A stretch of 46,422 nt of DNA. Source: Smithella sp. GTDB taxonomy: Bacteria > Desulfobacterota > Syntrophia > Syntrophales > Smithellaceae. The notes beneath the pieces were generated by a model, which had not been told where the DNA came from, did not search any database, and saw nothing but the letters and a program-made list of their open reading frames with translations. The position numbers and the translations under genes are program-made. Every line of letters starts with the position of its first letter. Within the stretch, counting starts at the first letter, position 1. Of this stretch, positions 1 through 46,422 are shown piece after piece. The stretch spans positions 1 through 46,422 of the forward strand of contig JAAZHX010000247.1 in assembly GCA_012510495.1 (NCBI GenBank). Direction: 5' to 3'.

Positions 1-175
1 GGTACAGCCAGCTCGTGTACAGGGCGATGTCGGTATTGGAAAGCCCCAGGTTTTTATACGTCACGACGCTGACGGTCATGACGATCATGTAGGGTATTCC
101 TTCGGCGATATAGATGGACGGAACCCAGAGCCAGGGGCTTGGGTTTTGCGACGCTTTTGTGTCGGGTGAAGGCAT
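1..175 (-). CDS. AmpG-like MFS permease, N-terminal part (gene runs off the window)
   Basis: The ATG at 175 opens a frame that continues past position 1, so only the first 58 residues are visible. They read as a short polar N-terminus (MPSPDTKASQNPSPWLWVPS), then an IYIAEGIPYMIVMTVSVV hydrophobic helix and a loop with LGLSNTDIALYTSWLY. This matches the first membrane segment of the AmpG/acetyl-CoA-transporter branch of the major facilitator superfamily, whose members carry muropeptides or similar solutes across the inner membrane. Substrate cannot be told from the fragment. It shares orientation with the SpoIID-type gene just upstream, 57 bp away, so the two may be co-transcribed and both concern cell-wall material; that link is inference. 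Confidence 0.7.
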   Translation of the reverse strand, partial: MPSPDTKASQNPSPWLWVPSIYIAEGIPYMIVMTVSVVTYKNLGLSNTDIALYTSWLY

Positions 176-231
176 CAAATTCCTTTATTTTGTTCCGATG
201 CGTTTTTTTGGTTTGGCTGTGAAGCAAGCGT

Positions 232-1554
232 TCAGTACAGTTTTTTCAAAATCGCTCCGGTAAAATAATGCGCCAGAATCTCTTCGGCGGCACGCCCCTG
301 AGACGCCATGACCGCCGCGCCGATCTGGCAAAGGCCCACGCCGTGCCCCCAGCCGCCGCCTTCCAGAAGAAAGCCCCGCGCGTTGCCGTCCGGATCCCGC
401 TCGACCGAGACGACAAACGCGCTGGAGAGCAAATGCGTTGGGGAAAGCCAGCGGCGGATTTCCAGTTCCTTGCCGACGACGACCGTGCGGCGCGAGCCTG
501 TAATTTTCAGCCGATATATTCTCCCGGACGGCCCCCGCGCCAACGGATCGAGGTTTTGCAGGACGCCGAAATCGATGCCGGACCTGGACCGGAGAATCTG
601 CTCCAGCTCCTGTCGGCTGTAGGCGACCCGCCAGCGGTAGAAGTTCAGGGTCTCCAAGTCGAACGAAGGCAAAATCCGTTGCAGCAGGTCATGATCGGCG
701 GTGTTGCAGAAAGCCTCGGGGCGAAAGCGAAGCCAGTCGGCCGCCTCCTGTTCCGTGGCGATCGGCGCGCCCGGCCGGTCGGAATCGGCCACGCCGGCAA
801 GATAGGGGAAGGATGCGTCTTCCCAGGCGGTTGCGTAAACATCCGTCCGTCCGCCGCAGCATTTGTAGTAGCGCGCGTCGCAGATTTGGTCTCCGCCGGT
901 GAGAAACAGGCCCCGCGTGGCCCCGATGGCCCGGGCGACATTTTCCGAAGCGATTCGCGAAATGCCCTGATAGCGCTGGCAGTGGTCGTCGGCGCACACA
1001 TCAAAGCCTTCGTGATCGTTGACGTCCTGCCAGACGGAGATTTCATCCCGGATGTTTTGGGGTGGGATGCGGCGTGTTTTCTTCCGGCCCAGCATCGCGA
1101 CCAGCCAGCTGCGAGATGTGACGGCCTGCGCCTTGAGAAACTCCAAGGGGGCGCCGGCCGACATTTCCGACGAGATCACCGAAGCGAGGTATTCCTCAAG
1201 CGGGACAATATTGATGAGGTGAAAGGCAGTCCGGCTTTGTCCCGACAGGAAAAGCGCGCCCCTAAACGATTGTTTCTGAGAGCGCTGCCAGTGAAAATCG
1301 ATTCCGATTTTTACGTCAGGGACGGTAAAAAAAGATTCGGCGGGCATGGCGGGAGAAAGCAGAATGTCTTTGCCCTGGAAAATTTTCCTGCCGTCGGAGT
1401 CGGTCAGAACGATCAAACCATCGGCTCCACGGGCTGTGTGCTCTCCGTCGATGCCGCGTCCGTCGGGAAGAACAAAAGCGCCTTCCAGGATCAGCCGGGC
1501 TTCGGAAGTGTGTTGCAGCAGGGCCGCCTGTATGTCCGGTTCGCGATCGATCAT
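232..1554 (-). CDS. SpoIID/LytB-domain protein (putative peptidoglycan-acting protein)
   Basis: From the ATG at 1554 this is 440 residues. The core of a SpoIID domain is clear: VPLEEYLASVISSEM followed by FLKAQAVTSRSWLVA, then a cysteine-containing YYKCCGG segment, and near the C-terminus GGGWGHGVGLCQIGA with HYF. SpoIID of sporulating Firmicutes is a lytic transglycosylase that trims peptidoglycan; homologues are widespread in non-sporulating Gram-negatives, where the role is less clear. A TTG at 1617 in the same frame would add 21 residues, but the ATG at 1554 has a purine-rich GGGGAT at a suitable distance. No convincing signal peptide is seen with either start, which is odd for a wall enzyme. 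It diverges from the MinD-like gene. Confidence 0.8.
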   Translation of the reverse strand: MIDREPDIQAALLQHTSEARLILEGAFVLPDGRGIDGEHTARGADGLIVLTDSDGRKIFQGKDILLSPAMPAESFFTVPDVKIGIDFHWQRSQKQSFRGALFLSGQSRTAFHLINIVPLEEYLASVISSEMSAGAPLEFLKAQAVTSRSWLVAMLGRKKTRRIPPQNIRDEISVWQDVNDHEGFDVCADDHCQRYQGISRIASENVARAIGATRGLFLTGGDQICDARYYKCCGGRTDVYATAWEDASFPYLAGVADSDRPGAPIATEQEAADWLRFRPEAFCNTADHDLLQRILPSFDLETLNFYRWRVAYSRQELEQILRSRSGIDFGVLQNLDPLARGPSGRIYRLKITGSRRTVVVGKELEIRRWLSPTHLLSSAFVVSVERDPDGNARGFLLEGGGWGHGVGLCQIGAAVMASQGRAAEEILAHYFTGAILKKLY

Positions 1555-1732
1555 TTTTTTATCCCCGCAGCTGGAAAGGTTATCGGTCTTTTTAGAAACA
1601 ATGAGAGGATAAGTCAAGAAAGTTGTCGCTGCCTGCCCGTTTGTCCTCCGGAATATATCGCCCGGTACAGCACTGAGGTGGGATTAAAATTTTTAAAATG
1701 GTCAAAATCATTAGCAATATTAAACTTTTTGC

Positions 1733-1761
1733 TTGAATCTTGGCGATTTATCGTGTAGTAA
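1733..1761 (+). promoter_or_regulatory. Candidate sigma-70 promoter for the MinD-like gene
   Basis: TTGAAT (1733-1738) and TAGTAA (1756-1761) are 17 bp apart in an AT-rich divergent intergenic region. The boxes fall just before the ATG at 1791, which argues against translation beginning at the in-frame TTG at 1740. Confidence 0.4.
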
Positions 1762-1790
1762 AACAGCAAAAACCTTTGAGCGGATGGTTT

Positions 1791-2711
1791 ATGGCGCATA
1801 TTTGGCCGATTGGCGGAGGCAAAGGCGGTTCCGGCAAAAGTTTTATCACCAGTTCACTCGGGCGTTTATCAGCGGGGTTGGGCAGGAGAACGCTGGTGAT
1901 CGATTTGGACTTGGGCGCGGCCAATCTGCATACGCTGGTCGGCGTTCCCTATCCTTCAAAAAGTTTTTCCGATTTTCTCTACAAAAAGGTTGCCCGCCTG
2001 GACGACGCGATAGAGGAGACGCCTTTTGAAAACCTCTTTCTCATCAGCGGCGCCCAGGATCATTTTGATATTGCCAACCTTCCTTATGAACAGAAGGTCA
2101 AGATCCTGCGCGCCATTACGAAACTGGACTATGACGCCATCCTGCTGGATCTGGGCGCCGGGACTTCTTTCAACACGCTCGATTTTTTTCTGGCTTCCCA
2201 AAATGGCATTTTCATCACCACGCCGGAACCGACCTCCATCGAAAATGTCTATCGGTTGATTCGCTCCGTTTATTTCCGGCGGATCCGGTACTGTTTTCGC
2301 ATATCGCAATTCAAAGCGCTGGAGGAAAAGGCGATCGAGCGGTTCGGCGAGGGCGCCTTCAATAGGCCGGAGTGCATAATGAGTGTCGTTGCGCAGGACT
2401 ACCCGGAAAGCCACAGGGAGCTGCGGAATGATTTTGACGCCTTTCGGTTCAGGCTTATGGTCAACCAGCTGCGCAAGCGCGACAATACCGTGCTCGGGTT
2501 GCATATTTGCAGAGTTATCGAAAAACACATCGGCCTGCGCGTTGAGTTCACGGGCAATGTTTCTTACGACGATCATGTTCACGACGCGGTTTGTCAGCGG
2601 GTGTCTTTTCTGGACCGGTATCCCTACACGAAGACCGCGGGCGAATTGCGCGCCGCGAGCCGTCAGATCTTTCAGCCGACGGGCCGGCAGTTAATGCTTC
2701 AGTGTGTGTAG
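1791..2711 (+). CDS. MinD/ParA-family ATPase
   Basis: The 306-residue product from ATG 1791 opens with the deviant Walker A motif GGKGGSGKS, followed by VIDLDLGAANLHTLVG (Walker A-prime region) and ILLDLGAG (Walker B), the order seen in MinD/FlhG/ParA ATPases. These proteins switch by ATP-dependent dimerisation and position cell structures or chromosomes, often at the membrane or pole. The sequence is closest in feel to the FlhG/MinD group, but no flagellar gene is nearby and I see no clear C-terminal amphipathic targeting helix. The next gene, 45 bp downstream, encodes a J-domain plus RodZ-like HTH protein, a likely partner. An upstream TTG (1740) lies within the putative promoter, so ATG 1791 is preferred. 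Confidence 0.8.
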   Translation: MAHIWPIGGGKGGSGKSFITSSLGRLSAGLGRRTLVIDLDLGAANLHTLVGVPYPSKSFSDFLYKKVARLDDAIEETPFENLFLISGAQDHFDIANLPYEQKVKILRAITKLDYDAILLDLGAGTSFNTLDFFLASQNGIFITTPEPTSIENVYRLIRSVYFRRIRYCFRISQFKALEEKAIERFGEGAFNRPECIMSVVAQDYPESHRELRNDFDAFRFRLMVNQLRKRDNTVLGLHICRVIEKHIGLRVEFTGNVSYDDHVHDAVCQRVSFLDRYPYTKTAGELRAASRQIFQPTGRQLMLQCV

Positions 2712-2756
2712 AAAGAACCGGGGCAGGTGCGCCGCGGTGCGCTCAGGGAGGCCGGA

Positions 2757-3437
2757 GTGCGGAAAAGTTTTGCCGAGTTGAACTTTTATGAAATGCTGGA
2801 TATCCGGCCCACCGCGGCGGCGTATGAAATCCGCCAGGCATACAGCGCCGCCCTGCAGATCTATCAGCCCGGTTCTCTGGCGAGCCATTCCTTTTTCACG
2901 AAGGAAGAAAGACAAGAAATCCTGTCTCTGATTGAAGAGGCGTACCGGACCCTGATTCAGGACCAGACCCGGAAAGCGTATGATGAAGCGCTGGTGCTCC
3001 GGGGAGAGCTTGACGCGGCCGGGCGAGCCGCGCCCGCGGTCAAAAAGCCGGTCGACATTTTTAACATCAGCCGCGGTCGCGACCATCAGAAGCCCGGAGA
3101 GCGCCAGGCATCCCTGAAAAGCAGGATCCGGCAAAGCGCGCGGATCGGCGAGCTGACGGTCCGGGATTCCTTAAGCGGCGCCGATCTGAAGGAAATTCGT
3201 GAAACGCTCGGCGTGACGCTGGAGCAGATCGCGCAGGCCACGAAAATCAGGCAGGCTCATCTGATCAATATCGAGGAGGATCGCGTTGCCCGGCTGCCCG
3301 CGGCCATTTTCCTCAAGGGGTTTGTCAAATCGTATTTAAACTATTTGTGCCTGGAATCGGTGGAGGAATTGGCCGCCCGCTATATGGGTACCGTAGCGCG
3401 TCTGCCGCAAAGCCAAAATGCGGAGGAAAATAAATGA
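2757..3437 (+). CDS. J-domain-like and RodZ-type HTH protein
   Basis: The GTG at 2757 has a strong AGGGAGG five bases upstream and is preferred to the GTG at 2727; the product is 226 residues. Residues about 6-75 (FYEMLDIRPTAAAYEIRQAY onward) resemble a DnaJ-like helical domain but lack the HPD tripeptide needed to stimulate Hsp70. A charged linker follows. About residues 142-205 form a RodZ-type helix-turn-helix (LKEIRETLGVTLEQIAQATK, then IFLKGFVKSYLNYL). No membrane segment follows the HTH, unlike RodZ. It is cotranscribed with the MinD-like ATPase upstream and touches the MBL hydrolase downstream. I infer a cytoskeletal or positioning adaptor rather than a chaperone; function is unproven. 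Confidence 0.7.
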   Translation: MRKSFAELNFYEMLDIRPTAAAYEIRQAYSAALQIYQPGSLASHSFFTKEERQEILSLIEEAYRTLIQDQTRKAYDEALVLRGELDAAGRAAPAVKKPVDIFNISRGRDHQKPGERQASLKSRIRQSARIGELTVRDSLSGADLKEIRETLGVTLEQIAQATKIRQAHLINIEEDRVARLPAAIFLKGFVKSYLNYLCLESVEELAARYMGTVARLPQSQNAEENK

Positions 3438-3448
3438 AAGGAGCGGCC

Positions 3449-4114
3449 ATGGAATTCGATACGATTAAAACATCCGGGGGGGACCTGGGGATTCGGTTTC
3501 TGGGGCACAGTTCGCTCATTTTTTTCTGGGCGGGGAAAATCCTTCATGCGGACCCGGTATCGGGGGAGGCGGATTACACGAAATTGCCCAAGGCGGACAT
3601 CATATTGATTACCCACGAGCATTACGATCATATGGATTTGAAAGCTGTGGGCATCATCAGAACCCCGGCGACAAAAATCGTTGGCAACCGCGAAGTCGGC
3701 AAACAGATTCCCGAAACGATTGTTCTGAATAACGGCGACACGCAGATAGTTGACGGTCTGAAGATTGAAGCCGTGCCGGCTTACAACCTTCGGCATGAGA
3801 GAGCGCCGGGGGAGCCCTATCACCCGAAAGGGATCGGGAACGGCTATGTCGTCACCTTCGGCGATCTGCGCCTGTATATTGCCGGCGACACGGAAAATAC
3901 CCCGGAGATGAAGCGTCTTCAGAACATCGACGTTGCCTTTTTGCCGATGAATCTGCCTTATACCATGACACCGGAGATGGTGGCCGATGCCGCACAGATG
4001 TTTCATCCGAAAATCCTGTATCCCTATCATCAGGGCGAGACGGATACGACGAAGCTGCTCGCCCTGCTTCAGGATCAGAAAGACATCGACGTTCGCATCC
4101 GGACGATGAAGTGA
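3449..4114 (+). CDS. MBL-fold metal-dependent hydrolase (UPF0173-like)
   Basis: This 221-residue protein carries the metallo-beta-lactamase signature THEHYDHMD (HxHxDH), an earlier GHSSLIFFW strand, DTENTPEM with a metal-ligand aspartate, and a terminal YPYH histidine. Such hydrolases bind two metal ions; the substrate of the UPF0173/YtkL-like branch is unknown. An ATG at 3434 overlaps the stop of the preceding gene, but the ATG at 3449 has AAAGGAG five bases upstream and is the better start. It sits in the same transcriptional direction as the MinD/J-HTH pair and dapF, with short gaps, so it is probably part of a longer operon. Confidence 0.85.
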   Translation: MEFDTIKTSGGDLGIRFLGHSSLIFFWAGKILHADPVSGEADYTKLPKADIILITHEHYDHMDLKAVGIIRTPATKIVGNREVGKQIPETIVLNNGDTQIVDGLKIEAVPAYNLRHERAPGEPYHPKGIGNGYVVTFGDLRLYIAGDTENTPEMKRLQNIDVAFLPMNLPYTMTPEMVADAAQMFHPKILYPYHQGETDTTKLLALLQDQKDIDVRIRTMK

Positions 4115-4161
4115 CGCGGCGCGACCCCCCCGCAGGATGATCCAGGAAGGAATGGGCGTAA

Positions 4162-4992
4162 GTGAACGACAAGAGAATTGTCTTTTGGAAAGTTAGCGGC
4201 AGCGGTAATGATTTTATCATCATCGACAACCGAAATTTATCGCTGAACGTCGGCGACTTGCCGGAATTTGCACGCAGGGTGTGTCGAAGAAAAGTATCGG
4301 TCGGCGCGGACGGCCTGCTGCTCGTCGAGCCGTCTTCAACCGCCGATTTCCGATGGCGGTTTTTCAATTCCGACGGCTCCGCGGCGGCCATGTGCGGCAA
4401 CGCGGCCCGCTGCGTGGCGCGCCTTGCCTTTGAAAACGGCATTGCCGGGTCCACCCTGTCTTTTGAAACGCAAGCCGGCATCATCAACGCGGAGGTGGCG
4501 GGCGACATCGTGAAAGTCCGGCTGACCGACCCCTCTCCCCTGCGGCAGGACATCCGGATTCATCTGTCGGGGGGCGAGTGCGACCTGGACTGCATCGACA
4601 CGGGTGTGCCCCACGCCGTCTGTTTCGTCGCGTCCGCCGAGGCGTGCGATGTGGCGGCGACCGGAAAAGAAATTCGCCATCATGAGGTTTTTCAGCCCGA
4701 AGGGGCCAATGCGAATTTTGCGCTGGTGATCAACCGACATAAAATGCGGATTCGGACGTACGAGCGCGGCGTCGAGGACGAAACTCTGGCCTGCGGCACC
4801 GGCGTGGTCGCTTCCGTCCTGGCCGCCGCCGGACGCCGTTTTGTGGATTCGCCGGTGGATGTGGCCGTGCAGAGCGGCGAAACCCTGCGCGTGTATTTTT
4901 CCCGTCAGGACGGGACTTTTTCGGAAATATACCTTGAAGGGAAAGTGAAAATAGTCTATCAAGGAACGCTTTTTGAAGACGCATATCGATAA
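4162..4992 (+). CDS. dapF: Diaminopimelate epimerase
   Basis: The 276-residue product interconverts LL- and meso-diaminopimelate, the cytoplasmic step before peptidoglycan and lysine synthesis. Both catalytic cysteines are visible: Cys78 in MCGNAARC and Cys211 in ACGTGVVAS; GSGNDFIIID near the N-terminus and YERGVEDET before the second cysteine complete the family pattern. Length is normal. The start is a GTG at 4162 with AGGAAGG upstream. The next gene, 26 bp on, is an LL-diaminopimelate aminotransferase, so these two genes make up the short DapL route from tetrahydrodipicolinate to meso-DAP without acylated intermediates. Confidence 0.95.
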   Translation: MNDKRIVFWKVSGSGNDFIIIDNRNLSLNVGDLPEFARRVCRRKVSVGADGLLLVEPSSTADFRWRFFNSDGSAAAMCGNAARCVARLAFENGIAGSTLSFETQAGIINAEVAGDIVKVRLTDPSPLRQDIRIHLSGGECDLDCIDTGVPHAVCFVASAEACDVAATGKEIRHHEVFQPEGANANFALVINRHKMRIRTYERGVEDETLACGTGVVASVLAAAGRRFVDSPVDVAVQSGETLRVYFSRQDGTFSEIYLEGKVKIVYQGTLFEDAYR

Positions 4993-5018
4993 CCTCTGAT
5001 CAGGAAGGAAGACGCATC

Positions 5019-6185
5019 GTGGAAACGGCCCGACGGCTACAGAAAATCCCCCCCTATTTATTTATGGAGCTTCGAAAAAAAATCAATCAGGCGAAATCCG
5101 ACGGTGTGGACGTCATTTCTCTGGCGATCGGCGATCCTGTGGAAGCGACCCCTGCTTCCATCATCGACGAACTGTGCCGGACGGCTCGCGACCCACAAAA
5201 CCACCGTTATCCCACCGACGAGGAAAAAGGCATGCTCGCACTGCGCAGGGAAATCGCCCGCTGGTATGCCCGGCGATACAGTGTGGAGCTCCATCCCGAA
5301 AATGAAATTTTGGGCCTCATCGGCTCCAAAGAGGGATGCCACCACTTTATTCTGGCGCGCGTGAATCCCGGCGACATCGTGCTGATGACCGATCCCGGCT
5401 ATCCGGCTTACCGCGCCAGCATCCTGATGGGGGAAGGTGTTCCCTGCAACGTGCCCATCCTGGCGCAAAACGACTATCTTCCGGTGCTGGAAGATATTCC
5501 GTCGGATGTGGCGAAAAAAGCATCGGCGATGTTTTTGAACTATCCCAACAATCCGACGGGCGCCTGCGCCACGATGGGGTTTTTAAACAAGCTGGTGGCG
5601 TTCGCGCGCCAATACGACATTGCCGTCTGCTACGACAACCCCTACAGTGAAATCGTTTTCGACGGACAGGAGCGCATCAGTTTCCTTCAGGCACCGGGCG
5701 CCAAAGACGTCGGCATCGAGCTGAATTCTTTTTCCAAGCCGTTTAATATGTGCGGCTGGCGGATCGGCATGGCCTGCGGCAATCCCGATCTGATCGCGGG
5801 GATCAGCAAAGTCAAGGAAAACACGGATTCCGGCATCTTCAACGCCGTGCAGTTTGCGGCGATTCAGGCGCTCACCGGCGAAACGGGTTTCATCGAAGAG
5901 ATGCTCTCCATTTACGGACGCCGCCGGGAGCTGGTTTTGAAAACGCTCCAAAAGATCGGCATTGATTTTCAGCCGCCGCGCGGCACGTTTTATCTGTGGG
6001 CGCCCGCGCCGAAAGGTATGACGTCGCTGGAATTCACCAACCGCCTGTTTGACAAAACCGCCGTCGTGGTGGCGGCCGGGACGGCCTACGGACAGTACGG
6101 CGAAGGTTTTATCCGTATTTCCCTTACCGTGCCGGACGACCGGCTGAAAGAGGCGATGGAGCGGATCGAGAAAGAGTTTACTTAA
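5019..6185 (+). CDS. dapL: LL-diaminopimelate aminotransferase (class I/II PLP aminotransferase)
   Basis: The 388-residue protein is a fold-type I PLP aminotransferase: AIGDP substrate loop, LNYPNNPTGA, DNPYSEIVFDG and the Schiff-base Lys240 in NSFSKPFNMCGWRIG. The SFSKxFNMxGWRIG form and the adjacent dapF point to LL-DAP aminotransferase, which converts tetrahydrodipicolinate to LL-DAP in one glutamate-dependent step. Other aspartate-type aminotransferases share much of this pattern, so the specificity call rests partly on context. The start is GTG at 5019 with AGGAAGG upstream. The stop at 6185 directly abuts the ychF ATG, indicating tight operon packing. Confidence 0.85.
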   Translation: METARRLQKIPPYLFMELRKKINQAKSDGVDVISLAIGDPVEATPASIIDELCRTARDPQNHRYPTDEEKGMLALRREIARWYARRYSVELHPENEILGLIGSKEGCHHFILARVNPGDIVLMTDPGYPAYRASILMGEGVPCNVPILAQNDYLPVLEDIPSDVAKKASAMFLNYPNNPTGACATMGFLNKLVAFARQYDIAVCYDNPYSEIVFDGQERISFLQAPGAKDVGIELNSFSKPFNMCGWRIGMACGNPDLIAGISKVKENTDSGIFNAVQFAAIQALTGETGFIEEMLSIYGRRRELVLKTLQKIGIDFQPPRGTFYLWAPAPKGMTSLEFTNRLFDKTAVVVAAGTAYGQYGEGFIRISLTVPDDRLKEAMERIEKEFT

Positions 6186-7217
6186 ATGGAAATGGGCATT
6201 CTGGGGCTTCCCCAGAGCGGGAAGAGCACCCTGTTTGAAATCATGACCGGCGTGAAAGTAGGCCCGTCACACACCGAAACGGTTGTGCGCGGCCAGGCTT
6301 CCGTGCCGGACGAGCGCTTTGACCGGCTTGTCGAAATCTACAAACCCGCCAAAGTCTCTCCGGCCAGGGTTCCTTTCGTCGATGTCCACGCGGTGGGCGA
6401 GCATCCCTGGGATGCGATCCGGCAGAATCTGAGCGGCGCCGACGGCATCCTGCACGTGGTAGACGGTTTTTCCCTGCCGGATATTCCCCTGGCGCTTGAC
6501 GCCTACCGCAAGCTCGAAGACGAGCTGATTCTCTCCGATCTCATCATCATCGAAAAAAAGCTCGAGCGTCTGGCCAAGACGCCCAAAAAAGCCATCCCGT
6601 CGCAGGAAGCGGCGCAAAACGAGCTTTTGCCCCGGTTGAAGGATTGTCTGGAGGCGGGAAAGCCGTTGCGCGGAGCGGGACTCACCGCGCAGGAAGTCTT
6701 TACGCTCAAAAGTTTTTCCTTCTGGACGATCAAGCCGGAACTGGTCGTGGTCAACGTGGCCGAAGACAACCCGGCATTTGCCGATGAATTTGCCGAAGCC
6801 GCCCATCTTGCCTGCCCGGTGATGGGCATCTGCTGCAAGGTCGAGGCGGAACTCGCCGGCTTGGACGCGGCCGATCAGAAAGAGTTTCTGGCCTCGATGG
6901 GCATCGCGGAGGCCGCCTTCGGCCGGATCATCCGCGCCGCTTTTACGCTGCTGGGCCGCATTTCTTTTTTCACGGTCGGCGACGACGAAGTCAAGGCCTG
7001 GGTCATTCCGCAAAACACCAAAGCTCCCAGGGCCGCGGGCGCCATCCACAATGATTTCGAACGCGGTTTCATCAAAGCCGAAGTCATGTCCTTTGAGGAT
7101 TTCATGGCGCACGACGGCTCGCAAACGCAGGTGAAATCCGCCGGCCGTCTGCGTCTGGAAGGCAAGGAATACGTTGTTGCCGACGGCGACATTATCACCT
7201 TCCGCTTCAACGTCTGA
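6186..7217 (+). CDS. ychF: YchF/OLA1-family P-loop NTPase
   Basis: This is a 343-residue TRAFAC-class NTPase with a G1 loop GLPQSGKSTL, a G3 region FVDVHAVG and an NVAEDNPAF segment in place of the usual NKxD base-specificity motif, which is typical of YchF and explains its ATP preference. The C-terminal third (VKAWVIPQNTKAPRAAGAIH and ADGDIITFRF) is the TGS-like domain that contacts ribosomes. Differences from the norm are the slightly short length and QSGKS in place of the usual NVGKS. It starts at the base after the dapL stop, so it is almost certainly cotranscribed. A second ATG at 6192 is an alternative start. Confidence 0.88.
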   Translation: MEMGILGLPQSGKSTLFEIMTGVKVGPSHTETVVRGQASVPDERFDRLVEIYKPAKVSPARVPFVDVHAVGEHPWDAIRQNLSGADGILHVVDGFSLPDIPLALDAYRKLEDELILSDLIIIEKKLERLAKTPKKAIPSQEAAQNELLPRLKDCLEAGKPLRGAGLTAQEVFTLKSFSFWTIKPELVVVNVAEDNPAFADEFAEAAHLACPVMGICCKVEAELAGLDAADQKEFLASMGIAEAAFGRIIRAAFTLLGRISFFTVGDDEVKAWVIPQNTKAPRAAGAIHNDFERGFIKAEVMSFEDFMAHDGSQTQVKSAGRLRLEGKEYVVADGDIITFRFNV

Positions 7218-7271
7218 CGGGCCCCGTCGCTCAGGCCCGAAAGCAGTCTTCGGTCATTCCGCCTTTCGTCT

Positions 7272-7529
7272 TTACCGCGTTCCGTTCCAGGACTGATTCA
7301 GTCCGACCCCTTCAGAAACCACGTTTACGAACCAGTTGTTGTCGTTGATCCGCTGGAAACGGATGGTCATCGGCGTGTTGCCGTGAAAAAAGGAATTCCG
7401 GTGGACTTTGATCACGCCTTCCTCATCGTCCTTTTCGCATTTTTCGCCTGGAAATGTTTTCTTGGCCGTTTCAAAAGCCAGATACATCGCCTGCCAGCGT
7501 GTTCCAGTGAGAATCACCGGACGCAGCAC
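7272..7529 (-). CDS. Short hypothetical protein, possibly a gene remnant
   Basis: An 85-residue frame with protein-like composition: YLAFETAKKTFPGEKCEKDD, VIKVHRN, then MTIRFQRINDNNWFVNVVSEG. The last segment looks like the end of a small exported or lipoprotein-type domain. There is no signal peptide and no clear ribosome-binding site, so it may be the 3-prime end of a decayed gene. I do not recognise a family. It lies between ychF and the serine tRNA genes in an otherwise empty stretch. Confidence 0.3.
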   Translation of the reverse strand: MLRPVILTGTRWQAMYLAFETAKKTFPGEKCEKDDEEGVIKVHRNSFFHGNTPMTIRFQRINDNNWFVNVVSEGVGLNQSWNGTR

Positions 7530-7920
7530 CGAGGAACGGCGACACCGATGTCTGGGCGGCGCCGCACGAGCAGTGTTTGATGGTTTCCATCCGAAAAAAC
7601 CAAAACGGGGCGGGGATTCGATCCGGGCGGGGAATAAAAAACAAGAACCGCGAACGCCGTCTTGTCTTTTTCTGGAGTCATTCGTTTTACACTTGGTCTA
7701 TTGCTGGTGGCCATCACCACGAAGACTCTGTGGCTCCTTTCTACAGTTAACATCCAGCAGAATGGACTCAATACTCGCGTCGCAGTTTCTTGCTGGCTGT
7801 AATCTAATGCTGTCTGCGCTTATAGTCAAATCTGGAGTGCTTAAAGCCGGAGAGTGAAAAAAAGGAAACGCCGGACAGGGGGATAATACCGGATAATTAC
7901 CTGAATTTATGAATAAAAAA
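7530..7920. other. Intergenic stretch with no recognisable gene
   Basis: About 390 bases between the small ORF and tRNA-Ser(GCU). Open frames here are short and lack family resemblance or ribosome-binding sites. The segment around 7610-7640 contains a T-arm-like GATTCGATCC, but no complete tRNA cloverleaf could be built around it. It may be decayed gene material. Confidence 0.4.
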
Positions 7921-8015
7921 TGGCGGAGAGAGCGGGATTTGAACCCGCGGTACACCTTTGAAGGGCGTACAATCGCTTAGCAGGCGATCGCTTTCGGCCA
8001 CTCAGCCATCTCTCC
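7921..8015 (-). tRNA. tRNA-Ser (anticodon GCU)
   Basis: Reading the minus strand, a 7-bp acceptor stem (GGAGAGA with TCTCTCC), a D-arm with GCTGAGTGG, an anticodon loop CTGCTAA, the long variable arm typical of serine tRNAs and a GGTTCAAATCC T-arm are all present. The 3-prime CCA is encoded (7921-7923). The anticodon GCU reads AGC/AGU. It is the last gene of a serS-tRNA-tRNA series on this strand. Confidence 0.95.
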
Positions 8016-8081
8016 GCTGATTTTTTCAGGCCTGTATGTTTAAAACAGGACGCCTCGAAAAGCAAGACGAACTGTTTGATC

Positions 8082-8167
8082 TGGCGGAGGGAGCAGGATT
8101 CGAACCCGCGAACCTTTCGGTCAACGGTTTTCAAGACCGCCGCCATAGACCACTCGGCCATCCCTCC
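8082..8167 (-). tRNA. tRNA-Ser (anticodon UGA)
   Basis: On the minus strand the acceptor GGAGGGA pairs with TCCCTCC. The D-arm (GGCCGAGTGG), anticodon loop CTTGAAA with TGA, long variable arm and GGTTCGAATCC T-arm are clear, and the CCA end is encoded (8082-8084). The anticodon UGA reads UCA and related serine codons. It begins 32 bp after the serS stop codon. Confidence 0.95.
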
Positions 8168-8199
8168 ATCATGATGTTTTTCCGGTTATCCTTCCGGCC

Positions 8200-9474
8200 T
8201 TACGGCGTGATCCGCTCCAGACCTCTCATATAAGGGCGCAGCGCCTCCGGGATGACGACGCTTCCGTCGGCCTGCTGATAATTTTCCAGAACCGCGACCA
8301 CCGTGCGGCCCACGGCCAGTCCGGAGCCGTTCAGGGTATGCACGAATTCCACCTTGCCGCTGTCTTTCCGGCGGAAGCGGATTGCCGCCCGTCTGGCCTG
8401 GAAATCCTCAAAGTTGCTGCACGAGGAAATTTCCCGGTATGTGTCCTGACCGGGCATCCAGGCTTCCACGTCGTAGGTTTTGGCTGAAGAGAAGCCCAGA
8501 TCCGCCGTGCACAGACAAACGGTTCGATAAGGAACGCCGAGCCTTTTAAGGACTTCTTCCGCGTTGATGGTCAGCTTTTCCAGCTCATCGTAGGACGCCT
8601 CCGGTTTGGAAAATTTGACCATCTCCACCTTGTTGAACTGGTGCTGGCGGATCAGCCCCCGCGTGTCCTTTCCGTAGGAGCCGGCTTCTGCGCGGAAGCA
8701 GGCCGAATAGGCCACCAGATAGATCGGCAGTTTTTCCTCTTCCAGAATTTCATCCCGGTAAACGTTCGTGACAGGCACCTCTGCCGTCGGAATCAGGTAA
8801 TAGTCCATCCCTTCAATTTTAAAAAGGTCTTCCTTGAACTTGGGCAGCTGGCCGGTCCCGGTCATGCTTTCGGCGTTGACCATGAAGGGTGTAAACACCT
8901 CCGTGTAGCCGTGGTTCGCCGTATGCAGATCCAGCATGAAGTTGGTGATTGCCCGCTCCAGCTGGGCGCCTGCCCCGCGATAAAGCGTGAATCTTGCCCC
9001 GGTGATTTTCGCGCCGCGCGCGAAGTCCAGAATGTTCAGGTTTTCTCCGAGTTCAAAGTGCTGCTTCGGCGTAAAGCGGAAAGACGGCTTTTCGCCCCAG
9101 GACCGCACCACGGTGTTATCTTCGGGTCCGCTGCCTTGCGGCACGGATTCGTGCTGGATGTTCGGCACGATCATGACAAAGGCGTTGAGCTCCTCTTCCG
9201 TGACGCGCAGGGTTTCGTCGTATTCCTTGATTTTGGCCGAGACGTCGCCCATTTGGGCAATCAGGGCGGAAGCGTCCTCTTTCTTCTTTTTCAGCTCGCC
9301 GACCTGTTTGGACACGCTGTTGCGCTCGTTGCGCAGGGTTTCCACCGCCTGCAGGATGTCCCGTCTTTTCGCATCCAGGCTGACAAAGCGGTCAAAGTCA
9401 ATGTTTTGCCCCCGTTCGCTCATTTTCCGGCGAACGGTCTCCAAATTCTGTCTCAAGTACTTAATATCCAACAT
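8200..9474 (-). CDS. serS: Seryl-tRNA synthetase
   Basis: The 424-residue class II synthetase charges tRNA-Ser with serine in the cytoplasm. The N-terminal long coiled-coil arm that grips the tRNA long variable arm is visible (about residues 28-105, with [20 protein letters not shown]). The catalytic core has motif 2 [21 protein letters not shown] and motif 3 [20 protein letters not shown]. Length is normal. Start ATG 9474 is preceded by a GAAGG-type site. It lies downstream of murJ with a 94-bp gap and is followed by two of its own substrate tRNAs on the same strand. Confidence 0.97.
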
Positions 9475-9568
9475 AGTTTACCTTCGGGTCCCCGGCTGAC
9501 GAATCCCACCAAAGACGGGTTTCCCTATCACTTTGAACTATTGAAGTCAATGGTTTTATCGGGCGGGA

Positions 9569-11161
9569 TCAATGGCCGGAGGAGGTCAGTCTTTTTTGAA
9601 CCATTCTCAAAAAGGCGCGCATTTCCGGGCTTTTGAGAAGGTAAGCGCACACCAAGTACGCGACGGCCCCGGCCACAACGGCAAAGGAGAGATAGATCAG
9701 TCGTTCCCGAAAGCCCGAGGACGTGTTCCAGGGCAGTCCATATTCCACGAGTCCTATGGCGGCCAGCATCGCGGCGGATGAGGCGATGATTTTGAAAACA
9801 GAGGTGTAAAACGCGCGGTCCAGATAAGGTCCGATTTTGTTTCTCAGCACAAACGCCAGGACGCCGACATTGACGGCGGCGGAAATGGAGCCGGCCAGCG
9901 CGATGCCGTTGTGCCGGAGCGGGTACATCAGCGTCAGGCTAAAAACTACGTTGACGACCAGCGTAATGATGCCCGCCTTCAGAGGCCATTTGGAATCCTT
10001 TAGGGAATAAAAAGCGGAAATGAAGACGCGCAGAACCGAATAAGCCCAGAGCCCCAGCGCGTAGCAGAACAGCGCCTGGCCGGTATAGACGGCCGCCTGG
10101 GCGTCAAATGCGCCGCGCTGAAACAGCACGGAGATAATGGGCAGATGCAGCGCCATCAGGGCGAGCATCGAGGGGATAGTCAGAAAAAGCATCAGACGCA
10201 GGGAAAAGGAAATGCTGGATTTCAGCTCTTCGGTTTTCCCCGCGGCGGCATGCGCGGAAAAACTGGGCAGCGCCGCCGTTCCGATGGCAATGGCGAAAAT
10301 CCCCAGCGGGAACTCCATGATCCGGTCGGCGTAAAACAGATACGTGACCGAACCGCTCGGCAGCAGGGAAGCCAGCACCGTTCCCACAAAGACATTGATC
10401 GTGCCCACGCCCGCGCCGAGGATGGCCGGAAGCATCAGAGCGCCGATTTGCCGGATGCCCGGGTGGTTGAGATTGAATCGGAAATGAAACGACACGCCGA
10501 ATTTTCTGAGCGCGGGCCACTGCATGGCCAACTGCAGAACGCCGCCCGCCAGGACGCCTACGGCCAGCGCCGTGATCGGCTGGTCAAACGCGTCATGCAG
10601 AACAAGGGCGGCCGTGATCATGGCGATGTTGAGCATGACCGGGGACAGGGCCGGCGAGGTGAAATGCCGGAAAGAATTCAAAATCCCCATGCACAGGGCG
10701 ACCAGCGCGATAAAAAAGATGTAGGGAAACATCAGGCGGTTCAGAAAAACCGCTAGCCGGTATTGCTCGGGATTGGCCATGAAGCCCGGGGCAATCAGTC
10801 CGACAATCACGGGCGAGAGCGCAATGCCCAGCACGGAGACCGCGGCCAGGATCACGGAAAGGATCGTAAAGGCATTGTCGGCCAGCTCCAGCGCTTCCGG
10901 CTTGGTTTTCTTCTGCAGGTGCTCGGTAAACACCGGAACGAAGGAAACCGTGAGAGAGCCTTCGCCCAGCAGGCGCCGGAGCATATTGGGAATGCGAAAC
11001 GCCACCCAGAAGGCGTCCGTTGCCCAGCTCGCTCCGAAAAAAGCGGCGATGACCATGTCCCGGGCCACACCGAGAACACGGCTGACCATTGTCGCGGCGC
11101 CCACGATTCCGGCGGCTTTGGCGACTTTTGTGTTTTCTGATTTTTCTATCGGATCGTCCAT
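9569..11161 (-). CDS. murJ: Lipid II flippase MurJ (MviN)
   Basis: The 530-residue protein is very hydrophobic, with roughly fourteen predicted membrane segments, and opens with the family hallmark AAGIVGAATMVSRVLGVARDMVIAAFFG (seen in pieces from residue 16), then DAFWVAFRIPNMLRRLLGEGSL. FPYIFF and LFYADRIMEFPLGIFAIAIG are further MurJ landmarks. MurJ moves undecaprenyl-linked peptidoglycan precursor across the inner membrane. The start ATG is at 11161. It follows yggU by 33 bp in what appears to be a yggT-yggU-murJ operon, with serS downstream. Confidence 0.95.
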   Translation of the reverse strand: MDDPIEKSENTKVAKAAGIVGAATMVSRVLGVARDMVIAAFFGASWATDAFWVAFRIPNMLRRLLGEGSLTVSFVPVFTEHLQKKTKPEALELADNAFTILSVILAAVSVLGIALSPVIVGLIAPGFMANPEQYRLAVFLNRLMFPYIFFIALVALCMGILNSFRHFTSPALSPVMLNIAMITAALVLHDAFDQPITALAVGVLAGGVLQLAMQWPALRKFGVSFHFRFNLNHPGIRQIGALMLPAILGAGVGTINVFVGTVLASLLPSGSVTYLFYADRIMEFPLGIFAIAIGTAALPSFSAHAAAGKTEELKSSISFSLRLMLFLTIPSMLALMALHLPIISVLFQRGAFDAQAAVYTGQALFCYALGLWAYSVLRVFISAFYSLKDSKWPLKAGIITLVVNVVFSLTLMYPLRHNGIALAGSISAAVNVGVLAFVLRNKIGPYLDRAFYTSVFKIIASSAAMLAAIGLVEYGLPWNTSSGFRERLIYLSFAVVAGAVAYLVCAYLLKSPEMRAFLRMVQKRLTSSGH

Positions 11162-11194
11162 TTCTTCAAGCCGATTTAAGCGTTATGGATGGTT

Positions 11195-11512
11195 TCATAA
11201 TTCAGGACGGAGGTCCAGTTGACGGAGTTTTTGCTCCAGTTCCGTCCGGCTGATGTCGTCCAGCAGGATCGTCTTCCTGCGTCCTCTGGCCCCCGCGGAA
11301 ATTTTCATCCGGCTTTTCTTAAGCCCCAGTTTTTTGGCCAGCAGTTCGATGCAGGCGTCGTTGGCCGCCCCTTCCACCGGCGGCGCGGTGACCTTCACTT
11401 TCAGCAGGCCTTCGGCAATGCCGGCGATTTGAGCCCGCGATGCGTGTGGATTGACGGAAATATCGAAGGATAAGCCGTTTTTGGTTTCCCGGATGAGGAG
11501 CGTGTCGGTCAA
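11195..11512 (-). CDS. DUF167 (YggU/UPF0235) family protein
   Basis: This 105-residue protein has the DUF167 core: ISVNPHASRAQIAGI, LKVKVTAPPVEGAANDACIELLAKKLGLKKS and ISAGARGRRKTI. The family is a small alpha/beta fold of unknown biochemical role, conserved in bacteria and eukaryotes and often next to yggT, as here. The start is a TTG at 11512 with AAAGG upstream; it begins 14 bp after the yggT stop. Confidence 0.85.
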   Translation of the reverse strand: MTDTLLIRETKNGLSFDISVNPHASRAQIAGIAEGLLKVKVTAPPVEGAANDACIELLAKKLGLKKSRMKISAGARGRRKTILLDDISRTELEQKLRQLDLRPEL

Positions 11513-11526
11513 AGCGTTTGCCTTTC

Positions 11527-11823
11527 TTAAAAGCTGTGCGCCACCTGGATCATGGTCTGGACCAGGAAGTACTGCAGAAAGATGATGATCAGCAAAGCGA
11601 TCAGCGGAGAAAAATCAATCGGCAGGCTGTGCCGGGGAATTATTCGCCGAATCGGTCCCAGCACCGGTTCGGTGACGCGGTACAAAAAAATGACAATCTT
11701 GTTGTAGGGATCGGGGTTTACCCAGGAGATGAGCGCGCGGGCGACGATGATCCACAGATAGACTGTCAGAACAATATCAATGACTTTTGCCAGCGCGATG
11801 ATGAAATTGCTCAATGCAAACAT
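11527..11823 (-). CDS. YggT-family integral membrane protein
   Basis: The 98-residue product has two hydrophobic segments (IALAKVIDIVLTVYLWIIVA and SPLIALLIIIFLQYFLV) flanking a polar centre with SWVNPDP and EPVLGPIRRIIP, the signature of YggT. Members are linked by context to cell-envelope and osmotic functions, and occur beside yggU and proC in many bacteria; here proC is nearby but on the other strand. Start ATG is at 11823. Confidence 0.88.
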   Translation of the reverse strand: MFALSNFIIALAKVIDIVLTVYLWIIVARALISWVNPDPYNKIVIFLYRVTEPVLGPIRRIIPRHSLPIDFSPLIALLIIIFLQYFLVQTMIQVAHSF

Positions 11824-11953
11824 AGCTGCCTCACCGATGGATCTTTTGCTCCCCGCAGGGAGGTTGTGTCAAAGAGACGGGGCTTTTCGTGAGAGTTTTC
11901 CTGCCGGCGATTCCTGCAAGGCATCCATCAAACCGGCAGCCGGACGACGCTGT

Positions 11954-12745
11954 TCAGGGACGGGGATCCGAGCCGATTTCCCGGCAGAAAGCAGTCAGGG
12001 CGTCATTGAACGCCCCGGGTCTTTCCAGCATGGACATGTGTCCCGCTCCTTCGATCAGGACGCATTTTGCCCCGGCAATGCCCCCGGCGATCTTTTCGGA
12101 AGAAGCGGGCGGCGTCATCTTGTCTTCCACGCCGCAAAGTGCCAGCACCGGCACGCGGATGTTTGGCAACTCTCCCGTCAGATCAAACTTGCTGCACGCC
12201 AGCATGTCGCCCGCCACCACATCAACGCTGGCCTGTCCCAGACTTTGGCGCAGCGGGTTATACAATTTCGGGCGGTTTTCTTTGGCGATGGAGAATTTGC
12301 ACATTAAATCCAGGATCAAATCCGGCTGTCCGGCAAACCCGTTAAGGATGTCGGGATTGACCGGCATGGTCACGCCTCCGCCCGCGGCCACGATGCCGCT
12401 TATCGCCCGCGGATATTGCACGGCAAAGCCAAGCGCGATGGCCGCGCCCAGCGAATGGCCGACCAGTACCGGGCGCGCAAGCTTCAAAACATCAAGGATT
12501 TCTTTTAATCGAAGGACATAGGCGGAAATATCGCGCTCTCCGCTTCCTTCCGATTGTCCGTGCCCCGGAAGATCGATAGCCGCGATGTTATACGCTTTGC
12601 GCAGAATCGAATACTGTTCGATCCAGGCGCCGGAGTTGCCGCCGGAGCCGTGAAGAAAAACAAGGCTTTGCGCATGAGCGCCAAAATCATCCGGATTGAC
12701 CCAGCAGGCGATACGGTTTTCTCTTACCTTGAAATATTTCAGCAT
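11954..12745 (-). CDS. Alpha/beta-fold hydrolase
   Basis: A 263-residue soluble alpha/beta hydrolase. Visible elements are the oxyanion strand LVFLHGSGGNSG, DLPGHGQS, nucleophile elbow GHSLG with Ser98, the acid Asp208 in CGVEDKMTPP and His236 in EGAGHMSMLE. The substrate (ester, lactone or C-C bond) cannot be deduced; the sequence resembles carboxylesterase/BioH-like monomers. Start ATG 12745 has GAGAGGATAG upstream. It is divergent from proC and lies upstream of the yggT operon, separated from it by about 130 bp. Confidence 0.8.
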   Translation of the reverse strand: MLKYFKVRENRIACWVNPDDFGAHAQSLVFLHGSGGNSGAWIEQYSILRKAYNIAAIDLPGHGQSEGSGERDISAYVLRLKEILDVLKLARPVLVGHSLGAAIALGFAVQYPRAISGIVAAGGGVTMPVNPDILNGFAGQPDLILDLMCKFSIAKENRPKLYNPLRQSLGQASVDVVAGDMLACSKFDLTGELPNIRVPVLALCGVEDKMTPPASSEKIAGGIAGAKCVLIEGAGHMSMLERPGAFNDALTAFCREIGSDPRP

Positions 12746-12865
12746 GAATTTCTATCCTCTCGTGCCCGTGACTACCACAAAAGCGGGATTTTATACAATC
12801 TTCAATATTGTGTTGACAGGATGCCGGGAAAAAGGGCATGTATTTGCCATCCGGAGGACATGACG

Positions 12866-13681
12866 ATGTTTACAGGCAAGAAAGTTGCGATTATCGGTGG
12901 GGGAAAGATGGGCGGCATTCTGGCGCAGGGGATGGTTTCCCGGAAGATCCTTTCCCCGCGGAATATCACTGTGGCGGACGTTGATCCGGCAAGGCTTCGC
13001 GAACTCCGTTCTTCCCTGAAGCTGCGGGTCACCGAGGACAACCGCGAGGCCGTGAAGGAGGCCGATATTATTGTTCTGGCCGTCAAACCGCAGAATTTCC
13101 CGGACCTCCTCAAAGAGATTCGCCAGGCTTCGAATTTATCGAAGCTGTTCATTTCGATCGCCGCCGGCGTGACGACGGATTCCATCGAACACCTGCTGAC
13201 CGGAAAACCGCGCGTCTTGCGCGTGATGCCCAACGTCGCCGCGCTGGCGGGTGAAGGCGCCGCGGCTGTGGCGAGGGGGCGTTTTGCCCGTCCCGATGAC
13301 GTGCGCTACGCCCTGGCGATGCTGGGCGCCGTCGGCCTGGCCGTGGAAGTGGAGGAGAAACTCATGGATGCCGTGACGGGACTCAGCGGCAGCGGCCCGG
13401 CCTACTGCTTTGTGATCATCGAAGCCTTGGCGGATGCCGGCGTTCAACTGGGCCTTGGCCGGGATCTGGCCGAAAAACTGGCCGCGCAAACCATGCTGGG
13501 CGCGGCCCGTCTGTGTCTTCAGGAGAACCAGCACCCCGCCCGGTTGAAAAATATGGTGACCTCTCCCGGCGGAACCACCGCCGCGGGTTTGCGGGTGCTG
13601 GAAGAAGGAAAAATACGCGCGACGCTGACGGGCGCTGTGGAGGCGGCCGCGCGGCGCTCCAGAGAACTGGCCGGCTCATAA
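12866..13681 (+). CDS. proC: Pyrroline-5-carboxylate reductase
   Basis: From ATG 12866 the product is 271 residues, the usual size. The N-terminal Rossmann motif VAIIGGGKMGGILAQGM binds NAD(P)H; VKPQNFPDLL, RVMPNVAALAGEG and the C-terminal TGLSGSGPAYCFVIIEALADAGVQLGL with TSPGGTTAAGLRVLE are diagnostic of ProC, which carries out the last step of proline synthesis. The open frame extends upstream to 12554 but those residues run over the divergent promoter and hydrolase gene. GGAGG at 12853 lies eight bases from ATG 12866 and only two from ATG 12860, so the former is preferred. Confidence 0.94.
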   Translation: MFTGKKVAIIGGGKMGGILAQGMVSRKILSPRNITVADVDPARLRELRSSLKLRVTEDNREAVKEADIIVLAVKPQNFPDLLKEIRQASNLSKLFISIAAGVTTDSIEHLLTGKPRVLRVMPNVAALAGEGAAAVARGRFARPDDVRYALAMLGAVGLAVEVEEKLMDAVTGLSGSGPAYCFVIIEALADAGVQLGLGRDLAEKLAAQTMLGAARLCLQENQHPARLKNMVTSPGGTTAAGLRVLEEGKIRATLTGAVEAAARRSRELAGS

Positions 13682-13719
13682 ACGATTAACGGATGGATGG
13701 GAAACGCAAGTGAGGAGAG

Positions 13720-14505
13720 ATGGATATCAAAGGGAAATCCATCATTGTAACAGGGGCGGCTTCCGGTATCGGCCGGGGTCTGTGTCAGCGGTTTGCAAAA
13801 GAAGGCGCAAGGGTCATTGTTGCGGCCGACATCAATGAGGCGGGCGCGAAGGCCGTCGCCGCCGAAGTGGGGGGCGAGACGTTTGTCTGCGATGTGCGCA
13901 AAGAAGCGGATATCGCCGGTCTGGTGAAATTCACGGAAGACAAGTTTGGCGACGTTGGCCTTTTCTGCTCCAACGCCGGCATCATCGCCATCGGCGGTTA
14001 CGAAGTGGATAACGAAACCTGGCAGCGCATCTGGGAGATTAATGTTCTTGCGCACGTCTTCGTGGCGCGGGCGGTCATTCCCGGAATGATTCGGCGCGGC
14101 GGCGGGGCGATCATGATCACGGCCTCCGCGGCCGGGCTCCTAAGCCAGATTGGTTCTCTGCCTTACTCCGTCACCAAGCACGCAGCGGTGGACATGGCGG
14201 AAAATCTGGCCATTACGTACGGCGGCCAGGGCATCCGGGTGTTTGCGCTGTGCCCGCAGGCGGTCGAATCGGAGATGACACGCGGGCATGAAGGCGGCGG
14301 CGTGGCGGGGGTGGATGGTCTGATGAAGCCGGAACAGCTGGCGGACGCCGTTATGGAATCTTTCGCCGCCGATGAATTTCTGATTCTGCCGCACAAGGAA
14401 GTCAAAACCTACATCCAGCGCAAGGCGGCGGATTATGGCCGGTGGATTCAGGGCATGCACCGACTGCAGGAGAGATTCTTTGCAGGAACACCGTTAAAAA
14501 AATAA
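13720..14505 (+). CDS. Short-chain dehydrogenase/reductase
   Basis: A classical SDR of 261 residues: cofactor motif TGAASGIG at residues 11-18, an AADINEAG strand suggesting NAD(H), the NAG motif, a catalytic Ser in ITASAAG and the YxxxK pair in YSVTKHA. The C-terminus is longer than the core and ends with FAGTPLKK. Substrate is not evident. It starts 38 bp after proC with GAGGAGAG directly upstream of the ATG, so it may be read from the proC promoter. Confidence 0.85.
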   Translation: MDIKGKSIIVTGAASGIGRGLCQRFAKEGARVIVAADINEAGAKAVAAEVGGETFVCDVRKEADIAGLVKFTEDKFGDVGLFCSNAGIIAIGGYEVDNETWQRIWEINVLAHVFVARAVIPGMIRRGGGAIMITASAAGLLSQIGSLPYSVTKHAAVDMAENLAITYGGQGIRVFALCPQAVESEMTRGHEGGGVAGVDGLMKPEQLADAVMESFAADEFLILPHKEVKTYIQRKAADYGRWIQGMHRLQERFFAGTPLKK

Positions 14506-14558
14506 GAGACGGTCTGAATCGGTTTTGTTCGTTTCTTGCATCAGGAGGGGAGAAGCCC

Positions 14559-14906
14559 ATGGACAACGAATCCTGTGCGGCGGTGGACAACCTTCATGAT
14601 TTGAGGCAGGCTCTTGGGGCGAGCGACAGAGTCATTGCGCTGGTGTATGCTACCTGGTGCCCTTTCTGCCGGCAAGCCCTGCCGGAGTTTGAAAAACTGG
14701 CGCGGAAAGAGAAACGGCGTCTGCTCCTGGCGGCCGATGATGAGGAACTCGCCGCGGATGCATACAATATCGATATTTTCCCGACATTGATTCTGTTTGA
14801 AAAAGGCCGCATCGTCAAACGCCTCGACGGCAGTCCCGGGGTGGGCCTGAGCAAGAAACAGATCGGCGATTTCATCAAGTCCTGTCCGCCGGCTGAGCCC
14901 GGTTAA
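14559..14906 (+). CDS. Thioredoxin-family protein
   Basis: The 115-residue protein from ATG 14559 (AGGAGGGG eight bases before) has a thioredoxin fold core with the redox pair WCPFC (Cys34 and Cys37), the cis-proline region IDIFPTLILFEKGRIV and a terminal helix. The CPFC active site differs from the CGPC of thioredoxin and is closer to some protein-disulfide oxidoreductases. No signal peptide is seen, so it is probably cytoplasmic. It is followed 19 bp later by a cysteine-rich CGGC protein, a conceivable redox partner. Confidence 0.8.
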   Translation: MDNESCAAVDNLHDLRQALGASDRVIALVYATWCPFCRQALPEFEKLARKEKRRLLLAADDEELAADAYNIDIFPTLILFEKGRIVKRLDGSPGVGLSKKQIGDFIKSCPPAEPG

Positions 14907-14925
14907 AATTCGGAGTCCGATACGC

Positions 14926-15399
14926 TTGGATATTTTCGTTCGATACTGCGGCGGTTGCAACTGTCAGATCGACAGGGTGCGGATCATCAAAGCCATTGAA
15001 AATTCGCTCGGGGCAGGCTGCAGGCTGACAACGGATGCGTCGCATGCGCCTTTCGGAGCAGGCATTTTGATGTGCGGCTGTCCGTCCGCCTGTGTGAACA
15101 AACCGGAGATCACCGATCTTGCGCGGAACTGGATCGTGATTGCGGGCAAGACTCTGGATTTCCGGGAAATGCCGGAAACGGAGCTGGCCGGGGCGGTCGG
15201 GGCCAGAATAAGCGAAATGGCAACGCATGACCGGGGCTGCCTCAGGGAAACCAAAGCTCTTTCCCATAAAGGGCTCAACGAAGACCTCGACGGTGCGATG
15301 CGGATTCAGGAAGGGCTCTTCAGGACCTACATCGGATCGGAAGACAACCACCAGCGCATCGACGCGCTGCAGGCGAAGCTGGCGGCGAGGAAGAAGTAG
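14926..15399 (+). CDS. CGGC-motif cysteine protein with an enoyl-CoA-hydratase-like tail
   Basis: The 157-residue frame has two unlike parts. Residues 1-97 carry RYCGGCNCQIDR near the start and MCGCPSACVN in the middle, then IVIAGKTLDF; this resembles a small uncharacterised family with a CGGCNxxIDR motif, usually about 100-110 residues, that may bind metal. Residues about 104-157 (ETKALSHKGLNEDLDGAM, then GLFRTYIGSEDNHQ) look like the last 50 residues of an enoyl-CoA hydratase, where a [GT/S]ED segment precedes a terminal helix. The start is TTG 14926 with GGAG upstream. The join could be a natural fusion or a deletion junction. Confidence 0.6.
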   Translation: MDIFVRYCGGCNCQIDRVRIIKAIENSLGAGCRLTTDASHAPFGAGILMCGCPSACVNKPEITDLARNWIVIAGKTLDFREMPETELAGAVGARISEMATHDRGCLRETKALSHKGLNEDLDGAMRIQEGLFRTYIGSEDNHQRIDALQAKLAARKK

Positions 15400-15623
15400 C
15401 GGCCACTTGCGGCAAGGCGGTTGGTTGTCGAGCGGACGCGTCTCCGTGGCTCATCGTCAGGCGCGCACCGTTTCCGTCGGCGCGATGCCGCACAGATTCT
15501 TTAATCCCTTTGCCGGCAACGGCACACGACCATCTCCGCTTCGACCGGGACAGGACTCTCTGCCGGCCCGTTTCCTCTTATGTTTAGTAAAAACCGGCGG
15601 ATAATCCCATAATCAAGCCATAA

Positions 15624-15710
15624 ACTATGGATTATCTTAAAAAATCATAGTTAGACTATGAAATAAAATAATACTTGACAGTAGGACTATAATAAACTAG
15701 TGTTTAGTCC
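15624..15710 (+). promoter_or_regulatory. Candidate operator/promoter region of the TetR cluster
   Basis: Upstream of the tetR ATG there is a perfect palindrome CATAGT-TAG-ACTATG (15646-15660) and a second inverted pair GGACTA (15684-15689) and TAGTCC (15705-15710). The half-site ACTAT starts at 15624, 15655 and 15686, exactly 31 bp apart. A TTGACA (15675-15680) and a TATAAT (15688-15693) are also here but only 7 bp apart, so they cannot be one promoter; each could pair with a weaker box. The remaining stretch 15400-15620 shows no gene. Confidence 0.55.
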
Positions 15711-15730
15711 AATCGGAAGAAGGAGATCTT

Positions 15731-16480
15731 ATGGCTGATCGTGCACGACCCAAAACTCGTAAGGACCGAATAATGGATACGGCTTTGCGCATTTTTGCGG
15801 AAAAGAGTTTTCAGGAGGCGACGATATCCGAAATCAGTAAAAAGGCGGGTGTTTCCGAGGCCACGATTTATGAATATTTCGGCACCAAGGAGGATCTGCT
15901 GTTTGCCATACCCGAAAAAATCTCCAATGATGCCAATGAAGATTCTGAAGCCGTCCTTCCTTACATCAAGGATGCGGAAGGCCGGATGCGCGCCATCCTG
16001 TTCAGCTATATTCAGCTCTACGAGAGCAATCCACACTATTCCGCGCTGGTGCTGCTGCAGTTAATGTCCAGCAAGCGTTTCCGACAGACCGCCGCGCATG
16101 CGGCCATCCGCCGTTCCGCCCACCGCCTGCTCGAATGCATCCGCGAAGGCATCGCCGACGGAACATTCCGCTCCGACGCCGACGCCTACCTGATTCGTTC
16201 AATGCTGATGGGCACTATCGAACATCTGTTCATCCACTGGCATATGCAGGGAATGCCCAAACGCGACAAAACCATTATGGAGATGCTGGATCCGTTTCTG
16301 GAAATCGTTTTGAGCGGTATCCGGGCAAGAAAAGAACAGCAGGGACTCACGCTGCGTTTGAATCTGGAGGACGCGCGTGTCCTGGAACAGATTCTACAAA
16401 ATGATCCGATGTTACAATCTCCGGCCCGGAGCGCGGACGCCGCCCGGACAACGAAGGAAAAAACTAAACAACATCTATGA
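15731..16480 (+). CDS. TetR-family transcriptional regulator
   Basis: The 249-residue protein has the TetR N-terminal DNA-binding domain at about residues 10-58: RKDRIMDTALRIFAEKSF, then ISEISKKAGVSEATIYEYFGTKEDLL with the family helix-turn-helix. The C-terminal ligand domain is helical and unassigned; TetR repressors near acyl-CoA genes often sense acyl-CoA or an aromatic acid. AGAAGGAG lies seven bases before the ATG. The gene ends 18 bp before the dehydratase-like gene, so it is probably the first gene of the operon and autoregulated through the palindromes upstream. Confidence 0.9.
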   Translation: MADRARPKTRKDRIMDTALRIFAEKSFQEATISEISKKAGVSEATIYEYFGTKEDLLFAIPEKISNDANEDSEAVLPYIKDAEGRMRAILFSYIQLYESNPHYSALVLLQLMSSKRFRQTAAHAAIRRSAHRLLECIREGIADGTFRSDADAYLIRSMLMGTIEHLFIHWHMQGMPKRDKTIMEMLDPFLEIVLSGIRARKEQQGLTLRLNLEDARVLEQILQNDPMLQSPARSADAARTTKEKTKQHL

Positions 16481-16498
16481 AAGAAGGGGGTATTTCCT

Positions 16499-18016
16499 AT
16501 GAGAACCAAGCAGGATTTTATTAACGCGCTGTCGAAAATGAAACGCAATATCTATTATGACGGACAATTGATTGATCGGACGGACGAGCTGCAGAGCGAC
16601 TGCATCAATGTGATGGGCACGACCTATGACGAGGCGGCCAAACCGGAGAACGAAGAGCTGATGACCGCCACGTCTCACCTGACCGGAGAGAAGATCAACC
16701 GTTTCACGCATATTCACCAGAACACGGTTGACCTGCACTGCAAGCAGGACATGACCCGCATGCTCTGCCAGAAGGTAGGCGGCTGCATTCAGCGCTGCAT
16801 GGGCATTGACGGCACCAACGCCATTTACAACGTATCGTTCGAGGCGGACAAGGTGAAGCCGGGCGAAACGAACTACCACGATAATTTCAAGAAATGGCTG
16901 ACCCGCTTCCAGAAGGAAGATATGATTGCCGCCTGCGCCCAGACGGATACCAAAGGCGACCGCCTGCTGCGCCCCGCCGAACAGCACGATCCAAGCGCCT
17001 ACGTCCGCATTAAGGAAAGAACCAAGGACGGCATCGTCGTGGAGGGCTGCAAGCTGCATATTTCGGAAGCTTCCGTTTCCGATGAAGTGCTGGTCATTCC
17101 CACCCGCGCGCTTCGTCCCGAAGACAAGGACTACGCGGTGGCGTTTGCCGTGCCCGCGGACTATGACGGCATGAAGCAGGTGGTGACCATTCATAATTAC
17201 CGCCAGCGTGAACATTTTAAACGGGGATTCACGCCGGGGCTGACCGATTCCTATCTGCTTTTTGAGGACTGTTTCGTGCCCTGGGAGAGAGTTTTCCTGG
17301 CCGGTGAGAATCTGCACGGCGGGATCCTGGCGCTGCTCTTTGCTCTGTTCCACCGTCATTCCTATTCGGGCTGTAAGCCCGCCATCGGCGATGTTATCCT
17401 GGGCGCCGCGGCGCTGGCCGCCGAAGTGAACAACATCCACAAGCAGCCCCATGTCCGCGAGAAGCTGTCCGAACTGATCATGACGATCGAGCTGGGCTAT
17501 GCGGCCGGTTATACCGCCTCCGATCTGGGCAAACCGGAAGTCTATATCCCCGGGATGGGTTTTGTTCCGTTTGGTCCCGGATCCTACATTCCTCATTCCA
17601 TTTACTGCAACGTGGGACGCTGTCTGTCGGGCGAGGCGGTCTGGCGCGAGGCGGAGATTCTGTGCGATATCGCGGGCGGCGTCGTTGCGACATTCCCGCA
17701 CGAGAAAGATTTCACTAATCCGGCCACCGGTGAAGCGCTTTTAAAATACACCAAGCGCAATCCGAAAATGTCCGCTGAGGATCAGGCGCAGTTCTGGCGC
17801 TATCTCGGCGATGCGATGTGTTCGGCCACCGGCGGCATTGCCAATGTCGGCAACTACCACGGCGGCGGCTCCCCCATTATGGAGCAGATTGCCATCACGA
17901 CGCAGTATGATATTGAATCCCGCAAGAAGCTGGTGAAATACATCGCCGGCATGAGCGGCGGCGACCGCGAAGCGTTGGCCAAAATCAACTTCATCAACAA
18001 GCCGATCGATAAGTAA
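16499..18016 (+). CDS. 4-hydroxybutyryl-CoA dehydratase / vinylacetyl-CoA isomerase family protein
   Basis: The 505-residue flavoprotein belongs to the family of AbfD, whose FAD and [4Fe-4S] cluster drive a radical-type dehydration of 4-hydroxybutyryl-CoA to crotonyl-CoA. The cluster ligands Cys99, Cys103, His292 and Cys299 of the Clostridium aminobutyricum enzyme have counterparts with the same spacing: Cys96 and Cys100 in GGCIQRCMG, and His285 and Cys292 in HRHSYSGCK. Tyr289 and Lys293 match its active-site Tyr296 and Lys300. However, no acidic residue occurs between Asp438 and Glu462, around the HGGGS motif where AbfD has Glu455, and the position of Glu257 appears to be Asp250. The family is firm; the exact substrate may differ. 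Residue comparison was made from memory. Confidence 0.85.
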   Translation: MRTKQDFINALSKMKRNIYYDGQLIDRTDELQSDCINVMGTTYDEAAKPENEELMTATSHLTGEKINRFTHIHQNTVDLHCKQDMTRMLCQKVGGCIQRCMGIDGTNAIYNVSFEADKVKPGETNYHDNFKKWLTRFQKEDMIAACAQTDTKGDRLLRPAEQHDPSAYVRIKERTKDGIVVEGCKLHISEASVSDEVLVIPTRALRPEDKDYAVAFAVPADYDGMKQVVTIHNYRQREHFKRGFTPGLTDSYLLFEDCFVPWERVFLAGENLHGGILALLFALFHRHSYSGCKPAIGDVILGAAALAAEVNNIHKQPHVREKLSELIMTIELGYAAGYTASDLGKPEVYIPGMGFVPFGPGSYIPHSIYCNVGRCLSGEAVWREAEILCDIAGGVVATFPHEKDFTNPATGEALLKYTKRNPKMSAEDQAQFWRYLGDAMCSATGGIANVGNYHGGGSPIMEQIAITTQYDIESRKKLVKYIAGMSGGDREALAKINFINKPIDK

Positions 18017-18056
18017 ATGCAGTTGTCGGTCAAAAAAGTTTCGTAAAAAAATCATC

Positions 18057-18087
18057 GTATCCGCCCGTCATTCAGACCGGCGGATAC
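18057..18087 (+). other. Intercistronic hairpin
   Basis: Arms GTATCCGCC (18057-18065) and GGCGGATAC (18079-18087) form a perfect 9-bp stem with a 13-base loop between the dehydratase-like gene and the next SDR. No U-run follows, so a processing or mRNA-stability element, or partial attenuator, is more likely than a terminator. Confidence 0.5.
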
Positions 18088-18135
18088 GGTGGGTTGGCTT
18101 TGCAATCATCACAACAACTTTAGGAGAAGGAAGTT

Positions 18136-18933
18136 ATGTTTGATCTGAATCAATTTTTATTGAAGGATAAAGTTGCGCTCGTCACCGGCGGCGGTCGCGG
18201 CATCGGCCAGGGAATCGCTTACGGTTTTGCCAAGGCAGGCGCAAAGGTTGCCATCACCAGCCGTAAAGAGAAGGATCTCGAGGCGACCGCCTGTGCGATG
18301 GATGAAGTGGGCTGCGAAACGATGGTGGTTCCCGCTCACCTGGGCAGGCTCGACGAAATCCAGCGTGTGGTGGACGCAGTGGTTCAGAAGTTCGGCAGGA
18401 TCGATATTCTGGTCAACAATGCCGGCGCCAGCCCTGCCATGGCTTCCGTGCTGGATTCCGACGAACGCCTCTGGGATACCATCATGAATCTGAATCTTAA
18501 AGCCGTTTACTTCATGAGCCAGGCTTGCGCGAAAATCATGAAAAATCAGGGCGGCGGCAAGATCATCAATGTGGCCTCGATTGACGGCGTCAATCCGGAG
18601 CCGTTTGTCAGCGTGTATTCGACCTCCAAGGCCGGCGTCCGCCAGATCACGCGCGCGTTTGCCATGGAACTGGTCCGTGACAACATCATGGTCAACACGA
18701 TTCTGCCCGGTCCGATCAGCACCAAGATGATGAATTCACACTGGGTCCATCTTCCCCCGGAGGAAGCAGCCAGGCAGAAAGAGGAATTGTGCAAGCACCT
18801 GCCCACCTGCCGGATCGGTGAACCGGACGAAATCGCCGGAGCGGCGATTTATCTGGCATCCGACGCATCGAGCTATACCACGGGCGCGGAGATCATTATC
18901 GACGGTGGTCTGCTTTTGGGCGCGCATTTGTAA
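18136..18933 (+). CDS. Short-chain dehydrogenase/reductase of the TetR cluster
   Basis: A 265-residue classical SDR: TGGGRGIGQG cofactor loop, an ITSRKEKD segment whose Arg-Lys after the second strand suggests NADP(H), NNAG, catalytic Ser in VASIDG and YSTSK. The C-terminal IYLASDASSYTTGAEIIIDGG is typical of 3-oxoacyl reductase-like members. It follows the dehydratase-like gene by 119 bp with a strong AGGAGAAGG site and precedes the FadH-like gene, so an acyl-CoA thioester with a 3-hydroxy or keto group is a reasonable substrate; this is inferred from context only. Confidence 0.85.
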   Translation: MFDLNQFLLKDKVALVTGGGRGIGQGIAYGFAKAGAKVAITSRKEKDLEATACAMDEVGCETMVVPAHLGRLDEIQRVVDAVVQKFGRIDILVNNAGASPAMASVLDSDERLWDTIMNLNLKAVYFMSQACAKIMKNQGGGKIINVASIDGVNPEPFVSVYSTSKAGVRQITRAFAMELVRDNIMVNTILPGPISTKMMNSHWVHLPPEEAARQKEELCKHLPTCRIGEPDEIAGAAIYLASDASSYTTGAEIIIDGGLLLGAHL

Positions 18934-19029
18934 ACAAACGCCGGACGCTTTTCCGGCGACCGGCGCTTTTTGGTGCGCCGTTCTCCAAACCCGTAAAAGC
19001 GGCGAATATTTCGGCAAAGGAGATCGTTT

Positions 19030-20988
19030 ATGAAAACCCTTGAGCATTTGTTGTCGCCCATCAAAGTTCGCTCCCTGAAAATTCCGAACCGCCTGGTCCT
19101 GCCGCCGATGGGAACGGCGCTCGGCAATGCCGACAGCACCGTCAGCGAAGCGAACCTGGCCTATATCAAACGAAGGGCGGAAAGCGGCGCCGGACTCATC
19201 ATCACCGAGATCACGGAGGTGCATCCGCTGGGATCCGCCTCCCCGCGATGCATCGGCGTCTGGGATGACAAGTTTATTCCCGGCCTGAGCAAGCTTGCCG
19301 ATGTGGTGCATGCCCAGGGAAGCAAAATCGCCATGCAGCTTCATCATACGGGCCGCGAGAACTACCTGCTGCAGAAGAAAAACAAGGCTCTCGCGCCTTC
19401 GGCCATCCCCAGTTATATCTTCGGTTTTCTCGGAACGCCTCGCGAGATGACGCTTGCCGAGGTCGAGGAAACCATTGTTGCTTTCGGCAGCGCTGCCCTG
19501 CGGGCCCGCAAGGCGGGATTTGACGCCGTCGAGCTTCATGGCGCACACGGTTATCTTCTCATGCAGTTTCTTTCGGCGCTCAGCAATCAGCGCAAGGATC
19601 AGTACGGAGGCGATTTTCGCGGACGGGCCCGCTTTATGATCGAATGCCTCAGGGAAGTCCGCCGTCAGGTCGGCACGGATTTTCCCGTTTCCATCCGGAT
19701 CTCCGGCGAAGAGTGCATCAGGGACGGCTACACGATCTCCGACATGGAGACCATCATTCCCGATCTGGTGACGGCCGGCGCGGACCTCATCAATGTTTCC
19801 TTCGGCACGCACGGCTCCCCGGCCGTGAACATCGACACCCCGAACCCGAGCGCGCCGGTTGAATACACCCCCGGCTTCAAGTCCCATCTGTCGCGCAGGG
19901 TGAAAGAGGCGGCGGGCGTTCCGGTGATTTCCGTCGGGCGCTACACTGATCCTTACTTTATGGATGAAGTCATCGCCCGCGGCGATGCGGACATGATCGC
20001 TGTGGCGCGTCAGCATCTGGCCGACCCGGATTTCCTCAAAAACGCTCTGGCCGGTCATCCCGAGGACACGCTGGAATGCCTGGCCTGCAATCAGGGGTGC
20101 ATTGAGCGTCTTTCTCTGGAAGCGCTGCCGATTCGCTGCGCCATCAATCCGCAAACCGGTCAGGAACTGATGTATCCGGCTGGTCCGGCGTCTGTTCTCC
20201 GCAAGGTCTGGGTGGTCGGCGGCGGGCCGGCTGGACTGACCGCCGCTCACGAGGCCGCGCGCCTCGGTCATCAGGTAACCCTCTTTGAGCAGGAAAACCA
20301 GACGGGCGGAAATGTCCGCTATGCCGCCAAAGCGCCCCACAAAGAGGTTTATGGCCGGTACATCAGGACCCTCACGGCCAGGTGCCAGAGGCAAGGCGTG
20401 GATATCCAAACCGGCGTCGAAGTTACCGAGGCGATGATTGAAGCGGGCAAACCGGACGCCGTCATTCTGGCGATCGGCGCCGGCAAAGCCGATTGCCCGG
20501 CTGAAGGCATTGACGCACCCGTGGTTTGTGACGCCTGGCAGATTCTGGACGGGACCGTGGTGCCGAAAGAGCCGGTGGTGGTCATCGGCGGCGGGCTGGT
20601 GGGCATGGAAACAGCCGATTTTCTGCTGGAGAAAGGCGTGCGGAATATCACGATCGTGGAGATGCTGCCCGCTTCCCCCGTTCTGGCGCTGGCCGCGCAC
20701 GGCTACATGCTGCACAAGCGCCTTCGGGCAGCCGGAATTGCCCTGATGCTGGGCGCCCGGGTGAAAAAAATAGAAGAAAACGCGGTGACGGTTGAAGTCG
20801 GGGGAGAAGAAAAGAGATTGGAACCGGTTGCGCAGGTGATTGTGGCCATCGGTGTTACGCCCCGCACGTCGCTTAAGGAAATGCTTTCGAAACACGGCAT
20901 CCGTCATTTTGTCGTAGGCGACGCTTCCGCGCCGCGAAGGATCATCGAAGCGACGACGGAGGGGGCGAAAGCGGCCTGGGAGATATAA
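19030..20988 (+). CDS. FadH-like NADH:flavin oxidoreductase with Fe-S cluster (2,4-dienoyl-CoA reductase/enoate reductase family)
   Basis: The 652-residue protein has the three-part plan of 2,4-dienoyl-CoA reductase. Residues 1-340 form an old-yellow-enzyme TIM barrel binding FMN (NRLVLPPMGTALG, ELHGAHGYLLMQFLS). Cys350, Cys353, Cys357 and Cys370 give the C-x2-C-x3-C-x12-C [4Fe-4S] site. The remainder has FAD and NAD(P) dinucleotide folds (VVGGGPAGLTAAHEA near 396 and VVIGGGLVGMETADFL near 517). Such enzymes pass electrons from NAD(P)H through FAD and the cluster to FMN and reduce conjugated C=C bonds of acyl-CoAs or acids. AAAGGAG precedes the ATG. It is the last intact gene of the TetR cluster. 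Confidence 0.9.
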   Translation: MKTLEHLLSPIKVRSLKIPNRLVLPPMGTALGNADSTVSEANLAYIKRRAESGAGLIITEITEVHPLGSASPRCIGVWDDKFIPGLSKLADVVHAQGSKIAMQLHHTGRENYLLQKKNKALAPSAIPSYIFGFLGTPREMTLAEVEETIVAFGSAALRARKAGFDAVELHGAHGYLLMQFLSALSNQRKDQYGGDFRGRARFMIECLREVRRQVGTDFPVSIRISGEECIRDGYTISDMETIIPDLVTAGADLINVSFGTHGSPAVNIDTPNPSAPVEYTPGFKSHLSRRVKEAAGVPVISVGRYTDPYFMDEVIARGDADMIAVARQHLADPDFLKNALAGHPEDTLECLACNQGCIERLSLEALPIRCAINPQTGQELMYPAGPASVLRKVWVVGGGPAGLTAAHEAARLGHQVTLFEQENQTGGNVRYAAKAPHKEVYGRYIRTLTARCQRQGVDIQTGVEVTEAMIEAGKPDAVILAIGAGKADCPAEGIDAPVVCDAWQILDGTVVPKEPVVVIGGGLVGMETADFLLEKGVRNITIVEMLPASPVLALAAHGYMLHKRLRAAGIALMLGARVKKIEENAVTVEVGGEEKRLEPVAQVIVAIGVTPRTSLKEMLSKHGIRHFVVGDASAPRRIIEATTEGAKAAWEI

Positions 20989-21030
20989 AACAGGCTGAAG
21001 AAAAAGATAAAAGAAAATGATGTCATCACT

Positions 21031-21045
21031 GGGCGCGAAGCGCCC
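21031..21045 (+). terminator. Hairpin after the FadH-like gene
   Basis: GGGCGC and GCGCCC flank a GAA loop 42 bases after the stop codon. The stem is strong but followed by A-rich, not T-rich, sequence, so a factor-independent terminator is doubtful. Confidence 0.3.
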
Positions 21046-21106
21046 CGAAAGAAGATATACACGGTTTTCTGAAGGGCGTTTTTTATCGCTTTTCAACACT
21101 GATGAA

Positions 21107-21227
21107 CTCGTAAAAAGTAACCCAAACCGTCACCCCGGCGAAGGCCGGGGTCCATAACCAACTGTAATTACTGGATACCGGCTTTCGCCGGTAAGACGAA
21201 AAGAGTGCGAAATTGATTTTTTACGAG
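21107..21227. repeat. MITE-like palindromic intergenic element
   Basis: The ends are inverted copies: CTCGTAAAAA (21107-21116) and TTTTTACGAG (21218-21227). Inside are two hairpins, CCCCGGC/GCCGGGG (21133-21150) and CCGGC/GCCGG (21178-21191), of the type found in dispersed GTCACCCCGGCGAAGGCCGG repeats. There is no coding capacity. The structure suggests a small non-autonomous mobile element of about 120 bp. It lies immediately before a thiolase remnant. Confidence 0.55.
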
Positions 21228-21244
21228 GACGTCAACACTAAAAG

Positions 21245-21472
21245 ATGAAGAGAGGGAGTTGTGGGCAAGGAGGGGGAAAACGCTGCACAATTTCCATCGA
21301 CCATCCTAACGGCGCGTCCGGCGCCTGCATCTGTATCTTCACCATGCGCGAACTGATGAAGAAGGGCGGCAAGTACGGCTGTTTCAGCTCCTGCTGCTGC
21401 GGTCTTGGCGTTGCGGCGGTGATCGAGAATCTGATGGTCTGGTGCCGGTGCTTGGTCAGGCGAAGGGGTTAA
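21245..21472 (+). pseudogene. Thiolase C-terminal remnant
   Basis: The 75-residue frame matches only the end of an acetyl-CoA acetyltransferase. ISIDHPNGASGACICIFTMR corresponds to the thiolase segment IALGHPxGASGARI, and MKKGGKYGCFSSCCCGLGVAAVIENL corresponds to the ending MxxxxxKYGxxxxCxGxGxGxAxxxE with the catalytic cysteine region. The N-terminal 300 or so residues, including the nucleophilic cysteine, are absent, and conserved positions are altered (IDHP for LGHP, SCCC for the usual CxGG). It follows the MITE-like element directly and has its own terminator-like hairpin downstream. Confidence 0.7.
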
Positions 21473-21483
21473 ATTACCGGTGT

Positions 21484-21515
21484 GAGCCGGGAACGTATGG
21501 AAGCGTTCCCGGCTT
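21484..21515 (+). terminator. Terminator-like hairpin after the thiolase remnant
   Basis: GAGCCGGGAACG (21484-21495) pairs with CGTTCCCGGCTTC (21504-21515) to give an 11-12-bp GC-rich stem, followed by TCTCGGGCCTC with only a weak pyrimidine run. Probably the old terminator of the thiolase gene. Confidence 0.5.
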
Positions 21516-21540
21516 CTCGGGCCTCTTCCCAAAATTGCGC

Positions 21541-21569
21541 TTGACAGCCTGAAATAATTGCGTTAAACA
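21541..21569 (+). promoter_or_regulatory. Candidate rpsT promoter
   Basis: TTGACA (21541-21546) and TAAACA (21564-21569) are 17 bp apart, about 40 bp before the rpsT start. The -35 box is consensus. Confidence 0.55.
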
Positions 21570-21609
21570 GCTCCACCTTATAAAAAAAGAAGTTCAGGAG
21601 GAGAACCTT

Positions 21610-21876
21610 TTGGCAACACACAAATCAGCAGAAAAACGCGATCGTCAGGCCAAGGCCCGCCGCGTGCGTAATATCGCAGCCAAGTCTGCGATCAAGACCA
21701 AGGTAAAAGCAGTGATCGCGGCTGTGGAAAGCAAAAACAGAGAAAACTCGGAAAAAGCATTGAAAATAACGGCTCCTGCGGTGGCGAAAGCCGCTTCCAA
21801 GGGCCTGATCCACAAGAAAAACGCCTCCCGCAAAATTTCCCGATTGACCAGAAAAGTCAATGCCATGAAGGAATAA
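21610..21876 (+). CDS. rpsT: 30S ribosomal protein S20
   Basis: This small, very basic protein of 88 residues (THKSAEKRDRQAKARRVRN, then ASKGLIHKKNASRKISRLTR) is ribosomal protein S20, which binds 16S rRNA early in assembly of the small subunit. The start is TTG at 21610 behind an AGGAGGAG site; a non-ATG start is common for rpsT and is linked in Escherichia coli to autogenous control. It stands alone with its own promoter and terminator. Confidence 0.96.
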   Translation: MATHKSAEKRDRQAKARRVRNIAAKSAIKTKVKAVIAAVESKNRENSEKALKITAPAVAKAASKGLIHKKNASRKISRLTRKVNAMKE

Positions 21877-21900
21877 ACAACATATCAATCAGCAACATGA

Positions 21901-21934
21901 GCGCGGTCATGCTTACGGGCAGACCGCGTTTTTA
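21901..21934 (+). terminator. Rho-independent terminator of rpsT
   Basis: GCGGTC (21903-21908) and GACCGC (21922-21927) form a stem with a 13-base loop, followed by GTTTTTAT. It lies 25 bp after the rpsT stop. Confidence 0.8.
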
Positions 21935-21952
21935 TTTCTCCGGCATTCATCC

Positions 21953-23083
21953 TTATTGTTTTTTGCCGATCAGGTCAATGACGGTGATCTCCGGCGGTGC
22001 GAAAATGCGCACGGGCGGCCCCCAGGTGCCTGTGCCCCGGCTTATATACAGCAGCTTGTTTTCCGCCAGGATATGCAAACCGTAAATTCTTGGGAAGTAG
22101 AGTTTGACGATAAAGCCGAAGGGGAAAAGCTGGCCGCCGTGCGTATGGCCGGAAAGTTGCAAATTGAAATTGGCCGTTTCCCGAATATGCGGCCGGTGCT
22201 TCAGGAGCAAAACAAAGCCTTCCTGCTTTTCGGCCAGCGCCTTTTGAAACGCCGCGCTTTTCGGTGTGGCGCCGGGCTTCCGGCCGGTGATATCGTCTTC
22301 GCCGAAAATCGTAATTCCCGCCGCCTGAGTCACATCGTCGCGCAACAGTTGAAAGCCGGCTGCTTCGGTAAATTCAATGGAGCGCGAAACGCCCGCGTAA
22401 TATTCATGATTGCCCAGAATGGCAAATTTCCCGGCAGGCGCTCCGAGCGCGGCAAACCGTGCGGCATCCGCCATGATGTTGTCCGGTTCGCCGTCGAGCA
22501 GGTCACCGGTGGAAACCAGAATGTCGGGTTTGGCCTCCCGGACCTTCTCCAGAATGGGCGTAAGGCGGTCGTTGCGGATAATGACGCCTACATGGACGTC
22601 GGAGATCTGGACGATGCGGAGTTTTCCTTCTCCGGGGAAAATTTGTTCTGTAGGAATTGACAGGGTCTTGACGCGGACGCGCTGCGCGTCGATGTAGCCG
22701 TAAACAAACAGTCCGGCGGACAGAAGCACGGACAGGCCGAACGTCACGGCTTTCAGCGCCAGCGTACCGGTTTCGGGAACGATCAGCTTGTGAAGGAACC
22801 GGACCAACTCGAGGGAAACGCTCAAAAAGAAAAACAAAAAGACAAACGCCATCCACACATAGCCTGTGCAGGCGGCGAAACGAGCGGCCTGCTCACAGTG
22901 AAGCGATTCCAGTGTCCGGACAACGACCGGCGCGAGGATTAGGAAAATGAGGAGGACCAGCAGCAGGGCCTGCAGCGTGCCGGAGAAATGAAGAACGCTT
23001 CTGGCCCGGAAAAAGAAATAAAAATTAATTCCACCGTAAAGACATAAAAAGGTTAAAAGAAATAGAATCATCCTGATTTCCAT
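21953..23083 (-). CDS. Membrane-anchored metallophosphoesterase (YkuE-like)
   Basis: The 376-residue protein begins with four hydrophobic segments (about residues 3-25, 32-55, 70-90 and 110-135), then a calcineurin-like phosphoesterase domain with all family blocks: VQISDVHVG (D-x-H), STGDLLDGEP (GD), LGNHEYY (GNHE), KHRP and LSGHTHGGQL. These ligate two metal ions. YkuE-type members are membrane-associated phosphodiesterases of uncertain substrate, possibly phospholipids or UDP-linked lipids. Start ATG 23083. It converges with rpsT and is transcribed away from tRNA-Thr. Confidence 0.88.
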   Translation of the reverse strand: MEIRMILFLLTFLCLYGGINFYFFFRARSVLHFSGTLQALLLVLLIFLILAPVVVRTLESLHCEQAARFAACTGYVWMAFVFLFFFLSVSLELVRFLHKLIVPETGTLALKAVTFGLSVLLSAGLFVYGYIDAQRVRVKTLSIPTEQIFPGEGKLRIVQISDVHVGVIIRNDRLTPILEKVREAKPDILVSTGDLLDGEPDNIMADAARFAALGAPAGKFAILGNHEYYAGVSRSIEFTEAAGFQLLRDDVTQAAGITIFGEDDITGRKPGATPKSAAFQKALAEKQEGFVLLLKHRPHIRETANFNLQLSGHTHGGQLFPFGFIVKLYFPRIYGLHILAENKLLYISRGTGTWGPPVRIFAPPEITVIDLIGKKQ

Positions 23084-23171
23084 AGTCGGTTACTATCTGC
23101 TTGGAAACTAAAAGAAAATAAGACGAAAGTCAATCATTAAGGCAGATCGGTCTTTCGGGCGCAGATTGATG

Positions 23172-23200
23172 TTGACAAGGCAAACCCCTTCATATAAATA
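23172..23200 (+). promoter_or_regulatory. Candidate promoter of tRNA-Thr
   Basis: TTGACA (23172-23177) is followed 17 bp later by TAAATA (23195-23200), with an overlapping TATAAA at 23193. Transcription would start a few bases before the tRNA gene. Confidence 0.6.
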
Positions 23201-23219
23201 CGATACCTCTTCAAGGCAG

Positions 23220-23295
23220 GCCGATGTAGCTCAGCTGGCAGAGCAACTGATTCGTAATCAGTAGGTCGACGGTTCAAATCCGCCCATCGGCTCCA
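23220..23295 (+). tRNA. tRNA-Thr (anticodon CGU)
   Basis: A 76-base cloverleaf: acceptor GCCGATG with CATCGGC, D-arm GCTCAGCTGGCAGAGC, anticodon stem CTGAT/ATCAG with loop TTCGTAA, T-arm GGTTCAAATCC, discriminator T and an encoded CCA (23293-23295). The CGU anticodon reads ACG (threonine). Confidence 0.96.
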
Positions 23296-23303
23296 GGATG
23301 ATC

Positions 23304-23340
23304 AAAGGCTTAGGCAGCAGGGGCTTAAGCCTTTTTCTTT
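23304..23340 (+). terminator. Rho-independent terminator of tRNA-Thr
   Basis: AAGGCTTA (23305-23312) pairs with TAAGCCTT (23326-23333), followed by a T-run (CTTTTTCTTT). Confidence 0.8.
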
Positions 23341-23391
23341 GTGCGGGCATGGGATCACAATCATGGGATCGATCTGACTCCATGATTGAGG

Positions 23392-24249
23392 ATGGACAGA
23401 AAAGCTGTGGATAAGAAATTTGTTGTTTTGATTTCCGGTTGTTCGTCGGGCATCGGATTGTCGCTGGCGCGCGAATTTGCGTCCCGCGGATGCAGCGTTT
23501 TCGCCACGGCGCGCAGGCCGGATCGTATTGCGGAGCTTCAGCATGAAAAGATGCAGGTTGCCGCGCTGGATGTAACGGATCAGACGTCGATCGAAGCCTG
23601 CGTGGCGGAAGTGATGGCCAGGGCGGGCAGGATTGATGTTCTGGTCAACAACGCCGGTTATGCGCTGATGGGGCCGGTGATTGATTTGTCCATCGAGGAT
23701 CTGAGGCTCCAGTTTGAGACCAACGTCATCGGACTGATTGCCCTGACCCAGGCTGTCGCGCCGCACATGATCCAACAGCGTTCCGGTCTGATCGTGAATA
23801 TTGCCAGCGTGTCGGGTGTCTGTGCGACGCCTTTTGCCGGGGCGTACTGCGGCACCAAAGCCGCGGTCAACCTGCTTTCCGATGCCCTGCGGATGGAGCT
23901 GGCGCCTTTCGGCATCAACGTGATTACCGTACAGCCCGGCAGAATCCAGTCCGGTTTCGGATATGCCGCCGCGAAGAAAATGGGGCGGCAGGATCGTTCC
24001 TTTTACGCCCCGGTGGCGGAGGATATCAGCGCCAGAGCCGCCCTATCGCAGCAAGATGCCATGCCGGCGGACGTGTTTTCCAAAAAACTCGTCGATCGTC
24101 TGCTGCAGGAAAAAATTCCCAGACTGATTCGCATCGGCAAGGAGTCAACGCGCCTGCCGCTGATCAAAAAATTGCCGGTGAATCTGCTTGACCGGATTTT
24201 GATCAAAAAATTTGGCCTTGAGAAATTGAAAAAACAGCGAAAGCCATGA
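23392..24249 (+). CDS. Short-chain dehydrogenase/reductase
   Basis: About 285 residues from ATG 23392 (an upstream TTG and a GTG at 23404 are alternatives; no strong ribosome-binding site decides). It has SGCSSGIGLSLAREFA as cofactor loop, ATARRPDR after the second strand (favouring NADP), NNAGYALMG, catalytic Ser in IASVSG and YCGTKAAV. The PGRIQSGFG segment and long basic C-terminus (IKKFGLEKLKKQRKP) resemble SDRs acting on lipids or sterol/retinoid-like substrates, which often bind membranes; the substrate is unknown. It converges with the alcohol dehydrogenase gene downstream. Confidence 0.82.
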   Translation: MDRKAVDKKFVVLISGCSSGIGLSLAREFASRGCSVFATARRPDRIAELQHEKMQVAALDVTDQTSIEACVAEVMARAGRIDVLVNNAGYALMGPVIDLSIEDLRLQFETNVIGLIALTQAVAPHMIQQRSGLIVNIASVSGVCATPFAGAYCGTKAAVNLLSDALRMELAPFGINVITVQPGRIQSGFGYAAAKKMGRQDRSFYAPVAEDISARAALSQQDAMPADVFSKKLVDRLLQEKIPRLIRIGKESTRLPLIKKLPVNLLDRILIKKFGLEKLKKQRKP

Positions 24250-24352
24250 GGTGAAATCGCTGCCGCAGCCGGGTTACTCGCCCATTCCCTTGAGGCAAAA
24301 GAGGCCAGAATGCAGGCGGATCAAGAAAGCTGATCCTTCCAGAAACGGTCTG

Positions 24353-25567
24353 TCAGTGTGCAGAAGGATGTTCGAGGACGATCTTAATCGCCCCTGCGGA
24401 GCCTTTGGAGAGAAAAGTCTTTACCGCGTCGCGCCAGCGGTCCATGGGAAACCGGTGGGTGATGAGACGGCTTACGGGCAGGCGCTTTTCGGCGATCAGT
24501 TGCGCGGCAATGTCGAAGGAGGAGGCGCCGGATGCTTCCCGAAGAATGTGGCAGTTGGTCCCTGTGAGATGCAGTTCCTGATGCCACATCGGCGAGTAAT
24601 CGATTTTCCCGGGTTTGAAGTTGACACCCACAATCACGACCGTGCCCCGGCTTTTCGTCCATCGGAGCGCGTTGTTCAGGCTGGCGTCATTACCGATGGA
24701 ATCGTAAATTACATCATACCCGCCCAGGAGGATTTGGTTGCCGAAATACCCCTCGAAATATTTCGCGTCGGTGAGTTGTGCGATGCGCCGGTAGGGATCC
24801 TGCCGTCCCGTGATGACCTCGTCCGCGCCCAGCGCGCGGGCCATTTCGGTCTGGAAGGGATACCGCGCCAGGGCGGTCACCTCGGCGTCTTTGACCATGG
24901 CTTTTGCCGCCGCGATGATTAAGAGTCCGATGGTGCCGCACCCGACGACCAGCACGCGGTTTCCCGCCGCGGGCGGATGCTTCAGGACCGCATGCACGGC
25001 GACGGCCATCGGTTCCAGCATGAGGGCCTCGTCATTCGTCAGATTGTCGGGAATCTTGAAGGGCTGCGTTTTGTGCATGACCATCCGCGGGGAAAACCCG
25101 CATCCCGCGTCCGCCGCGGCCAGCTCCCGGGCTCCCAGGTTCTGGCAGAGCATGTATTCTCCCCGGGCGCACTGCGGGCACATCGGGTCCAGCTCCATCT
25201 GAAAACAGGAAGGCCAGTCGATCCGGAGGCAAACCCGGTCGCCCTTCTTGAATCCGTCAACTTCATTTCCGGTTTCCATCACTTCTCCGAGAAGTTCATG
25301 ACCCAGGTATTTCCGGGCAATGCCCGGGGTCGCCGCGGGGAAGCACTTCGGGTCCATTTCCATGAACATGAGATGGATGTCGGAGCCGCAAAGCCCGCAA
25401 GCCAGGTTCTTCACCTTGAGCCAGCGGGGGTTGGGAATTTCCGGTTCCGGCACCTCGGCGTAGTGCGTCGGTGAAAAGGGCAGAAGCGCCGCCTGCCGGT
25501 ACAGCAGGGAAGCTGCCTGAACCAAAACAATCCGCGGAAGACTGTTGTCGAAGTAAAGAGCCTTCAT
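24353..25567 (-). CDS. Zinc-dependent medium-chain alcohol dehydrogenase
   Basis: From ATG 25567 the product is 404 residues. The catalytic zinc site is indicated by CGLCGSDIH and GHELLGEV, the structural zinc site by CPQCARGEYMLC, and the Rossmann fold by VLVVGCGTIGLLII. The insertion between residues 70 and 90 (MEMDPKCFPAATPGIARKYL) makes it longer than typical threonine/sorbitol dehydrogenases. It oxidises a secondary or primary alcohol with NAD(P); which one is not clear. An upstream start (25633) is possible but AAAGGATG precedes ATG 25567. The gene stands alone. Confidence 0.85.
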   Translation of the reverse strand: MKALYFDNSLPRIVLVQAASLLYRQAALLPFSPTHYAEVPEPEIPNPRWLKVKNLACGLCGSDIHLMFMEMDPKCFPAATPGIARKYLGHELLGEVMETGNEVDGFKKGDRVCLRIDWPSCFQMELDPMCPQCARGEYMLCQNLGARELAAADAGCGFSPRMVMHKTQPFKIPDNLTNDEALMLEPMAVAVHAVLKHPPAAGNRVLVVGCGTIGLLIIAAAKAMVKDAEVTALARYPFQTEMARALGADEVITGRQDPYRRIAQLTDAKYFEGYFGNQILLGGYDVIYDSIGNDASLNNALRWTKSRGTVVIVGVNFKPGKIDYSPMWHQELHLTGTNCHILREASGASSFDIAAQLIAEKRLPVSRLITHRFPMDRWRDAVKTFLSKGSAGAIKIVLEHPSAH

Positions 25568-25823
25568 GTTTGCTTCATCCTTTCCGGTGTCTGATGATCG
25601 GTGAGGGCAGACTACAGGAAACCGGTTATGCATGTCAAGGGAATCATGACCGGCGTCAGACCCGCCTGGAATGGCTCGTTTGAAAGGGGAAAAGCCCTTT
25701 CGTTTTCAAGCGGGCTCTCCGGCGGGAAGCGGAAAAAATTCTTGAAAAACGATTACAGACATGATTAACAATCCCATAATTGCATTGCATTCATTGAGAT
25801 ATTTGTGCAGTCTGCTTCCCGTC

Positions 25824-25879
25824 ATTCCCGCGAATACCCTAACAACCTAAAGGTTACGCGAGGGCACAAGTGCGGGAAT
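25824..25879. repeat. Nested-hairpin intergenic repeat, copy 1
   Basis: Outer arms ATTCCCGC (25824-25831) and GCGGGAAT (25872-25879) enclose a middle CCCT/AGGG pair (25837-25840, 25861-25864) and an inner AACCT-AA-AGGTT (25844-25855). On the minus strand it reads CTTGTG, then CCTTTAGGTT, the same order as copies at 34820 and 40219. The rest of 25568-25990 has a weak GAAAGGG/CCCTTTC hairpin (25682-25701) and no gene. Confidence 0.55.
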
Positions 25880-25990
25880 CCGGAGAAGATACGGAATTCC
25901 GGCTTTCGCCGAAAAAACCAGGGTAATGCACGGATGAGGTTGTGTGAAGCTTGCTCATTTTGTTCTTCACTATTTCATGCAGGGGGTCTT

Positions 25991-26527
25991 ATGAAATCGA
26001 TGGCGCGGGCGGTTTTCCTGATGTGGACGGTGATCTTTCTCATTGCGGGCTGCGGGATGAGAAATCAGCCGGACTGGGTCGTGTATCATACGGACGACGA
26101 CGGGATCTATTTGTATGACCGGACGAGCATCGAGAAGAACGAAAAACAGGCTATCGTGAAAGTATGGAGTGGGGCGCTGCTGAGTGACGGGTATCGAAAA
26201 AACAGGATTGGGCCGAAAGTCCAAGACGGGACACTGCCCGGAGAAATGGCGGCATTGTCCATTGTCAGGAATCTCGAGACGATGGACTGCGCCAATAAAA
26301 AATATAAAATTTCCATCGTCGTCTTATACGATTCAGACGGGAAAATATTGCTTTCCGGCTACGATGAGGGTCATCCGGAATGGAAGCACATCCTGTCGTT
26401 GCTGCTTCAGGAAAAGGACGCAGCCGTCATGCGCACACGATATAAAACGGACGCCTCCTCCGGATGGAGAGATATCGTTCCCGGCTCGCACGGCGATTTA
26501 TTACGACAAGCGGTCTGCGAATCATGA
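25991..26527 (+). CDS. Lipoprotein, surface-adhesin E-like
   Basis: The 178-residue protein from ATG 25991 (AGGGGG upstream) has a lipoprotein signal: basic start MKSMAR, hydrophobic core VFLMWTVIFLIAGC with the acylated Cys at about residue 21. The mature part, PDWVVYHTDDDGIYLYDRTS, VKVWSGA, NLETMDCANKKYKI and VLYDSDGK, resembles the small surface-adhesin E-like domain found in many Gram-negative lipoproteins. It would be anchored to the outer or inner membrane facing the periplasm. Role unknown; it precedes a promoter and two unknown genes and may not be linked to them. Confidence 0.7.
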   Translation: MKSMARAVFLMWTVIFLIAGCGMRNQPDWVVYHTDDDGIYLYDRTSIEKNEKQAIVKVWSGALLSDGYRKNRIGPKVQDGTLPGEMAALSIVRNLETMDCANKKYKISIVVLYDSDGKILLSGYDEGHPEWKHILSLLLQEKDAAVMRTRYKTDASSGWRDIVPGSHGDLLRQAVCES

Positions 26528-26603
26528 CACGGATATTTCCTTCTTGCCGCCGCGGTTCCGCTCGGCACATTTTATTTGATGCAATTCGCTCGCGAATGAA
26601 CAC

Positions 26604-26631
26604 TTGAACTAAAAAAAAAATAATTTATAAT
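26604..26631 (+). promoter_or_regulatory. Strong candidate promoter of the acidic-protein pair
   Basis: TTGAAC (26604-26609) and TATAAT (26626-26631) are 16 bp apart in a poly-A-rich spacer. The perfect -10 overlaps the first ATG of the following frame, which supports translation from ATG 26690 rather than 26630. Confidence 0.65.
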
Positions 26632-26689
26632 GCTTGGGCATTCCGGAGCAAAAGAGCGTCAAGGATCTCTGGAATGCAGGAGTGATCCC

Positions 26690-27757
26690 ATGGCCGGTCG
26701 TGATGAATCATCATTTCTTGAGGCGGTGGAAAGCCGTTTGGACAGTATTTTCGGGGCGAATTCAAAACCAGCCAGACCCACGGACCCCGCCGGAGACGAC
26801 ATCGCGGATGAAATCGCCGCCGGCGTCAACGACGTCCTGCGGGCAAATCCCGTTCTTCCGGAAACCGGTCAAGGCCCGTCCGGTCCGGCTGCGGTTCAGG
26901 ATCAGTCCGCTTACCTTTCGGAAATCGACAAGCGCTTTACGGCGATCTTCGGCGACACGGACAAGCAAAACCGGCTTGCTGAAGATGGGACGGAACCGGA
27001 TGATCTGAAAGGCCTGATTGTCCGCGTTGGCCGGGAGGCAGTCCCCAATGAAAAAAATATTTCAGAGGACCTCACGCTGTTTTCGCCATCTCCGCCGGAC
27101 TTCCCTTTGAAGAATCTGCAAGGTATCGTTTTCTCCATGGAAGCCCGGATGAGCGATGCCGCTCTGGAGCGGCTGGACAATGAAGTCCACAGGCTGGAAC
27201 GGCTCTACAAAGACGATCCTATTGTCCTGGGATTATTGCGTATTTTGCGTTTTGCGGAAAGATACATCCGGGTCACAGACAACCGGTCCGGCCGGGATGC
27301 TCTGGACCTGCTTTTTTCTGTTTACGGCCGTCTGGAATTGATCACGGACGGGGAAGAAATGACCCGGGAAACCAGGCGCCACTTTTTAAAGGAAAGCATT
27401 GAACAGTATCGTTCGTGGGTGGAAAGAGCTGATCTGGAGAAGCGAGTCGATCCCGATGTCCCTGCAGGTATAATGGAAGAAGACCCAGCCCGGGGCATGG
27501 AAGCGGCCGACGGCAGGCAGCGCAGAGACGCCTTGATGGAAGACGCGTCTTTTGCCCGCGTCCGGGTGGTGGAGGAGCAAAAGCCGTCCGGGGCAGACGG
27601 AAAAGACGCCGAAGGCCTGGCGGCGACGGAAGATGCGCCGCCGAATGAAGCCATTGCCCGGGAGCTCGCGGAGCTGAAGAAAACATTCCAGGATGAGATC
27701 GCCGTTCTGAAAGAGGAAATTCGTCTTTTGAAGGAAAAAAGCAATACAGCCATTTAG
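26690..27757 (+). CDS. Acidic coiled-coil protein of unknown function with a duplicated motif
   Basis: From ATG 26690 (AGGAG seven bases upstream) the product is 355 residues, acidic and without membrane segments. I do not recognise it. Two copies of a roughly 15-residue unit occur near the N-terminus: FLEAVESRLDSIFGAN (about 9-24) and YLSEIDKRFTAIFGDT (about 77-92). The central part (about 130-250) is helical and hydrophobic-patterned, with LERLDNEVHRLERLYKDDPI and FAERYIRVTDNRSGRDALD. The C-terminal 35 residues form a coiled coil (LAELKKTFQDEIAVLKEEIR, then LLKEKS). It is followed, 160 bp later, by another acidic protein with a C-terminal membrane helix, a possible partner. Confidence 0.65.
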   Translation: MAGRDESSFLEAVESRLDSIFGANSKPARPTDPAGDDIADEIAAGVNDVLRANPVLPETGQGPSGPAAVQDQSAYLSEIDKRFTAIFGDTDKQNRLAEDGTEPDDLKGLIVRVGREAVPNEKNISEDLTLFSPSPPDFPLKNLQGIVFSMEARMSDAALERLDNEVHRLERLYKDDPIVLGLLRILRFAERYIRVTDNRSGRDALDLLFSVYGRLELITDGEEMTRETRRHFLKESIEQYRSWVERADLEKRVDPDVPAGIMEEDPARGMEAADGRQRRDALMEDASFARVRVVEEQKPSGADGKDAEGLAATEDAPPNEAIARELAELKKTFQDEIAVLKEEIRLLKEKSNTAI

Positions 27758-27917
27758 ACAGGAATGTTGCGGATCCGGCTTGAAGTTCAGCCTGGCAGGC
27801 TGCGGACGTTTTCCAATTCGCAGGGAAGAAAAACAGGATGAGGATGCCGCCCGCGCCGCCGCAATGAGCGGGAAGTGCGCCCGCTTGTTGGACGCAGGGA
27901 ATGGAAGAGGATGTGAG

Positions 27918-28502
27918 ATGCCCGGTAAAACGGAGGAGATCGATTTAAAGCGCGAGAAGCGGGAGCTGGATGAGTTTTTGTCCGCCATTGTCGAAGATGA
28001 GGCGGCGCTCTCCGAGGAAAATGTTTTTACATCCGGCGATGTTTCCGTTTTCTCTCCGAAAGACCAATTTGCGACGGCGTCGGACGAAGTGACCGCGGCG
28101 CCGATTGCTGAAACGGACAGGATCAAATCACCTGAAAAACCGGCGGAGGATTTGGATCCGGCGTCTTCCGGAGACGCGCTTTTCGAACTGGAAGAACCGG
28201 CCGCAACCGCGCTGCCCGAAGAGGAGGAAATTTCGGTTCCGCTGGACAGCATTGAAACGATGGCGCGGTTTGACGAACCGAAGGAATTTGCCGGACGAAC
28301 GGCTTTGACGGAAAAGCGCCGGACCTCCGGGTCTGATGCCTCGTCAAAAAAGGAAAGCAACGGGATCCTCCATTGGATAGGAATGACGGCCGCCTTTGTA
28401 GTGGTCATGACCCTGGCGCTTCTTGCCGGATATTTCTGGGTTTACCCGGAGCGGGGCGTTCAAGCCATCGATCTGGTTAAATCTATCCTTATGGGTTTAT
28501 AA
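27918..28502 (+). CDS. Acidic protein of unknown function with C-terminal membrane helix
   Basis: ATG 27918 (AGAGG seven bases before) gives a 194-residue product. Residues 1-145 are hydrophilic, rich in Glu, Asp, Ala and Pro and probably disordered. Residues about 152-173 form one membrane segment (GMTAAFVVVMTLALLAGYFW), followed by a short tail YPERGVQAIDLVKSILMGL. This is a tail-anchor-like layout, with the acidic domain probably in the cytoplasm. No known domain is seen. Start codons upstream in the frame are poorly placed. It follows the acidic coiled-coil gene in the same direction and is probably in the same transcript. Confidence 0.6.
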   Translation: MPGKTEEIDLKREKRELDEFLSAIVEDEAALSEENVFTSGDVSVFSPKDQFATASDEVTAAPIAETDRIKSPEKPAEDLDPASSGDALFELEEPAATALPEEEEISVPLDSIETMARFDEPKEFAGRTALTEKRRTSGSDASSKKESNGILHWIGMTAAFVVVMTLALLAGYFWVYPERGVQAIDLVKSILMGL

Positions 28503-28508
28503 ACCGAC

Positions 28509-28575
28509 CGGTGTCCCGCGCTCAAAATACTTTGCCGAAAAAGCTCTCCCGGCGCGCCTGCCGGGACGGACACCG
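28509..28575. terminator. Large nested inverted repeat between convergent genes
   Basis: CGGTGTCC (28509-28516) pairs with GGACACCG (28568-28575), and an inner CCCGGC (28548-28553) pairs with GCCGGG (28560-28565). It sits exactly between the stop codons of two convergent genes and could serve as a bidirectional transcription block, though no long T-runs flank it. Confidence 0.35.
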
Positions 28576-28599
28576 TTTGCCGCAACGGCCGGGGCGCGG

Positions 28600-29502
28600 T
28601 CAGGCCCTGGCTTCCTGAAGCAAAGAGGCAATCTGAGAATCTTTTTCTTTCCACAAGCCCTGCACCCACTGCTGAAACAGCGCCTGGAAGTCCTTGTCCG
28701 ACTCGTAGTCCATGTGCAAAAACGCTGCGGGGATTTTCGAAGAGGAGATCCGGACGACGACCCTGCGCACTTTGCCGCACAAAAATTCCCAGAACGTCGG
28801 AATGCCGTCCGGATAAACGATGGTGATGTTCAGCAGAGAATGAAATTTGTCCCCCAGAACGTTCAGGGCGAGAGCGATGCCGCCCGCTTTGGGTTTCAGC
28901 AGATAGCGGTAAGGTCTTTTCTGGTGTTCATGCTTTTGCGCGGTGAACCGGGTTCCCTCCAGAAAGTTCATCACGCTGGTCGGAATCCGCGAAAACTTTT
29001 CACAGGCTTTCCTGGTGGTTTCAAAGTCCTTTCCTTTTTGCTCCGGATGTCTTTTCAGATAGTCGGCACGATGACGGCGCAGAAAAGGAAAATCCAGCGC
29101 CCACCAGGCCAGACCCATAAAGGGCACCCAGATCAATTCGCGCTTGAGGAAAAATTTCATGAGCGGGATGCGCCGGTTCAGCAGTTTCTGCAGGACAAAA
29201 ATATCCGCCCAGGACTGGTGATTGCTGACCACCAGATACCAGTCCCGGTAATTCAGGTTATCGAGCCCCTGCACATCCCAGACGGTCTTCTGGGTCAATT
29301 GCATCCATGCAGTGTTTCCGGAGATCCAATTTTCTGCGATCCACAATAAAATTTTATCAAACTGTTTGGTCAGCGGCCGAATCGGCAGGATGAATTTCAG
29401 AAAAGAAAATACAAATAGAATGAATATCCAAAACAGGATATTCAATGACAACAAAAGCATGGTGATGGCACCCACCAGCCATTTCGGCAGAAAATTCAAC
29501 AT
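28600..29502 (-). CDS. PlsC-like acyltransferase (YihG-type)
   Basis: The 300-residue protein from ATG 29502 (GGAAGGGAG upstream) begins with a hydrophobic segment and contains the glycerolipid acyltransferase blocks: NHQSWADIF (HX4D), then FFLKRELIWVPFMGLAWWAL, FLEGTRFT (EGTR) and a later ITIVYPDG. It transfers fatty acyl groups from acyl-CoA or acyl-ACP to a lysophospholipid at the inner membrane; YihG and related proteins act on lysophosphatidate or lysophosphatidylglycerol. An upstream start at 29541 in the same frame would add 13 residues but lacks a comparable ribosome-binding site. Confidence 0.85.
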   Translation of the reverse strand: MLNFLPKWLVGAITMLLLSLNILFWIFILFVFSFLKFILPIRPLTKQFDKILLWIAENWISGNTAWMQLTQKTVWDVQGLDNLNYRDWYLVVSNHQSWADIFVLQKLLNRRIPLMKFFLKRELIWVPFMGLAWWALDFPFLRRHRADYLKRHPEQKGKDFETTRKACEKFSRIPTSVMNFLEGTRFTAQKHEHQKRPYRYLLKPKAGGIALALNVLGDKFHSLLNITIVYPDGIPTFWEFLCGKVRRVVVRISSSKIPAAFLHMDYESDKDFQALFQQWVQGLWKEKDSQIASLLQEARA

Positions 29503-29613
29503 GGATAACTCCCTTCCTTTTGCGATGGGCGCCTTTAACACGCGTTGGCGGATTGGTCAAAGAATAACACGCTTTAAGTGGAATTATTTTTTGCTCTGTT
29601 GTAGAAAGAACCG

Positions 29614-29961
29614 GTGATGAAGCCGAAAGATCAACAAAAACGCGACGGATGGGCGGTGTATCTTATTTGCTGTTCGGACGGCAGCTTTTATACCGGCGCG
29701 ACAAATTGCATCGAAAGAAGGCTGAGGGAGCACAACAGCGGCAAGGCATCCAAATATACCCGCGCCCGGAGACCGGTGACGCTTCTGGCGGTGAGCGGCC
29801 CCATGAGCAGGAGTGAGGCGCTCAGCCTGGAGCGAAAAATAAAAAACTTGCCGAGAACAAAAAAAATAACGGTCCTCACGACGGAAGGGTATTCAACCTT
29901 TCAGAAGTGTGCTAAGCAAAAAACAGCTTTCATCGTGCGGAAAAAGGAGAGGACGGCGTGA
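29614..29961 (+). CDS. GIY-YIG nuclease-fold protein (UPF0213/YhbQ-like)
   Basis: The 115-residue protein has a compact GIY-YIG domain: WAVYLICCSDGSFYTGAT (the VYL and YTG strands), CIERRLREHNSG with the catalytic Arg and an ALSLERKIKNL helix with the metal-binding Glu. YhbQ-like members are stand-alone single-domain proteins, some of which nick DNA. The C-terminus extends about 20 basic residues past the domain. The start is GTG 29614 or ATG 29617. Its stop overlaps the GTG of the HlyD-like gene by four bases, so it is translationally coupled to the exporter operon, an unusual partnership. Confidence 0.82.
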   Translation: MMKPKDQQKRDGWAVYLICCSDGSFYTGATNCIERRLREHNSGKASKYTRARRPVTLLAVSGPMSRSEALSLERKIKNLPRTKKITVLTTEGYSTFQKCAKQKTAFIVRKKERTA

Positions 29962-30971
29962 AAAAGAAAATTATCATTCTGGCGTTTGCGTTGCTTTTTA
30001 TCGGCGCGGGATTGTTGGTGTATATCGGGCAGCAGCACAGGGCGTCCGGGGAATTGTTTTATTCAGGCACCATTGAAACCACCCAGGCTAAGCTCTCCTT
30101 TCAGGCGCCGGGCCGGGTTTTGCAGGTTTATATTCAGGAAGGGCAGACCGTAAAAAAAGGCCAGGTGATTGCCGAACTCGACCGGGCGGAGTATGCATCC
30201 CGCTGCGAACAGGCCCGGGCCAATCTCGACCGCGCGCAAAAGGCGAAACAGCAGACGGAAACCGCTTTTGAAATCAGCAAGAAAACGCTGCCGGCCGAAG
30301 TCGCGCGCGCCCAGGCCGCCGTGAAAAGTGCCAGGGTCTCTCTGACGGATGCCGAAAAAAATTACCGGCGCTATGAGGATCTGTTCAGTAAAAGCGTGGT
30401 CACGGAACAGGAATACGACACACTGAAACTCCGCTATGACGTCGCCCTTGCGCGGCTCGCAGAGAGCGAATCCGTGCTGGCCCTGGCCCGCGGCAATCTT
30501 TCGCGCATTGACGCGGCCAGAGACGATATTGCCACCGCCGCCGCGCAGGTGGACGTTGCCCGGGCGGCGCTCTCCCAAACGGCCATTCAGCTGGAGTACA
30601 CAAGCCTGCGATCTCCGGTCGACGGCGTGGTCACCAGCCGGAATATCGAGCCGGGCGAAACGGTCAACATCGGGCGCGAAGTGATCACGATTGCCGATCT
30701 GAATCGCGTGGATCTGAAAATATATGTCGATGAGACGACGATCGGCCGGGTCAGACCCGGGCAGAAAGCGGATGTCATGGTCGACACGTTTCCGGGCAAA
30801 ACCTATCCGGGTGTCGTGTCGTTTGTTTCGCCGGAAGGCGAATTCACCCCCAAAATCATCCAGACGCAGAAAGAGAGGGTCAAGCTGGTCTATCTGGTGA
30901 AAGTTTCCATCCCCAATCCCAACCATGAACTCAAGGCAGGGATGCCGGCGGACGCCCGCCTGCGCCCGTGA
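29958..30971 (+). CDS. HlyD-family periplasmic adaptor of an ABC exporter (YbhG-like)
   Basis: A 337-residue membrane-fusion protein: one N-terminal membrane anchor (IIILAFALLFIGAGLLVYIG), a split biotinyl-lipoyl domain (LSFQAPGRVLQVYIQEGQTV and LRSPVDGVVTSRNIEPGETV), a long helical hairpin between them (about residues 80-205), and a beta-barrel (LKIYVDETTIGRVRPGQKAD). It bridges the inner-membrane exporter to the outer envelope. Start GTG 29958 overlaps the previous stop, with AAGGAGAGG upstream. Together with the four following genes it reproduces the order of the Escherichia coli ybhG-F-S-R drug exporter. Confidence 0.9.
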   Translation: MKKKIIILAFALLFIGAGLLVYIGQQHRASGELFYSGTIETTQAKLSFQAPGRVLQVYIQEGQTVKKGQVIAELDRAEYASRCEQARANLDRAQKAKQQTETAFEISKKTLPAEVARAQAAVKSARVSLTDAEKNYRRYEDLFSKSVVTEQEYDTLKLRYDVALARLAESESVLALARGNLSRIDAARDDIATAAAQVDVARAALSQTAIQLEYTSLRSPVDGVVTSRNIEPGETVNIGREVITIADLNRVDLKIYVDETTIGRVRPGQKADVMVDTFPGKTYPGVVSFVSPEGEFTPKIIQTQKERVKLVYLVKVSIPNPNHELKAGMPADARLRP

Positions 30972-30984
30972 CGGGAGGAGCGCA

Positions 30985-31758
30985 ATGGCCGATCTGTCTT
31001 TGAACCGTTCGCCTCTGCTGGAGGTGAGAAATCTTTCCCTCGATTTCCAGCAGGTCCGGGCGGTCCGGAATGTATCCTTCTCGGCGTGGCAGCAAAGCAT
31101 TTTCGGACTGGTCGGCTCCGACGGCGCCGGCAAATCCAGCGTGCTGCGAATGATCGCCGGCATGGTCCGGCCCTCCTCCGGCGCTATGGATATCAACGGA
31201 CAAGACGCGGCCGAAAGAAGGCGTGAACTCAAGCATTTCATCGGCTATATGCCCCAGCGCTTCGGTCTGTATCCGGATTTGACCGTCGAAGAAAACATGG
31301 ATTTCTTCATGGACGTTTTCAGCGTCCCGCGCGCTCAAAGGGAAAAGCGCAAGGAAAAGTATCTGGGATTTTCCAACCTGCTGCCGTTTATGGATCGCCT
31401 GGCCGGCAATCTTTCCGGCGGGATGAAGCAGAAACTGGGTCTGGCCTGCGTACTCGCCCATGAGCCGTCTCTGCTGATTCTGGATGAGCCGACCAACGGT
31501 GTGGATCCGGTTTCCCGCCGCGAATTCTGGGACATTCTGCAGAGCATGAAAGAGGCGGGGATGACGCTTTTGATCTCCACCGCCTACCTGGACGAAGGCG
31601 AGAAGTGCGACTGGCTGGCCCTGATGCACGCGGGCGTCATTCTGGAGCAGGATGCCCCCGGCGTCCTGCGGGGAAGCTACCCGTCGCTGGAGGAGGCCAT
31701 TGTCGCGCGTCTTCGGGAAGCGGACGAGGAGATTGCACATGACACCTTTGCCCTCTGA
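30985..31758 (+). CDS. ABC exporter ATPase, first (YbhF N-terminal half-like)
   Basis: The 257-residue nucleotide-binding protein from ATG 30985 (GGGAGGAG upstream) has Walker A GSDGAGKSS at 44-52, signature LSGGMKQKL at 143-151 and Walker B LLILDEPTNGVD. All catalytic motifs are intact. In Escherichia coli YbhF the corresponding domain is fused to a second ATPase; here the two are separate genes overlapping by 20 bp. It couples ATP hydrolysis to the ABC-2 type permeases encoded downstream. Confidence 0.92.
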   Translation: MADLSLNRSPLLEVRNLSLDFQQVRAVRNVSFSAWQQSIFGLVGSDGAGKSSVLRMIAGMVRPSSGAMDINGQDAAERRRELKHFIGYMPQRFGLYPDLTVEENMDFFMDVFSVPRAQREKRKEKYLGFSNLLPFMDRLAGNLSGGMKQKLGLACVLAHEPSLLILDEPTNGVDPVSRREFWDILQSMKEAGMTLLISTAYLDEGEKCDWLALMHAGVILEQDAPGVLRGSYPSLEEAIVARLREADEEIAHDTFAL

Positions 31759-32494
31759 TGCCATTGCGGTTTCCCGGCTGGAAAAAAGATTCGGCGATTT
31801 TGTCGCCGTCGATCACATCACCTTCCGGGTGAGAAAAGGCGAAATCTTCGGTTTTCTCGGCGCGAACGGCTCCGGAAAATCCACCACCATCCGCATGCTG
31901 TGCGGCATCATCACGCCGACAGCGGGCGAAGGCGTCGTGGCGGGTTTTGACATCCTGCGCGAGCCGGAAAACATCAAACGGTCCATCGGCTACATGTCCC
32001 AGAAATTTTCCCTGTATGAAGACCTGACGCCCTACGAGAACGTGCGGTTTTATCTCGGGGTGTACAGCGTTCCCCGGGATCAATGGGCGGAGCGGATAGA
32101 TTGGATCCTGAACATGACGCGCCTGCAGGACGTTCGCAATCGCCTGACGCGCGAACTGCCGCCGGGATGGCGCCAACGGCTGGCCCTGGGATGCGCGCTT
32201 TTGCACCGGCCACAAATTCTGTTTCTCGATGAGCCGACGTCGGGCGTCGATCCGATCACCCGCGGGCATTTCTGGAATTTCATCCGGCAGCTTGCCGCCC
32301 GGGGCGTGACGGTTTTTGTGACCACCCATTACATGGATGAAGCGAGTTTCTGCGAGCGGATCGTGATGCTCAACGCCGGCCGCATTGTGGCGGAGGGATC
32401 TCCCGCGGAAATTATCGCGGCGACCTGCCCGGAGTTGGCCGGCGCAGACTTGGACGACGCGTTTATCCGGCTGATGAAGAGGACACAGGCGTGA
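31739..32494 (+). CDS. ABC exporter ATPase, second, with divergent signature motif
   Basis: The 251-residue protein begins at ATG 31739, inside the end of the previous gene, with GAGGAG upstream. Walker A is GANGSGKST at 41-49 and Walker B LFLDEPTSGVD, but the signature is LPPGWRQRL (140-148) in place of LSGGxxQRL. The same kind of change is known in the second half of YbhF-type ATPases, so it is probably an asymmetric heterodimer in which one ATP site is altered. The stop overlaps the next GTG by four bases. Confidence 0.9.
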   Translation: MTPLPSDAIAVSRLEKRFGDFVAVDHITFRVRKGEIFGFLGANGSGKSTTIRMLCGIITPTAGEGVVAGFDILREPENIKRSIGYMSQKFSLYEDLTPYENVRFYLGVYSVPRDQWAERIDWILNMTRLQDVRNRLTRELPPGWRQRLALGCALLHRPQILFLDEPTSGVDPITRGHFWNFIRQLAARGVTVFVTTHYMDEASFCERIVMLNAGRIVAEGSPAEIIAATCPELAGADLDDAFIRLMKRTQA

Positions 32495-33624
32495 ATCCCT
32501 TTCGACTGCAAGCCATCGTTCGCAAGGAATTTTACCACCTGATCCGTGATTACCGCAGCCTGTACCTGGCCTTTGCCATTCCGCTTTTGCTGATCATCCT
32601 TTTCGGCTATGCGCTGAGCCTGGACGTGGAGCACATCAAAACCGTGGTCGTGGATTATGACCGCAGCGAACTCAGCCGCGATTTTACGAACCGGTTGAAG
32701 TCGTCGTGCTACTTCGATATTGTTGCCACCCCCGGTTCCTCGCGGCAGGTTAACCGTTATCTCGACCGCGATGAAGCATCCGTGGCCGTTGTCATTCCGC
32801 CGGACTTTGCCCGGAATCTTCAGGCCGACCGGGAAGCGCAGCTGCAGATTATCATCGACGGCAGCGATCCGGTTTTTGCCGGCGCGGTGCGGGGCTATCT
32901 GACGTCTTTTACCGAAGGATATAATTCGAAACTTTTGCTGTCGTTTCTCAACCGTCAGGGGCAAAAGACGCTCAAACCGCCCGTGGAGGGGCGCATCCGC
33001 ATCTGGTTCAATGAAGACCTGGAAAGCCGCAATTTTATTATTCCGGGCATCATTGCCATCATCATCATGATTTCCGGCGCCATTCTGACGTCGCTTGTCA
33101 TTGCCCGGGAATATGAAAGCGGGACGATGGAGACGATCAAATCTTTGCCGATCACCGCCGGTGAATTTCTGCTGGGCAAGGCGGTCCCCTATTTCTTCAT
33201 CGGAATGGCCGATGTGTTCATTGCCATGCTGCTGGGGCAGGTTTTGTTCGGCGTGGTGATGAAGGGAAGCTTCGTGCTGATGGTCCTGGGCACATCCCTG
33301 TACCTGGTGTGCGCGCTTCTGCTGGGGCTTTTGATCTCGTCCGCGACCCAGTCGCAGTTGGTGGCCAATCAGGCCGCGGTCATGCTGACCTATCTGCCGT
33401 CGCTCTTGTTGTCTAATTTCGTTTTCCCGATTATCAATATGCCGGTTGTGCTGCAGTGGATGACGTATCTGGTCCCGGCCAGATACTACATCGATATTCT
33501 GGTGGGCGTCTATCTGCGCGACACCGGCCTTGCCTACCTGGGGATGGACATGGTTGTGCTGGGCGTCATGTGTCTTCTCCTGACGGCGCTCAATTACCTC
33601 CTTTTGAAAAAGGAGGGCTTATGA
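32491..33624 (+). CDS. ABC-2 type permease (YbhS-like)
   Basis: The 377-residue membrane protein has one N-terminal helix (LYLAFAIPLLLIILFGYALS), a large extracytoplasmic loop (about residues 45-180), and five C-terminal helices including FIIPGIIAIIIMISGAIL and the family ending VLQWMTYLVPARYYIDILVG. This is the ABC-2 membrane domain with the conserved amphipathic segment REYESGTMETIKSLPI. Start GTG 32491 overlaps the ATPase stop. It pairs with the next permease. Confidence 0.92.
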   Translation: MNPFRLQAIVRKEFYHLIRDYRSLYLAFAIPLLLIILFGYALSLDVEHIKTVVVDYDRSELSRDFTNRLKSSCYFDIVATPGSSRQVNRYLDRDEASVAVVIPPDFARNLQADREAQLQIIIDGSDPVFAGAVRGYLTSFTEGYNSKLLLSFLNRQGQKTLKPPVEGRIRIWFNEDLESRNFIIPGIIAIIIMISGAILTSLVIAREYESGTMETIKSLPITAGEFLLGKAVPYFFIGMADVFIAMLLGQVLFGVVMKGSFVLMVLGTSLYLVCALLLGLLISSATQSQLVANQAAVMLTYLPSLLLSNFVFPIINMPVVLQWMTYLVPARYYIDILVGVYLRDTGLAYLGMDMVVLGVMCLLLTALNYLLLKKEGL

Positions 33625-34742
33625 GTTGGATGAGAATCCGTGAACTGGTGCGCAAGGAGTTCATTCAACTTCTCAGGGACCGACGCTACCGGATGATTCT
33701 TTTTGTCGCGCCGCTTCTGCAGATGGCGGTTTTCGGCTATGTCGTTAATTACGACATCAAAGATATCCGCGTCGCGGTGGTGGATCACTCCCGCACGGTG
33801 GAAAGCCGGAAGCTCGCGGACGTCTTTGATGGCAGCTGGATTTTCACGATCGCCCACCGGTTGGAGGATGAAAGGGATCTGGAGGACCTGCTGCTGCGGG
33901 GTCAGGTGGATATGGGCGTCAAAATGGGCCCGGATTTTGCCGGCCTGATCCGGAAAGGGCAGACCGCTCCCGTGCAGATTATCGCTGACGGTTCGATGAG
34001 CAATATGGCGTCGCTGCGCATGGCCTACACCTCGAGCGTCCTGGAGCGGTTCAACAGCGAAACCATCCGGGAGTTGTATCCCCAGACGCTGCGCTACGGC
34101 CGGATCGACGCGCGCGTCCGCACCTGGTACAACCCCAACATCGAGAGCCGCTATTTCTTTGTGCCCGGCATCGTGGCCTTTGTGGTCATGCTGATCTCCC
34201 TGCTGTTGACGTCGATCGCCATCATCCGGGAAAAGGAGGCGGGCACGATGGAGCAGCTCATCGTAACTCCTTTGAAATCCTACGAGCTCATTTTCGGGAA
34301 GACGATCCCCTATATCATCATTTCGCTGGTTCAGCTGGCGGTGGTCATCATACTCGCGGTTTTCTGGTTTGAGATCCCGCTGGTGGGAAGCATTCCACTT
34401 TTGTTTTTTGCCGCCTGCCTGTTTCTCCTCTCCACGCTGGGCATTGGTTTGTTCATCTCGACCATCTCCGCGACGCAGCAGCAGGCCATGATGACAACCT
34501 TCTTTTTCATCCTTCCGTTCTTCATGCTCAGCGGCTTTGTTTTCCCGATCGCCAACATGCCCGCCGTAGTCCAGTGGCTGACATATCTGAATCCGCTGAG
34601 GTATTTTCTGGTGATCCTGAGGGGCGTATTTCTCAAGGGGGTCGGGCTGGACATCCTCTGGCCCCAGTATGTTTCCCTGGCGATTCTGGGAGGCGCGGTG
34701 TTTGCCGGAGCGATTGCCCGCTTTAAAAAACGTCTGGATTAG
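33621..34742 (+). CDS. ABC-2 type permease (YbhR-like)
   Basis: The 373-residue protein from ATG 33621 (AAAAAGGAGGGCTT upstream) has the same topology as its neighbour: one N-terminal helix (FVAPLLQMAVFGYVV), a loop of about 140 residues and five helices with REKEAGTMEQLIVTP, FFMLSGFVFPIANMPAVVQW and NPLRYFLVILRG. The two permeases presumably form the heterodimeric pore. The start overlaps the previous stop (ATGA). It is the last gene of the exporter operon; a repeat hairpin lies 78 bp downstream. Confidence 0.92.
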   Translation: MSWMRIRELVRKEFIQLLRDRRYRMILFVAPLLQMAVFGYVVNYDIKDIRVAVVDHSRTVESRKLADVFDGSWIFTIAHRLEDERDLEDLLLRGQVDMGVKMGPDFAGLIRKGQTAPVQIIADGSMSNMASLRMAYTSSVLERFNSETIRELYPQTLRYGRIDARVRTWYNPNIESRYFFVPGIVAFVVMLISLLLTSIAIIREKEAGTMEQLIVTPLKSYELIFGKTIPYIIISLVQLAVVIILAVFWFEIPLVGSIPLLFFAACLFLLSTLGIGLFISTISATQQQAMMTTFFFILPFFMLSGFVFPIANMPAVVQWLTYLNPLRYFLVILRGVFLKGVGLDILWPQYVSLAILGGAVFAGAIARFKKRLD

Positions 34743-34819
34743 TGTAAGGAAAGCACTATGGTGGATAGTGGATGGAAAAAAGTGAAAAGTGATGAGTGAT
34801 CAGCAACGAGAGATGTAGC

Positions 34820-34855
34820 GCGGGGTGCTTGTGGCCTTTAGGTTATCAGACCCGC
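34820..34855. repeat. Nested-hairpin intergenic repeat, copy 2
   Basis: GCGGG (34820-34824) pairs with CCCGC (34851-34855); inside are CTTGTG (34828-34833) and the inner palindrome CCTTTAGG (34835-34842), then TTATCAG. The same order of elements occurs in the copy at 40219. The rest of 34743-34960 holds no gene. Confidence 0.6.
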
Positions 34856-34960
34856 TGTTGTGGATGGTGAAATGCAGGGAACGGTCGCGACTACCCTTGC
34901 GGGTGGCAAGCCCGTTCCCTGCGGGAGGATGGGCAGGTCTGAAGACGGAAGGTAAGGCAT

Positions 34961-35959
34961 ATGCTGAAGGTTGTCGAAGATGAAAAACTGATCGCCCGCT
35001 ATGCGCGCCTCTTTACGAAAAGCTTCCGGCTGTTTGCCGATGAAAAAATCCGGGTGAAACTGGGGCATCAGGGAGCGAATTTCGACGCCAACGTGGCTTG
35101 GTCGAAAAAGCTGAATCTCTGGATTTACTCGCAGGTGACCCGGGGTGTCCGCTACGGGAATGTGTTCGGAAGAGACAAGCCCGTGGCGGCAGGTTACCTG
35201 GCGATCACGGCGGAAATCAATTTTCCATGGGAAGGCATCGATCGGAAGACCGCCGCCGCCTTTGCCCGGGATCGGCAGAACCGTATTTATGTGATTCACC
35301 GGGGAAAAATCGGAGGCGGCAAAAAAGGCGTCGGCAAATCTCTGTTTGAAGAAAACTACCGGGGGGTATGGGCCTGGATGGAGGACGGCGGTTCCCTTTC
35401 GCAGGTCGCAGTGGTCGGACTGTTGGGAAGCGGACGATTTGCCCTGCAAGCCGCCGGGTTTGTCGAAAAGATCGAAAAACTCAAATTGGCGGTCTCCCGC
35501 TCCCCCCAGACGTCGTTGGATTTCCCGGACGTGTCTTTTTCCGTCATGCGTGTGGGGAACCCGCCTTCATCCGCCCCGGAGGAAGAGATCGCCGCCGCCG
35601 ACCATGGCCTGATCGTCGGCCGTCTGGCTTCTCTCCTGTCACGCTGGAAATGTAAAATCGGAAATGATGAGAGCGTGGAATTGTTTGTCATGCAGCCCGA
35701 CTCGGACAGCGTGTCCTCCCTTTTTGCCGTTTGCGCCGACCGGCGCGAAAAAAGCGTGCTGGCCGCGGCCGCGAAACTGCTTTTGGAAAAATTCACCCGG
35801 GACGGCCATCCCCGGGCGATTCTTGTTCTCCCGGAGGAGGAGGCAAGCCGCTACGCGGCACCCATGCGGCGGATATCGGTCGAAGTTTTCCGCTATCGCC
35901 TGGAGAAAGAAAAAATACTTTTCCCGGACCTGGATCGGGCCGGACTGGTCCGGAGTTGA
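34961..35959 (+). CDS. Hypothetical protein
   Basis: The 332-residue product starts at ATG 34961. I do not recognise the family. It is soluble and appears to have two parts: residues 1-150, with WSKKLNLWIYSQVTRGVRYG, INFPWEGIDRKTAAAFARD, IYVIHRGKIGGGKKGVGKSLF and NYRGVWAWM, and a C-terminal part from about 215 to 330. The GGGKKGVGKS stretch resembles a P-loop but lacks the surrounding strand pattern. No signal peptide or membrane segment is seen. The thioesterase-like gene follows 17 bp later and is probably cotranscribed. Confidence 0.6.
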   Translation: MLKVVEDEKLIARYARLFTKSFRLFADEKIRVKLGHQGANFDANVAWSKKLNLWIYSQVTRGVRYGNVFGRDKPVAAGYLAITAEINFPWEGIDRKTAAAFARDRQNRIYVIHRGKIGGGKKGVGKSLFEENYRGVWAWMEDGGSLSQVAVVGLLGSGRFALQAAGFVEKIEKLKLAVSRSPQTSLDFPDVSFSVMRVGNPPSSAPEEEIAAADHGLIVGRLASLLSRWKCKIGNDESVELFVMQPDSDSVSSLFAVCADRREKSVLAAAAKLLLEKFTRDGHPRAILVLPEEEASRYAAPMRRISVEVFRYRLEKEKILFPDLDRAGLVRS

Positions 35960-35976
35960 TGAGAGGAGCAGGCACA

Positions 35977-36393
35977 ATGGATGAGTTGTTGGACATGGGC
36001 CGGCAGGTTCTTGCCTCACAGCCCTTCAGTGTTTTGATCGGGGCGGAGCTGACCGATTTTGCCGTGGGCAGCGCTGCAATCAGGGTTCCCATCCAGCAGA
36101 AGCTCAAGCAGCAGCACGGGTTTCTGCATGGCGGCGTGGTCAGCTACGCGGCGGACAATGCGCTGACTTATGTGGGCGGCAGCGTTTTAGGCCCCGCCGT
36201 CGTAACGTCGGAATTCAAAATCAATTATGTGCGGCCGGCGTTGGGCGACGCGATTGTGGCGCGGGCGACGGCGGTTTACATCGGAAAAAATCAGGCGGTC
36301 TGCCGCTGCGACGTCTTTGCCGTTGACGGAGGCCGGGAAAGCTTATGCGCGACCGCCCAGGGGACCATCAACAAACTCGGACAATCCAAATAA
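35977..36393 (+). CDS. PaaI-family hotdog thioesterase
   Basis: The 138-residue protein from ATG 35977 (GAGAGGAG upstream) is a single hotdog domain with the PaaI signature QQHGFLHGGVVSYAADNALTYVGG, where HGG and the following acidic residue form the active site, then TSEFKINYVRPALGDAIVARA. PaaI-type enzymes hydrolyse aromatic or acyl-CoA thioesters. This would fit an organism that handles acyl-CoA intermediates, but the physiological substrate is not shown by the sequence. Confidence 0.88.
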   Translation: MDELLDMGRQVLASQPFSVLIGAELTDFAVGSAAIRVPIQQKLKQQHGFLHGGVVSYAADNALTYVGGSVLGPAVVTSEFKINYVRPALGDAIVARATAVYIGKNQAVCRCDVFAVDGGRESLCATAQGTINKLGQSK

Positions 36394-36462
36394 GCCGGGA
36401 GCGTTTCTTCAGTGAATCATGCCGGATTCCGGTCTCTACGGGATTGCCGAAACAGGGTGACT

Positions 36463-36489
36463 GGTCCGGCGGCCTCCATGCGCCGGACC
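36463..36489. other. Hairpin in the 330-bp gap before fbp
   Basis: GGTCCGGCG (36463-36471) and CGCCGGACC (36481-36489) make a perfect 9-bp stem with a 9-base loop, without a T-run. It may end transcription of the thioesterase gene or be a repeat remnant. The rest of 36394-36723 shows no gene and no convincing promoter. Confidence 0.4.
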
Positions 36490-36723
36490 GCTTAACGGTT
36501 CCGCAAACCAGGTGACGATATCCTGGGCGCGGGCCATCCATGTTCCCGACATCACCAGACCGACAACCGCCTACACCAAAAGAACTTTCCAATGCTTCAT
36601 TTATTTGCTTGTAATGCCCGGAGATATTTGGTTAATAAACTCCTGCTTTATGCCTGTGGATCCGAACCGTGCCGTGAAAAATGGTTCTGCAAACCGAAAA
36701 ACGAATGATATCAAGGAGAAACT

Positions 36724-37665
36724 ATGGGCGAAAACATCGATGATTATTCACAAAACATTGTTGATCTGAGGCGTCACATGTGGATGGCGGGCGTTGAGGT
36801 GGAACTAAGAAGGCTGATCTGGCAGATTGCCATTGTCGGCAAGTACATTTCCGCCAAAATTCATGAATCCAACCGTAAGTTAGCGGGTTTTAAGAATATT
36901 TACGGAGAAGAGCAGCTTGCCCTGGACCGCGTGAGCGACAACATTCTGAAAAACAAACTGCAGCATTCGGGCTTTGTGAGCCATTATGCATCCGAAGAAC
37001 TGGACGACATCGTTGCCATCGGCAACGGCAAAGAAAAATACATCGTGACGGCCGACCCTCTGGATGGATCGTCTCTCGTGGACACCAATCTGGCCATCGG
37101 CACGATCATCGGCATCCACCGGAACTCCATTTTTGACTGCGGGCGGAATTCCATGATTGCCGCGCTTTATATTACGTACGGTCCGCTGATCACGATGATT
37201 TATTCGGCCGGGAAGGGCGCGCACGAGTTTGTTCTGGACCGGGAAGGGGAATATGTGCTCTCGGAGGAGAATATCCGCCTGAAGGAAAAAGGATCGATCT
37301 TTTCGCCCGGCGGCCTGCGCCGGGACTGGACGGACGCGCATCTGAAGTTCATCGACAAGCTGGAAACTGACGGCTACAAGCTGCGCTACAGCGGCGGCTT
37401 TGTGCCGGACATCAATCAGGTGATCATCAAGCGAGGCGGTTTGTTTACGTATCCCGCCCTGAAGAAATCCCCTCAGGGGAAGCTGCGTTTGCTGTTCGAA
37501 CTGCAGCCGATGGCCTTCATTGTGGAGCAGGCCGGCGGCAGAGCCACCGATGGAAAGGACGATATCCTTTCCCTGAAGGTCACTTCAGTGGATCAATGCG
37601 CGCCGGTGTATATCGGCTCTGCGGCGGAGGTGTCGATGGCGGGAGAGTTTCTTGCGCAATTTTAG
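36724..37665 (+). CDS. fbp: Fructose-1,6-bisphosphatase, class I
   Basis: The 313-residue protein has the metal-binding signature ADPLDGSSLVD at 110-120, an earlier GEEQLALDRVSDNIL and ASEEL (metal ligands), LRYSGGFVPDINQVIIKRGGLFTYP and a C-terminal AFIVEQAGGRATDG. It dephosphorylates fructose 1,6-bisphosphate in gluconeogenesis. It is slightly shorter than the typical 330-340 residues. AAGGAG precedes the ATG. The aldolase gene follows 18 bp later, so the two gluconeogenic steps are co-expressed. Confidence 0.93.
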   Translation: MGENIDDYSQNIVDLRRHMWMAGVEVELRRLIWQIAIVGKYISAKIHESNRKLAGFKNIYGEEQLALDRVSDNILKNKLQHSGFVSHYASEELDDIVAIGNGKEKYIVTADPLDGSSLVDTNLAIGTIIGIHRNSIFDCGRNSMIAALYITYGPLITMIYSAGKGAHEFVLDREGEYVLSEENIRLKEKGSIFSPGGLRRDWTDAHLKFIDKLETDGYKLRYSGGFVPDINQVIIKRGGLFTYPALKKSPQGKLRLLFELQPMAFIVEQAGGRATDGKDDILSLKVTSVDQCAPVYIGSAAEVSMAGEFLAQF

Positions 37666-37683
37666 AGGTATTAAGGAGCAGCC

Positions 37684-39078
37684 ATGATTTACGAAAACAA
37701 AGATCAGTTGAAAAGAGGATGCGAAACCGTTCTCTCCTGTGAAGGCGGGGACGTCCGCATTTTGGATGAAGAAAGGTTTCAGGGCAGGTTGATTGATGAT
37801 TTGATCCAGACCGTGGTGTTCAGCCCCGATCAGGGAACGAGGGAAGCCGCGGGCTTTCTGATTCGTCGGGGAGCGGCCGCGCTGGGAATCCTGTCGTCGT
37901 CGATTCAGGCCCTTTATGACGCCATGGGAGGGGGGGAAGTAGGCGGCTTTACGGTTCCGGCCATCAATATCCGCGGCCTCAGCTATGATGTGGCGCAGGC
38001 GGTTTTCCGCGCCGCTCTCGCGGGGAACGTCGGGCCGGTTCTTTTTGAAATCGCCCGGTCGGAAATCGACTACACGAAACAGAGGCCTTTTGAATATACC
38101 TGCGCCGTCACGGCAGCCGCCGTGAAGACCGGCTGGCGCTGGCCGATCTTTCTCCAGGGCGATCACTTCCAGCTCAACGCCAAAAAATTTGCCGCCGATC
38201 CGGAAAAAGAGACACAGGCGGTCAAGAATCTGATCTGGGAAGCCATCGAAGGCGGGTTTTACAACATTGACATCGACACCTCCACGCTGGTGGATTTGTC
38301 CCATCCCACAATCAAGGATCAGCAACGGACCAATTTCTCGCTGGCGGCGGAGCTCACGACCATGATCCGCGATCTGGAGCCGGAGGGCATCACGATTTCC
38401 GTGGGCGGAGAGATCGGCGAAGTGGGCGGTAAAAACAGCACGGTGGAAGAGCTGCAGGTTTACATGGAAGGGTATCTCGAGGAGCTCAAAAAGCGCGGCG
38501 ACGCCTTCAAGGGTATCAGCAAGATCAGCGTTCAAACCGGCACGACGCACGGCGGCGTTCCGCTCGCCGACGGCACCGTCGCAAAAGTAAAAATTGATTT
38601 CGATGTTCTGGAAAAATTGTCGGACGTCGCCCGCAAGCAATATGGCCTTGCCGGAGCGGTTCAGCACGGGGCTTCCACGCTGCCCGACGAGGCGTTCGAC
38701 CGCTTTCCCGCCACCGGAACGGCGGAAATACACCTGGCCACGGGTTTCCAGAACATGATTTACGACAGCAAGGTTTTTCCTGCCGATCTTCGGGCGAGAA
38801 TCTACGATCACCTGAAGACCAATATGAAAGGCGAGTGGAAGGAAAAGGATACGGAAGAGCAGTTCATCTACAAAACCCGCAAAAAGGGTTTCGGGCCGTT
38901 CAAACTGGAATTGTGGCACCTGCCGGCGGATATTCGCGCGGACATCTGCGCCGAGCTGGAGCGCCAGTTTGCGTTTCTGTTTGACAAGCTCAAAGTCAAC
39001 GGCACGCGGGACATTCTGAATCGCTATGTCCATGCGCTCGATGTTCCGTTGCAAATGCCCGCCTGCTTGAAATCCTAG
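37684..39078 (+). CDS. Class II fructose-bisphosphate aldolase-like protein (long form)
   Basis: The 464-residue protein contains class II aldolase features: TVPAINIRG, FLQGDHFQLNAKKF with a zinc-type His, IDIDTSTLVD, SVGGEIGEVGGKNS, QTGTTHGGVPLADG with another His, and a QHGASTLPDEAFD segment. It is about 100 residues longer than the standard Fba, with a C-terminal helical extension (about 375-464). Adjacent fbp supports an aldol condensation of triose phosphates to fructose 1,6-bisphosphate. A related sugar-phosphate aldolase specificity cannot be excluded. AAGGAG precedes the ATG. Confidence 0.8.
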   Translation: MIYENKDQLKRGCETVLSCEGGDVRILDEERFQGRLIDDLIQTVVFSPDQGTREAAGFLIRRGAAALGILSSSIQALYDAMGGGEVGGFTVPAINIRGLSYDVAQAVFRAALAGNVGPVLFEIARSEIDYTKQRPFEYTCAVTAAAVKTGWRWPIFLQGDHFQLNAKKFAADPEKETQAVKNLIWEAIEGGFYNIDIDTSTLVDLSHPTIKDQQRTNFSLAAELTTMIRDLEPEGITISVGGEIGEVGGKNSTVEELQVYMEGYLEELKKRGDAFKGISKISVQTGTTHGGVPLADGTVAKVKIDFDVLEKLSDVARKQYGLAGAVQHGASTLPDEAFDRFPATGTAEIHLATGFQNMIYDSKVFPADLRARIYDHLKTNMKGEWKEKDTEEQFIYKTRKKGFGPFKLELWHLPADIRADICAELERQFAFLFDKLKVNGTRDILNRYVHALDVPLQMPACLKS

Positions 39079-39161
39079 CGGAGGATGTTTACGCCACGCT
39101 ACCGCGGGAGTTGGTTGCCGGCGCGGGCAGCCGGAAAAATGACTGCGGAAATGAGAAAGCC

Positions 39162-40196
39162 ATGAAAGCGGCCGTATTGGAGAGCATCACGAATATTCGG
39201 GAATATCCACGGCCGCTTTCTTTTGTGGATCTTCCCGACCCCGAACCCGGCGAGGGGCAGATCCTGGTCCGGGTTTCCGTCTGCGGCGTCTGCCACACCG
39301 AACTCGATGAAATCGAGGGCCGGACGCCCCCGTCTTCCTTTCCCTTCATTTTGGGTCACCAGATCATCGGCCTCGTTGAAAAACGCGGCGCCCGGACGAA
39401 AAGATTTTCCGAAGGCCAGCGGGTTGGCGTCGGCTGGATCGGTTCGGCCTGCGGGACGTGCCGATATTGCCGCGGGGGAGCGGAAAACCTCTGTCCGGAT
39501 TTTAAGGCGACCGGCCGCGACATTCCGGGCGGCTATGCGCAATACACAACAGTCCTGGAGGATTTCGCCTTTCCCGTTCCGGACACATTTTCCGACGCCA
39601 AGGCCGCGCCGCTTTTGTGCGCGGGCGCCATCGGCTGGCGGTCGCTTCGCCTGGCCGGTCTTTCCGACGGCGAGCCCCTGGGGCTCACGGGATTCGGCGC
39701 TTCAGCCCACCTGGTTTTACAGCTCGCCCGTCATCTTTATCCCGCCTCCGATATTTTTGTCTTTGCCCGCTCCGGGCGCGAACGGAATTTTGCCCTTTCT
39801 CTGGGCGCTGGCTGGGCGGGGGATACCGCTGAGAAAAGTCCGCAGAAGCTTGCCGCCGTCATCGATACCACGCCGGTCTGGAAGCCGGTGGTCGAGGCGC
39901 TGGAAAATCTTTTACCCGGCGGACGGCTGGTGATCAATGCCATCCGCAAGGAGGCATCGGACCGGGATCAGCTCCTGCGCCTCGATTATCCGCTGCATCT
40001 CTGGCAGGAAAAGGAAATCAAAAGCGTGGCCAACGTGGCGCGCCGGGACATAGAAGAATTTCTGGAACTGGCTGCCCGCATCCCGATCATTCCGGACGTG
40101 GAGGAATATGCTTTTTCCGACGCCAACCGGGCGCTTGCCGAACTCAAGGCCGGCCAAATCCGCGGCGCGAAAGTCCTGATCATGGAGCAGCCCTGA
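39162..40196 (+). CDS. Zinc-binding alcohol dehydrogenase
   Basis: From ATG 39162 the product is 344 residues. CGVCHTELDEIEG and GHQIIGLVE give the catalytic zinc site, CGTCRYCRGGAENLC the structural zinc site; the cofactor loop is LTGFGASAHLVLQLA, a variant of GxGxxG with an alanine in place of the second glycine. The pattern matches the AdhA/AdhP-like bacterial alcohol dehydrogenases that interconvert primary alcohols and aldehydes with NAD(P). The frame extends upstream to 39111 but the first 17 residues look non-coding. It follows the aldolase by 83 bp. Confidence 0.87.
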   Translation: MKAAVLESITNIREYPRPLSFVDLPDPEPGEGQILVRVSVCGVCHTELDEIEGRTPPSSFPFILGHQIIGLVEKRGARTKRFSEGQRVGVGWIGSACGTCRYCRGGAENLCPDFKATGRDIPGGYAQYTTVLEDFAFPVPDTFSDAKAAPLLCAGAIGWRSLRLAGLSDGEPLGLTGFGASAHLVLQLARHLYPASDIFVFARSGRERNFALSLGAGWAGDTAEKSPQKLAAVIDTTPVWKPVVEALENLLPGGRLVINAIRKEASDRDQLLRLDYPLHLWQEKEIKSVANVARRDIEEFLELAARIPIIPDVEEYAFSDANRALAELKAGQIRGAKVLIMEQP

Positions 40197-40218
40197 ACCG
40201 GAAATCAAACTATGCGGT

Positions 40219-40254
40219 GCGGACCGCTTGTGACCTTCAGGTTATCAGGTCCGC
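40219..40254. repeat. Nested-hairpin intergenic repeat, copy 3
   Basis: GCGGACC (40219-40225) pairs with GGTCCGC (40248-40254); inside are CTTGTG (40227-40232), the inner ACCT-TC-AGGT (40233-40242) and TTATCA. It matches the copy at 34820 across 28 bases from CTTGTG with four differences, of which those in the outer stem are compensated on the other arm. Confidence 0.65.
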
Positions 40255-40284
40255 CGGATACACAGGCGCCGTGCTTATCCATTT

Positions 40285-41725
40285 CTATCCTTTGCTCCTG
40301 CTGTGACTTGCGCAGGCATCCCTTTTCCGCTTGGCTTTGCGATGCAATTTGCAGCTTCTAAAAAGCAGTGCGCCACCGAGCCAGGCGAAAATAATGAACA
40401 GTGGGTATGCAAGCACGCGTGGAAAGAATGCCAAGATCGCGGCCAACACCAGGAACAGCACACCGACGCCAATCATTAAGCGCGCCTCAACCGGATCGAG
40501 TACACGCCGGTTGGTAAAATCCGCGCCGACAGCGTTGCCGATACGAACCGCCCCAGCTGCCGCTCGTCCGGCGCTTCCGCCGCCGCTTGTCATCACAAGA
40601 TGCGGGTGGGGCGGCTCACCGGGTGCGCGAACCTTCTGTTTCGCATTCAGGACGACTTCCGTCGCGTTCGTTAAATCCTGAAGGTACATCTCCTCCATCT
40701 CATGTGCGAATAATTCGTTTTCGACCACCGCATCCAATTCACAGTTGCCGAGCCAACTGGAGATATTGAGATTGGTCGAGCCGACGCGCGCCCAACGCCC
40801 GTCTGCAACCGCGGTCTTCGCGTGCAGCATCGTGCCGTTCCACTCGAAAACGCGCACGCCTGCTTCCAGGAGGGGACGATACCCCGCTCTCGATAAAGGT
40901 TTTAAGACAGGAATGTCTGTCCTGTTCGGCACAAGGAGACGCACGTCAACGCCGTCCTTTGCCGCCGCACGCAACGCTTGCAAGTAAACGGTCGTCCCGG
41001 CGTAGTAGGCGTCTGTTAACCACAAGCGTTCCCTCGCCAGTGCGGCAACAAGTTGGTCTAATCGCAGCAACCCTGGCGTCGCCGGCACAGTTGCCACGAT
41101 GCGCAAGCTTGTATTACCAGCGAGAGGAATCTCTTCTCTCTTAACTGTTTCATGTTCAGGAATCGCCTCACCTGTCATCGCCCATACCTGTGCGAACGCT
41201 TGCTCAATATCAGCCACCGCAGGTCCGCGCACTTCGATTCCGGTGTCCCGCCACGGGTCGATCTTCTTTTCAGGAACACCCTCCCACATCCGCTCGACGC
41301 ACAAGCCCGTGACGAAGCCAACCGAGCGGACGATCCAGGCGCGGCGGGTTGTAACAACGCACCTCGACCCCGCCTTCACGCAATCGATTCCAGAACCGAC
41401 GGGAGGCCTTGCCGAAACCGCCCAGCCAGTCGTAAATAAGCCGCACGCGCACCCCCTCTTGTGCTTTCCCGATCAGAGCATCAGCGAACTTGCGTCCTGC
41501 ATTGTCCTCGCGAATGATGTAGTTCTCGAAGTGGATGTGACGCTTCGCCGCGCTGATGGCTTCGAGCCACGCCGGGTAATTTTCACGGGCGTCTTTGAGC
41601 AGCCGGACATGATTACCTTCAACAAGCGGGCTGCCGGCGGCGCGAGAGAAGGACTGGTCGGCAAGGGCGCGCACCTCCGCCATGTGATCGTATTTACGGT
41701 TGTTGATCTGTGTGGCCGCACTCAT
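40285..41725 (-). pseudogene. Cardiolipin synthase-like phospholipase D gene, disrupted by an internal deletion
   Basis: Two frames on the minus strand make one gene. The upstream frame (41725 to about 41320) gives [20 protein letters not shown] and [21 protein letters not shown], ending near [16 protein letters not shown]. The downstream frame resumes as [26 protein letters not shown], and has the second catalytic motif HAKTAVADGRWARVGSTNLN, then a hydrophobic C-terminus. The first HKD motif, expected between GWL and VGFVTG, is missing, and the frame shifts at 41312-41323. Without one HKD the enzyme should be inactive. Intact family members join two phosphatidyl groups or transfer phosphatidyl to alcohols. 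Confidence 0.8.
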
Positions 41726-41753
41726 TGTAACGTCCCTATTGTTTTATGCGCCA

Positions 41754-44700
41754 TTATTTGTGACGCGGTGTGTGAGACAGCTGCGACCGCCTTTGCTTTT
41801 TGATTCCCAACTTCTTGATGCGGAAAGTCAGTGTGTTGGGATGAATATCTAGCAGCTCAGCAGCACCGCCTGGTCCGTGTATTTTTCCCATGGTTTTTTC
41901 CAGCGCCCATTCAATATGCTGACGCTCGTTATCCTGTAAAGTAACGGCGGAATGCTTTTGTATGGGTGTGGTTTGATATTCCCAATTGAGCAAATTTGTT
42001 ATGCTTGTGCGTGAAGAAATCACATAACGTTCGACGCAATTCTTAAGCTCCCTTACATTTCCCGGCCAGTCGTATCGAGTCAGTTCCGCCATTTCTTCGT
42101 CTGAAATTATCCGGGATATTTTTCCGGTTTTAGTTGACCAAATATTTAAAAAATATTTAATCAGCAGAGGAATATCCTGTCTTCTTTCACGTAGTGGTGG
42201 AACGTAGATGGGAAACACATTAATTCTGTAAAAGAGATCCGCCCTGAATAATTTCTTTTTTACATTTTGTTCCAGATTACGGTTGGTTGCTGTAATGAGC
42301 CGGAATTCGGAACGTCTTGTTTCTTTTCCGCCGACGCGCTCGAATTCTTTTGTTTCCAGGGTCCGAAGCAACTTCACCTGCATATCTTGAGTCAAATCTC
42401 CAATTTCATCAAGGAATAAAGTGCCACCATGAGCCTTTTCGAACCGTCCTACATGACGACGATCCGCTCCAGTAAAAGAACCTTTCTCATGTCCGAAAAG
42501 TTCACTGTAAACAAGGTTCTCAGAAAGAGCACTGCAATTTAAAGTTATGAAAGGTTTATTCTTGCGGCTGGAGTTATTCAAAATAGCTTTGGCAACCAAT
42601 TCCTTCCCAACGCCGGTTTCGCCTAGGATTAAAACAGTTGTGTCGCTTTGGGCAATCTCGTCTATTTGAGAGAGCACTCTTTTGATTTCTGGGCTTTCTC
42701 CAATAATGTTTTCAAAAATGGTCGGTTGATAATCGGTGTTTTGTTTTTCGTAATGATTTTTTATTTTCTCGATTTTCTCTAACAGACAATCATTTTCTTT
42801 GTGCAATTTATCATTTTCCAGGACCAAGGCTGCATAGTATGCCAAGGATGAAAGAATTTCTAAAAGAGATCTATGGAAAGCGTTGCTCAGCAATCGGTTG
42901 TCATTATAGAGAACCCCCAAAATTTGTTTTCTAATGATAACCGGAACACAGATGCTGGATAAAATGACTTCTTCTTCCGGCGAATCGGAGTTTTCCTGTA
43001 TTCGTGCATCCTGCACCTTTCCTTCGCCGCATGCAACGACTTCATTTATTAATTTCAGTGAAGATTTGAATTCGGGAAGACATACCTGATCCTGGGTCAG
43101 GTTTTTCGATGCCCGAAGCTTGAAAATGTAAGGCGGTTTTAAATCATCCAATAAAAAGATACCGCCCCTTTCAGCGCCAGCTATACGGTTGGCAGTGGAA
43201 ATGATATATTGAATCATATCCTTACTGTTGTTTATGGAGCGCAATTCTTTGTTGATAACGATTAGTTCTTTAAATTGATTATCGTTGGCTGTTGAACTCT
43301 TGATAAGCGGCTTGAGATCATCAGGAATCAGGTTCGTATTGAAAGAAGAGAGAACATTGCAAGCAATTTCAGCCGTATGTAAAGCTTGCTTTTGCTGCCC
43401 CCGTAGCAGATAGAGACGGGCAAGTTCGAGACGTGTTTTAGCCAACTCAATTGCATGCCCGGATACTTCCAAGTATTCAATGGATTTATTCAATGTTTCT
43501 ATAACCTGATCGTGAGACGCACCATCTTTTTTCTGAAGAAGTGCTTTAAACCTATAGGCGACACCTTTCAGGAAAACATTTTCGCCGTTTATCATTGCAT
43601 CAACTTCTTGCCTGATATACATTTCCGGATGCGACGGTAGACGTCCTTCTTCAATTGCCCAGCAAAGTTCCATAAGGTAGGGCCAGGGACGCACGGAAAC
43701 ATCCACTTGCTTGCTTAACTTATAAAATTGACTGATATGAAATATGCATTTATCCCTCTCATCCTTGAGATAATAAGCGTAGGCCAGCATCAGCTCCCCT
43801 TGGATTGTACTCCAATCCGGCTGTAACTTTCTGGCCTCTTCTATAGATGGTACAAGATGCTGGAGAGCATCATCTACATGACCGATATCCAGCATTATCG
43901 CCCCAATGATAATTCCTGAATGGGCGGCCAAGCCAATATCACCATTTTCCAGACATTGCCTGCGGATGGAATCTATCATGCCTATTCCCTGTGTTATCTG
44001 ACCGATTTGTCCATAACATGTTCCGACTGTCATGGCGGCCAGCAGAGGAAATCTGCCGAAAGGAAAATTCTCCACATCGGTCAAGTATTTTTCATAATCA
44101 ACAACAGCTTCTTTAAAAAGCCCCTGCCAATAAAGAAGAAATGTTTTGAAATTTGCGATTGATCTGATCAGTTTTTCATCACCCAATTCTTGAGCCCGGT
44201 TCCGTGAACTTTCAAAGTGGTTTAGAGCGTTTTTGTATTGAGATTGCATCCACTTGTTTTTAGCAATGTTCATGTCAATCATGGACTCGTATCTTTGATC
44301 TTTTAAATTCTTTGCCCGAAACATTGCTTCCTCAAGAATCGAAATTACATATTTTACATCATTTCTTGCTGTATTTAGTTTGGCGTACTCAATGGCGGCG
44401 TCACAGAAAATTTTATCAGATCCTTCCTGATAAAGACCGGACAGATCTTCCAGTATTTTAATATAACATTTAATTGCCGCTTCGATACGATAATTAGAGC
44501 GGTAGCTTTTAGCCGCTTTCATCAACAATTTGCATCCTTCTATGTCATTAAAAATGGTTAGCAAATGAGGTGCTATCAATTCAGCTTTTTCGGGAGTATC
44601 GGGTAATTCTTTAATCAAGATTGCGGCAATGAGCTGATTATATCTTTTTTTCTCATTAGGAAATAGTTTGGCTTGAAATTGTTTGATAATTTTCCCCTGC

Positions 44701-44903
44701 GAGAAAGAAAATGTACCAACATCTCCGCGCGTTAAAAAACCATGGTTTACAGCTTTTTCGAAAATGGAAAGAACTTGTGAGGCTTTTAATTGAGTTAATT
44801 CCTGAATCCAATCGATAGAAAAATTTCCCATAAAAAGTGAAGAAACAGCTAGGACATGATCGTTTTCCTTGTCAAATTGATCATTGCTAATTTCATTGTT
44901 CAT
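41754..44903 (-). CDS. Sigma-54-dependent activator with winged-helix/TPR N-terminus and GAF domain
   Basis: The 1049-residue protein reads as follows. Residues about 15-100 resemble the winged-helix module of STAND-type regulators (IDWIQELTQLKASQVLSIFE, then GFLTRGDVGTFSFSQGKI). About 120-540 are TPR-like helices. About 560-710 form a GAF domain (RIAGAERGGIFLLDD, SSICVPVIIRKQILGVLYND). From about 735 comes the AAA+ sigma-54 domain: Walker A GETGVGKE, the sigma-54 loop GSFTGA (usually GAFTGA) and FLDEIGDL. The C-terminus has a Fis-type HTH (GGAAELLDIHPNTLTFRIKKL). There is no receiver domain, so control is probably by a ligand or protein bound at the front end. The gene is visibly more AT-rich than most of the window. 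Confidence 0.88.
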   Translation of the reverse strand: MNNEISNDQFDKENDHVLAVSSLFMGNFSIDWIQELTQLKASQVLSIFEKAVNHGFLTRGDVGTFSFSQGKIIKQFQAKLFPNEKKRYNQLIAAILIKELPDTPEKAELIAPHLLTIFNDIEGCKLLMKAAKSYRSNYRIEAAIKCYIKILEDLSGLYQEGSDKIFCDAAIEYAKLNTARNDVKYVISILEEAMFRAKNLKDQRYESMIDMNIAKNKWMQSQYKNALNHFESSRNRAQELGDEKLIRSIANFKTFLLYWQGLFKEAVVDYEKYLTDVENFPFGRFPLLAAMTVGTCYGQIGQITQGIGMIDSIRRQCLENGDIGLAAHSGIIIGAIMLDIGHVDDALQHLVPSIEEARKLQPDWSTIQGELMLAYAYYLKDERDKCIFHISQFYKLSKQVDVSVRPWPYLMELCWAIEEGRLPSHPEMYIRQEVDAMINGENVFLKGVAYRFKALLQKKDGASHDQVIETLNKSIEYLEVSGHAIELAKTRLELARLYLLRGQQKQALHTAEIACNVLSSFNTNLIPDDLKPLIKSSTANDNQFKELIVINKELRSINNSKDMIQYIISTANRIAGAERGGIFLLDDLKPPYIFKLRASKNLTQDQVCLPEFKSSLKLINEVVACGEGKVQDARIQENSDSPEEEVILSSICVPVIIRKQILGVLYNDNRLLSNAFHRSLLEILSSLAYYAALVLENDKLHKENDCLLEKIEKIKNHYEKQNTDYQPTIFENIIGESPEIKRVLSQIDEIAQSDTTVLILGETGVGKELVAKAILNNSSRKNKPFITLNCSALSENLVYSELFGHEKGSFTGADRRHVGRFEKAHGGTLFLDEIGDLTQDMQVKLLRTLETKEFERVGGKETRRSEFRLITATNRNLEQNVKKKLFRADLFYRINVFPIYVPPLRERRQDIPLLIKYFLNIWSTKTGKISRIISDEEMAELTRYDWPGNVRELKNCVERYVISSRTSITNLLNWEYQTTPIQKHSAVTLQDNERQHIEWALEKTMGKIHGPGGAAELLDIHPNTLTFRIKKLGIKKQRRSQLSHTPRHK

Positions 44904-45091
44904 TGTTAGTTACCACAGCACTACCGTCCGGTTAAATTAAATTTGGGTTGTATATAAATGAATAATAACGACATAATGAGACCATTTTTACTTTTTATCG
45001 ATTTGAAATTTCATTCCGGGTATAACTGCCTTCATTTCGTTGGAGGTGCAGATAATGAATTCCGGGAAAACAGTTTTTTTGGTCACGTCAA

Positions 45092-46418
45092 GTAATGTTT
45101 GCAATTTCGATTAATGAGTCCATCGACATCTTCCGATTACGCTGCCTTTCGTAGTTCTGCCCGTTGCTCTTCTATGAGCGACGGTCTCACATAACATTTT
45201 CCTGTCGACCAGTCCTCGGCATATTCAATCAGGTAGGCGCTGACAAGTCGAAGATAACTATCCATGCTGGGGAAGATGCCCACAACCCGGGACCTCCGCC
45301 GAATCTCCCGATGGAGGCGTTCGATGATATTGGTGGAACTGATCTTTCGATGATCAAGAAAGGAGAACGTCATAAACTGAAGGGCATCCTCCAAGCCTTC
45401 TTCCAGGACCCTCATAGCGTCCGGGAACCGCTCCTCATACTCATCGATCAGCATCCGCGCCGTTTGATAGGCTCGTTTCTTCGTTGGCTGCAGCCAGATG
45501 GTTTTAAGCTTTGCCGCAAAGGATGCCTTTTCCTTGTGCGATACATGGGTCATGACGTTGCGCATGAAGTGAACCTTACACCGCTCACCGCTGCACCCCA
45601 GGAAGGCCTTCTGAAGGGCCTTCCTGAGCCCCCGGTGGGCATCGGATACGCACAGCCAGACCGTCTCAAGGCCTCGCTCCTTGAGGCGCTCAAAAAGACT
45701 GCCGTAGGTTTCCTCCGACTCATTCATCATGGGCTCACAGGCAAGGATATCCCGACGACCGTCTACGGTAATGCCGGCAACGACCAGAACCGCCATGCTG
45801 ATGACACGACTGTCAAAACGGATCTTCTCATAGAGGGCATCAACCCAGATAACAGGATATTCCTTCTCCAAAGGTCGGCTCCGAAACTGGGTAACCTGCT
45901 CATCAAGACCCTTCGTCATCGCCGAAACCTGACCTGCAGAGATGCCTTCTATGCCCAGTGATTGGGCCAAACGCTCCATCTTGCGCGTCGATACTCCGTT
46001 TATGAAGGCTTCCTGTATAACCTGCATCAGCGCCTGTTCCGATCGCTTCTTCTCGGTGACAAAAAAGGGTACATAGCCGCCCTGGCGGAGCTTGGGAACC
46101 AGAAGATACATGGTACCCAGGCGGGTATCAAACCGCCGAACGCGGGTACCCGAAAAATGCGTTGTCCGATCTGAACTGTGCTTCCCCTTGACCGCGCCAA
46201 CTTTTAGCTCCGACTCAACTTCCATCATCCGCTCCGTCAACCACTGAAGCATCGAATACAGGGGATCCAACTCACCCATGAAATGCAGTAGTAATTTTTT
46301 GTACGTTGCAGTATCATAACTCCTGGCCATCGCTCTGTCTCCTTTCGGTAGTGTTCTAACAAACATCATTTTAGGAGATATCGATGGCCTCTACAATAAA
46401 TCAAATTGCGAACATTCT
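45092..46418 (-). mobile_element. IS256-family insertion sequence, apparently complete
   Basis: Sequences flanking the transposase are inverted copies. The left end (about 45094-45130) begins AATGTTTGCAATTT and ends CCATCGACATC; the right end, read on the minus strand from about 46416, begins AATGTTCGCAATTT and ends CCATCGATATC near 46377. The outer ends are uncertain by a few bases, and the right flank has only about six bases left in the window, so a target-site duplication cannot be checked. The element lies just upstream of the sigma-54 activator gene, in the same orientation. Confidence 0.8.
45137..46330 (-). CDS. IS256-family (Mutator-type) transposase
   Basis: From ATG 46330 (AAAGGAGACAG upstream) the product is 397 residues. 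It has the DDE transposase hallmarks of the IS256 family: the first Asp in VIWVDALYEKIR, the second in CVSDAHRGLRKA followed by CKVHFMRNV, and the Glu in TNIIERLHREIRRRSRVVGIFPS. The N-terminal part is helical and binds the inverted repeats. A start at 46369 would add 13 residues before the better ribosome-binding site. No frameshift or stop is seen, so the copy is probably active. Confidence 0.95.
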   Translation of the reverse strand: MARSYDTATYKKLLLHFMGELDPLYSMLQWLTERMMEVESELKVGAVKGKHSSDRTTHFSGTRVRRFDTRLGTMYLLVPKLRQGGYVPFFVTEKKRSEQALMQVIQEAFINGVSTRKMERLAQSLGIEGISAGQVSAMTKGLDEQVTQFRSRPLEKEYPVIWVDALYEKIRFDSRVISMAVLVVAGITVDGRRDILACEPMMNESEETYGSLFERLKERGLETVWLCVSDAHRGLRKALQKAFLGCSGERCKVHFMRNVMTHVSHKEKASFAAKLKTIWLQPTKKRAYQTARMLIDEYEERFPDAMRVLEEGLEDALQFMTFSFLDHRKISSTNIIERLHREIRRRSRVVGIFPSMDSYLRLVSAYLIEYAEDWSTGKCYVRPSLIEEQRAELRKAA

Positions 46419-46422
46419 TTTA

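Follow-up and report, generated by a model that had tools for sequence, protein, structure and literature searches.

What does a relative of 4-hydroxybutyryl-CoA dehydratase (AbfD) do when the glutamate on which the current AbfD model leans is missing? The question is raised by a gene of Smithella sp. in a window of 46,422 nucleotides, the whole stretch of DNA analysed (assembly GCA_012510495.1, contig JAAZHX010000247.1). In AbfD, radical chemistry is known to begin with no help from SAM, B12 or ATP. Tyr296 is deprotonated by Glu455 and then reduces FAD, and Glu257 protonates via Thr190 in a proton relay. No description of AbfD relatives without Glu455 was found in a literature search that covered mainly titles and the openings of abstracts, mostly of open-access papers.

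The relevant features of the window are:
14926..15399, + strand, small Cys-rich protein with the motif YCGGCN..DR ... CGC..AC...KP
15731..16480, + strand, TetR-type regulator immediately preceding the AbfD-family gene, resembling FadR (91 bits; NCBIfam FadR cut-off 200)
16499..18016, + strand, AbfD-family gene (the query), 505 aa, ATG start
18136..18933, + strand, short-chain dehydrogenase/reductase (SDR), directly downstream of the query
19030..20988, + strand, old-yellow-enzyme (OYE)/FadH-type reductase with Oxidored_FMN and Pyr_redox_2
23220-23292, + strand, tRNA gene (Rfam RF00005)

A genuine gene of the AbfD family

The open reading frame at 16499-18016 is a genuine gene. Its ATG is preceded by a purine-rich run resembling a ribosome-binding site, and 18 bases separate it from the TetR gene. 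The gene and its clade are under purifying selection, with a dN/dS of 0.035-0.058 (NG86) against five relatives 86-96% identical, the ratios being rough in the three of five pairs in which dS exceeds 1.

By phmmer the query groups with the AbfD structures 1u8v (E 9.7e-85) and 6vjr, and the Pfam families HpaB_N and HpaB both score above cut-off. Identity is about 37% to 1u8v and 38% to one true AbfD of the genus. The AbfD/HpaB fold is predicted: an AlphaFold2 model with 48 relatives as input (mean pLDDT 92.2) has 1u8v as its top PDB match, first among 541 (TM 0.88/0.91).

Active-site residues

Positions were mapped by alignment to AbfD 1u8v and are given as AbfD-query. The four [4Fe-4S] ligands are retained (C99-C96, C103-C100, H292-H285, C299-C292), as are Y296-Y289 and K300-K293, and every one of these residues had been named correctly in an earlier sequence-only reading of the locus. 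Three positions are replaced (T190-S189, E257-D250, E455-G451). The Thr190/Glu257 pair of AbfD is absent and the conservative Ser189 and Asp250 stand in its place, where that reading had put them. Its suggestion that the glutamate is lost at the 455 position is borne out by the alignment, which places Gly451 there. Its further statement that no Asp or Glu lies between 438 and 462 stands with the two ends excluded and falls with them included, residue 438 being Asp and residue 462 Glu. Glu462 is located 11 residues past Gly451, behind the HGGGS turn, and aligns with Gln466 of AbfD. Other replacements, from AbfD to query, are R375 to E379, R382 to E386 and E286 to L279, and the query carries an insert around 350-360.

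A clade without Glu455

The family set comprised 151 distinct proteins of at least 430 residues, from 148 sequences (the fetched loci and the window), and two references, giving 153 rows scored at nine AbfD positions (C99, C103, T190, E257, H292, Y296, C299, K300, E455). The pattern of the query, C,C,S,D,H,Y,C,K,G, occurs in 103 rows and that of AbfD in 33; one further AbfD-type row has a gap at C299/K300 and the other 16 carry different patterns.

Residue states were then counted in a clade set of 105 distinct sequences at least 59% identical to the query (itself included) and in 34 AbfD-type rows (references included), the rows of both sets being related and the counts not independent. All 105 clade sequences have the four ligands, Tyr, Lys and Asp250; Ser189 and Gly451 are each present in 104, the exception at the 455 position being Ala. 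Thr190, Glu257 and Glu455, by which the AbfD-type rows were chosen, are 34/34 there by construction. Of the five non-ligand positions compared in the active site, three thus differ from AbfD throughout the clade. The clade has also gained fixed residues: Glu462 (105/105, versus Gln466 in 34/34 AbfD-type rows), Asp195 (105/105, versus His196 in 34/34), His287 (105/105, versus Gln294 in 31/34), Glu379 (105/105, versus Arg375 in 34/34) and Glu384. Glu190 is nearly fixed (103/105, versus Gly191 in 34/34).

In a tree of 53 rows, rooted at the midpoint, with a single distant HpaB row as outgroup and several branches that are long, the query falls outside the AbfD clade. Its own clade of 25 rows (support 100/100) lies within a larger branch of 33 rows (100/99), apart from an AbfD side of 18 rows that holds 1u8v and 6vjr (100/97). 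The tree thus places the query in a distinct sister clade of AbfD. Ligands are kept throughout the 33-row branch, whose rows have Gly or Ala at the 455 position apart from a single Asp. This position varies on the AbfD side too: Glu455 is found in 15 of 18 rows, and the other three have Ser or Gly. The cluster ligands are indeed kept, as the sequence-only reading held, and residue states shared by 104-105 of 105 sequences show that the pattern is more than chance. The "divergent paralogue" of that reading proves to be a whole clade of 105 distinct sequences instead of a single oddity.

The clade has records from Thermodesulfobacteriota, 15 from Chloroflexota and three from Actinomycetota. Most are MAGs, in which single odd placements may reflect contamination. 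The 16 rows labelled Myxococcota are all titled plain "Deltaproteobacteria bacterium", and that phylum is therefore not counted.

A further sister clade, with Thr-Asp-Ala at positions 190, 257 and 455, comprises seven rows at about 43-45% identity. All seven carry Glu462, Asp195 and His287, and so do L131 and L132. At the 462 position, His or Gln stands in four further rows that lack Glu455 (the L117-L120 types), so Glu462 may be no more than a marker of its branch. L117, L119, L118 and L120 represent other AbfD-family branches, with patterns C,C,T,C,H,H,C,K,S and C,C,S,T,H,C,C,K,G, in which Tyr296 is replaced by His or Cys. At L134:5989-11370 and L137:5950-13189, a Thr-Asp-Ala relative, an AbfD-type gene, an SDR and a thiolase share one cluster.

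Coexistence with true AbfD

Among the 20 genomes of the genus, 19 have a true AbfD with 89% identity or more to the L105 copy, full or nearly full length in 13 and as partial pieces in six. In the source genome of the window, a 39-residue N-terminal AbfD piece is located at a contig end (35/39 identical to the L105 copy) and adjoins an acetyl-CoA hydrolase/transferase-family gene; counting this genome, true AbfD is traceable in 20/20. The query clade occurs in 19/20, some members being contig-end pieces, and no member was found in G002, which is 69% complete. The query is therefore a second enzyme, and the idea that it stands in for AbfD was rejected. This agrees with the earlier suggestion of another substrate, which we grade as probable. 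A sample of 198 genomes of the phylum has the clade in 27 (E up to 1e-150), AbfD-type genes in 43 (E up to 1e-170, at least 53% identity to the L105 copy) and both in 23. Clade and AbfD-type genes share one locus in nine of 80 genome_contigs loci. The L105 copy (L105:5998-7452) has a thiolase-cluster gene directly upstream, as in L102.

Gene neighbourhood

The neighbours were surveyed with our own gene calls for 95 clade copies and 31 AbfD-type copies, denominators being the copies for which a position was available. The TetR cluster of the window is directly upstream in 25/87 clade copies, its SDR cluster directly downstream in 35/88 and the OYE cluster two genes downstream in 14/82. Within four genes on the same strand, an SDR accompanies 43/95 clade and 15/31 AbfD-type copies, and an OYE 18/95 and 2/31, respectively. 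SDR company is thus not special to the clade, being about as common beside AbfD-type genes. The best NCBIfam match of the OYE-type reductase of the window is BaiCD (509.5 bits, cut-off 825).

Judged by their representatives, other neighbour clusters include alpha/beta hydrolase, thiolase, long acyl-CoA dehydrogenase, enoyl-CoA hydratase, isochorismatase, FadD ligase, a FabK-like NMO protein and a ferredoxin-type protein. Gene orders are, for example, CaiB-CaiB-FadD-TetR-query-ECH-HADH-FadE-HADH-type in L124, methylmalonyl-CoA mutase-MeaB-epimerase-carboxylase-FadD-query-thiolase-thiolase-ACAD in L123, and thiolase-OB-ECH-ACAD (by cluster)-FadD-OYE-amidohydrolase-two unnamed-query-FAD oxidase in L035. 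The company of the clade is of the beta-oxidation type, with a recurring flavin ene-reductase. The SDR and FadH-like reductase noted earlier are both present downstream, and the acyl-CoA setting proposed with them is upheld by the FadR-like regulator, SDR and OYE here and by thiolase, acyl-CoA dehydrogenase and ligase elsewhere. Some clade copies stand in other settings, which this picture does not fit, and because neighbourhoods vary it is unsure whether one substrate serves the whole clade.

Possible function of the clade

The query is a real, well-conserved variant within a known enzyme family, not a new kind of enzyme. The reading that we prefer, tentatively and at somewhat below an even chance, is that it carries FAD and a [4Fe-4S] cluster and catalyses AbfD-like radical dehydration or isomerisation of a 4-hydroxyacyl- or enoyl-CoA (3- or 2-enoyl) other than 4-hydroxybutyryl-CoA. 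It draws on the predicted fold, on the ligands and the Tyr/Lys pair, on replacements fixed throughout a clade under purifying selection, on the presence of true AbfD alongside and on the acyl-CoA neighbours. The chemistry would be flavin-cluster radical gamma-dehydration with a double-bond shift, as in AbfD; Asp250 and Ser189 would form the proton relay to the flavin. The substrate is probably larger or C4-substituted, because the side chain of Glu has become that of Gly. The SDR would interconvert oxo and hydroxy forms, and the OYE-type reductase would take out an extra double bond ahead of thiolysis.

The AbfD variant E455Q is reported to lack measurable activity, a point against radical dehydration in an enzyme that has no Glu455. 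In the clade, the loss of Glu455 is accompanied by the fixed gains Glu462, Asp195, His287, Glu379 and Glu384, and loss of radical dehydration does not follow from it. A different carboxylate could take the role of Glu455, and Glu462 is the leading candidate. The acid may then have shifted from 455 to 466 (AbfD numbering) instead of vanishing, and we would guess that Glu462 lies near the active site. His287 is a possible replacement base; it probably points away, because in the predicted helix it is two residues from both His285 and Tyr289.

The main rival explanation, which the sequence-only reading had also offered and which we consider unlikely, is that the enzyme acts as an isomerase only. 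Without Glu455 the radical start from Tyr to flavin would fail; the enzyme would shift the double bond of an unsaturated acyl-CoA from delta3 to delta2 and, with the OYE-type reductase, supply beta-oxidation. The glycine at the 455 position in 104/105 sequences is consistent with this, as are the OYE/FadH-like neighbour, the acyl-CoA dehydrogenase, thiolase and ligase genes nearby and the vinylacetyl-CoA delta-isomerase activity of AbfD itself, named in the title of Scherf and Buckel 1993. However, ligands, Tyr and Lys invariant in 105/105 are hard to explain for mere proton transfer. We give rather less credit to the idea that the AbfD scaffold has been reused for some other redox or lyase chemistry, with for instance a 3-hydroxy, 4-oxo or ring-containing acyl-CoA as substrate. 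The many fixed replacements besides Glu455, the insert and the varied gene settings would suit such a change, whereas the core cluster and radical residues are kept and the neighbours resemble ordinary beta-oxidation.

That the query is an ordinary 4-hydroxybutyryl-CoA dehydratase tolerating the changes seems improbable. It would account for the identity to the true AbfD of the genus and for the shared predicted fold, but not for the clade-wide differences at three of five positions or for true AbfD in the same genomes and sometimes at the same locus. Least credible is a decaying or inactive paralogue: a residue thought to be catalytic is lost, but the low dN/dS, residues fixed in 105 distinct sequences and a clade missing only from an incomplete genome of the genus speak against it, and a pseudogene was rejected on dN/dS and conservation. 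A natural clade with another fixed residue set offers a ready-made test of the Glu455-based AbfD model, and an AbfD-like annotation match is no proof of 4-hydroxybutyrate metabolism.

The six-carbon propionate route of Smithella

In the Smithella route, C2 of one propionate condenses on the carboxyl of another, a methyl group is rearranged, oxygen is transferred to C3 and 3-ketohexanoate is cleaved (PMC10180298, in excerpt). The available part of the 2017 genome paper reports no information on the genetics of this route (PMC5606693). A 4-hydroxyacyl-CoA dehydratase together with a hydratase would shift the oxygen from C4 to C3. A candidate for the methyl rearrangement is encoded in the source genome:
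G000:C306 (L153:425-2107), + strand, split B12-dependent acyl-CoA mutase (relatives in L182-L196)

MeaB and adenosyltransferase genes adjoin it, and its best PDB match is the 2-hydroxyisobutyryl-CoA mutase 4r3u. The Arg207-like site is Gln (QNDMLKEFIAQK) in 15/15 fetched mutase flanks, whereas the source genome's own methylmalonyl-CoA mutase has Arg; the Tyr89-like site of its split mutase copy is Phe. Phe/Gln in acyl-CoA mutases marks non-carboxylate substrates, and the C306 mutase probably acts on one. Of the 20 genomes of the genus, 17 contain a full-length relative (at least 85%, own copy included) and one more contains pieces; none was found in G002 and G003, which are 68-69% complete.

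The genus therefore has AbfD and a putative non-carboxylate B12 mutase, both types needed by a carbonyl-shifting C6 route. Two propionyl-CoA could condense to 2-methyl-3-oxovaleryl-CoA; reduction and the Phe/Gln-type mutase would give 4-hydroxyhexanoyl-CoA, an AbfD-family enzyme 2-hexenoyl-CoA, and hydration, oxidation and thiolysis acetyl-CoA and butyryl-CoA. It is a long shot that two things hold together: that the clade consists of radical 4-hydroxyacyl-CoA dehydratases whose acid has shifted from 455 to 466, and that the query or true AbfD performs the oxygen shift of the route. True AbfD seems a somewhat better candidate than the query, because it keeps the known dehydratase residues and has the thiolase (by cluster) directly upstream in L102 and L105; presence does not decide (20/20 versus 19/20 genomes). 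Gene maps of the fetched flanks show no AbfD-family gene beside a C306-type mutase in the genus. The link between mutase and AbfD is loose, since mutase relatives occur in 113/198 sampled genomes (selected on E value alone, up to 1e-175, a looser cut-off) and G025 has a close mutase copy (80%) and no AbfD-family match in its genome. A B12-domain motif scan of the loci around the query clade gave one match, in L123; this mutase, of the carboxylate (Arg) type and within a methylmalonyl-CoA gene set, was rejected as support for the route.

A small Cys-rich protein

The small Cys-rich protein upstream matched no Pfam family. Its relatives (many weak, E up to 1e-5) occur at 34 places in 33 of the 198 genomes. 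At the E-value cut-offs given above, an AbfD-family gene is present in 32 of these 33, versus 47/198 overall (Fisher p 2.7e-24, kinship not corrected). At 23 of the 34 places one is no more than 3 kb away, and the two genes are often direct neighbours. At the other 11 no AbfD-family gene was found within the fetched stretch; four of them are less than 1 kb from a relative of the C306-type mutase. In L005 the protein is fused to an enoyl-CoA hydratase, and in L221 and L226, of another family, a 3-hydroxyacyl-CoA dehydrogenase-like gene, a small Cys protein and a related mutase follow in succession. No relative turned up in the 15 mutase flanks fetched for the genus. The AbfD-family company of its relatives suggests that the protein may belong to the system of the query.

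Comparison with known systems

HpaB-type flavin monooxygenases (2yyg; NCBIfam TIGR02309) resemble the query in fold, in Pfam HpaB_N and HpaB and in a D-E-V-L stretch. However, both N-terminal Cys ligands are missing from the aligned HpaB row, and the query scores 128.9 against TIGR02309 (cut-off 480.2) and 50.2 against TIGR02310 (cut-off 885.2); an HpaB-type oxygenase was rejected on these grounds. The Thr-Asp-Ala sister clade shares the ligands, Tyr, Lys, Asp250, Glu462, Asp195 and His287 with the query and differs in keeping Thr190, in Ala at the 455 position and in Gln or Met at query position 190. AbfD (1u8v; 6vjr, from Nitrosopumilus maritimus) shares fold, length, the Cys-Cys-His-Cys ligands, Tyr296, Lys300 and an acyl-CoA gene setting. 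The query departs from it in Glu455 to Gly, Glu257 to Asp and Thr190 to Ser and in the fixed replacements Gln466 to Glu, His196 to Asp, Gln294 to His, Glu286 to Leu and Arg375 to Glu.
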